Assembly: GCA_029865605.1 (NCBI GenBank)
Contig: JAOUGE010000007.1
Location: 1 to 47,408 of the forward strand
Origin: Candidatus Berkelbacteria bacterium
GTDB lineage: Bacteria > Patescibacteriota > UBA1384 > DTJR01
Direction: 5' to 3'
Length of the DNA: 47,408 bases
This document shows positions 1-47,408 of this stretch, one piece after another. The stretch's first letter is position 1. Every line of letters begins with the position of its first letter. The position numbers and the translations under genes were made by a program. Below the pieces are notes generated by a model. It saw nothing but the letters and a program-made list of their open reading frames with translations, had not been told where the DNA came from and did not search any database.

Positions 1-49
1 AATTGTGTGGGCCTAACCCGCCGTCCTCGCATCCACGAGCACTAAATGG

Positions 50-102
50 ATCCTGAATTCCTTCGGCTTTGCTCAGGATGGATCCCGGGTCAAGCCCGGG
101 AT
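50..102. repeat. REP-like double palindrome downstream of recJ
   Basis: ATCCTGA...TCAGGAT followed by ATCCCGGGTCAAGCCCGGGAT; resembles dispersed bacterial palindromes. Confidence 0.5.
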
Positions 103-107
103 AGATC

Positions 108-1751
108 TCAACTTAATTTACTGTCTACAAGGATGAGATCGACTTTCTCCCTCCCTCCCCATCTATCAAGTTTTAACCTAAAAGTCAGATCGTACTTCTT
201 GTTATCTTTAAAATCCCATTCGTTTTTATCAACGCCGAAGGCAACCATATGGCAATCCTTACCATCTTGGCAAACTCTGGCGCGAAGATGATTGCCGTCG
301 CGTCCCATTTTTCTAACATCTTTAAGCTCAATATTCTGAAGCGTAAAAACCGGTTGAGGGTTTCCCTGTCCAAACGGTTCAAGCGTTTCCTGCTCTTTGG
401 CTAACCCCAAACTAAGCTGTCCTACTTTCACAAGCGCATCAATTATTAACTCTTTTTCAAACAACTTATCCTCAATCTTTTCCGCCTCTTTTAAAATCGC
501 TTTTCCAAACTTTTCAAAATTTTTCGCCTCGAGCGACAACCCCGCCGCCTGGGTGTGCCCGCCGTAACTCAATAAATGTTTTGAGCTGCTCTCTAATAAT
601 TTTGAGATATTAACCGACGGGATTGAGCGGGCGCTGCCGCGCAACATATCATCCGTTTGGGACAAAACAATCGCCGGGCGCCAATATCTCTCGGTTATTT
701 TCCCCGCCACCAGACCCACTACCCCATCGTTCCAATCGGCCTTTTTGACAACGACGACTTTGTTTTTATAAAGCTTGCCTTGCTCGACGATCTTGAGCGC
801 TTCTTCGGTCGTTTTTTTAAGAATATTCTGCCTTTCGGAGTTTAAAATATTTAACTCTTTAGCTATCAATTTCGCTTCCTCCGGGTCTTGCTCAACCAAA
901 AGATTAAAGCCCTTGATCGGTTCACTAATGCGTCCGGCTGCATTTATCCTCGGCGCAATCATATAGCCGATTTCATAAGTGCCGATTTCCCTGCCTTTTA
1001 AATCGGCTTCGCCAATTAGCGATTTCAGACCGAGATTCCTGGTCTTATTTATTACCAAAAGACCAAACTTAGAAATTATCCTATTATCACCAACCAACGG
1101 GACAATATCGGCCACGGTCGCAATCGCCGCCAGGTCAACGAGCCACTTCTCCTGACCGGAGCTTTTTAGCAGAGCTTTAGCCAGCATAAAAGCAATTCCC
1201 CCTCCGGAGAGGTTGTAAAACGGCGCATTCTCACTTGCGGATTTTGGATAAATTATCGCCTCAGCCGGCGGCAATTTATCTCCCTTTAAGTGATGGTCGG
1301 CAATAATGGTTTTGAGGCCAAGCTTTTTGGCGAATTTAACTTCCTCAACATTTCTAATCCCGCAGTCTACGCAAACAAAAAGTCCAACTCCGGATTTTTC
1401 AAAACTCTCGATTCCCTCTTTGTTTAGCCCATAACCTTCCTCGCGCGTCGGAACATAATAATAAACTTTTCGGGTAAGTTTTTTTAACGCCCGATAGAGG
1501 ACTGCCCCGCCGCAAATCCCGTCAGCGTCATAATCGGAAAAAATCCCAATCGGCTCCCCTTCCTTTATCGTTTTGATTATTAGCTCGTAGGCTTTTTTAA
1601 GGCCTGGTATATCAAAGGGACGGGAAAGATTACCATAGTCGGGATTTAAAAAGGCTGATTTGTCTTTAACTTTGCGCAGTTTCAATACTTCGGCTATCAC
1701 ATCCTTGGGATAAAAAGAGCGAATCTTCCATTTGGAGGTCTTGTTTTTCAT
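108..1751 (-). CDS. recJ: Single-stranded-DNA-specific exonuclease RecJ
   Basis: 547 aa; SDYDADGICGG, DHH-type IIADHH and GGHTQAAGLS motifs. Confidence 0.93.
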   Translation of the reverse strand: MKNKTSKWKIRSFYPKDVIAEVLKLRKVKDKSAFLNPDYGNLSRPFDIPGLKKAYELIIKTIKEGEPIGIFSDYDADGICGGAVLYRALKKLTRKVYYYVPTREEGYGLNKEGIESFEKSGVGLFVCVDCGIRNVEEVKFAKKLGLKTIIADHHLKGDKLPPAEAIIYPKSASENAPFYNLSGGGIAFMLAKALLKSSGQEKWLVDLAAIATVADIVPLVGDNRIISKFGLLVINKTRNLGLKSLIGEADLKGREIGTYEIGYMIAPRINAAGRISEPIKGFNLLVEQDPEEAKLIAKELNILNSERQNILKKTTEEALKIVEQGKLYKNKVVVVKKADWNDGVVGLVAGKITERYWRPAIVLSQTDDMLRGSARSIPSVNISKLLESSSKHLLSYGGHTQAAGLSLEAKNFEKFGKAILKEAEKIEDKLFEKELIIDALVKVGQLSLGLAKEQETLEPFGQGNPQPVFTLQNIELKDVRKMGRDGNHLRARVCQDGKDCHMVAFGVDKNEWDFKDNKKYDLTFRLKLDRWGGREKVDLILVDSKLS

Positions 1752-1789
1752 CTTTTAAAAGAAGCCTTCCAAAATTTTAAGTTTTAACT

Positions 1790-2587
1790 TTACTTAACGT
1801 AGGCCAAGCCCCGAACCCTCAAGTCGACATATTCATGGATGTCGGGCCGGTTTTTCTCCAGAACCTGCTTTAAGGCAAAAACTTGATTGGAGAGAGATTC
1901 AGTCGGGTCTAAAATGATTTTCCAGCCCTCGGATGTGACAAAAGCCAATTTAAAAGTCGTCTCTCTAATTTCAACCTCGCTAATCTTAAGGCTGTTTTCT
2001 TCGATTCTATTTACCGCCTCGAGAAAAAAACTGATAAAGTCACTCGTTACAATTTTATTTCCCAGCTCGTATTTCGCCCCCGCTTTATCGACAACGACAA
2101 TTTTATCGGTCGGCCGGGGAATTTCTTCGTAGGCATAACCATTGTTGTCAATTTCAAAACAGCGATCGGTACACCAGATTAGAACTTGGCGTCTTTCGGA
2201 AACCGCTATTTTAACGGTTGAGGGCAAACCTCGGACAATTGAGGCTTCCTCTAAAATCGGGAATTTCTTGGCCAAGTCGTTCAAATATGTTCCCGGCATC
2301 ATAAACAAAATATTCTTGCCAAGCAGGGTCCTGTTAATGTGGTCGGCAATCTCAACCGATTTAACGCCCTCGATCTCGACTTTCTTAACGTCAAAGAAAT
2401 TACTGATAAAAATGAAATAGGTTGCCGCGGAGATCAAACATATATAAAACAAACTGCGCAAAATTGAGGACAGCAACCCGCTTCTTCTTGGCTTCTCTTT
2501 TTCAAACTCGGTCACTTTTGCAATTTCCCTGCGCTGATAGAAACTAAACCGGCTTTTTCGTCTCTCAAGCATTTTTCCAATCCCCAA
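1790..2587 (-). CDS. ftsQ: FtsQ/DivIB-type cell division protein (POTRA)
   Basis: One N-terminal TM plus 'FFDVKKVEIEGVKSV' POTRA signature; position in dcw cluster. Confidence 0.8.
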   Translation of the reverse strand: MGIGKMLERRKSRFSFYQRREIAKVTEFEKEKPRRSGLLSSILRSLFYICLISAATYFIFISNFFDVKKVEIEGVKSVEIADHINRTLLGKNILFMMPGTYLNDLAKKFPILEEASIVRGLPSTVKIAVSERRQVLIWCTDRCFEIDNNGYAYEEIPRPTDKIVVVDKAGAKYELGNKIVTSDFISFFLEAVNRIEENSLKISEVEIRETTFKLAFVTSEGWKIILDPTESLSNQVFALKQVLEKNRPDIHEYVDLRVRGLAYVK

Positions 2588-3518
2588 GATATTCCACTTC
2601 TTCTAAAAGAGTAAGACTATATTTTTCCTCGACAGCGTTTCGCATTTTCTCGATCAAGTCCCTCACGTCGTGAGCTGAAGCGTTCTTTTTATTTATTACC
2701 CAATTAGCATGAATTTTGGACACCTTTGCCCCTCCGGAAGAGAGCTGTTTTGCTCCGGCGCTGTCGAGAAGATAGCCGGCGGTGCGAAACCTGTCCTCTT
2801 CACTTTTCATCTGGTCCGAGCCAGTCGGATTTCTAAAAATACTGCCGCAGGTTTTTTGCCCGATCGGTTGGCGTTCCTGCCTTTCCTTTTTAAAGCGGGC
2901 GATACCATCAAGAATATCTTCTTCCTTTCGCCTCTGAAGCTGGAATATGGCGTTTAAAACAACCGGCGGGGAATTTAGATGGCTATATTTGAGTCTGCTT
3001 TTCCGGTAGGAAAACTTGAACCAATCCCTCTTGGCGCTCAACATTTTATCAGCCGAAATCAAAACCGATGAGCTTCTTAAATAATCTCCGATGCTAACAG
3101 AGTGCGCGCCGGCATTGACAGCGATCGCCCCTCCAACCGTACCCGGTATTCCATAAAGAGGTTCTAATCCGCCAAGACCGGCCGTTGCCGCTTCGAGAAT
3201 CAGCTTAGAGAGCGAAACTCCGCTTTCGGCAATCACTTTACCTGTCGAAGAATCAATATTGAGCCCAGCCGTTCTATTCACAATTACCAGTCCCTTAAAG
3301 CCCGTATCTGAAAAAATGACATTGGTACCAAAGCCAATTACCCGATACGCAGCTGCGCTCTTTTTCGCTGCAACTACCGCCCCGACTAAATCATTAACCG
3401 TATCGGCGACAAACAGAAAGTCCGCTTTTCCGCCCACCCCAAGTCCACAATACTGCGTCAGAGAGATGCCTTCTTTTGCCTTGCTAAAATTCTCTTTAAA
3501 TTTTTCTTTCCAGCTCAT
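2565..3518 (-). CDS. murB: UDP-N-acetylenolpyruvoylglucosamine reductase MurB
   Basis: GIPGTVGGAIAVNAGAH and CGSIFRNP motifs. Confidence 0.95.
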   Translation of the reverse strand: MSWKEKFKENFSKAKEGISLTQYCGLGVGGKADFLFVADTVNDLVGAVVAAKKSAAAYRVIGFGTNVIFSDTGFKGLVIVNRTAGLNIDSSTGKVIAESGVSLSKLILEAATAGLGGLEPLYGIPGTVGGAIAVNAGAHSVSIGDYLRSSSVLISADKMLSAKRDWFKFSYRKSRLKYSHLNSPPVVLNAIFQLQRRKEEDILDGIARFKKERQERQPIGQKTCGSIFRNPTGSDQMKSEEDRFRTAGYLLDSAGAKQLSSGGAKVSKIHANWVINKKNASAHDVRDLIEKMRNAVEEKYSLTLLEEVEYLGDWKNA

Positions 3519-3549
3519 AATATATGTTATGCACTATCCTAAATTTTTT

Positions 3550-5997
3550 TCAACCTTTTAAGTACTCTTCGGCCACTTTCCAGACATCGGTTGCTCCAAC
3601 AGTCAAAACTACATCTCCCCTCCCGGTAATTCCGTTAAGAAACTGAACCGCCTCATTATAGTCTTTTAAATAATAGCAATTCACTCCCTCTTTTTTAAGC
3701 TTCAAGACAAGGTCTCGGCTTGAATATTTTTCCTTTTCATCCCTTCCGGCAACTTTATAAACCGGCAGCAGGCCGACCACATCCAATTTTGATTTTCCAA
3801 AAGCGCTTTCAAATTCCCTGAAAAATTGGTTGAACCTGCCCTGTTGATGGGGTTGGAAAACGGCGATTTTCCGGTTTTTGGGATAGAGCTCAACAAGCGA
3901 GCTGAAAACTGCTTTTAATTCAGTCGGGTGATGGCCATAGTCGTCATAAACCACCACCTTGTTTTTTTCTCCCATCTTGGTAAATCTCCGCAATGCTCCC
4001 CTAAAGCCGCTTACTACTAGTTGCGAGGCGAGAGGATCAACATTCGAAACAGTCGCCACGGCAAAGGCCGCCGCAACATTAGCAGCAAAATGTTTTCCCG
4101 AAAAACGACGGCTCTCGAATAAATAAGATTGGCTGGCGTGTTTTATTTCAAAAGAGGTCAGTTTATCTTCCACTTTATAAGCACTAATTGAAAAATCTGC
4201 CGTCGGCTTAAACCCGTATGAAACCAGTTTTACGTTCATCCTCTCAAGCTCATCTGCTTTATCTCTAATAACCGAAAAAGTATTTAAATCATCGGCCGAG
4301 TAAACCAGCACTCCCCCGGGATAAATCCTCGATATAAAATCGGAGAAATGCTTTTTGATCTGTTCAAGCCCGCCTTTAAAATAATCGAGATGCTCTCTTT
4401 CAATATTTGCAACCACGGCGATCGTGGTAGGAAAGTCTAAAAACGAATCATCATATTCGCAGGCCTCGACAATAAAATACTTGCCACTGCCTATTTTAGC
4501 TGTCGGATTGTTAGCCGAGGAATCCGCTCCAACAAGATAAGAGGTGCCGTGATAGCTTGTCTCAAAAATCCTGGCGATAAGTGACGCAATCGTCGTCTTG
4601 CCATGCATCCCAGCCACCGAGATCCCCACTTTGCCGCGCATTAAAGTCCCAATCAGCTGGGAGCGTTTAACGGTCATAATGGCTAGTTTTTCCGCTTCTT
4701 CGTGCTCAGCCCGAGCAGCTGAATCTCTGCCTGCAGCCGAGGAATAAGCCACTAAATCAAGCTCTTTAAAGATATTATTGGGATTATGCCCGCCTAACTT
4801 AAGATCACTGCCGTAGACTTTCTTGCTGAGTGAACGCAGGACAACGGCCAATGACTTCATCGAAATGCCGGCTATTCCAATTAAAAAGATCTTCTTTATT
4901 TTTGAAAACTCTATCCTTTTAATTTCGTCTAAAATCACCTGGGCGACGCAATCAGCAGAACGGGGAAAAAACAACTCCCTTATTTTATAATCCCTTTCTC
5001 CCTTCAGCAGGTTGATTGCTTTCCTTTCAAAAACCGTGTCAGATTGATGGTGAAAGTAAACGTCAGCGTAACCTTTTTGAAAAAGATAAAGTGAGTTTAA
5101 AATTTGATGTTTAGTTACTTCTTTGGGAATCGGGACAAAAAGGGCGGGTTTATTAAAGGCGGCTATTTCGAATATTGCCGTTGCGCCTGCACGAGAAATA
5201 ACCGCTTTGGAGTGGGTAATAAGTCGGGCAATATCGTCGGAAAAATCAATCAACTTATACCTCTTTTGTAATGCAAGAGGCAGTCTTTTTTTGAAGTCTT
5301 CTGAGCGCTCAAAGTCAACCTTACCCGTAATGTGAATTATCGGGGCGTGGCGGAGCAAGGCTGGTGCAACTTGGAAAACCAGAGAATTTAAACTGACCGC
5401 GCCGGAGCTTCCGCCAATCACAAGCAAATATTTTCCCGCCGGAGAGCTCTCATTTGAAATAAATTCCTCCCTTAGGGGAACGCCGCAATAGAACGCCTTT
5501 TCTTGGACCAGCTCGGAGTAGGCATCAAGGGGAAAAGCTACGCCCAAACGCCGACAGAGAAAATAGGAAATTCTATTAGCCAGACCCATTGTGGTATCTG
5601 ACTCGTGGGCAATTATCGGTACCCGATAAAGAAAACCAGCCAAAACCACCGGAAGAGCAACAAAGCCACCCTTGGAAAAAATCAGGGTTGGTTTGCGAGC
5701 AGAAAAAGCAAATAGCACTTGAAAAAAGCCGGCGATAAATCTGAATAAATCAGCGATATTGGAAAAAATCGACCGAAACGAAATATATCGGCGCAGCCGG
5801 CCGCAGGAGATTTTGTGGTAAATGATACCATTTTCCCTCGCCAGCTTAACTTCAAGCTCGTCCCCCGAACCATAATACTCAATCTCGACATTTTCATCTT
5901 TTTCCCTCAAGCTCTTTGCTACCGCAACCAAAGGAAAAATATGGCCGCCTGTCGCCCCGCCCGCCAAAGCCACAACTTTCTTATTTTCAGACTTCAT
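3550..5997 (-). CDS. MurG-MurC fusion (GlcNAc transferase + UDP-MurNAc-L-Ala ligase)
   Basis: Uninterrupted 815 aa ORF. N-half has MurG GGATGGHIFP and GGSSGAVSLN; C-half has MurC IGIAGISMKSLA, GMHGKTT and YDDYGHHPTE. Confidence 0.93.
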   Translation of the reverse strand: MKSENKKVVALAGGATGGHIFPLVAVAKSLREKDENVEIEYYGSGDELEVKLARENGIIYHKISCGRLRRYISFRSIFSNIADLFRFIAGFFQVLFAFSARKPTLIFSKGGFVALPVVLAGFLYRVPIIAHESDTTMGLANRISYFLCRRLGVAFPLDAYSELVQEKAFYCGVPLREEFISNESSPAGKYLLVIGGSSGAVSLNSLVFQVAPALLRHAPIIHITGKVDFERSEDFKKRLPLALQKRYKLIDFSDDIARLITHSKAVISRAGATAIFEIAAFNKPALFVPIPKEVTKHQILNSLYLFQKGYADVYFHHQSDTVFERKAINLLKGERDYKIRELFFPRSADCVAQVILDEIKRIEFSKIKKIFLIGIAGISMKSLAVVLRSLSKKVYGSDLKLGGHNPNNIFKELDLVAYSSAAGRDSAARAEHEEAEKLAIMTVKRSQLIGTLMRGKVGISVAGMHGKTTIASLIARIFETSYHGTSYLVGADSSANNPTAKIGSGKYFIVEACEYDDSFLDFPTTIAVVANIEREHLDYFKGGLEQIKKHFSDFISRIYPGGVLVYSADDLNTFSVIRDKADELERMNVKLVSYGFKPTADFSISAYKVEDKLTSFEIKHASQSYLFESRRFSGKHFAANVAAAFAVATVSNVDPLASQLVVSGFRGALRRFTKMGEKNKVVVYDDYGHHPTELKAVFSSLVELYPKNRKIAVFQPHQQGRFNQFFREFESAFGKSKLDVVGLLPVYKVAGRDEKEKYSSRDLVLKLKKEGVNCYYLKDYNEAVQFLNGITGRGDVVLTVGATDVWKVAEEYLKG

Positions 5998-7105
5998 TTT
6001 TTGCCTGCCTTGATATATTCAATAATATCCCGATTTGAATAAATGAAATTATAAGCGAGGAACCGCCATAGGATATAAATGGCAAGGTAACCCCCGTCAG
6101 TGGTATTATTCCAAGCATAGCAGCAATATTAATGAGTGCTTGGACCACAATCGAGGATGTAATGCCTACAGCAAGAATTTTGCCGAAACCATCGGGTGCC
6201 TTTTTCGCCACCGAAATACCCAAAACAAACAAATAAACATAGGCCAAAATCACAAAAATCGATCTAAAGAAGCCAAGCTCCTCGCAAATAATCGCAAAGA
6301 TCGAGTCGGTGTGGGGTTCGGGCAGGTAACGCATTTTCTGGATTGATTTGCCGAAACCAAGACCCCAAAGCCCCCCCTGGCTGACAGCAATAAATGCCTG
6401 ATTAATATGGTATCCACTGCCCAGCGTTTCAGCCGAAGGGTTCAAAAAAGTAATAAACCTTTCCCAGCGATAGGATTTTGAACGAATAAAGACCGCGAAA
6501 ACAGCCAGCAGAAAGCCGGCCAGAGATGCCATATGCCAAATTGGCGCCCCGGCGGCGAAAAAAACAATGAAGGAAGTTGCGATGATAATTGTCAGTGTGC
6601 CAAGATCGGGTTCGGCAATAATAAGAAACGAGATGACACCCAGCAAAATAACAAAGGGGATTAAAGATTTCTCAATCCTATTTAGATGGTCCGACCTCGC
6701 GTCAAGCCAGGAACACAAGTAAATCAAAAAGGTCACCTTGGCAATCTCCGATGGCTGGAGCGAAAATCCCAAGTCCAACCAGCGGTGAGCGCCTTTCGCC
6801 GACGACCCAATAACAGGCAGAAAAACCGCTACCAAAAGAACTAAAGTTCCAAGAAGAAGAAATAGAGAAATTTTTTTGTATTTATGATAATCAACCGCCG
6901 ACAAAACCAACATTAAAATCACCCCGATCAGAAGATAGACTGCCTGGTGGGCAACATAATAATAATCACTTTTCCCAGCAAAGTTTTCGTAAGCGACAAC
7001 AACCGAAGAGGAAGCGATCATCACCAAACCGAATAAGCTCATTGCAATTGTCAGCAGTGCAATTTTGAAATCCGGCCGCGTTTTGCTGGTTAAATATTTT
7101 GCCAT
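5987..7105 (-). CDS. ftsW: FtsW/RodA/SpoVE-family lipid II polymerase/flippase
   Basis: Multi-TM; GAHRWLDLGFSLQPSEIAK, LPEPHTDSIFAIICEELGF, GGSSLI motifs. Confidence 0.93.
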   Translation of the reverse strand: MAKYLTSKTRPDFKIALLTIAMSLFGLVMIASSSVVVAYENFAGKSDYYYVAHQAVYLLIGVILMLVLSAVDYHKYKKISLFLLLGTLVLLVAVFLPVIGSSAKGAHRWLDLGFSLQPSEIAKVTFLIYLCSWLDARSDHLNRIEKSLIPFVILLGVISFLIIAEPDLGTLTIIIATSFIVFFAAGAPIWHMASLAGFLLAVFAVFIRSKSYRWERFITFLNPSAETLGSGYHINQAFIAVSQGGLWGLGFGKSIQKMRYLPEPHTDSIFAIICEELGFFRSIFVILAYVYLFVLGISVAKKAPDGFGKILAVGITSSIVVQALINIAAMLGIIPLTGVTLPFISYGGSSLIISFIQIGILLNISRQAKNEV

Positions 7106-8460
7106 TTTTCGACAAGGCTATTAAAGTAATCGCCCCTCTGGCGATAATTTTTAAACTGGTCAAAGCTTGCCGAAGCCGGAGAGAACAAAAGCGATTTAAA
7201 CCGCCCCTTCCTCTTTCGAGCATCCTCAAATATCTCGTCAAGAGAGCCCAGAACGACTGTTTCTTTTTTCGAGCCCGCTTTTTCCAATTCCGAGGCTATC
7301 TCGGCGGCTGTCTCGCCAAACAGGTAAACTAAGACGATCTTGCCGCTCTCTGATATTCTCCTCGCCAGATCGGCATAGTTTAGGTTCTTGCTTGAACCGC
7401 CTAAAATCAGAGCGGTTTCATCATCCATCGTTTCAATTGCAGCGATTGTTGAAATCGGGTTGGTCGAGGCAGAATCATTATAAAACCTGATCCCTTCGAT
7501 TTCCTTAACTAAATCTATTCTAAATTCCGGCTTCTTAAAATGCTCTTTGACTGAATCCATTTTGACATCAAGGCCCAGGGCATAAGCCAAAGTAAAAGCG
7601 GCTTGCAAATTAACAAGGGGGACTTTCCAGCGGCCTGAAAGCTCGCCTACCCCTTCAAATTTCTTTTCTCCCGGCTCGCCCCGACAGAAAAGGTCACCGC
7701 CAGACATTATACAGCCGTTTTCTATCTCGGATTGTGTCGAAAAAATAAATTTCCTGCCCTTGGCACCATCGATCAGCTTAAGAGAATTCTCTTGGTCGCT
7801 TGAAATAATGATCGAGTCATCGCTCGTGAATTTACAAATCGGGCTTTTTGCCCGAAGGTAATCCTCTACATTCTCGTGATAATCCAGATGATCAACAAAA
7901 ATCGGCAGGATAACCGCAATCTGGGGGCTGAATTTAATGTCCTCAAGTTGAAAGCTTGATAACTCCAAGATAACAAAGTCTTTTTCTTGGACCTCGTCGA
8001 GAAAATCAAGCGGGGAATTGCCGATATTCCCCCCAATAAAGTTCTTTTGATTTGCCGCCGTCAGGATCGAACTGACTAATCTCGCGGTCGTACTTTTGCC
8101 CTTCGTGCCGGTGATTCCGATTATCCTCCCCTTGCAGTTGGCAAAAAAAAGATTGACCAAACTGGTAACCCCCGCCTTCGGGGGAAGGATATTATCAAGC
8201 CTAGATCTTTTAACCCCGGGAGAGCGAAAAGCAATATCTAAAGCGGAGATATCTGCTTCGGGGATTTTATCCCAAGGGCCGATTACCAACTTAACGCCTA
8301 TTTTTTCCGCTTCTCGCTTCTTATCCTCCGAAACTTCCGCTTCGTCAAAAACAGCGATGTCTTTAACCCCCTTGGGAGCTAAATAGCGGACCAGCGATTC
8401 GCCTTCAACGCCGTAACCGAAAATACCAATCTTTTTGCCAAAAATTTCTTCGAGCTTCAT
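7090..8460 (-). CDS. murD: UDP-N-acetylmuramoylalanine--D-glutamate ligase
   Basis: GITGTKGKSTTARL, NDSASTNP, LSPASASFDQFKNYRQRG. Confidence 0.95.
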   Translation of the reverse strand: MKLEEIFGKKIGIFGYGVEGESLVRYLAPKGVKDIAVFDEAEVSEDKKREAEKIGVKLVIGPWDKIPEADISALDIAFRSPGVKRSRLDNILPPKAGVTSLVNLFFANCKGRIIGITGTKGKSTTARLVSSILTAANQKNFIGGNIGNSPLDFLDEVQEKDFVILELSSFQLEDIKFSPQIAVILPIFVDHLDYHENVEDYLRAKSPICKFTSDDSIIISSDQENSLKLIDGAKGRKFIFSTQSEIENGCIMSGGDLFCRGEPGEKKFEGVGELSGRWKVPLVNLQAAFTLAYALGLDVKMDSVKEHFKKPEFRIDLVKEIEGIRFYNDSASTNPISTIAAIETMDDETALILGGSSKNLNYADLARRISESGKIVLVYLFGETAAEIASELEKAGSKKETVVLGSLDEIFEDARKRKGRFKSLLFSPASASFDQFKNYRQRGDYFNSLVEKWQNI

Positions 8461-8461
8461 T

Positions 8462-9487
8462 CTAATTGAAGATTATTACCAAGCTAAGACCAATTACGGC
8501 TGTGATAGCATTGATAATCCAGAACCTCATCGTCACTTTTGTTTCCGGCCAGCCGATTGCCTCAAAGTGATGATGAATTGGGGCAACTTGAAAAACTTTG
8601 CGCTTGAAAAACTTCTTAGAAACCATCTGGATTATGGTGGTGATTGCTTCGGCAAACATTATAAAAGCGACAAAGGGCAGGGCATAAACGGTATTGGTCA
8701 AAAACGCAATCACGCCGAGAGTCATGCCTAGGCTCATCGAGCCGGTATCTCCCATAAAGAAACGGGCCGGAAAAATATTAAACCATAAAAAGGCGAGGGT
8801 TGCCCCCAAAATCGTGGCGCAAAAGATCGCCAGCGGATAATTTCCTTTTGCCAAGCAAATTATAGTGTAGGCGCCAAAAGCAATGGCGAAAATCCCGCCA
8901 GCCAGCCCGTCCAAACCGTCGGTTTGATTGGCCGAAAAAGAGATGAAAACGAGGCTTAAAATAAAAACCGGAATATACCAATAACCCAAAACCAGCTCGC
9001 CCAAGCCGGGGACAAAAAAGCCCCGGCTAAGCCAGTCCAATTTATAGGCAAACCACCAACTGCCGGCGGCAGCGACGGCAGCATAAATCAAAAGCTTAGT
9101 TCTGAACCTCATCCCTCCCCTGCCGAAACCAACGCTGAAGACGTTCATTAGATCGTCAATCGCCCCGATTACCCCAGAAGAAAAAAGAGTAAAAAGGGGC
9201 AGCAGCGTTCCTCCTCTTGAAAGATTGGAAAAGGCCGTAATAACCGCGCTCACTCCCCAAATCAAAATTCCGCCCATTGTCGGAGTGTTTTCTTTCGTCT
9301 TGTGCAGTTTATAAAATATCGGGGTTTTTCTTCCTTCGTAGTCTGTGTCCCTAATTCTTTTGCCAATCTTGTTTCGATACAAGAAATCGGTAAAAAGCGG
9401 GGTGATTAAAATGGTGATAACAAATGAAACAGCAACAAAGATAAAAGCTGATAAGAATTTTAATGGATCAATCGATAACTCTTTCAT
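8462..9487 (-). CDS. mraY: Phospho-N-acetylmuramoyl-pentapeptide transferase
   Basis: KTKENTPTMGG, NQTDGLDGLAGG, MGDTGSMSLG, PIHHHFE motifs. Confidence 0.96.
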   Translation of the reverse strand: MKELSIDPLKFLSAFIFVAVSFVITILITPLFTDFLYRNKIGKRIRDTDYEGRKTPIFYKLHKTKENTPTMGGILIWGVSAVITAFSNLSRGGTLLPLFTLFSSGVIGAIDDLMNVFSVGFGRGGMRFRTKLLIYAAVAAAGSWWFAYKLDWLSRGFFVPGLGELVLGYWYIPVFILSLVFISFSANQTDGLDGLAGGIFAIAFGAYTIICLAKGNYPLAIFCATILGATLAFLWFNIFPARFFMGDTGSMSLGMTLGVIAFLTNTVYALPFVAFIMFAEAITTIIQMVSKKFFKRKVFQVAPIHHHFEAIGWPETKVTMRFWIINAITAVIGLSLVIIFN

Positions 9488-10645
9488 TTAACCCAACTTT
9501 TCGATTAATTTTTCTAAATGATTTGCGTGAGAGCCTTTCACAAGCACAACATCACCCTTTTTAAGCAGGGTGTTTATTTCCCTATTTAATTCTTCCACAT
9601 TAGGGTACCACTTATCAAGGTCAAGACCCTTAAAACCCTCACCCACTCCGATTAGGTAATCGGCGGTTTTTCTCGCCAAACTAGCCACTTCGCGGTGAGA
9701 TTTTTCGCTTATCGGAGCGATCTCTTTCATTTCCCCTAAAATAGCCACCCTTCGGGAAAGCTTAAACCGCGCTAGAATTTCAAGGGCGGCTACCATCGAA
9801 AGCGGATTGGCATTATAGCTTTCATCAATAATCACGAAATCTTTCGAACTATTAACCCTATTGCCTCTCCCGCTTTGGGGAGAAAGGTGTGATGTCGCCT
9901 CCATTATTTTTTCCCTATCCGCTCCGGCCGATATCGCCGCAAGGGTCGCTAACTCGAGGTTCAAAATATTATGCTTCCCCAAAAACTCGAACTCGCCCAC
10001 TCCTTTTTGACCATAAATATAAAGCTCGAATCCAGTTTTATTAGTGAAAGATTTAATATTTCTGGCTTTAACTGTTTTAAATGAGGGTGATACCACTTCC
10101 GCTCTCGGATAACCAATCTTTTTCGCTTTTTCAAACACATCTTGCGGACAAATGACTTTTTGGCGAGCCGACACTGCAAGCTGCCATTTTTCTTCAAGGA
10201 TGTTCTCGATTGTTCCGAAGGCTTCAATGTGAGCAACCCCGATATTTGTAATAACCGCGATGTCCGGTTCAGCAATTTTTAACAGGTATCTGATGTCCTC
10301 CGGTTTATCGGCGGCATACTCCAGAACCAAATACTTGGGATATTTCAATTTAAAGAAAGCCATAAACGGGGAAAAAATAAACGCCGCGGCCCAGCCGGCA
10401 ATTGTTTCCGGCGGTTTACTGAAACCTATAATTGCCAAGGGCAAACCTGTTTCTGTATTCATATTTCCCGGTGCAACCAGAACATCAAAACCCGAAGCTT
10501 TTAAAAACTCCCCTGTCATATATTTAACAGTCGTTTTCCCAGAGCTGCCGGTAATCGCAATTACATAGGGGCGAAAACGATTAATGATAAGGCGGGCCAA
10601 ATATGCCAGCTCCCGCTCAAAAATTTCTTTAAGTAGCTTTTTCAT
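9488..10645 (-). CDS. murF: MurF-like Mur ligase with shortened N-terminus
   Basis: ITGSSGKTTVKYM, DESYNANPLSM, LGEMKEI; ATP-binding domain begins ~30 aa from the start. Confidence 0.85.
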   Translation of the reverse strand: MKKLLKEIFERELAYLARLIINRFRPYVIAITGSSGKTTVKYMTGEFLKASGFDVLVAPGNMNTETGLPLAIIGFSKPPETIAGWAAAFIFSPFMAFFKLKYPKYLVLEYAADKPEDIRYLLKIAEPDIAVITNIGVAHIEAFGTIENILEEKWQLAVSARQKVICPQDVFEKAKKIGYPRAEVVSPSFKTVKARNIKSFTNKTGFELYIYGQKGVGEFEFLGKHNILNLELATLAAISAGADREKIMEATSHLSPQSGRGNRVNSSKDFVIIDESYNANPLSMVAALEILARFKLSRRVAILGEMKEIAPISEKSHREVASLARKTADYLIGVGEGFKGLDLDKWYPNVEELNREINTLLKKGDVVLVKGSHANHLEKLIEKLG

Positions 10646-12395
10646 TTTGGGTTTTCGGCAACTTATAATAACTATTTAAAAGCCAGTCGGCAATTTCGCC
10701 AAAGATCGGGGCGGCCGAAGACTCGGCCCATTCGACGCTCTTGGGCTTATTAAACTTAACTAACATTACGAATTTAGGATCATCGGCGGGAGCAAATCCA
10801 GCAAAGGAGCCAATATGCTGGCTTTCCTCGTATCCCCCATCAGCTTTAGGAATTTGGGCCGTGCCGGTTTTGCCCGCGACTCGAAAGCCCTCAACCGCCG
10901 CCTTTTTGCCGTGCCCCCGCTCAATGACTGAAACCAGCATCTCAACCATTTTTTTCGTATCCTCTTCCGAGAGAATTTGCCTCGGCTCGGTAACCTCAAC
11001 CGATCTTTCGGAGTCGCCCTCAATAACTTTATCTAAAATTCTCGGCTTAGCCATTCTGCCTTTATTCGCTAATACCGAGAAAGCCGAGATAATTTGCATC
11101 GGGGTGGTTGATATTCCCTGACCGAAAGAAATAGTAGCCCTGTTGACATCTCTCCACTTTCTAGTCGGTATTACTTGGCCGGGTGATTCCCCCGACAAAT
11201 CAATGCCGCTTTTCTGGCCAAAGCCGAACTTTTTTAGGTAGTCACCAATAATACTATTTTCCATCTTATTGGCAACCCAAATCATCCCAATATTATCCGA
11301 ATTTTCAAGTATTTCGGTGACTGTTTCATAGCCAAAAGCTTTATCTTGAGAATTATGAATCTCGTAGCCGTCAACGACGACGAAGTTCCCGAAACCTCCG
11401 GGAATATCGTCAGGTTTAGAATCAGGTTCAACCCTTTCTTCCGTAATCGCCATAGAAACAATAATCGGTTTGAAAATCGAACCCGGCTCCCAGTTGAGAG
11501 CAACTACCGGATTAAGAAAGACCGACTGCGAATCTGTCGAGATCTCATTAAATTTATTTGGATCATAGTCAGGTAAAGAAGCCATAGCCAATACCCCGCC
11601 GGTTTTAGGATCCATAATTACGATCGAGCCGCCTTCGGCGCCGTAACGCTTGATTCCCTCTTCCAGTTTCTTCTCAACCATATATTGGATACTTCGATCA
11701 ATCGTTAGAACCAGCGAAGCTCCGTCTTTACCCGGGTCACTTTCTCTCACCTCAAAAATACGTCCGAGATTATCTTTAATGCCTTTTAGGACTCCCCCCT
11801 CTCCCTTTAAAATACCATCGTAATACTCCTCCAATCCATAACGCCCGCTGCCCTCGAAATCAACGAAACCAAGAATTTGCGACATAAATTCACGCTCCGG
11901 GTAAAATCTCGAATACTGCCCCTCAATATATATGCCTTTCAGGTTCAGTGCGGCGACTTGATCAGAGACCTTTTTGCTTACTCTCTTTTTAAGCGGGGGG
12001 ATATACCACTTGTCAATATTTATCGCTTCAAGAATTTTGGTCTCATCTTCTCCTAATATCGGAGCGAGCCTTCTTGCCACTTCAGCCTTATCATCAATAT
12101 GTCTCGGCACGGCAGTAATGTTGTATAGCTCGAGCTGGGTCGCGACAGGAAATAGACCAGATTTTGCCTCATCTATTAAATCAACGCTTTCACTATCTTT
12201 AATATAAATAGTCCCTCTTTTAGCCGGCTGTTCGATCTTTGTATAATATTGTTTTTCCGCCTGAGCGGCGTAAACGTGTTTTTTAAGAACTTGTCGGTCA
12301 AAAAGCCTTACAGCAAACAAGCCACCTATAACTAGTATGGCTATTGCTAAACTTGCAAGCCTCCTCTGGCTCGGTCGTGAAATTTGTTGATACAT
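10629..12395 (-). CDS. ftsI: Penicillin-binding protein/transpeptidase FtsI-like
   Basis: PASTA-less PBP2/FtsI; EPGSIFKP (SxxK), SDN, KTGTAQ. Confidence 0.92.
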   Translation of the reverse strand: MYQQISRPSQRRLASLAIAILVIGGLFAVRLFDRQVLKKHVYAAQAEKQYYTKIEQPAKRGTIYIKDSESVDLIDEAKSGLFPVATQLELYNITAVPRHIDDKAEVARRLAPILGEDETKILEAINIDKWYIPPLKKRVSKKVSDQVAALNLKGIYIEGQYSRFYPEREFMSQILGFVDFEGSGRYGLEEYYDGILKGEGGVLKGIKDNLGRIFEVRESDPGKDGASLVLTIDRSIQYMVEKKLEEGIKRYGAEGGSIVIMDPKTGGVLAMASLPDYDPNKFNEISTDSQSVFLNPVVALNWEPGSIFKPIIVSMAITEERVEPDSKPDDIPGGFGNFVVVDGYEIHNSQDKAFGYETVTEILENSDNIGMIWVANKMENSIIGDYLKKFGFGQKSGIDLSGESPGQVIPTRKWRDVNRATISFGQGISTTPMQIISAFSVLANKGRMAKPRILDKVIEGDSERSVEVTEPRQILSEEDTKKMVEMLVSVIERGHGKKAAVEGFRVAGKTGTAQIPKADGGYEESQHIGSFAGFAPADDPKFVMLVKFNKPKSVEWAESSAAPIFGEIADWLLNSYYKLPKTQNEKAT

Positions 12396-12399
12396 TTAC

Positions 12400-12708
12400 C
12401 TATAGGCTGGCTGGTTCCATCCCTTTCTTTTCTGCCTCGCTCTGGACATCCGAAAGCGCTTTAAGCCGCTGTCCCTCTAACTTAATCTGATCAATCTCGT
12501 TCTGCTTGTCCATCATATCCTTTTCCAGACCGCTCTGAACTATCTTCCGGCTGGCAATCTGGCTTGACTGAGAAAGGTAAAAGATTGAGAAAGCGGCTAA
12601 GATAATGAAGAATACTACCTTTGCTGAAACGGGGCCTAGGAAGAACCTTCTTTCGATTGTTCTCTTTTTTGCCCCCAGAAAACTGTTTCTTCTTCCGATA
12701 AAAATCAT
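12400..12708 (-). CDS. FtsL-like septum protein
   Basis: 102 aa, one TM then coiled coil, between rsmH and ftsI. Confidence 0.6.
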   Translation of the reverse strand: MIFIGRRNSFLGAKKRTIERRFFLGPVSAKVVFFIILAAFSIFYLSQSSQIASRKIVQSGLEKDMMDKQNEIDQIKLEGQRLKALSDVQSEAEKKGMEPASL

Positions 12709-13580
12709 TTTACCCTCATTATTGCTCGAAGTTTCGCGCTTCTTGATCTAGGATTAGCATTTATCTCCTCGCGACTGGCCACAATCGGTTTCTTTGTTAA
12801 AATCTGATATTGACCCGATTTAGCTCTATTCTTAAAATATTTTTTCACGATTCTGTCCTCGCCAGAATGGAAACTGATAACTGCCATTCGGCCATTTATT
12901 TTCAAATAAGTTGCTGATTCCAGTGCATCTCTCAAAGCCCCAAGTTCATCATTTACGGCAATTCTCAAGGCTTGAAATACCTGAGTTGCGGGGTGTATCT
13001 TTCGCCTCGGTTTAACTTTCTCGATGATTGCGACTAACTCACCGGTGGCGGTTATCTTTCTGTTCCTTCTCGATTTGACAATCTCGTCGGCTATCCGCCT
13101 TGAATGTCTCTCATCGGCAAGCTGGAAAAATAAATCAGCCAATTCTCTTTTTGTTAAACCGCTGACCAGATCGGCAGCGGTTGCCCCCTTAGACTTATCT
13201 ATCCTCATATCAAGCGGTTCATCTTTTGAGAAGGAAAAGCCCCGCCCGCTTAAATCAAAATGATAAGACGAAATCCCAAGGTCGAAAAGAATCCGGTCGG
13301 CTTTTTTAATCTTATTTTTTTCAAGGATCGAGCCTAGGTTTCGAAAATCCTCGTTTACAAAGATGATATTTTCAGCTTTAAAGCGGGATCGTGCTTTTTC
13401 AAGGACTTCCCTATCTTTTTCAACTGCTATAAGCAAACCCTTCTTACCGATACGCTTTAAAATCTTCTCAGAGTGTCCGCCAAAGCCAAAAGTTGCATCT
13501 ATAACCGTATTCCCCTCTTGCGGATTAAGATACTCGAGGACCTCCTTTAGCAAAACAGGGACATGAAAACCTTTTTCCAT
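12705..13580 (-). CDS. rsmH: 16S rRNA (cytosine1402-N4)-methyltransferase RsmH
   Basis: HVPVLLKEVLEYL, DATFGFGGHS, DLGISSYHFD; start set at MEKGFHVP rather than the longer ORF. Confidence 0.95.
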   Translation of the reverse strand: MEKGFHVPVLLKEVLEYLNPQEGNTVIDATFGFGGHSEKILKRIGKKGLLIAVEKDREVLEKARSRFKAENIIFVNEDFRNLGSILEKNKIKKADRILFDLGISSYHFDLSGRGFSFSKDEPLDMRIDKSKGATAADLVSGLTKRELADLFFQLADERHSRRIADEIVKSRRNRKITATGELVAIIEKVKPRRKIHPATQVFQALRIAVNDELGALRDALESATYLKINGRMAVISFHSGEDRIVKKYFKNRAKSGQYQILTKKPIVASREEINANPRSRSAKLRAIMRVK

Positions 13581-13585
13581 AGATT

Positions 13586-13795
13586 TCAAGGAATTGCAGA
13601 TTTTGAACATGGGCGGCAAGATTCCTCTTCGCTCTCCGAATACGGGTTAACCCCATATTCAGAAAGCATCCCGCCGTAGCGGGAGAGCAATCCCCCTCCT
13701 TGGGTCGCCGCCCATGTCAATATGCTCTCGCGGGCAGTTGGCCTAAGGCCAAACGCCTCACGCCACTGACCGCATTTTCCAAACGACTTACACAC
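13586..13795 (-). other. mraZ-rsmH spacer: possible 69-aa ORF and/or structured RNA
   Basis: GTG-start ORF overlaps mraZ stop (GTGTGTAA) and ends 5 nt before rsmH; the same DNA folds into a closed multi-helix structure on the minus strand. Confidence 0.4.
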
Positions 13796-14219
13796 CCAGC
13801 TCCGACAGCTCTTCCGATATCTCCCCGGCCCTAGGCTCGATTTTTTCTACCAAGGCTTGCCACTTTGATTTACTCCAAACCTCTATCCGATCGTAAAGGC
13901 CTATCACAATTGCCGCTGTCTTAAGACTGGCATAATCCCGCAAATATCCCGGAACAATTACTCTCCCCTGTTTGTCAAATTCCACATCGCTCGCCCCAGC
14001 TAAGATTAAGCGCGCATAAAGTCGAGCCGATGATTTTGTGTACGGTAGCTGACCGATACTCTCGGCCATTTTCTTGAATTTCGCTTCGGGGAACAAAAAG
14101 AGGCAGCCGTCAAGTCCCTTGGTGATAACCGCTCCTTCTTTGAGAGCCCTCCTAAATTTCGCCGGGACTGCGAGCCGCCCTTTTTCATCAACCGCGTGTT
14201 CGTACTGTCCAATAAACAT
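13788..14219 (-). CDS. mraZ: Transcriptional regulator MraZ
   Basis: MFIGQYEHAVDEKGRLAVPAKFR and AGASDVEFDKQGRVIVP. Confidence 0.95.
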   Translation of the reverse strand: MFIGQYEHAVDEKGRLAVPAKFRRALKEGAVITKGLDGCLFLFPEAKFKKMAESIGQLPYTKSSARLYARLILAGASDVEFDKQGRVIVPGYLRDYASLKTAAIVIGLYDRIEVWSKSKWQALVEKIEPRAGEISEELSELGV

Positions 14220-14226
14220 TTTCTCA

Positions 14227-14295
14227 CCACTTTTCCCCACCTTTTGCCACTTCTTTCCACTTGCCCCATATTATATCAACTAAAAAGGGTGTCAA
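14227..14295 (-). promoter_or_regulatory. mraZ promoter and MraZ-box operator
   Basis: -35 TTGACA (14290-14295), -10 TAATAT (14268-14273); four GTGG direct repeats at exact 10-bp period (14227, 14237, 14247, 14257) just upstream of the ATG. Confidence 0.8.
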
Positions 14296-14342
14296 GAGAA
14301 CAAAAACCGAACAGCAAAATCTGCGAAGACTAGGAGCGCTCC

Positions 14343-14513
14343 TTGACGTCTCAGAAGAAATACGATACACTACACCGATGCCATAAGATTATGGGAGGGA
14401 TGCTCCGTGAGAAATGGCGTGCATCACAGGCGGTTGGCGCAGGCTTTCGGTGCCTGTCTGCCAATATCCTGCTTACAGGCGGGCCACCCCAGGCCCGCCT
14501 GTCATCTATCTAG
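14343..14513 (+). ncRNA. Candidate structured RNA (or 37-40 aa micro-ORF) with own promoter
   Basis: TTGACG-17nt-TACACT then serial hairpins, ending in ACAGGCGGGCC/GGCCCGCCTGT. Confidence 0.4.
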
Positions 14514-14954
14514 AACAGAGTGAATATATTTTTTTCGAGGAGTAGTTATCAAGAATCCACGGCTACAAAAGAAGACTCTCCTTGGCAATCTCTCTAGACC
14601 AAACCAACGCCAGTTAGTTATTTCGTCTGGCTCCATAATCTTTATAACTCCAGTAAATTTAGTACATAAAAATCCGATAGTAATAAAATGAGCGTCTCTC
14701 ACTTTATCGTTTGCGATACTAACCAGCTTAAGATTTGCTTTACTGATTTTGATTCCCGTTTCTTCAAACACCTCTCGATAGCAAGCCTCTTCAAAACTTT
14801 CCCCAAAATGAATCTTCCCGCCCGGCATTGTCCAAGTTCCCTCGCCATGGAGTTCTGAATCCGCTTTTCTAGGATCGGTATTTCGTAAACCCAATAGAAC
14901 TTTTCCTCCCTTAAGGAGCATCACACCAAACCCTACACCTACTTTGCCACCCAT
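14502..14954 (-). CDS. NUDIX hydrolase (MutT-like)
   Basis: GGKIHFGESFEEACYREVFEETGI Nudix box. Confidence 0.9.
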   Translation of the reverse strand: MGGKVGVGFGVMLLKGGKVLLGLRNTDPRKADSELHGEGTWTMPGGKIHFGESFEEACYREVFEETGIKISKANLKLVSIANDKVRDAHFITIGFLCTKFTGVIKIMEPDEITNWRWFGLERLPRRVFFCSRGFLITTPRKKYIHSVLDR

Positions 14955-16366
14955 TAGCTTAAATTAAGTTTGGAAAAAAAGTAATCGTTTAATTCTTTAA
15001 TTTTTACCCGTTCCTGTTTAAGAGTGTCGCGGTCGCGGACGGTGACAGAGTCATCTTTCAAGCTCTCAAAATCAACCGTTACGCACCAAGGAGTACCGAC
15101 TTCGTCTTGGCGGCGATAGCGGCGGCCGATCGAGCCAGACTCATCATAATATGCCCGGATTCTCTTTTCGCTCAAACCTTTATAAATCTTTTTAGCGATC
15201 TCCGGCAATTTATCTTTCTTCACGAGCGGAAAACAGCCCACTTGGACCGGCGCTATTGTCGGATGAAGATGCATTACGACTTCTCCTTTTTCTCGGCCGT
15301 CCGATCCGTCCGACTCGCTGTAGCCATCAACTATAACGGCCAACATCACCCTTTCAACTCCCAAAGTCGGCTCGATAACGTAAGGAATAAATTTTTCTTT
15401 TATCTCCTCATCAAAATAATGCAAGTCGCGGCCGGAAAATTCCATATGGCGCTTTAAGTCATAATCGGTGCGATTGGCAACGCCGGCCAGTTCCGACCAG
15501 CCAAAAGGAAATTCATACTCGATATCAACCGTTCTTTTAGAGTAGTGGGCGAGTAATTTTTTCGGATGCTCGTATTCACGCAACTTCTTTTCGTCTATGC
15601 CCAAATCTGTATAAAATTTTTTCCAAAGTTTAAACCACTCGTCAAAAGCTTTCTCGTCGGCTCCCTTTTCGACAGATTCTGGCTTAACGAAATATTCTAT
15701 TTCGGCAATTTCAAATTCGCGGGCACGGAAGAAAAAGTCGCCGGTGGTAATTTCATTCCTAAACGACTTGCCAATTTGAGCAATACCGAAAGGAACTTTT
15801 TGGCGTGAACTTTCCAAAACCAGCTTAAAATCGGTGAACATTGATTGAGCGGTTTCGGGCCGAAGATAGGTCAGACTTGCTCTATCCTCGACTGGCCCCA
15901 AATAAGTTTTAAACATCAAGTTAAATGGTTTTGCTTTTGCTATAAAGTCTAGATCTAGCTCTTCCCCGCAGCTTGGGCATTTTATCTGTCGTTTTATATG
16001 GGCACTAATTTCGCTCTTTTTTTCGTCAATTTTATATTCTTCTGGTGTTAGAATGTGATCTACTCTATGTCTCGCGTGACAGTGCTTACACTCAATTAAC
16101 CAATCTACAAATTTCTCTAAATGCCCCGAGGCCTCCCAAACCTTCGGATGCATAATCACCGCGCCTTCTATTCCAACCACATCCTCACGGCGCAAAACAA
16201 AAGTTGCCCACCAATGGCGCTTGATGGCATTTTTCATTTCAACACCGAGCGGGCCGAAATGCCAAACCGCCCCAACCCCACCATAAATCTCCGAGCCCTG
16301 CCAAACGAAGCCGCGGCGCTTGCAAAGCGAAACGATTTTTTCCATTAAATTAATGTCGCTTTTCAC
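14954..16366 (-). CDS. glyS: Glycyl-tRNA synthetase (single-chain class II)
   Basis: RRGFVWQGSEIYGG, RPETAQSMFTDF, FRNEITTGDFFFRAREFE. Confidence 0.95.
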   Translation of the reverse strand: MKSDINLMEKIVSLCKRRGFVWQGSEIYGGVGAVWHFGPLGVEMKNAIKRHWWATFVLRREDVVGIEGAVIMHPKVWEASGHLEKFVDWLIECKHCHARHRVDHILTPEEYKIDEKKSEISAHIKRQIKCPSCGEELDLDFIAKAKPFNLMFKTYLGPVEDRASLTYLRPETAQSMFTDFKLVLESSRQKVPFGIAQIGKSFRNEITTGDFFFRAREFEIAEIEYFVKPESVEKGADEKAFDEWFKLWKKFYTDLGIDEKKLREYEHPKKLLAHYSKRTVDIEYEFPFGWSELAGVANRTDYDLKRHMEFSGRDLHYFDEEIKEKFIPYVIEPTLGVERVMLAVIVDGYSESDGSDGREKGEVVMHLHPTIAPVQVGCFPLVKKDKLPEIAKKIYKGLSEKRIRAYYDESGSIGRRYRRQDEVGTPWCVTVDFESLKDDSVTVRDRDTLKQERVKIKELNDYFFSKLNLS

Positions 16367-16381
16367 TTACTTACCTTTGAC

Positions 16382-17479
16382 CTATTTAAAATGGTATTCT
16401 CTCGGCAAAGTGGGCGAAATCCGAGATAGTATTTCGTGCACATTGGTATCGGCCCACTTGGCAAGTTTATCTGCATATAGGGTAGCAGAACCCTGACTTC
16501 CCAACAAGACGACCTCGTCGCCGGCAACCGCCCTCAAGCCCGTAACGTTAAGCATTAAAGCATTCATGCAGACCCTGCCTATTACCTTAACTCTCTTTTC
16601 ATCAACGATTGCCTCGGCAATATTTGAAAGCGCTCTCGGGTAGCCGTCCGAATATCCAAGCGGAACAATGGCAATTTTAATCGGTCCCTTAGCAATATAG
16701 GTTCTTTTATAGCCCACCGACTGATTTGTACTGACTCGTTTAACTTGAGCAATTTTACTCTCAAGACTCATTGCCGGCTGAAGCTCGTCTGCTTCAGTTT
16801 CAAATCCATAATATCCATAAAGACCTAACCCCACCCTTACCGCATCAAAATGTGCCTCCGAATACTTAAAGGTCGCTTCGGTCGCTGCCATATGAGCCAT
16901 CGGAATAGGAATATGGCTTTGCTGAAAACCAAACAGAACATTTTGAAACTCCCTTAATTGCTCGCGAGAAAACTTCTGATCGCTGGCGTCAGCAAAATGG
17001 GAGTAAATCCCCTCTATTTTAATATGTCCGAGCGACGACACTTTGAGATAGTTTTCAACCATGCCTTGGGGAGAAAAACCATAGCGGCTCATCCCCGTAT
17101 CAACTTTAATATGGACCCTCGCCCATTTATTCAGTTTCTTAGCTTCGGCGGAAAGTTTATAAGCAGTCTCTAAATCAAAAAGCGAAAGGGTAATATCAAA
17201 GTCAACCAGCCGGCGAAACTCCGCCGGATCAATATACCCAAGAACTAAAATCGGCGCCTTAATTTTCGAAACGCGCAAAGAAACTGCCTCATCCAAATTT
17301 GCGACTGCCAGCATATCTGCACCAGAAGTCCAGACCGCTCGAGCGGTCTCACCAAGACCGTGGCCGTAAGCGTTCCCCTTAACTACTCCAATAACTTTAA
17401 TCTCGGGATCAAGGCGTTTCTTGATGACCTTCAAGTTGTTTGAAATTGCGTTTAAATCAATATTGACCCGGTTTATCAC
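16382..17479 (-). CDS. alr: Alanine racemase
   Basis: VVKGNAYGHG PLP site, KVDTGMSRYGF. Confidence 0.95.
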   Translation of the reverse strand: MINRVNIDLNAISNNLKVIKKRLDPEIKVIGVVKGNAYGHGLGETARAVWTSGADMLAVANLDEAVSLRVSKIKAPILVLGYIDPAEFRRLVDFDITLSLFDLETAYKLSAEAKKLNKWARVHIKVDTGMSRYGFSPQGMVENYLKVSSLGHIKIEGIYSHFADASDQKFSREQLREFQNVLFGFQQSHIPIPMAHMAATEATFKYSEAHFDAVRVGLGLYGYYGFETEADELQPAMSLESKIAQVKRVSTNQSVGYKRTYIAKGPIKIAIVPLGYSDGYPRALSNIAEAIVDEKRVKVIGRVCMNALMLNVTGLRAVAGDEVVLLGSQGSATLYADKLAKWADTNVHEILSRISPTLPREYHFK

Positions 17480-18195
17480 ATCGCCCCTTCCGGTAAAACC
17501 TTACCAAAATGCCACTCAACAAATTTTAGCAAAGATTGGTAAGATCGCCCAAAGATCTTTTCGTCAACTTTTGCTTTCACAATTTTCTCATAAGGAGAGT
17601 TAAAGATCAATCGAAGCAGTTTAGTTTCATTCTCAAGTATCTCCGGATTTCCCTCGGCGTCGCAAGACCGGTGTAAAATACCGACTTTGGGTGAAAAAAC
17701 CACTTTTTCTTTACTGGCGATTTTCCTCCTACACTTCTGACAGACAAAAAGCTCAGGCTCTAGTCCCAGTTCATCAATACAGTTGGCCAGAAACACAAGA
17801 GCAGTCAGCTGAAATTCACGTTCGCAAATCTGCTGAATAGCAGATTTTAAAACAAAGTAAGTTTTGGGGTGGGACTCGTCAACTTCAAAAATCTTGTCAG
17901 TAAACTTTAATAAATAGCTAATCTTTTGAGTCCTAAGGAAGTTACCCCTCGCTCCTTCCGGAACAAAAATCGGGGAGATTTCTTTTACAATGTCAATCGA
18001 GTTAGTCCGACTGATATAAAACCTCGCCAACGTGCCTAAGTCTGAATATGGTGCCAGCTTCGAGCCCGGCCGCCGGCTACCTTTAGCCAAGGCCTCGGTT
18101 TTGCCTTTTTCTTTCGAAAATAAAGTCAGAATTCGGTCTTTTTCGGCAAAATTCCTTTTTTTGATGACAATTGCTTCGAGCTTATAGTTTCTCAC
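17476..18195 (-). CDS. recO: DNA repair protein RecO
   Basis: OB-fold N-term AIVIKKRNFAEKDRILTLFSKEKGK, CxxC zinc pair. Confidence 0.88.
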   Translation of the reverse strand: MRNYKLEAIVIKKRNFAEKDRILTLFSKEKGKTEALAKGSRRPGSKLAPYSDLGTLARFYISRTNSIDIVKEISPIFVPEGARGNFLRTQKISYLLKFTDKIFEVDESHPKTYFVLKSAIQQICEREFQLTALVFLANCIDELGLEPELFVCQKCRRKIASKEKVVFSPKVGILHRSCDAEGNPEILENETKLLRLIFNSPYEKIVKAKVDEKIFGRSYQSLLKFVEWHFGKVLPEGAM

Positions 18196-18256
18196 AGTTT
18201 GAGAATAGCAAAAGCTTCAAAAAAACACAGTCGAATTAGAACTTTCTGCAGCTAAA

Positions 18257-19027
18257 TTAACCTTTAGCCAGTCTTTTCTTTAAAATACTTTCTACTTCCT
18301 CCCTGTCTTCGTGAGTGTTTATCCCAAGTGCCTCGTCTTCATTTTCAATTTCTACTGTCTCTACTTTCTTCCCATCTTTAATCGCCAGCTCAACGATTGT
18401 GTTTACATAATATTCCTTTTTGACAGGGCTAAGCGGAATTCGAGGCAGAGCGCTAAATAACCATTTATTGTCAGCAACAAAAACACTTGGGCTCCGTTCG
18501 GCAATTTTTAGCTGCTCCTCACTTGCCTCCGGAACTTCCACAACAGCTAGAACTTTCCCGTTTTTATCCCTTATTATCCTGCCATAGCTTCCGAAGCGAT
18601 TGGGGGTAATAACTACCGCAAATCCTAAGGTTAAATTATTTTTGGATGCTGTCTCAATCATTTTTCTAAAAGTACCAGCAGTATAAAGGGCATGGTCTCC
18701 ATTAACAATAAGAGTTATCCCCTCTTCGTTACCAATAAGATTTTCGGCCTGTATAACTGCGTGGCCTGTGCCGAGTTGTTCCTTCTGCCAGACATACTCT
18801 GACTTCTCGCCGAGATAGTCGATAACCTGATTGCCATGAAATCCCACGACCGTAATGACCCGATCGAACAAACCCTCTTTTTTTAATTTAACAAACGGCT
18901 CAATCGCCCAGCCAATAATCGGCTTGCCCGCGACTTCAAACATTACCTTTGGCTTGTCTACTGCGCCAATCCTTGTCCCTTTGCCCGCTGCCATAATGAT
19001 GGCAAATGCTTTTTTCCCGTTGATCAT
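18257..19027 (-). CDS. Sugar nucleotidyltransferase (GlmU N-terminal-like)
   Basis: IIMAAGKGTRIGAVDKPKVMFEVAGKPII, QLGTGHAV, NGDHALY. Confidence 0.85.
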   Translation of the reverse strand: MINGKKAFAIIMAAGKGTRIGAVDKPKVMFEVAGKPIIGWAIEPFVKLKKEGLFDRVITVVGFHGNQVIDYLGEKSEYVWQKEQLGTGHAVIQAENLIGNEEGITLIVNGDHALYTAGTFRKMIETASKNNLTLGFAVVITPNRFGSYGRIIRDKNGKVLAVVEVPEASEEQLKIAERSPSVFVADNKWLFSALPRIPLSPVKKEYYVNTIVELAIKDGKKVETVEIENEDEALGINTHEDREEVESILKKRLAKG

Positions 19028-19052
19028 ATAATCTCCTTGGGTTCATTTTTAC

Positions 19053-19112
19053 AAAAAAATCGGCTTTTTACAAACCCCAACACTTTTCAAAAAATGTTGG
19101 GGCAGGCCGATT
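19053..19112 (-). terminator. Nested intrinsic terminator after aminotransferase
   Basis: AATCGGC ... GCCGATTTTTTT enclosing CCCCAACA...TGTTGGGG. Confidence 0.7.
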
Positions 19113-19114
19113 GG

Positions 19115-19144
19115 GGGGGGCTAGGGCTTAAGCCCTAGCCCCCC
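19115..19144. repeat. Perfect 30-bp palindrome spanning aminotransferase stop codon
   Basis: GGGGGGCTAGGGCTTAAGCCCTAGCCCCCC. Confidence 0.9.
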
Positions 19145-20347
19145 GGATAGTTCACTGATCGCTGCCGCGATCAGTCCGAGCCCCTCGCGTACCGTACTCT
19201 CCGGACCGGCGTAGGAGAGCCGCAGCCAGCCCGAGAGAATTCCGGGTCTGTCATGCGGCGCAAACGCTTCGCCGGGGATTACCCCGACACCGCGCCCAAG
19301 AAGGCGATCCGCGAACTGGCAGGTCGTCATTCCTTCCGGCAGCCGGGGGCCAACGTTGATGAAAGCGAAGAATCCGCCTTCCGGCGGCGCCATCGGCAGC
19401 CCGAGCCGATCGGCCCAGTCGATAACCATCCGGCGGCGCTTCTCCAACTCTCCGATTACCTCTCGGCAATGTTCGCGGCGATCCATTAGACAAGCCGCGG
19501 CAGCGGCGGAGACAAAGCTCGGACAGCCGACGCACTCGCCGGTAATAATGCCCATCGCCTTGATAATCTCCGCCGGCCCAGTCGCGTACCCGAGCCGGTA
19601 GCTCGGAACCCGCAGTTCCTTGGAGCCGGAACGTACCGTTACCGTGCAGCCGGCCATCCCGGGGAGAGTGGCGAACGGCACAAACCTCCCCTCATAGTCG
19701 AACTCGGCATAAGTCTCGTCGGCGAGTATCCACGCTCCGAAGCGCCCCACGAGTTTGGCAACAGCTTCTAGCTCCTTGCGCGACCAGACCTGCCCTGTTG
19801 GGTTGACCGGGTTATTGACAACCACGGCTACCGTCCGAGTCGCTGAAGTTGCCACCTGAAGCCACTCCTCAAGCGACCGAAGGTCTGGGGCAAACATCGG
19901 GGGAGCACACTCAACCGCAACTGTCTGGTAGCAGTTAATGTGCGCCCCGCGTTCGAAGGGCGGGTAGCCAGGCGAAAACCAAACAACGTAGTCACCTGAT
20001 CCCCCTGTCCAGGGATCGCCCGGCTCGAGAAGCACCCGAAGCGCCACGTCAACAAGCGTCTTGGCGCCGTTTGATATGATGCATCGCTCCGGTGTCGCTT
20101 CAATGCCCACCTCGGCAAAGGTTCGGGCAACGATCTCCCGAGCTTCGAGCGAACCCGCAGCAGGCATGTACCTTGAATGCTGTGGTCCCTTCAGGGCAAG
20201 CCCTACCGCCTCTACAACTTCGTCGGGCGGCGGCTCACTAAGCTGGCCGATCGCCAAGTTGTGCTCAACCTTCGCGGCTCGCGCCGCATACTGGTTGAGC
20301 AAAGACGGACCAAGTGACAGTATCCTTTGCGTCGCGCGCGGTAGCAC
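19121..20347 (-). CDS. Class I/II PLP aminotransferase, GC-rich
   Basis: NNPVNPTGQVWSRKEL, ADETYAEFDY, SGSKELRVPSYRLGY; GTG start with AGGGGG RBS overlapping the tyrA stop. Confidence 0.88.
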   Translation of the reverse strand: MLPRATQRILSLGPSLLNQYAARAAKVEHNLAIGQLSEPPPDEVVEAVGLALKGPQHSRYMPAAGSLEAREIVARTFAEVGIEATPERCIISNGAKTLVDVALRVLLEPGDPWTGGSGDYVVWFSPGYPPFERGAHINCYQTVAVECAPPMFAPDLRSLEEWLQVATSATRTVAVVVNNPVNPTGQVWSRKELEAVAKLVGRFGAWILADETYAEFDYEGRFVPFATLPGMAGCTVTVRSGSKELRVPSYRLGYATGPAEIIKAMGIITGECVGCPSFVSAAAAACLMDRREHCREVIGELEKRRRMVIDWADRLGLPMAPPEGGFFAFINVGPRLPEGMTTCQFADRLLGRGVGVIPGEAFAPHDRPGILSGWLRLSYAGPESTVREGLGLIAAAISELSGGLGLKP

Positions 20348-20357
20348 TACAGTCCCC

Positions 20358-21086
20358 CTATATCTGTTTGTCAACCTCGCGCAGAGCGCGAGTGAACGAC
20401 TGTCTTACCCTCCTAGCACAGGGGTTAAACTTCTGCATGTCTCCAAAGAGACGCCAGCTGTCATGCATGACGTTATCTTTGAGTTCCATGAGATGTTCAA
20501 ACCCTCGTGTTTTTATCTGGATTTCGCCCAGACGCAGCCGATCGAGGCCGCGCCCGAGAAAATGAACCAGAGCCAGCGAATAAGCGCTCTGGCGGTCATG
20601 CTCCTCGGGCGTGACCTCGAAGATCTTTAATTTCAACTTGTGAAATACCCCCCTTAGTTTCCGCAAATTTGCTTTGGAGATCTTAATCGGACAAACAGCA
20701 ACGTGCATTCCAGCTGTTTTATGCTTAGCGCTGTCCGGCCCAAACATCGGATGAATCCCAACCGTTTCGCTCTTCGGAAAAATATTTTTGAGCCAGTTAC
20801 AGGGCAGCATTTTTACCGAACAAGTGTCGGCAACAATCATATCCTCCTTAACAAACGGCGCCATTTTTTTCATAACTTCCTCCGTCGCCGAGATCGCTAC
20901 ACAGGTAAAAACAATGTCGGCACTTTCTATTTCGCGCAGCTTGTCAAATGCAAAAAATTTCACCCCCAATTTCTTGGCTGTTTCACTTTGGTCTGACCTG
21001 TTAAAAACGACTATCTCGCCCAAGGGTTTCAAGGCCTTGGCCCAAAACTGCCCGAACCTCCCAAAGCCGACGATTGCAATTTTCAT
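20358..21086 (-). CDS. Prephenate dehydrogenase-like (TyrA)
   Basis: IVGFGRFGQFWAKALKPLG, GIHPMFGPDSA, H(xxx)ALVHFLGR. Confidence 0.85.
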   Translation of the reverse strand: MKIAIVGFGRFGQFWAKALKPLGEIVVFNRSDQSETAKKLGVKFFAFDKLREIESADIVFTCVAISATEEVMKKMAPFVKEDMIVADTCSVKMLPCNWLKNIFPKSETVGIHPMFGPDSAKHKTAGMHVAVCPIKISKANLRKLRGVFHKLKLKIFEVTPEEHDRQSAYSLALVHFLGRGLDRLRLGEIQIKTRGFEHLMELKDNVMHDSWRLFGDMQKFNPCARRVRQSFTRALREVDKQI

Positions 21087-21652
21087 TTTTTCCTCACTGT
21101 CAAGAATGTCGTAAAGTTAAACTTTAAATCTTGAATTCCTTCTTCCAAAATTTTCATTTTGTAAAGCTCTGCCGCTTTGCGAGGGGCGATTGCAGCGGCG
21201 GTTTTTGGCAATTCCCCGTTTTTTATTGCCCTAACTGCGTCAGCCGTATCGACCCATTCTTTTATTTCAATTCCGGGCCAAACCCGCCCCAAATACATTT
21301 TGCATTGCCTTAGGGCCTGGTCATGAGAAGCAATTACTGTCACTTGTTCTGAACTCAGGCTCGGTAACGCTATTAGATTATGCTTGATGTCAACTTCAAA
21401 CAGCTTCTCAATTTCAAACAGGTGCTTGCTCATAGCATAAACTGCCTCATAAACTATGCCGCCGTTTGAATTTTCAATCGGGAAAACCCCCAGGTCAATC
21501 TTCCCCTCATCCAGCTCGGTCAATACATTTTCGACCGAAATTAAATGCTTAATCTCATATTTTTTTATTTTGTTCTTTGCGCAATAATATTCAGCCGCTT
21601 CCTCGGAAAAGCTAGCTTTTCCACCCGATACGCCAATAATTTCTTTTTTCAT
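21083..21652 (-). CDS. Prephenate dehydratase catalytic domain, no ACT domain
   Basis: GVFPIENSNGGIV, FNFTTFLTV; ORF ends right after the catalytic domain. Confidence 0.85.
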   Translation of the reverse strand: MKKEIIGVSGGKASFSEEAAEYYCAKNKIKKYEIKHLISVENVLTELDEGKIDLGVFPIENSNGGIVYEAVYAMSKHLFEIEKLFEVDIKHNLIALPSLSSEQVTVIASHDQALRQCKMYLGRVWPGIEIKEWVDTADAVRAIKNGELPKTAAAIAPRKAAELYKMKILEEGIQDLKFNFTTFLTVRKK

Positions 21653-21712
21653 ATTAACCTCTCTCGTTTTGTGAATTATATTATTTTTAAACCCATCGAT
21701 CAGAAGAGTGGT

Positions 21713-21751
21713 GGGCCTATCCCGCATGCTTGCAACATACGAGACAGGCCC
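21713..21751 (-). other. 16-bp stem-loop in pheA leader
   Basis: GGGCCTGTCTCGTATG-TTGCAAG-CATGCGGGATAGGCCC; three G.U pairs only if transcribed from minus strand. Confidence 0.7.
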
Positions 21752-21767
21752 GTAGAGAAGGGGCTAC

Positions 21768-21983
21768 CTAACCCCCGAACATCTTAGAATGGGGCGGCTT
21801 GGGGCGGGTAGAACCCGCTAAGCTACCCCATCCAGGAGTATAGCGAGGCGAGGGCGGCGGCACCCTTGGTGCCAGCGGGGCATCACGCCTAGTTCCACAC
21901 GCCCCGCAGACCTCGCCGTTGGGACCAGGCTGCCAGTCGTGGATCCCGGTCCCAGACTCTACACACTCATAGCATGCACACAT
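21768..21983 (-). CDS. 71-aa zinc-ribbon-like protein
   Basis: CACYEC...CGAC Cys pairs; GGGAGGG RBS 7 nt before ATG. Confidence 0.55.
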   Translation of the reverse strand: MCACYECVESGTGIHDWQPGPNGEVCGACGTRRDAPLAPRVPPPSPRYTPGWGSLAGSTRPKPPHSKMFGG

Positions 21984-22013
21984 CAGCGTCCCTCCCAGCG
22001 ATCTGTACTCCAT

Positions 22014-22043
22014 GCGAGACGATGGCACCTGTCATCGTCTCGC
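22014..22043. other. 11-bp perfect hairpin between terminator and 71-aa ORF
   Basis: GCGAGACGATG...CATCGTCTCGC. Confidence 0.7.
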
Positions 22044-22045
22044 AG

Positions 22046-22120
22046 AAAAACAAAAACCGGCCTGGAGGCCGGATTATTTCTGATCTTATTTTACAAATCT
22101 AAATCCTTCCGGCCTCCCGG
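22046..22120 (-). promoter_or_regulatory. Attenuator: antiterminator/terminator pair
   Basis: Segment 1 GGAGGCCGGA (22108-22117) complements segment 2 TCCGGCCTCC (22064-22073). Segment 2 alternatively forms CCGGCCTCCAGGCCGG + TTTTTGTTTTT (22046-22072). Confidence 0.85.
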
Positions 22121-22164
22121 GTGTTTATAAAATAAAACCAAAAATAATTTTTTCTTATATCCAT
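22099..22164 (-). CDS. Aromatic-rich leader peptide MDIRKNYFWFYFINTREAGRI
   Basis: 21 codons with Y-F-W-F-Y-F; segment 1 of the attenuator lies in its last codons. Confidence 0.85.
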   Translation of the reverse strand: MDIRKNYFWFYFINTREAGRI

Positions 22165-22210
22165 TTTGTTTAATACTACCAAGAAAATTTATCAATGCAA
22201 CAAGGTCATC

Positions 22211-22243
22211 GGCTCCGTCCCCTATTCTTCAGGGGACGGAGCC
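22211..22243. other. 12-bp hairpin spanning end of 128-aa ORF
   Basis: GGCTCCGTCCCC...GGGGACGGAGCC. Confidence 0.8.
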
Positions 22244-22608
22244 GTGAGAGCCGCTACTGCGGCCAAAACCGAGGACGCCATCGCTACATGGGGGTGTGCC
22301 ACCCCTTCCACCCTTTCCAGGGCATCACCCTCGCGGCCATCCCCGTTCCAGAACACCCAGGCAGTCGAGCGGTACGGCCCGCCCAATGGCCCACCGTAAC
22401 CTACACTCCTCACCTTCACGTCGTGCCCGAGTTCCCTTAGAGCCCCGCAAACCGCTCTTTCCACCGCGACTACGATATCTGCCCCCCCTTTTTGCACGAG
22501 GCTTACGTAATCACCCCGCCGCAAGAGAACCTCTGCTACGACAGTGCCGTTTATACCACCGTCTTCAACAGCAACATAGCACAACTGAACGGGCCCGTCG
22601 GGATCCAT
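22222..22608 (-). CDS. 128-aa hypothetical protein, GC-rich
   Basis: GGAGGT RBS 5 nt before ATG (22608); coding-like GC3; no family recognised. Confidence 0.6.
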   Translation of the reverse strand: MDPDGPVQLCYVAVEDGGINGTVVAEVLLRRGDYVSLVQKGGADIVVAVERAVCGALRELGHDVKVRSVGYGGPLGGPYRSTAWVFWNGDGREGDALERVEGVAHPHVAMASSVLAAVAALTAPSPEE

Positions 22609-22680
22609 GGCGACCTCCGTTGGATCGGATATGCTTCGTCCCTTGCTATACACAAAGAACCAAGGTATCCGGCCCAAACT

Positions 22681-22743
22681 AAAAAACCGCCTTGCGGCGG
22701 TTTCACTTTTTCAAATAACTTTATAGATGATCAAAACCGCCGC
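22681..22743 (-). promoter_or_regulatory. Attenuator: antiterminator/terminator pair
   Basis: Segment 1 GCGGCGGTTT (22734-22743) complements segment 2 AAACCGCCGC (22694-22703). Segment 2 alternatively forms AACCGCCGCAAGGCGGTTTTTT. Confidence 0.85.
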
Positions 22744-22799
22744 GGTATTCCGTTTCCAAGAAGTAGAAGCGATACTACTTCGGCGATTTTTTCTTTCAT
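22731..22799 (-). CDS. Leu-rich leader peptide MKEKIAEVVSLLLLGNGIPRRF
   Basis: 22 codons with four tandem Leu codons (CTT CTA CTT CTT) upstream of the attenuator. Confidence 0.8.
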   Translation of the reverse strand: MKEKIAEVVSLLLLGNGIPRRF

Positions 22800-22806
22800 A
22801 TTTTAA

Positions 22807-22834
22807 TTATTAGCAAATTTTATTTTCCTGTCAA
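22807..22834 (-). promoter_or_regulatory. Promoter of Leu leader
   Basis: TTGACA (22829-22834)-16 nt-TAATAA (22807-22812), directly after the mutM stop. Confidence 0.75.
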
Positions 22835-23701
22835 CTACTTTTGGCAGGTAGAACAAAAATGGCTTGAGCGCCCGCCAATTTTTATCCTTTCGATTTTAGT
22901 CCCGCATTCGGGGCAAGGTTTACCAGTTTGCTGATAGACTTGAAAATGTTTTTGCATTTCGCCTTGCTTGCCTTCGACATTAACAAAGGTGTTCTCAGAT
23001 GAACCCTCATACTTGAGTCCTTTTTGCAATATCTCACGAACGCAGGAAACCAGTTTTATGAGCTCTGTTTTTTCAACATCTTTCGCCAGACGCAGAGGAG
23101 AAATTCTAGCGCAAAATAACGCCTCATCAGAATAGATGTTTCCCACGCCAGAAATTACCGTTTGATCCATCAAAACCTGTTTTATCTTGACTCTCGGTCT
23201 TTTTGCGAAAATACGCATTAAATAATCAACGCTAAATTCTTTAGAAAAAGGCTCGGGACCGAGCTCCCGCAGCACTTTCTGCTCATCAATCTCACCGGTT
23301 TTATAAACCTTTACATAACCAAACTTGCGTAAATCATTGAAATATAAAACGCTGCCATCAGAAAATTTAAAGATGACATGGGTGAATTGATTGGGAAGAT
23401 CAGCAACCCAATCTTTTGACGGATGGCCTCCGGCAACTCTTTTCGATTTATCCCCTGCTTTATAGTCAAAAACTAATTGCCCAGTTAATTTGAGATGGAT
23501 AAGCAGCGAATTTTTGTTCGACAGATTAATAATAAGCATCTTGGCACGCCGCTCAATCGAGGTAATTTTAGCGCCAACCACGTCGTCTTTTTTCCCTTGG
23601 AACATCTTCGGAACTTTAATTTCAATATCACTAACCGTCTTACCGACGATTTTATCATCGAGACCTTTTTTTATAATTTCTACTTCAGGTAATTCAGGCA
23701 T
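22835..23701 (-). CDS. mutM: Formamidopyrimidine-DNA glycosylase
   Basis: MPELPEVE start, VGNIYSDEALF, C-terminal zinc finger CPECGTKI...CSTCQK. Confidence 0.97.
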   Translation of the reverse strand: MPELPEVEIIKKGLDDKIVGKTVSDIEIKVPKMFQGKKDDVVGAKITSIERRAKMLIINLSNKNSLLIHLKLTGQLVFDYKAGDKSKRVAGGHPSKDWVADLPNQFTHVIFKFSDGSVLYFNDLRKFGYVKVYKTGEIDEQKVLRELGPEPFSKEFSVDYLMRIFAKRPRVKIKQVLMDQTVISGVGNIYSDEALFCARISPLRLAKDVEKTELIKLVSCVREILQKGLKYEGSSENTFVNVEGKQGEMQKHFQVYQQTGKPCPECGTKIERIKIGGRSSHFCSTCQK

Positions 23702-23717
23702 GTTCCCTCCGCGCAAG

Positions 23718-24290
23718 TTAAAAGTTTTTACCCGATAAATACTTTTCTGCAAGCAAGGCTGCAAGCGATGAGCCCATCGAGACAATTTTACCCTGCGTTA
23801 CCATCCCGATAACATCCTTCCAATCTAATAAAACAACTTCGGTCTCCTCATGCTCATCCGGCTCAGCACTTTTAAATGAGTTTTGGCCTCCTGTTAAAAC
23901 TTTGACACTTTTTGCCAGATAAATATGGATTCTTCTATTCAGCTGGGCCATTGTTTCATAAAAATCGCCCAATTTGATAACCTTGCCGCAGGAATACCCA
24001 GTTTCCTCCTTTAACTCCCGTCTGACACAATCTTCAAGATCTTCGCCTTTATTCGATCTACCCGACGGAAATTCAAGCGCAATCTGATCGGGAAGATATC
24101 TATATTGCCTAACCAAAACAAGTTTATTATCGGCTGTGATCGGGACTATCATTGTCGAATCGCGGCTGTCCCAGTAAAGCCAATCTACTTCACGTCCGTC
24201 GGGAAGCTTGACAATATCGCGATTGACCTTAAAAAATTTATGGTCGAAGACTTTCTCGGTCTTAAGCCTCTTCCACTTTTTATTTTCCAT
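23718..24290 (-). CDS. NUDIX hydrolase (ADP-ribose pyrophosphatase-like)
   Basis: PSGRSNKGEDLEDCVRRELKEETGY. Confidence 0.9.
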   Translation of the reverse strand: MENKKWKRLKTEKVFDHKFFKVNRDIVKLPDGREVDWLYWDSRDSTMIVPITADNKLVLVRQYRYLPDQIALEFPSGRSNKGEDLEDCVRRELKEETGYSCGKVIKLGDFYETMAQLNRRIHIYLAKSVKVLTGGQNSFKSAEPDEHEETEVVLLDWKDVIGMVTQGKIVSMGSSLAALLAEKYLSGKNF

Positions 24291-24304
24291 ACTATTATTG
24301 AACT

Positions 24305-24745
24305 ATGACCAGAAAACTCTTAATCCTTTTGGCTGCTTCTGCCCTAATTCTTACAGGTTGCGCGAAAAATTTCAATGATGCGGATATCGTGAAAGTAAAG
24401 ATTAATGGGAATAAATACGAACTCGAAGTCGCCCAAACCGATGATGCGCAGAGAAAGGGATTATCCGGCAGAGAAAAACTTGATAAAAACAAGGGGGTGC
24501 TTTTTATCTACAGCCAGAGCGACTATCCCCAATTTTGGATGAAAGATACTCTAATTCCGCTGCAGCTATTATTAATTGATAACTGCGCAATCGTCGAGAT
24601 AAAGGAGATGCCGGTCGAAAAAGATCCTGCAAACCCGGAAGCAATTTATAAATCGTCTGTCAAAGCGGATAAGGCAATAGAGCTAAATGCAAATTCAATT
24701 CCCGAAGATTCAATCAGGGAAAAAATAAATGAGCTATGCGATTGA
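24305..24745 (+). CDS. DUF192-family lipoprotein
   Basis: Lipobox LTGC; KGLSGREKLDKNKGVLF...FWMKDTLIPL. Confidence 0.85.
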   Translation: MTRKLLILLAASALILTGCAKNFNDADIVKVKINGNKYELEVAQTDDAQRKGLSGREKLDKNKGVLFIYSQSDYPQFWMKDTLIPLQLLLIDNCAIVEIKEMPVEKDPANPEAIYKSSVKADKAIELNANSIPEDSIREKINELCD

Positions 24746-25915
24746 TTTGCGGTGCAATCTTTCGTAGTAGCCCTTCGCAAAGCGATGGGATTCATCGCGG
24801 ACTTCTTTAAAAAGCGAGATGTCTTGGCGAGGCAAAGTGCGGGAAGTAATGAGCTCGTCTTTTTTGCGGTCGGGGCCTTTGGCCAGACCGATGACCGGAA
24901 TATCCAAACCGAGGTTTTTCAAGACCGAAACGGCAGCGTTAACCTGTCCCCTGCCGCCGTCAATCAAAATTAAATCGGGATGAGGCCAATCGTTGTGAAA
25001 GCGACGGATAAGAACTTCCTTCATCATAGCCACGTCATTTGCTCCCTTGACCCATTTAATTTTGAATTTGCGGTACTCGCTTTTTTCGCTCATTCCATCA
25101 ATAAAAACAACCATCGAGCCAGTCGCAAATGCACCAGAGATATTAGAAATATCATAACCCTCAATGCGTCTGAAAACAGTTCCGCCTCTGCCCTCGCGAA
25201 CGAACATCTGTTTGAGATGCTCGAGAGCGTAGATATGATCCCGAACTTTTGCCGCCCCCTCAAAGTCCTGACCTTTCGAGGCAAGTTTCATTTCTCTCTT
25301 TAGCGAATTCAGAACTCGTACTTTTTTGCCTTCGAAAAAATCTCGGACTTGCCGAATTTTCTTGCCATATTGCAACTTCGATACATTGCCTTCGCAGGGC
25401 GTCTCACACAAGTCAAGATATCCATAAAGACATTTCCTTTTTGGCATCACACTGCAAGTCCTAAATGGTACTATTTTTCTTATCAGCTCAAGAGCATCAG
25501 AAACGGAACGACCAGACAAAAACGGGCCATAAATAATCGGTGTTTTTTCTTTTATCTGCGGGAGATCAGTTTCTCGCATGAGATAAACACGAGGAAACCT
25601 TTCTCGTGTTATGTGAACATAAATTCTGCTTTTGTCATCCTTATCCTTAATATTATATTTCGGCATATTTTTCTTAATCAGCCTTGCTTCCAAAAATAAT
25701 GCTTCAACTGATGATTCAGTTTCAATGAAGTCAATGTCTTTGACCTCGCCCATTTGAACTGCTGTCTTAGCCGGAACGAGACCGCTAAAATAAGAGCGCA
25801 CTCGTTCTTTGAGAGAGGCCGCTTTTCCAATATAAATGGTTTCTCCGGCACTGTTCTTCATCGAGTAAACACCGGGAGAATCGGGGAATGTTTTTATTTT
25901 GTCCTTGAGTTTCAT
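24734..25915 (-). CDS. uvrC: Short UvrC (GIY-YIG + RNase H-like, no HhH domain)
   Basis: SPGVYSMKNSAGETIYIGKA, UVR motif, LILIDGGRGQVN, RDESHRFAKGYY; 393 aa. Confidence 0.93.
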   Translation of the reverse strand: MKLKDKIKTFPDSPGVYSMKNSAGETIYIGKAASLKERVRSYFSGLVPAKTAVQMGEVKDIDFIETESSVEALFLEARLIKKNMPKYNIKDKDDKSRIYVHITRERFPRVYLMRETDLPQIKEKTPIIYGPFLSGRSVSDALELIRKIVPFRTCSVMPKRKCLYGYLDLCETPCEGNVSKLQYGKKIRQVRDFFEGKKVRVLNSLKREMKLASKGQDFEGAAKVRDHIYALEHLKQMFVREGRGGTVFRRIEGYDISNISGAFATGSMVVFIDGMSEKSEYRKFKIKWVKGANDVAMMKEVLIRRFHNDWPHPDLILIDGGRGQVNAAVSVLKNLGLDIPVIGLAKGPDRKKDELITSRTLPRQDISLFKEVRDESHRFAKGYYERLHRKSIA

Positions 25916-28749
25916 TTTTTCGAAACTCCCTTCAGAAACTGTCCAGTATAGGAATGCTTAATTCCACTCATCATCTCCGGCGTACCGGCGGCGATAACTC
26001 GGCCGCCCCCATCGCCGCCTTCCGGACCAAGATCGATAATATAATCGGCTGTTTTTATAACGTCTAGATTGTGTTCGATCACGATAACCGTATTGCCGGC
26101 ATCAACCAGCCGGTTTAAAACTTCTAAAAGTTTTTTGACATCATCAAAATGCAATCCGGTTGTCGGCTCATCTAAGATATAAAGTGTTTTACCGGTAGCA
26201 CGTTTTGAAAGTTCACTTGAAAGTTTTATCCGCTGAGCCTCGCCGCCCGATAAAGTCGTTGCCGGCTGACCAAGACGAATATAGCCGAGACCAACATCTT
26301 GCAAAACTTTGAGCCTTGTCGAGGCCACCGGAATATTTTTAAACATCTCGGCAGCTTCATTGACACTCATATCTAGCACTTCGCTAATGTTTTTTCCTTT
26401 GTATTTGACTTCAAGAGTTTCGCGGTTATACCGTTTTCCCCGACAGACATCACAAGGAATATAAACGTCAGGCATAAAGTGCATTTCAACTTTTAAAACA
26501 CCATCACCATGGCACTTTTCACAGCGCCCGCCCCAAACGTTGAAAGAAAATCGACCCGGCTTATATCCGCGAAGCCGCGCTTCAGCAGTTGCAGCAAAAA
26601 GCTGCCTGATGACGTCAAATGTTTTTGTGTAGGTGGCGGGATTAGAGCGCGGTGTTCGGCCAATCGGGGATTGATCAATATCAATAATTTTATCGATAAA
26701 TTCTTTGCCCTCAATCTCTCGATATTTACCCGGTTTTTCCCATCCCGCACCAATTTCACGAGACAAACCCTTATACAAAACATCATTTACGAGCGTGGAT
26801 TTACCACTGCCAGAAACACCGGTAATAACAACAAAACTCTCTATCGGGAATCTGACTGTAATTTCCTTCAGGTTGTGCTCGCTCGCACCCTTGACGGTAA
26901 CATATTTACCGGTAAGTTTGCGCCGATTTTCTGGGACGGTAATTTTTTTATCGCCCCGAAGGTATGCCCCGGTAATTGATTGGGGAGTTTTTTCAATATC
27001 GGAAACCGTGCCGGCGGCAACAATTTCTCCGCCTTTTTCCCCCGCTCCGGGACCAATATCCACAATAAAATCCGCTGAGCGAATCGTCTCCTCGTCGTGC
27101 TCTATAACCAAAACGGTATTGCCAAGATCGCGCAAATTTTGCAACGTTTCCAAAAGACGTTTGTTATCCCTTTGGTGAAGGCCAATTGACGGCTCGTCCA
27201 AAACATATAAAACACCAACCAGTCCAGAGCCAACCTGGGAGGCAAGCCGAATCCTTTGCGTCTCGCCGGCGGAGAGAGTATTGGCGTAACGGCCCAAGGT
27301 TAAATAATTCAAACCGACGTTTTTAAGAAATGTCAGCCTTGTGATAATTTCTTTAACCAATCTTTCGGCAATCAACTGATCGCTTTGGGAAAGCTCCAGA
27401 TCCTCAAAAAACTTTAGAGCATCCTCAACTGAAAAGTCAGAAACCTCATTTATAGACTTGCTGCCAACGCAAACAGACAGGGTCTCTTTTTTAAGCCGCT
27501 TCCCTTCGCAAGTTTCGCAGGGCATCTTTGACATATATTTAGCAATCTCTTCACGAACAGCGTCTGATTCGGTTTTACTAAACCTGCTTTCCAAAAAACC
27601 GACCATTCCGTTGAAGCGGATTAAATGGTGCATGGCGTGACCCTGAGAATAATAGGTAACAGTGATTGTTTCCGGCTCTCCCGAGCCAAAAAGCAAGTAA
27701 TCACGGTCAGCTGACGACAAGTTCTTAACCGGCACATTGGTTTTTATGCCCATATCGCGGGCGACGGAACGCAAAATCGAACCGTAAAAATTAAATGAAG
27801 AATAACTCCAAGGTAAAATCGCGCCCTGATCAATCGTCTTGTTTTGATCCGGCATAACAAGCTGCGGGTCAATTTCTAATTTGTATCCGAGGCCTCCACA
27901 AGTCTCGCAAGCACCAAACGGACTGTTAAAAGAAAAAAGTCGCGGCTCAAGTTCTTCGAAAATATGACCGTCGGGACAAGAAAATTTGGTTGAGAAGGAA
28001 ACCGTATCTTTGCCCGAACGGACAACGGCTAATCCTTCGGCTTCGCCGGTAGCATACTCAACCGCCTCAGAAACCCGGGTGCGTAAATCTTCATTTTCTT
28101 CAGCTTTATGGGCAATTGCGACACGATCAACTAATATTTCGATATTGTGCGCCTTGTATCTTTCAAGCCGTTTTGAGTTGCGAAGATTAATCTCTTTCCC
28201 ATCAACCCGGGCATCCTCATAACCCTTTTTAAAATATGACTGCAAAACGCCCAGATAATCACCGCGCCTCCCACGCACAACCGGCGCGTAAATTTCAATT
28301 TGGCGGGCCTCGAAGTTCTGGACAATAAAATCAACTATTTCGTCAACGCTATATTGCTGAATCGGTTTGCCGTCAATCGGACAAAAAGCTTTACCAATCC
28401 TAGCGTAAAGGACGCGTAAATAATCATAAATTTCCGTAACTGTTCCAACTGTCGAACGCGGATTTTTAGAAACCGCTTTCTGGTCTATCGAAACTGCCGG
28501 AGAGAGACCTTCGATGTAGTCAACGTCCGGCTTCTCCATTTGTCCCAAAAACTGACGGGCATAAGACGAAAGCGATTCGATATAGCGGCGCTGGCCTTCG
28601 GCATAAATCGTATCAAAGGCGAGCGATGACTTGCCCGATCCAGATAAACCGGTAAAAACCACGAACTTATTCCGCGGGATTTTGATATCTATATTCTTGA
28701 GGTTATGTTCTCGCGCGCCCTTTACAAATATAAAATCCTTATTATCCAT
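25912..28749 (-). CDS. uvrA: Excinuclease ABC subunit A
   Basis: Two Walker A sites [18 protein letters not shown], zinc modules, [11 protein letters not shown]. Confidence 0.98.
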
Positions 28750-28754
28750 AGGTT

Positions 28755-30746
28755 CTACCTAACTTTTCTAAAAAATCTAGCTGACTTTTTGAGAGCAATA
28801 AGCTGATCGCGAATGATGGCTGCCTCTTCAAAACGTAATTCCTCGGCAGCTTGCTTCATCTCTGCTTCCTTCTGCCTGATTAACGAGCGTAAATCAACTT
28901 CAGAAAGTTCTTTTTCTACAAAATCCAACTCCTGTGATTTTACCTCCGCCACGATTGACTTGATTTCTTTCTCAATTGTTTTGGGGGTAATGCCGTGAAT
29001 CTTATTGTATTTGAGCTGGATCTCACGGCGGCGCGCCGTCTCGTCAAGCGCTCGGCGCATCGAGCCGGTAATATTATCTGCATATAAAATTACTTTTCCA
29101 TTTATATTACGCGCCGCCCGCCCAATAGTTTGAACTAATGATACGTCCGAGCGCAAAAACCCCTCCTTGTCGGCGTCTAAAATTGCGACAAGCGAGACCT
29201 CCGGCAAATCCAACCCCTCGCGCAAGAGATTCACGCCAACCAAAACGTCAAATTTTCCTTCCCGCAGCTGCCTTAAAATCTGAATCCGCTCCAATGTTTC
29301 AACATCACTATGAAGATATTTAACACGGATGTGTTTTTCCGCCAAATACCCCGATAAATCCTCGGCCATTTTCTTGGTCAATGTTGTAACAAGAGTTCTC
29401 TCGCCTTTAGCAACCCTAGCTTCAATCTCAGCAACCAAACTATCGATTTGCCCTCCAGTCGGTCTGACTTCGACTTCCGGATCGACAAGGCCGGTGGGGC
29501 GAACAATCTGCTCGACAGTTTTGTTTTTTACTTTACCCAGTTCATATTTCGCCGGAGTGGCTGAAGTATAAATCGTCTGCGGCATTTTTCTTTCAAACTC
29601 TCTGAATTTCAAAGGCCGATTGTCGCGAGAGGATAGCAGGCGAAAGCCATATTCAATCAATGCATTCTTACGGCTTTTGTCTCCCTCATACATCCCACCG
29701 ATTTGCGGTACTGTAACGTGAGATTCGTCAATTATCATCATATAGTCCTTACCAAATCTCGACTCAAAATAATCCAAAAGCGTAAATGGCGGCTCTCCTT
29801 CATTGCGGCGTTCAAAATATCGAGAATAGTTTTCGATGCCGTTACAATAACCAATCTCGCGAACCATCTCCAAATCGTAGCGCGTGCGACGGCTTAATCT
29901 CTCTGCCTCCAAGATCTTCCCCGCCTTGCGAAAATACTCCAGCCTCTCTTCAAGTTCCTTCTCAATCCCGTGCAAAGCGCCCCCTAGAATATTCTGCGGG
30001 ACAATATAATGCTTAGCCGGAAAGATTGTAAGCTCATCAAGCTTTTCAATAATATTCCGATTAACTTTATGCAGAACATTTATTTTTGAGATCTCATCGC
30101 CAGCAAAAATAATTTGATAAATCACCTCCAAATTCGCCGGCATAATTTCGAGCGTTTCAGCTCTCGGCCGAAAAGTACCGCGCGCAAGCTCAACATCGGA
30201 GCGAGTATATTGAAGATCCAAAAGATCACGCATTAAATCGGTTCTTAAAATCGACTCACCCAACCTCAAAGCGATCGTGTTCGCTTGATAATACTCCGGC
30301 GAGCCCAAGCCGTAGATACAGGAAACGGAAGCAACAACAATGACATCATCACGGCTTAAAATCGACTGGGTGGCAGAGTTACGAAGGCGGTCAATCTCCT
30401 CATTAATCGTCGCCTCTTTCTCGATATAAGTATCCGTCGTCGGCATATATGCTTCCGGCTGATAATAATCGTAATAGCTAACAAAATACTCCACCGCGTT
30501 ATCCGGGAAAAATTCTCTGAATTCCTGTGTCAGTTGTGCCGCCAGAGTTTTATTATGAGCAATAACCAAAGCTGGCTTTTGCGTTTTTTCAATAACGTTG
30601 GCAACCGTAAAAGTTTTACCCGAACCAGTTACGCCCAAAAGAACTTGGTCTTGCTTACCGGCTATAATGGCTTCAACCAGCTTACTTATCGCTTTGGGTT
30701 GACCGCCAGAGGGCTTAAACTTGGATTTAATCTTAAAATTAGCCAT
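28755..30746 (-). CDS. uvrB: Excinuclease ABC subunit B
   Basis: [21 protein letters not shown]-terminal UVR motif. Confidence 0.98.
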
Positions 30747-30762
30747 AGAAAAATATGATAAC

Positions 30763-30787
30763 AAAAAAAACAGGGTTATTAAACCCT
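30763..30787 (-). terminator. Intrinsic terminator
   Basis: AGGGTTTAATAACCCTGTTTTTTTT. Confidence 0.75.
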
Positions 30788-30808
30788 ATCCAACTATAAA
30801 AACCTTAT

Positions 30809-31300
30809 TTATTGAGTCGCTGCCGGAAGCTGAACCAGAGCTGGCCTCAACTCAAGGTCTTTACCCAACACTTTTGCTTTAAGCGAATAACTTTTCTTAT
30901 CTTCAGAAGGAGTGTATTGAAGATCCTGAACCGCCGGAAGCTCCAGAAGGTATTTTGGCTTAAGATCATCTAATTTTGCTGGATATTGGTTATTAGCTAA
31001 ACCATATAAATCAAGGGCTTGCTGAACTCCTAATACCGGAGCCGCTCCCCTCTGAAACTGAACAAACTTCCAACCATTATAAGACATCGTCCCTAAAATC
31101 GCCATCGGAATCACCAAAATAAAGATTGTTGCAACCCATTTAACCGCGTTTGACCATCTGGATACCAACCAAGTTAAAATTACCCCAACTGGCGGAATCC
31201 AAAACAAGGTTAGAATACAAACAATATCGCGCCAAGTGTTAGATTTTTCTTCATCCACGTTTTTATTGTAACAAAAAATCTTTGTCAAGCCAATCAACAC
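30809..31300 (-). CDS. Membrane protein with pseudopilin-like C-terminal segment
   Basis: Two hydrophobic segments, then ALDLYGLANNQYPAKLDDLKPKYL. Confidence 0.5.
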   Translation of the reverse strand: MLIGLTKIFCYNKNVDEEKSNTWRDIVCILTLFWIPPVGVILTWLVSRWSNAVKWVATIFILVIPMAILGTMSYNGWKFVQFQRGAAPVLGVQQALDLYGLANNQYPAKLDDLKPKYLLELPAVQDLQYTPSEDKKSYSLKAKVLGKDLELRPALVQLPAATQ

Positions 31301-31303
31301 AAA

Positions 31304-31332
31304 TTGACCTTTGCCCTGTTTTTAGGTATAAT
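31304..31332 (+). promoter_or_regulatory. tRNA-Pro promoter
   Basis: TTGACC-17 nt-TATAAT. Confidence 0.85.
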
Positions 31333-31342
31333 TATTCGGTAG

Positions 31343-31419
31343 CGGGGACTGGCTCAATTGGCTAGAGTGCCGGCTTTGGGAGCCGGAGGTTCCGGGTTCG
31401 AGTCCCGGGTCCCCGACCA
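31343..31419 (+). tRNA. tRNA-Pro(TGG), CCA encoded
   Basis: Cloverleaf; acceptor CGGGGAC/GTCCCCG; loop TTTGGGA. Confidence 0.95.
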
Positions 31420-31488
31420 GGAAATATGGCACGGGGTACCTGGGTGCACAAGGCGCGGATGCGCCGAGGGTTCCCAGCACTCCGACCA
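31420..31488 (+). repeat. Element B1 with displaced tRNA-Pro 3' end
   Basis: Core CAAGGCGCGGATGCGCCGAGGGT then TCCCAGCACTCCGACCA. Confidence 0.6.
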
Positions 31489-31525
31489 AGTCAAACTTGG
31501 CACAGCCAAGAATTTGTTATAATTT

Positions 31526-31599
31526 GCGGGTATAGCACAATGGCAGTGCGTCTGCCTTCCAAGCAGAATACACGGGTTCGACTCCCGTTACCCGCTCCA
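31526..31599 (+). tRNA. tRNA-Gly(TCC), CCA encoded
   Basis: Acceptor GCGGGTA/TACCCGC; loop CTTCCAA. Confidence 0.95.
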
Positions 31600-31728
31600 A
31601 CGAGATGACTAAAGGTCATATTTCGTTGGGGCACGAGGAGGCGAAGGCCAGAGCGCGACGGCGCGAGGCGGGGTCGACGGCAAAATCAGCAGATTTTGAC
31701 CGGTGACCGACTCCCGTTACCCGCTCCA
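31600..31728 (+). repeat. Element A1 + duplicated tRNA-Gly 3' end
   Basis: Ends with a 21-nt copy CGACTCCCGTTACCCGCTCCA of the preceding tRNA. Confidence 0.8.
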
Positions 31729-31730
31729 AA

Positions 31731-31806
31731 GCCCCAGTAGCTCAATGGATAGAGCAGCACCCTTCTAAGGTGAAGGTTGCAGGTTCGACTCCTGCCTGGG
31801 GTACCA
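31731..31806 (+). tRNA. tRNA-Arg(TCT), CCA encoded
   Basis: Acceptor GCCCCAG/CTGGGGT; loop CTTCTAA. Confidence 0.95.
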
Positions 31807-31952
31807 GATTTTTGTGACTGCCCTAACGGGGCAAGCGCAAAAATATTTGGGAGCCGCAGGAGTCGAAAGCCGGAGCGCGACGGCGCGAGGCGGGGTCGAT
31901 TGGCTCGCCAGCAGGCGAGAACAAGTGACCGACTCTCCTGCCTGGGGTACCA
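31807..31952 (+). repeat. Element A2 + duplicated tRNA-Arg 3' end
   Basis: Ends CTCCTGCCTGGGGTACCA as in the preceding tRNA; core homologous to A1. Confidence 0.8.
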
Positions 31953-32008
31953 CACAAATTGAAAATTGAAAGCGCAGAATGTAAAATTGAATTCAAAATT
32001 TTAAATAT

Positions 32009-32084
32009 GGTGGTCGTAGCTCAATTGTAGAGCACAAGCCTGTGGAGCTTGAGGTTGCGGGTGCAAATCCCGTCGACCACCCCA
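32009..32084 (+). tRNA. tRNA-His(GTG), CCA encoded
   Basis: G-1, GTGGTCG/CGACCAC, loop CTGTGGA; upstream TTGAAA-17-TAAAAT (31959-31987). Confidence 0.94.
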
Positions 32085-32087
32085 TAT

Positions 32088-32654
32088 ATGATAAATAAAG
32101 GTTACAAATTCTGCCCGAAATGCGCTGGGAAACTAAAGTATCAATCCTTCGATAGCGCACAACATCCAGTTTGCCAAAGGTGCGGGTTTATTTTTTTTCA
32201 GAATTCGAAACCTACAGCCGGCGCAGTTATTGAGGACAGAAAAGGGAGGGTCCTGCTTCACAAAAGGGCCGAAAGCCCAAGACGTGGATATTGGGATATC
32301 CTAGGCGGTTTTCTAAACAATGGCGAAGATCCTATCGTGGGCCTAAGGAGAGAAATGAAAGAGGAACTCGGAGTTAATATCAAAGTGGGAGATCTCATCG
32401 GAATCTATACTGACTCGTATATGCACGATGAAGCGATAAAAAACTACACTCTAAATATCCAATACAGGGTTCAGCTTAAAACTAATTCACTTAAGCCAAA
32501 CCAAGAGATTGCCGAGCTCAAATGGTTTTCAGAGAATGAGGTTCCTTGGAATAAACTCGCCTTTAAAAGCCAGCATCTAATTTTAAAAGACTATTTCAGG
32601 CAATATAAAGATGACAAAAAAAGAAAAACTGGTAAGAGTTCGCAAATTAGTTGA
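32088..32654 (+). CDS. Zinc-ribbon NUDIX hydrolase (NudC-like)
   Basis: CPKCAGKL...CQRCGF, GGFLNNGEDPIVGLRREMKEELGV; ATG 3 nt after tRNA-His CCA. Confidence 0.88.
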   Translation: MINKGYKFCPKCAGKLKYQSFDSAQHPVCQRCGFIFFQNSKPTAGAVIEDRKGRVLLHKRAESPRRGYWDILGGFLNNGEDPIVGLRREMKEELGVNIKVGDLIGIYTDSYMHDEAIKNYTLNIQYRVQLKTNSLKPNQEIAELKWFSENEVPWNKLAFKSQHLILKDYFRQYKDDKKRKTGKSSQIS

Positions 32655-33294
32655 GCCCATTTATCGGAAGCTTAAGATCTGGCCACACGGCTGGTCTCAC
32701 GTTAAAAATGTTGCGAAGTTTACTAAGTTAATTGCTGAAAGAGAAGGAGAAAATACCTATTTGTGTCAACTTGCTGCGTATCTCCATGACCTAGGCAGAC
32801 TTCAAGAGGAGGCAAGAGGACCGGTCGACAGGACACCGGGTGTTCAAGGGCATGCGGAGCTATCAACAGAACCTGCAAAAGAAATTCTAGACAAAGTTAA
32901 AGGTCTCCAAGAGAAAGATAAAAAGGCCATTATTGAGGCAATCCATTACCACTCCCTTAAAGAGTTCCCCACCCGCAATCCAATAGGATTAATTCTCCAA
33001 GACGCCGATAAGTGGGATGGAATAGGCAGGTTTGGGGCTGCCCGCCTGGCCGCGTTTAACGCAGAAATGCCGATAACAGGATCGGAAGCTCGTTCAGACC
33101 CCGACAAAGTGCTGGAAAAAATACTGAAGTTTGCCTCTAATAATAAAAATCAGCGAGACAAACTAATAACCGCAATGAGATTTGTTGTTGAGTGGTACGA
33201 TCTACTCAACACAAAATCGGCTAAGGAACTTTTGAAAAAGGACTGGGAGTTTTCAAAAAAATATCTCCAAAAGTTAGAAGAACTTAACCGTTGA
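32611..33294 (+). CDS. HD-domain phosphohydrolase
   Basis: HGWSHVKNV...YLHDLGR...HYHS...DADKWDGIG. Confidence 0.85.
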   Translation: MTKKEKLVRVRKLVEPIYRKLKIWPHGWSHVKNVAKFTKLIAEREGENTYLCQLAAYLHDLGRLQEEARGPVDRTPGVQGHAELSTEPAKEILDKVKGLQEKDKKAIIEAIHYHSLKEFPTRNPIGLILQDADKWDGIGRFGAARLAAFNAEMPITGSEARSDPDKVLEKILKFASNNKNQRDKLITAMRFVVEWYDLLNTKSAKELLKKDWEFSKKYLQKLEELNR

Positions 33295-33319
33295 GAAATA
33301 ACTGGTTTTAAGGTATAAT
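33291..33319 (+). promoter_or_regulatory. Promoter of tRNA-Arg remnant/tRNA array
   Basis: TTGAGA-17 nt-TATAAT. Confidence 0.75.
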
Positions 33320-33330
33320 CTTCTTGACTT

Positions 33331-33490
33331 GCCTCTGTAGTGAAACGGATATCACGCGACGCTTCGGACCAGGAGGTTGGGGGCTTGAGCGGGTGGAACG
33401 CGAAAGAGGCGCAGGCACGACGGTGCCGAGCCGGGGCCGACGGAAATTTCAGCAGAAATTTACCGGTGGCCGAATCCTGCAGGAGGCGAA
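33331..33490 (+). pseudogene. Decayed tRNA-Arg(TCG) interrupted by element A3
   Basis: Intact 5' half with D-arm (GCCTCTG, GTGA/TCAC, CTTCGGA). Then an A-type core 33395-33470, then degenerate T-arm/acceptor CGAATCCTGCAGGAGGCGA. Confidence 0.7.
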
Positions 33491-33511
33491 CGTTTAAAAC
33501 TAAAATTATTT

Positions 33512-33587
33512 GCCCTCGTAGCTCAATGGATAGAGCGCCTGGCTTCGGACCAGGAGGTTGCGGGTTCGACTCCTGCCGAGGGTGCCA
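33512..33587 (+). tRNA. tRNA-Arg(TCG), CCA encoded
   Basis: GCCCTCG/CGAGGGT; loop CTTCGGA. Confidence 0.94.
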
Positions 33588-33598
33588 CTTATTAAAAA

Positions 33599-33673
33599 GG
33601 GCCGTTAGCTCAGCGGTAGAGCAGTTGCCTCTTAAGCAATTGGTCGTGGGTTCGAATCCCACACGGCCCTCCA
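33599..33673 (+). tRNA. tRNA-Lys(CTT), CCA encoded
   Basis: GGGCCGT/ACGGCCC; loop CTCTTAA. Confidence 0.95.
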
Positions 33674-33677
33674 ATAT

Positions 33678-34280
33678 ATGACCAATTTAGAAAATTCACT
33701 AATATCAAATTTCTTGGGAGACCTGATCTCAAGTAAGGAACTTGATGGGAGGTCTAAGATTATTGAGGTTGTAAGAAGAACTGCTGAAATACCTTGGGGG
33801 GAAGGAAGAACGATTGAAGAAGTTCTCGATACGAAAAAGGTCGGAACTTGCACAGGCAAACACCTAGTCCTCCAAGCTTGCTTTGACAAGATCGAGGTTA
33901 GATATCAAACCGTTGTATGTACCTTTAAATGGGGCGATCAAACAATTCTCTTACCAGAGAACTTAAAAAATATCCTCCGCGAGGGCGAGTGGGAACATGG
34001 ACATAATTTTATCCAAATCAAAAATGAAAAAGAACAGTGGATAGACGCCGACGTTACCTGGAATTCAAAACTTAAGCCTTATGGATTTGAGACTTTTCCA
34101 TTAGCTTGGGACGGTCAAACATCTTTTGTGGGCGTCAGAAATATAATTAGTAAATGGGAGGGTAGAAACATCGCAGAGATGAAAAAAGAGCTAATAGAAT
34201 CCCTGTCAAAAGAAATGAGAGAGAGGAGAGAAAATTTTTTAAAAGGGTTTGTAGAGTGGGTTGCTTCAATTAACAAATAG
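33678..34280 (+). CDS. Possible transglutaminase-like (Cys-His-Asp) protein
   Basis: GTCTGKHLVL...HGHNFIQI...WIDADVTW; ATG 4 nt after tRNA-Lys CCA. Confidence 0.55.
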   Translation: MTNLENSLISNFLGDLISSKELDGRSKIIEVVRRTAEIPWGEGRTIEEVLDTKKVGTCTGKHLVLQACFDKIEVRYQTVVCTFKWGDQTILLPENLKNILREGEWEHGHNFIQIKNEKEQWIDADVTWNSKLKPYGFETFPLAWDGQTSFVGVRNIISKWEGRNIAEMKKELIESLSKEMRERRENFLKGFVEWVASINK

Positions 34281-34296
34281 CCCACACGGCCCTCCA
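34281..34296 (+). repeat. tRNA-Lys 3'-end duplicate, copy 2
   Basis: CCCACACGGCCCTCCA, identical to 33658-33673. Confidence 0.95.
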
Positions 34297-34317
34297 TCTT
34301 ATCTAAAATTAATAAAT

Positions 34318-34641
34318 ATGCATAAATCAATTAAGGATTTAACGGGTCATATTATGACCCAAGCCAAGTCAAAAGGCTTCGGTACAACACCGAAAGACAT
34401 TAATGTTGCAGAAAAAATTGCCCTGATTCATTCGGAAATTTCAGAAGCATTTGAAGCATATCGACATAAGAATATTGACGGCAAAGATGGTTTTAAAGAA
34501 GAACTTGGAGATGCTGTTCAACGGATCTTTCATCTTTGTGGAATATTCAAAATTGATATAGAAAAGGAAGTTCTTAAAAAAATAGAGGACAACAAAAAAC
34601 GTCAATGGAAATGGGATGATATTAATGAAACTCATGCTTAA
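34318..34641 (+). CDS. MazG-like nucleotide pyrophosphohydrolase
   Basis: EKIALIHSEISEAFEAYR...FKEELGDAVQRIFHL. Confidence 0.85.
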   Translation: MHKSIKDLTGHIMTQAKSKGFGTTPKDINVAEKIALIHSEISEAFEAYRHKNIDGKDGFKEELGDAVQRIFHLCGIFKIDIEKEVLKKIEDNKKRQWKWDDINETHA

Positions 34642-34649
34642 ACTAAAAG

Positions 34650-34694
34650 GTTCGCAAGGCGTGGATGCGCCAAGGGTTCCCACACGGCCCTCCA
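34650..34694 (+). repeat. Element B2 + tRNA-Lys 3'-end duplicate, copy 3
   Basis: GGTTCG-CAAGGCGTGGATGCGCCAAGGGT-TCCCACACGGCCCTCCA. Confidence 0.85.
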
Positions 34695-34749
34695 GAAAAA
34701 TTGTTTTAAGAACCCAAAATGGGGAGTATACTAAACTCGGAGGTGGAAA

Positions 34750-35664
34750 ATGGCAAGATGGATTAAAATTCTTTTGATAGTCGTTGCCGTCATAGTGATT
34801 GGAGGAGGAGCATTTTTATTTTTGGGAACTTTGAAGAGAGGGGGATCAACTTCATCCTCGCCGAAACCAACGCCTAGCATTAATCCGGCGAGTGCTTCAG
34901 ATGCAGCGGGCTTTGAACTAAAAAAATCATCGGCCTACTATACAGTTTATTACCACACGGGTGACGATGCTAATGCCGACAAAACACTAGAGGTTTTAGG
35001 CCAGGCGGTTGATCAATATTATAAAACTTATTATGGCATCACTCCCCAAAATACACCGGTCTACTTGGCATTGACGGTAGATGAATATGTTAAAGTTGCC
35101 GACTTTCCCGGCGGCAAAGAAAATGTCCAAATCGGTGACGGTTCAGCACCAAATGGCAAAATATACCTGTATAAGCCCTTTGACGATCCCCAAAAGGGAG
35201 AAGGCGTCATTATTCACGAAGGCGCCCATGCTGCCGTCTATAGCTTTCTGGGTGGCGGCCAGCTTATGGAAAATATTCCCGGATTCCTTAACGAAGGCAT
35301 GGCCTATCACGTTGAATACGCCTACAACGCCGGCACCGATTATAAGCCATTAAAGGAAATCTATTTTGTGGATCTTTTAAGGAAAGCGGCAAATACCAGT
35401 ACCCCTGCCTTGATGAGCCTTGACGAGCTAGGGAAGAATTGTGAGGGCTATATTAGCGATGAAAATCGCAATGGACTCTGCCGCGGGCAAGGTACTTTTA
35501 CGGTTTGGCATATGGCAAAAAATTACGGTCAGGATTTTTGGGCAAAGTTTTTGGCAGACATAAAAACTTCCAACCCATGGCAAAAATCCCTAGAAACTCT
35601 GTCAGGCAAATCGATCGATCAACTCAGCCAAGAAATCAACGAAGCACTCAAATCACAGTTATAA
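34750..35664 (+). CDS. Membrane-anchored gluzincin-like peptidase (MA-type)
   Basis: N-terminal TM; IIHEGAHAAVY...GFLNEGMAYHVE; GGAGGTG RBS. Confidence 0.65.
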   Translation: MARWIKILLIVVAVIVIGGGAFLFLGTLKRGGSTSSSPKPTPSINPASASDAAGFELKKSSAYYTVYYHTGDDANADKTLEVLGQAVDQYYKTYYGITPQNTPVYLALTVDEYVKVADFPGGKENVQIGDGSAPNGKIYLYKPFDDPQKGEGVIIHEGAHAAVYSFLGGGQLMENIPGFLNEGMAYHVEYAYNAGTDYKPLKEIYFVDLLRKAANTSTPALMSLDELGKNCEGYISDENRNGLCRGQGTFTVWHMAKNYGQDFWAKFLADIKTSNPWQKSLETLSGKSIDQLSQEINEALKSQL

Positions 35665-35703
35665 TAATTGTTCGTCCCCGAGGTATTCTAAAGAAAACCT
35701 ATC

Positions 35704-36096
35704 ATGAAAAAAGTTATTGTTTTCGGAACATTTGATCCCCTGCACAAGGGGCACATAAATCTCTTTAAACAGGCAAAAGGACTCGGCGACTACTTAACCG
35801 TTGTGGTCTCGCGAGACGAAAGCATAAAGAAATCGAAAAAGAGAGATTCTAGGGTTCCCCAAACGAAGCGTCTCGAAGCGCTTCGCAAAATAGATATAAT
35901 TGATAAAGTAGTAATTGGAGACTTCCCGGGCAAATATTCAGTTTTAGAAAAAGAAAGGCCTGATACCATAGCGTTAGGCTACGATCAGATAATCCCCCAA
36001 ACCTTGAAAGACAAACTAAAAGACTATATAATAATCAGGTTAAAACCGTATAAACCGGGGATTTACAAATCTTCAAAACTTGGCCCCATCATCTAG
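35704..36096 (+). CDS. Cytidylyltransferase-like nucleotidyltransferase
   Basis: FGTFDPLHKGHINLF; stop codon lies inside the tRNA-Glu remnant. Confidence 0.85.
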   Translation: MKKVIVFGTFDPLHKGHINLFKQAKGLGDYLTVVVSRDESIKKSKKRDSRVPQTKRLEALRKIDIIDKVVIGDFPGKYSVLEKERPDTIALGYDQIIPQTLKDKLKDYIIIRLKPYKPGIYKSSKLGPII

Positions 36097-36112
36097 CGGT
36101 TAGGATACCAGA
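36082..36112 (+). pseudogene. 5' half of tRNA-Glu
   Basis: GGCCCCATCATCTAGCGGTTAGGATACCAG; matching 3' remnant TGGGGTCACCA at 36281-36291. Confidence 0.8.
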
Positions 36113-36136
36113 TACATTATAATAAATTCAATTGGG

Positions 36137-36211
36137 GGTCCCATCGTCTAGTGGTTAGGACACCAGGTTTTCATCCTGGCAACAGGGGTTCGACTCCCCT
36201 TGGGATCACCA
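36137..36211 (+). tRNA. tRNA-Glu(TTC), CCA encoded
   Basis: GGTCCCA/TGGGATC; flanked by inverted repeat ATAAATTCAATTG/CAATTGAATTTAT. Confidence 0.95.
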
Positions 36212-36313
36212 ATTGAATTTATCAAATAGGGTGTAGCAATTTGTAAAAGGCACTTTTGGGTACCACCCCAAAAGCCTCTTTGGGGTCACCAATAATAACA
36301 GGGTATTTTTATC

Positions 36314-36907
36314 GTGATTAACAATTTAAAAAAAATAAAAGTCATTGCCTTTGATTTTTGGGGTGTTTTTGCAGATTTGGAACACCCGATGTATGGCTAC
36401 ATTAAAAAACACGGTGTTGACCCTGAAAAATACTCCGAATCAATTCATGATTATATTATTGCCCACGATTTAGGCGAAATTACCGAAAAAGAATTTCTGC
36501 AAAAAGTCTCTGACATAATTGGATTGGGATTACCATACAAGAAATGTCATTTGATTTTCAAAAAAGAAACTGTAAACCGACAATTAATAAAAGTCGTTGA
36601 AAAATTAAAAAATAAATTTCGGATTTTTCTGCTCACCAACAATCCGAAAGAATACTGTCAAATCTATCTTTTTGACACTGGTTTGGATAAACTCTTTGAT
36701 GATATAATCATTTCTTGCCAGGTAAAATATCGGAAACCAGCGAAAGAAATCTATGAGGTCCTAATCAAAAAAGCAAATGTAAAACCATCGGAAATTCTTT
36801 TTATTGATGATGATGCTTCAAAATTTTCAACTGCCGAAAAGCTTGGTATCAAAACACTGCGATATTTCAAAGGCAGAACTGATCGATTACTAGAATCTTT
36901 GATTTAG
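36314..36907 (+). CDS. HAD-superfamily hydrolase
   Basis: AFDFWGVFADLE, LLTNNPKEY, KPAKEIYEV, FIDDDASKF. Confidence 0.88.
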   Translation: MINNLKKIKVIAFDFWGVFADLEHPMYGYIKKHGVDPEKYSESIHDYIIAHDLGEITEKEFLQKVSDIIGLGLPYKKCHLIFKKETVNRQLIKVVEKLKNKFRIFLLTNNPKEYCQIYLFDTGLDKLFDDIIISCQVKYRKPAKEIYEVLIKKANVKPSEILFIDDDASKFSTAEKLGIKTLRYFKGRTDRLLESLI

Positions 36908-36916
36908 ATCTTTTCC

Positions 36917-38590
36917 CTACTCCAAATAATAAACAAAAACTGAGGGGGTGATTCTGTCAACCGGAGAGTAGCCCTCTCTCAGCCAATCATATTTTTCCGA
37001 AACAAGGGCTGACGAGCCGATAATTAAATAGCCTTTTGACTCGGCATTCAGCTCAGAAAGCGGTCTCCTCTTAATCCCGAAATAATCTAGCGCACTCTCC
37101 CCCGACCAAGAATATTCAATGTAGGGTTCGTCGATGCCGGGGTTATAGTCAAGGTATTTTTTGATTCGGTATAAGTCCTGTCCCCAATCAAAATTTGAAT
37201 CCGAAGCTATCTTATATCCATTCCACTTGCCTCCGGCGAGCTGGTTAAAATACGACAAATAATAAGGGAAGGCAACTATATACTCACCGACCAGCCAGAT
37301 AAAAAGCGCCAGCACAAGATAATTTAATTTCCGGCTTTTTAACAATCCTAAGCTACCTGACAAAACATACAAAACGGGAAATATAGGCATAACATGGCGT
37401 AGACCAAGGTTTGCTTTCGAGCTCATTGCAAAGAGCAAAAACAAAAACGCGCCTGACAGCATAAATACGGCTGTCTTTTTTTTATCTTTATCTTTCAGGG
37501 CAAAATAAAGCCCAACGGCGACCAAAATCAGAGCTGGAATTGGAGTTTTAAGCAAAACTAAAATCGGGAAATAATACCACCAGCCGGTCTTTGAGGTCTC
37601 GCCCAATAGGTATGAATCGTGGCCTCCCCGAGTATGCGAAAAGACCATTACAAGCCCTTTATAATATTCTTTTGGCACAAGCACATAACGCGCTTTGTCA
37701 TAAATTTCCCTAAAACTGCCACTTTGGGATATTTTCTCTACAATCATATCGTTGAACCCCGTATCTTGACCCAGCTGTTCAATGGCTACATCAGATTTTG
37801 GCGCAACATAAAATGAAAAGCCGTAACCGACAAAAATGACTAAAAGAATAACCGCCAAAGACAAAATAATTTTGCCAAAAATCCGCAAGAGGGATTTAGC
37901 GGTAACCCTCCGATAAATAATGAATCCCAAAAATAAAACCAGAAAAGCGGGGTAAACAATAATTGCTGTGAATTTAAATAATTGAGTAAAACCAACAATC
38001 AGCCCGAGCAGAAGAGCATTTTTGTAGCTGGGCGCGTTCAAAAAAATCCAAAAACAATACAGGCTTAGAAGAAAACCCAGAGAAACTGCGACATCGGTTG
38101 TAACAAGATGAGAGTGGCCGTTGATGAGGGGATCGAGAAGGCAGAGCCCAAGCGAGATAATGGCTCCCCGCCCTCCCCACATTCGATACGAAACCATAAA
38201 AACAGCAATGGCCAGAGCAACCGAGAGCAAAACCATCGGAATCCTCGTGGCGAATAGTATCTCTTGAACATTACCCTTTAGGCTGTAAATAAGGTCCTCT
38301 CCAAACTGCCTATTCTCTCTCCAGCTATCATAAAAAAAACTGCTGGCGGCATTCCAGTATGTTGGATCCGGAGTATCCAACTTCATAAAAAGAAGAGGTA
38401 AAGCAGCCAGTTTCTTTACCGGTGGCGGGTGCTCCGGGTTAAAGCGATAATCGTTCGTTTTTAAATAGGTGTAACCAGCAGCAATATGGACCGCTTCGTC
38501 GGTTGTTTGCGAATCCAGTCTTGACAGGACAAGCTGGATTGACAAAAAGGCCAAGACTAAGAGAAGAGCAAACAGATATAATTTTTTCAT
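36917..38590 (-). CDS. Multi-TM glycosyltransferase, GT39/ArnT-like
   Basis: TTDEAVHIAAGY, NPEHPPPVKKLAALP, many TM segments. Confidence 0.75.
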   Translation of the reverse strand: MKKLYLFALLLVLAFLSIQLVLSRLDSQTTDEAVHIAAGYTYLKTNDYRFNPEHPPPVKKLAALPLLFMKLDTPDPTYWNAASSFFYDSWRENRQFGEDLIYSLKGNVQEILFATRIPMVLLSVALAIAVFMVSYRMWGGRGAIISLGLCLLDPLINGHSHLVTTDVAVSLGFLLSLYCFWIFLNAPSYKNALLLGLIVGFTQLFKFTAIIVYPAFLVLFLGFIIYRRVTAKSLLRIFGKIILSLAVILLVIFVGYGFSFYVAPKSDVAIEQLGQDTGFNDMIVEKISQSGSFREIYDKARYVLVPKEYYKGLVMVFSHTRGGHDSYLLGETSKTGWWYYFPILVLLKTPIPALILVAVGLYFALKDKDKKKTAVFMLSGAFLFLLFAMSSKANLGLRHVMPIFPVLYVLSGSLGLLKSRKLNYLVLALFIWLVGEYIVAFPYYLSYFNQLAGGKWNGYKIASDSNFDWGQDLYRIKKYLDYNPGIDEPYIEYSWSGESALDYFGIKRRPLSELNAESKGYLIIGSSALVSEKYDWLREGYSPVDRITPSVFVYYLE

Positions 38591-40116
38591 TTTCTAGCAG
38601 CTGTCGTTTTTGGAGTAACCCAAAAGGTCAGATATTTCCCGAGCATAAGTCTAGATTGAGACACGAGAGCTGGAATCGAGCCAAAAAGAATTGCGCTGAT
38701 CGGGGTGATAATCCATTCAGCAGCGAACTCCAGATATTTTGTTCTGGGGAATCCTTTCGGTTTGGGGGGAAGATATGAAAGTGATGTATAGGCAGAAATG
38801 GCTAATCCTATCCAGGTAAGAGAAAGGAGCACTTTGGCAATAAGCGGAAAATTATAAGCCAAAACCGTGTCCCTAAAGGCACTTGAAAAAATAATCGGTA
38901 AAAGCCCGACGACAGTCAGATAGTAACTAGCAGTCGACCAAGAAACTGTGTCGTCAAGAAGAATAAGAGTTTTGCCCCATTTGTCCCAAAAAGGTATTTT
39001 TTTATTCTTGATTGATTTGGTCACAATATAAGGAAAGTGTTCGATGCCGTAAGCCCAGCGTCTCTTCTGAAGGTACTGGTTTTTAACGGTAGTTAAAAAA
39101 TCATCAGCAATGACAGCATCCATATGGACCGGAAGATAAATTGGAACAACCTTGTGATCCCCGTCAAAGGCAAAATAAGCCCGCCAGAACTGGCGAGAGT
39201 CTTCGTTAACTACATCAACAGCCCAATAATCCATTTCTCTTAGCATTTTTAAAGAGTAAGCGTGAGTAGAAAAATTCGTCATCCTCCAGGGTCTTGAGGC
39301 CTGCATCATCTGCCAGAAACTCGAGCCCCAAGCGGTAAGCCGAGCGATTGTATGGGTGTGCCAAATGTTGTTTGAAAAAAGAGGGATTGGCTGGTAAGTC
39401 CTGCGATGCCGATTGGGATTAACCGCAAACTCGAAAGCCACTGCATTGAAAAAATCCTCGTCAAAGCGGGTATCGGCGTCAGCAATATAAATAATAGCTT
39501 CCTCCTCGTTTAAACCCTGCTTTTCAAAATATTTGCTAAGCTTCCTGCCCGCCCAGGCTGATCCCGCCCCTTTTCCTTTTACTTCGCCTTCAATTCCATC
39601 AGGATGCTCACTGACCAAAAAATCAAAAATCTTGTCGTCAAAACGAGCCTTCAGTTCACCAAAAACACGGCGGAGACGCTCCCTATCCCGCTGCTCTCCT
39701 GCAAGCATGATTATCTTTTTTTGGTTGGGCCAGTTAGCTTTGACAACCGATTCAACCGAAGGCAATAAAGTCTCTATTTCTTCTCTAAAGGTGGCGAAAA
39801 TCACTACTTGATACAATGGTCTCCAATCGGCAACAAGAGGATCGTCGGACGGCAGATTGTCGAGTTTCGCTTTGAAATCAATTCGCCGAGCTTCCTTCAT
39901 CTTTCTGCTAGTTCTCACGAGAAGAGAGGTCATATAAAACGCTCGGCAAACCCAAAAAAGATCATAAACCAAGATATAGACTGCCACGGCCGAGGGCCAA
40001 ATGAATGAAAAAACGACTGGCCAAATTATGGCCAGCCAGGCAAGAGCGCCCGGCACTATCTCAAGAAATCGCCAAAATTTAGATCTTTTTTTCACAGTGT
40101 TCGGCCAAGAATCCAA
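38587..40116 (-). CDS. Membrane family 2 glycosyltransferase
   Basis: N- and C-terminal TMs; IIYIADADTRFDEDFF, QKRRWAYGIEHFP. Confidence 0.8.
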   Translation of the reverse strand: MDSWPNTVKKRSKFWRFLEIVPGALAWLAIIWPVVFSFIWPSAVAVYILVYDLFWVCRAFYMTSLLVRTSRKMKEARRIDFKAKLDNLPSDDPLVADWRPLYQVVIFATFREEIETLLPSVESVVKANWPNQKKIIMLAGEQRDRERLRRVFGELKARFDDKIFDFLVSEHPDGIEGEVKGKGAGSAWAGRKLSKYFEKQGLNEEEAIIYIADADTRFDEDFFNAVAFEFAVNPNRHRRTYQPIPLFSNNIWHTHTIARLTAWGSSFWQMMQASRPWRMTNFSTHAYSLKMLREMDYWAVDVVNEDSRQFWRAYFAFDGDHKVVPIYLPVHMDAVIADDFLTTVKNQYLQKRRWAYGIEHFPYIVTKSIKNKKIPFWDKWGKTLILLDDTVSWSTASYYLTVVGLLPIIFSSAFRDTVLAYNFPLIAKVLLSLTWIGLAISAYTSLSYLPPKPKGFPRTKYLEFAAEWIITPISAILFGSIPALVSQSRLMLGKYLTFWVTPKTTAARK

Positions 40117-40397
40117 TACTTATTGATGAGAATAATCAAAATAAGCAACACAGCAACTCCGAAAAACATATAGGTAATAACCGGTTTTCGCCTATAGGTT
40201 AACCAGCCGACTAAAAGATTAAACCAAACTAGGTAAAATCCTACCCAGCCAATTTGGGAATCTTCTAATCGGGCAAAATAAACTGTTGCGATGTTGCCAG
40301 CGGCAATAATAAAAGTGGCAAGAGCCAAGAGAATTATATCTTTCCGCCCGCTAATGATATTAAGTTTCCGATCTGGCAAAGGTTTTTCCTCGTTCAT
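40092..40397 (-). CDS. Small 3-TM membrane protein
   Basis: 101 aa, hydrophobic; overlaps the next gene. Confidence 0.55.
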   Translation of the reverse strand: MNEEKPLPDRKLNIISGRKDIILLALATFIIAAGNIATVYFARLEDSQIGWVGFYLVWFNLLVGWLTYRRKPVITYMFFGVAVLLILIILINKYWILGRTL

Positions 40398-40444
40398 TTT
40401 GCTCCCTGTTTAATTTTAGTTTACACTAAACCTTTTGGGCGAAG

Positions 40445-40519
40445 TGGAGCCGATGGTCGGATTTGAACCGACGACCTACTCTTTACGAAAGAGTTGCTCT
40501 ACCGCTGAGCTACATCGGC
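40445..40519 (-). tRNA. tRNA-Thr(CGT), CCA encoded
   Basis: GCCGATG/CATCGGC; loop TTCGTAA. Confidence 0.95.
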
Positions 40520-40521
40520 AA

Positions 40522-40595
40522 TGGAGCAGGTAACGGGAATCGAACCCGTACTTCAACCTTGGGAAGGTCGCGTTCTGCCACTAAACCATACCTGC
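40522..40595 (-). tRNA. tRNA-Gly(CCC), CCA encoded
   Basis: GCAGGTA/TACCTGC; loop TTCCCAA. Confidence 0.95.
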
Positions 40596-40611
40596 CTACA
40601 AAAGTAAGGGG

Positions 40612-40631
40612 TACCACTGAACTACACCCGC
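40612..40631 (-). pseudogene. tRNA 5' fragment upstream of tRNA-Gly
   Basis: GCGGGTGTAGTTCAGTGGTA, then unrelated sequence. Confidence 0.7.
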
Positions 40632-40720
40632 GTACCTAATATTTTACTCATTTTTGCCTTTTTCTTCAAGGGCAGAGATAAAAAATTGACTGCATAGGAT
40701 TTTGTGCTACCCTAAAACCG

Positions 40721-41068
40721 ATGAGCAAAGAAATAGATTACACCGCCGAAGAGTATTGGGTTAAGCTAATCAACCAAAGCCTGATCAGGTTTTATATCCT
40801 AAAAGCTCTAAAAGACCGCGATCTCCATGGCTATATGCTAATTCAAGAGATAAGAAAATTAAGCAATGATTTTTGTAGTCCATCAGAAAGCACTCTCTAC
40901 CCCGCTTTGGCCCAACTTCTAAAGGCAAGTTTGATTCAGCAAACAAACCCACAAGAAAAAGCTAGAAAAACCTATCATTTAACCCAAAAAGGCAAAGAAG
41001 CCTTCAAAGTGGCAGCTTCTATTTGGAACAAGGTTATTCCGACCTTAAGCAGGAGAACTTTACTCTAG
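40721..41068 (+). CDS. PadR-family transcriptional regulator
   Basis: LKDRDLHGYMLIQEI...SESTLYPALAQLLKASLI...TYHLTQKG. Confidence 0.9.
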   Translation: MSKEIDYTAEEYWVKLINQSLIRFYILKALKDRDLHGYMLIQEIRKLSNDFCSPSESTLYPALAQLLKASLIQQTNPQEKARKTYHLTQKGKEAFKVAASIWNKVIPTLSRRTLL

Positions 41069-41349
41069 TCACCTTTCCATTGCTTTTCTAGAACATCTAT
41101 ATCGTTAGAATCAACTTTGCTGTCGCTGTTTAAATCATATCGGGGCGCTTCGGACTTATTCTCAATCGCTTTAAGAAGAAGATTCAAGTCTAAGCCGTCA
41201 ACTTTATTGTCAGCATTCAAATCGGCTGATTTAGCGCTTGTTTCCACGTCCGCACTTGCCTGTAGTTTTTTTACTAAAAAATAGCCGCCGACTCCAATTA
41301 GGGCAACTACCACTACTCCTATAATCAAACTGATTAAAGTTGACCTCAT
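41065..41349 (-). CDS. Membrane-anchored dockerin domain protein
   Basis: N-terminal TM; DLNADNKVDGLDLNLLLKAI and DLNSDSKVDSNDIDVLEKQW duplicated Ca-binding repeats. Confidence 0.88.
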   Translation of the reverse strand: MRSTLISLIIGVVVVALIGVGGYFLVKKLQASADVETSAKSADLNADNKVDGLDLNLLLKAIENKSEAPRYDLNSDSKVDSNDIDVLEKQWKGD

Positions 41350-42068
41350 ATTGTCCCCTTTCTTTTAGATAAAAGCCGCCAGATGCCAAAAGTCAATCCC
41401 CCTCCCAAAACCGCTAGGGCAAATACTTGCTCCGGCCCCGTTGCTGTTTCCCCGGCCGTGTCACTCACGTCGCCATATCCGGAATAGACAGGAGTCACCT
41501 GAACATAAGAAGTTGCTGAAGAATCCGAATCGGTTTGGGCCGATGTGCCAGAACCGCCAATATTAATGACTAACGAGCTAGCTGAAGTGCTGATAAATTC
41601 AGTCTCGTTTTTCTCCTCGGCCGCTTCAATCCGATCGTATGAAATAGTAGCACTTCCCGCCTTAAGAGCAGTAAAGCTTACTGTGGCAATTAATCCGCTT
41701 CTGTTGGCTGGTTTGTTTTCCGGATTTACATGGAATACACCCGTCAGGAGGTCATTTTCAACCGATTGGTTAAAAGTTGAGGGGTAAATAGTTCCCGCAA
41801 CAAAAGGGTTTTGCGAATCTTTCGGCTTGATCACACTCATATCGGACACTTTGACATCCATATCTATCGTACTAAGAGTTGAAGCGTAGGGTCCGGCATC
41901 AACACTAAAATCTACCTGAATTTCTTCGCCTACTTGATAAGATGTTCTTTCAGAAGTGGCGGAAAAAAGTGCTGTGTCGGCTGCTTGAACCGGATAAACG
42001 AGCAATGCAAAAAGCACCAAATAATAAGTAACTAAAGCACCGAAAGCTAGAAGTCTTTTGAAAACCAT
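41346..42068 (-). CDS. Cohesin-domain surface protein with C-terminal TM
   Basis: Signal peptide; YQVGEEIQVDFSVDAG...SGLIATVSFTALKAGSATISYD; C-terminal TM + KRK. Confidence 0.75.
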   Translation of the reverse strand: MVFKRLLAFGALVTYYLVLFALLVYPVQAADTALFSATSERTSYQVGEEIQVDFSVDAGPYASTLSTIDMDVKVSDMSVIKPKDSQNPFVAGTIYPSTFNQSVENDLLTGVFHVNPENKPANRSGLIATVSFTALKAGSATISYDRIEAAEEKNETEFISTSASSLVINIGGSGTSAQTDSDSSATSYVQVTPVYSGYGDVSDTAGETATGPEQVFALAVLGGGLTFGIWRLLSKRKGTI

Positions 42069-42113
42069 CTTAAGTTCATTATAGCAAAAAAATAAACTAG
42101 AGTAACAATGGGG

Positions 42114-43685
42114 CTAAACACGCCTATAAAGATAAATGTCAAATCCTCCCTTATCATTCCAAATCTCCCGAAAAAGAAAGTATTTGACAAAACTGCCGAT
42201 GCAGCCGAGCCTACGACACCGTTCGGGAACCCACCAATCTCTAAGAACAACAGTTGATTTCTCCCAACCCTCGCCTATATTTACCTGATCGGCTGAATCG
42301 GGAGAAACAAAAATATATTTGGCGTCATTTTGGACACTCAAACCCTCTGGATAATAGAGCGAACTGGTATTTCTAAAATGCCAAGACAAAGGCCAGGTTA
42401 TCTGTTGGTCTATTTGGACGCAGGTATTTGAGTCCCCGGGACAGTTGCTGTTAATTTCGGCGGCTACAGCTTTAAAGCTCGCTGGGGTCTGGACATAGAC
42501 TGCAAGCTCCCTAGTATTAGCCGAACCCATAAAACTCAAGCGGTAGGCATTAAATATGGTAAACATCATTAAGATCCCTAGAATAATCTTTGTCCCTCGG
42601 CTAAAACCACCCCAGTGGCCAGAGAAATAAACACCTGCTAAAACCGTAAGAGGCAAAAGAGAACACAAAGCAAGCCAAGGGAACTTTTCTCCAGCCATTG
42701 AAAATCCGATCAAAGCTCCCAGCGCCAGCCAAGCCAAAAAGATATAAAAGAGATTCTTCTTTCTAACCGACTCAATTGCACCTGAAGCCGCTCCCAAAAG
42801 GACAACCGGTTCATAAACAATAAACAGGGTTAAATAATAATACCAGGGCTGACTACCGAGCTTTTTGGGATGCTGAGCGAGCCAAAATCCAAGCCCTGTT
42901 TCAGCGTCAAACGGGTTAGGTAAAGACAGGGCAAGGCTGCGGTAGTTAGTAAAGCCAACTGAATAAATTGCCACCCAAACCACTACAAACAGCAGAATTG
43001 CGGCAACCAGATCAAGCGGATTAGCCCGAACAAAATCAACCGCTTTTTTCAAAATCTTTTTCGTCTTTTTGAAACTAAGCAAAAGCATCGGCAGAACGGA
43101 ACTTATAACAACTCCTGAGAAGATATAAGTAGTTTCCGAAGTCGAAAATGCCAGCGAAAGATAAATAAAACTAAGATAAAGCGGGACGGGATCTGGTTTC
43201 CTAAAAAAACTCGCCAAAGAATATATCAGCAAAAACCAGAAAACCACCACCATTGAGGTATGAACAAGAAATCTGGAATAGTAAAGAAAAAGGGGAGAGA
43301 TAAGAAATAAAACTGCCAGAAAAATCCCTCTTTTATCCTGTGTTTTTCTAAAGATAAAAAGTGGAAGGGAAATCAAAATCAGCCCAAAAATGGCCGGACC
43401 AACCCGGGAAGCATAATCAGTAACTTTAGCAATTTTATAAATAATAGCTTGAACATAAAACAAAATTGGAGCATGAATTTGAGGAGTATAAATATATTCT
43501 CTAAAGTCGCTCAATTTCCAAGCAAAATAGGCCAGCATCCCTTCATCGTGATGCATTGGCCTATCGGCTAGCAAAATAAATCGGCTCAAGAAAGCAAGAA
43601 CCAAGATGGCGCCAACCATAAAATAAAGATAGCGCCCCTCCTTTAATCCTTTAATTTTAAGTTTTAACTTTCTTGAAACTTTCAT
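42114..43685 (-). CDS. Agl23/TIGR03663-like multi-TM protein
   Basis: ADRPMHHDEGMLAYFAWKL, YTPQIHAPILFY. Confidence 0.72.
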   Translation of the reverse strand: MKVSRKLKLKIKGLKEGRYLYFMVGAILVLAFLSRFILLADRPMHHDEGMLAYFAWKLSDFREYIYTPQIHAPILFYVQAIIYKIAKVTDYASRVGPAIFGLILISLPLFIFRKTQDKRGIFLAVLFLISPLFLYYSRFLVHTSMVVVFWFLLIYSLASFFRKPDPVPLYLSFIYLSLAFSTSETTYIFSGVVISSVLPMLLLSFKKTKKILKKAVDFVRANPLDLVAAILLFVVVWVAIYSVGFTNYRSLALSLPNPFDAETGLGFWLAQHPKKLGSQPWYYYLTLFIVYEPVVLLGAASGAIESVRKKNLFYIFLAWLALGALIGFSMAGEKFPWLALCSLLPLTVLAGVYFSGHWGGFSRGTKIILGILMMFTIFNAYRLSFMGSANTRELAVYVQTPASFKAVAAEINSNCPGDSNTCVQIDQQITWPLSWHFRNTSSLYYPEGLSVQNDAKYIFVSPDSADQVNIGEGWEKSTVVLRDWWVPERCRRLGCIGSFVKYFLFREIWNDKGGFDIYLYRRV

Positions 43686-44865
43686 ATATTAAATACATTG
43701 CCAGGTAAAATGCTATCAAGACATTAGCAATCGCCACAACTCTTGTCCAGCCACCTTCTAGAAGATCGAATCGCAAAAATCCGAACTGGGGATAAAAGGT
43801 TTGGAGTACAGAGAAAACGTTTACCAAATAGCTAGCGGAAATTATCAGAAAAATAATAAATATCCTTTTGTTAAGCAAGGAGGATAAAGCGAAAAAAACG
43901 ACTGCCGGATAAAGGTATCTTTCATGAATTTCTGTCGGAAAGACGAAAAAAATTAAATAAGTATAGGCCAAAACAAGGCATAGCTCAAGAAAACTTCTTT
44001 TTTTAAAGCCGAGATAAGTAAGAACCGGCACAAAAAAGATCGAAAAAATAATCAGTCCCTGCTGACGTAAATTGATTATATCGCCGAACTTATCGGAAAT
44101 ATCCCAGCTGCCACGGCCATATACCGCCCACCACAGGTTAAAAGCATTCAATGATGAATTATCATACCTCCCAACCGATTTAATGTAAGGATCAAGAAAA
44201 CTAGCGTCAGCGAATTGGCGGAAAATCAGAGCCGAAATAAGAAAAAGTCCAAGAAACAAGATAAACTGCAGGGCAAATTCCTTATATTTTTTTTGGAGAA
44301 TAAAATACAGAAAAAATATTGCTATAGCTGGAAGTGCTTGGGGCTTTAATAATATCCCCAAAAATAAAAAAAACGTTGAGAGATAACTATTCTTGTTGAT
44401 AAGAAGGAAGCTTATCAAAATTGACAGCGAAAGAAGAGAGTCCACCTGGCCCCAGGCAGAAGTAACTAAGGCGAGAGGAGGTTGTATTAATGCAAATACC
44501 AAAAGCAGCCACTTATATTTAATCTTGGAGCGGACAATTAAAAATCCGGAAATAAGAAGGAGAACAATTTCTCCAGCAGTTGGAATTAGCTTAAAAATAT
44601 AGGCCTTGTCAAAACCCGTGCCCGAAACGGCTTTCACCAGCCAAGAAGTAGCCAGGGGAATCAAGAAGGGGTAATCCACTCCTTGATAATAAGCATTCTT
44701 ATTATAAACGGCCGCCAAGCCCTCATCGGCGATACGCTCCCCCCAATATAAAAACAATCCTATGTCCGAGGAAAAGCCCTGTTTGGGAAGAAAATAAAAT
44801 CTTAGTCCGAAAGAAGCTGCAACCAAGATACAAATAAATATTATTTTATATAGTTTTCTTTCCAT
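43657..44865 (-). CDS. Multi-TM glycosyltransferase (GT87/mannosyltransferase-like)
   Basis: SDIGLFLYWGERIADEG, HERYLYPAVVFF. Confidence 0.7.
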   Translation of the reverse strand: MERKLYKIIFICILVAASFGLRFYFLPKQGFSSDIGLFLYWGERIADEGLAAVYNKNAYYQGVDYPFLIPLATSWLVKAVSGTGFDKAYIFKLIPTAGEIVLLLISGFLIVRSKIKYKWLLLVFALIQPPLALVTSAWGQVDSLLSLSILISFLLINKNSYLSTFFLFLGILLKPQALPAIAIFFLYFILQKKYKEFALQFILFLGLFLISALIFRQFADASFLDPYIKSVGRYDNSSLNAFNLWWAVYGRGSWDISDKFGDIINLRQQGLIIFSIFFVPVLTYLGFKKRSFLELCLVLAYTYLIFFVFPTEIHERYLYPAVVFFALSSLLNKRIFIIFLIISASYLVNVFSVLQTFYPQFGFLRFDLLEGGWTRVVAIANVLIAFYLAMYLIYESFKKVKT

Positions 44866-44928
44866 AAAAAAATAGCGTAAGACTCGTCAGCTTCATTTTA
44901 GATTATCAAGAGTAACTTGACAAATAAA

Positions 44929-44950
44929 AAAACCGCCGAAACGGCGGTTC
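44929..44950 (-). terminator. rRNA operon terminator
   Basis: GAACCGCCGTTTCGGCGGTTTTTTT on minus strand after 5S. Confidence 0.85.
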
Positions 44951-45009
44951 TCAAATTTGTTCCGCTATGACAGAAAGACATGGTGATGAGGCTCGAAATA
45001 AAAAAATGC

Positions 45010-45135
45010 TGTGTGTTGGCGGCGTCCTACTCTCCCAGTCCCTTACGGAACAAGTACCATCGGCGCAGAGGTGCTTAACTTCTCTGTTCGGAATGGAAAG
45101 AGGTGTACCCACCTCGCCATAACCACCAACACACA
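45010..45135 (-). rRNA. rrf: 5S rRNA
   Basis: CCGAACAGAGAAGTTAAGC, GGGAGAGTAGG, terminal helix TGTGTTGG/CCAACACA. Confidence 0.95.
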
Positions 45136-45188
45136 GCATTCTTTATCTTCAAAGTTTTTGTCTGAACCAGCGCCTAACAAACAAAAAC

Positions 45189-45416
45189 TCAAAACTGCGA
45201 CCCTAAAATATAGATTATAAATATTATTGAGCCGATGATTACAATTACCCCGCAAACAATCAAAACAAGTGCCAGATCCCCTGTCCCAAGAGCAACCTCG
45301 CCATCTGCGGAAACAACCTGGGACAGAACAACGCCGACGCAAGATAACACCAGGCCGACCAAAAATAAAGCGAAACCAGGCAGCTTAAATCTCCTAACAA
45401 ACATCGGGCTCTTCAT
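45189..45416 (-). CDS. 75-aa two-TM protein in 23S-5S spacer
   Basis: Hydrophobic ORF, TATAAT 6 nt before ATG. Confidence 0.55.
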   Translation of the reverse strand: MKSPMFVRRFKLPGFALFLVGLVLSCVGVVLSQVVSADGEVALGTGDLALVLIVCGVIVIIGSIIFIIYILGSQF

Positions 45417-45506
45417 ACTTTAATTATAACCGATATCACCCTGTTTTGCACAACATCACTCGAGTCGTTGTCCAGATCCCGCCAGAGGCGGGACAAAAGA
45501 CACTTG

Positions 45507-47408
<1,902 letters not shown>

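Follow-up and report, generated by a model that had tools for sequence, protein, structure and literature searches.

Family A is a DNA insert without genes, about 150 bases long, found in the 3' part of tRNA genes in the ultra-small Patescibacteria; it rebuilds the interrupted tRNA and has a hairpin fold that is strictly conserved. Three copies, A1 to A3, occur in the window, by which we mean the whole stretch of 47,408 nucleotides from a Candidatus Berkelbacteria bacterium that was analysed. The inserted unit comprises a tail copy, a spacer hairpin (P0), a guide and two further hairpins, H1 and H2, and it leaves behind a rebuilt tRNA and a displaced tail. Units come and go between orthologous sites, and the core fold and the tRNA-specific guide are conserved. 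Family A was previously undescribed, and our literature searches returned no description of it; its size, its absence of genes, its conserved fold and a guide matched to each tRNA are all new. Read as an integrative element, it would be among the smallest known, one by which tRNA genes are repeatedly interrupted and then rebuilt. It also constitutes a new folded recombination or RNA substrate, in which complementarity to the target tracks the host gene.

The three copies and the helices described for them in the original prediction are all present in the sequence (Table 1). Their ends differ from those proposed, however, as the copies had been thought to finish by joining a tRNA. A1 and A2 instead end in a displaced second 3' tail, running from position 57 to CCA, of the tRNA that lies upstream, and the site of A3 is a dead tRNA-Arg 5' fragment, with an intact tRNA-Arg gene shortly after it. 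The duplication of the tail, the tRNA-specific guide and the mobility of the unit had been missed.

Table 1 Parts of the three family A copies in the window
Feature	Position	Strand	Basis
tRNA-Gly(TCC), A1 host gene	31526..31599	+	ARAGORN, sequence
A1 host T-loop 54-56 (TTC)	31577-31579
A1 host tail 57-76	31580-31599
A1 spacer hairpin P0; TGG pairs with tRNA CCA	31597..31629	+
A1 guide GAGGAGGCGAA, imperfect complement to T-arm TTCGACTCC	31635..31645	+	sequence; guide/T-loop covariation
A1 hairpin H1 (GCC-AGA-GCGC-GACG-GCGC-GA-GGC)	31647..31669	+
A1 hairpin H2 (GGTCGA...AGCA...GTGACC)	31672..31708	+
A1 second tail, displaced copy of tRNA-Gly 57-76	31709..31728	+	direct repeat D4
A1 core, refined	31635-31708
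tRNA-Arg(TCT), A2 host gene	31731..31806	+	ARAGORN
A2 host tail 57-76	31787-31806
A2 spacer hairpin P0	31804..31850	+
A2 guide GCAGGAGTCGAA, complement to tRNA-Arg TTCGACTCCTGC	31856..31867	+	tail1:guide pairing, minimum-energy fold
A2 hairpin H1	31869..31891	+
A2 hairpin H2	31894..31930	+
A2 second tail, displaced copy of tRNA-Arg(TCT) 3' end	31931..31952	+	direct repeat D6
A2 core, refined	31856-31930
A3 dead tRNA-Arg 5' fragment, anticodon stem broken	33331..33383	+	direct repeat D2 with intact tRNA-Arg; no tRNA called here by ARAGORN
A3 hairpin CTTGAGCG-GGTGGAA-CGCGAAAG; guide pairs upstream, tandem G.A	33384..33406	+
A3 hairpin H1 (GGC-GCA-GGCAC-GACG-GTGCC-GA-GCC)	33408..33432	+
A3 hairpin H2, GGCC/GGCC variant	33435..33471	+
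A3 3' remnant, begins GAATCC, palindrome TCCTGCAGGA	33472..33492	+	sequence
A3 core, refined	33384-33471
tRNA-Arg(TCG), intact, after A3; the restored gene in the 5'-fragment layout	33512..33587	+	ARAGORN

With a covariance model (R1) based on 30 related copies, 19 copies were detected in the home genome, of which 99.5 percent was read, at E values from 2.5e-21 to 2.9e-10; there, 17 of the 48 tRNA and tmRNA genes bear a copy, so that up to a third of one genome's tRNA genes carry family A. Matches to R1 occur in 13 of 55 genomes of the class and in 52 of 380 genomes sampled from the phylum, a very large one among bacteria, which is about one in seven. We compiled 184 distinct copies. Carriers with GTDB names include Nomura-, Taylor-, Kaiser-, Berkel-, Adler- and Harrisonbacteria, and across relatives the family is either present in multiple copies or absent. 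A simple H2 pattern occurs at 42 places in 15 of 146 relatives, and a reversed-pattern control gave 0, so the three window copies are not due to chance. Outside the Patescibacteria, those exact-pattern hits that we inspected among the matches listed lack the fold, and many genome-wide pattern matches in high-GC actinobacteria and others, in which the fold is likewise missing, are chance. A phage or plasmid origin was also rejected: searches of phages and plasmids gave no family A match, and six pattern hits on viral contigs have no H1, no H2 pairing and no guide. The earlier remark that the element was not recognised as a known family is supported as well, since Rfam searched with the window returned nothing beyond tRNAs and chance hits even at E ≤ 10, with no family matching the element at its gathering score.

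The consensus runs from the guide (GGATTC plus GAA) through H1 (GCC-RSA-stem-loop-stem-GA-GGC), a GG and H2 (GGTCGM-NNN-N7-AGCA-N7-A-NNN-GTGACC) to a tail that starts at tRNA position 57. Covariation of this core is overwhelming. Among 30 sequences the score is 0.493, against 0.135 +/- 0.012 for shuffled alignments and at most 0.112 for slid controls, and the covariation first noticed in three copies persists in many more: 104 sequences, in an alignment that was fitted to the model and hence leans towards it, score 0.603, against 0.172 +/- 0.007 (shuffled) and at most 0.100 (slid), with both sides changed in 30 of 32 pairs. Tandem G.A oppositions take the place of Watson-Crick pairs at 57-58 as well as in H1 and H2.

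These data bear on whether the fold acts in DNA or in RNA. In the variable distal stem of H2, 665 aligned cells comprise 615 Watson-Crick, 40 G.A, 4 G.U and 2 A.C oppositions, whereas tRNA stems at the same loci contain 98 G.U and 11 A.C in 2,091 cells, making G.U rarer in distal H2 (p = 4e-8). Nor do H1, with 27 G.U and 22 A.C, and distal H2 show the surplus of G.U relative to A.C that is found in the tRNAs (p = 3e-6 for H1). Folded RNA under selection normally tolerates G.U, and its scarcity in H1 and distal H2 therefore favours a fold that acts at the DNA level, either as a single strand or through upkeep of a palindrome. By contrast, the base of H2, with an invariant G.U pair and a G.U-rich neighbour, looks RNA-like. 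The original prediction of selection on a folded RNA or single-stranded DNA thus stands as far as the covarying fold is concerned; between its two options we lean towards DNA over a plain RNA gene, and the G.U counts do not settle the matter.

Perfect Watson-Crick stems with few wobble intermediates would also be expected if the hairpins and tail copies were by-products of replication, created and kept perfect by template switching at palindromes near tRNA genes with neither selection on the fold nor dedicated mobility. Every part of the unit is an inverted or direct repeat of a tRNA end, and the T-arm is itself palindromic. Copying errors, however, would not be expected to conserve core sequence (GGTCG, GTGACC and the GA/GGA loops) and like geometry across a phylum, or to replace Watson-Crick pairs so regularly by tandem G.A at 57-58, and we regard such an origin as improbable.

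The relation of family A to tRNA genes is close and directional. In a typical copy, an intact tRNA with its 3' tail (tail1) is followed by the spacer hairpin, a guide that complements the T-arm of that tRNA, H1, H2 and a second copy of the same tail (tail2) from T-loop position 57. Directly upstream of 133 of the 184 distinct copies lies an intact tRNA or tmRNA gene on the same strand, at a median distance of 49 nt; most others have a tRNA tail fragment upstream, lie at a contig edge or show a second layout, in which a dead tRNA 5' fragment and the element precede an intact tRNA of the same type by 10-55 nt (Arg, Ile, Lys, Gln, Ala and Glu). The targets comprise tRNAs of 19 isotypes plus tmRNA, and some tRNAs bear two or more units in series, some with divergent cores. 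A rebuilt gene plus a displaced fragment, here an intact tRNA accompanied by a second copy of its own tail, is what integration at a tRNA gene characteristically leaves behind. A T-loop of TTCAAATCC goes with AAATCC at the start of the tail after H2 and with GGATTTGAA as the guide, which places the start of the copied tail at position 57.

The guide tracks its tRNA, including T-loop bases 54-56, which are missing from tail2. At 111 loci, the pairings of T-loop triplet and guide triplet include TTC/GAA (95), TCC/GGA (3) and TGC/GCA (3), with few contradictions, several of which are misplacements by the script. This match shows that constraint or upkeep also acts on the integrated form. The two tails are identical over 57-73 at 70 of 117 loci, and in many copies tail2 decays while the guide stays. 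In 24 informative cases, tail1 and tail2 differ at 57-62; the guide agrees with tail1 in 18 of these, with tail2 in 5 and with both equally in 1, a result that weakened our initial preference for guide:tail2 pairing as the selected structure. In form-2 copies, the guide does not pair with the tail that follows. Two loci (L095 5122-5209 and L160 106-438) carry an extra hairpin between H2 and the tail and retain complementarity of the guide to the displaced T-stem strand.

Comparison of orthologous loci in four genomes of one genus (G140, G191, G198 and G358) captures both states of six sites. Inserts are present at tRNA-Ala in G198 and G140 (empty in G358), at tRNA-Arg(GCG) in G198, G191 and G358 (empty in G140), at tRNA-Arg(TCT) in G191 (empty in G358), at tRNA-Arg(CCT) in G198 and G191 (empty in G358 and G140), at tRNA-Lys(TTT) in G191 (empty in G198 and G140) and at tRNA-Lys(CTT) in G191 (empty in G140 and G358). 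Occupied and empty sites differ at all six loci by one unit plus a tail copy, and the copies are thus inserted elements that are cleanly gained or lost. At the tRNA-Lys(CTT) of G191, tail2 has the sequence of the empty relatives, and tail1, the guide and the T-arm differ from it. In G198, nearly identical cores are common to different tRNAs (Arg, Gly and a tmRNA-type tail). Turnover may be slow, as some copies, such as that at tRNA-Arg(GCG) in three species, have not moved since the genus split or an even earlier time.

Retention at some orthologous tRNAs would also suit a cis-acting RNA in tRNA 3' trailers, serving as a switch or as a signal for processing: pairing of the guide with the T-arm would spoil the tRNA, and pairing with tail2 instead would leave it unharmed. 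The guide is complementary to both tails, the bases joining the three-way junction are conserved, and the strongly folded spacer hairpin sequesters the tRNA CCA in 47 of 56 loci. Against this role stand gain and loss between congeners, the presence of multiple copies or none across relatives, and the decay of tail2 while the guide persists; enrichment of TTTT in the spacer is only moderate (47 versus 34 of 86). We consider a trailer function unlikely.

Somewhat less probable again, in our judgement, is an intron-like RNA, in which a small self-acting T-loop RNA would use the guide as an internal splint that holds 54-56 beside 57 onward and would be spliced out of, and again into, tRNA transcripts. 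The guide does complement TTC and GAATCC across the 56/57 boundary of the T-loop, with a covarying triplet; form-2 copies have a hairpin of the T-loop side and guide followed by H1 and an H2 that ends exactly at the 3' boundary; and sheared G.A and G.U motifs are conserved. No tRNA was found that needs the unit removed, however, as tail1 completes the tRNA and ARAGORN calls intact tRNAs. G.U pairs are scarce in the variable stems, RtcB is absent from all 37 genomes searched, including the home genome, and the home genome, with its 19 copies, has no reverse transcriptase (RVT_1). The unit, at ~100 nt, is also below the size of known group I and group II introns.

As the best explanation, to which we assign a little less than an even chance, we propose that family A is an integrative micro-element, non-autonomous and without an ORF, whose insertion point lies between T-loop positions 56 and 57 of tRNA and tmRNA genes and which is moved as a folded-site circle. 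In this circle, H2 would connect to the unit's own tail, and the guide would pair with that tail, closing a three-way junction of guide/tail, H1 and H2. A recombinase supplied in trans, either host Xer or a helper integrase, could recognize this folded single-strand site and exchange strands between it and the T-arm of a tRNA gene. Only insertions with a fitting tail leave the tRNA functional, which would explain the constant match of tail and tRNA, and a guide that follows tail1 in 18 of 24 cases is expected if the circle is the selected form. Counting against the circle, neither a circle nor a junction sequence was seen.

A unit of ~150 bp has no room for an ORF and hence encodes no integrase, and no dedicated recombinase was found among the families searched. 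The home genome (G000) and several other element-bearing genomes have no Y1 (RAYT) transposase. The one tyrosine recombinase of the home genome has its best scores with XerC/XerD models, clears no cut-off except that of 'XerA / integron integrase' (NF040815) and falls far below integron-integrase cut-offs; comparison genomes mostly have one or two tyrosine recombinases, whether or not they carry the element, and three element-free genomes have none. An enzyme of an unrecognised kind in the home genome is possible, as the scan covered selected protein families. In another genome (G097, L403 11329-15718), a 4.2-kb island with a copy of CCCGACCA at its far end lies between tRNA-Pro and a family A copy plus tail, and encodes a large serine recombinase (phrog_95; Resolvase, Recombinase and Zn ribbon). 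The home genome has no relative of this recombinase; we rejected the enzyme as the mover and read the island as a later insertion into the tRNA end. The same survey makes an RNA-guided, OMEGA-like system, with H1-H2 as guide-RNA scaffold and the following tail as guide, very hard to credit: a scaffold followed by ~20 nt of target-like sequence has the appropriate order, and GGTTC, which always precedes the target, might serve as a motif, but no TnpB/Cas12f-like protein exceeds the cut-off in 33 genomes, the home genome included, and an intact target adjoins the unit in every genome.

More broadly, the proposed micro-element resembles several known systems. Like tDNA islands, it places an intact tRNA beside a displaced fragment in the same orientation, in both a 3' form and a 5' form, the rarer one among islands, and the fragment that it carries restores the tRNA; tmRNA is used by both (PMC4383910). 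The crossover region in the T-loop is shared with class II integrases, for example that of phage Ms6 (PMC1762012), and relatives have empty orthologous sites, at six loci for family A. In contrast to these islands, which span kilobases, family A is ~150 bp long, has no integrase and no ORF, has a covarying fold and uses many tRNA types per genome. Islander rejects islands under 2 kb, and family A was overlooked because island finders discard inserts that are short or lack an integrase. Integron attC sites and cassettes likewise have folded, imperfect hairpins conserved more in structure than in sequence, serial units at one anchor and a crossover beside a stem, but for family A no clear integron integrase, R/L box motif or ORF was found, and its anchor is the tRNA T-arm, not attI. 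Repeats of the REP/BIME and MITE types are also short, gene-less, interspersed, hairpin-bearing and presumably moved in trans; family A differs in being tRNA-bound, in duplicating a tail and in having a target-specific complementary arm, and from REP/RAYT pairs in the lack of a RAYT transposase in the home genome. Finally, the junction-spanning complement resembles the internal guide sequence of group I introns in bacterial tRNA genes, whereas family A, with a ~100-nt core, has no group I core and no Rfam match and leaves the tRNA whole and unspliced. A further possibility, which we hold tentatively and would not bet on, is that family A represents a previously unknown class of mobile element with neither an enzyme of its own nor a recognised dedicated helper, which would be aimed, by a complementary arm matched to each tRNA, at the T-arm of almost any gene for a tRNA or tmRNA and be recombined as a folded single-stranded nucleic acid, much as in integrons, with tRNA genes as landing sites. 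With family A, what moves gene-less elements in Patescibacteria becomes a question accessible to direct test.

Between A2 and A3 (32010-33294), a NUDIX ORF lies within a few bases after tRNA-His, with an HD-domain ORF next in line. At 33599-34694, tRNA-Lys(CTT) is followed by two ORFs without a Pfam match, each closed by a 16-nt copy of the 3' tail (34281-34296 and 34679-34694); this is a gene-carrying, cassette-like series at a tRNA gene. Ahead of the displaced tails that follow tRNA-Pro and tRNA-Lys (31430-31488 and 34649-34694) stands a second type of hairpin (AAGGCGYGGATGCGCC...GGGTTCCCA), possibly another T-arm-associated family. At 36083-36291, a 5' fragment of tRNA-Glu(TTC) itself lies upstream of the gene (~36083-36112), behind a nucleotidyltransferase-like ORF, and a second, tail-like fragment follows the gene (~36273-36291); this suggests further insertions there.
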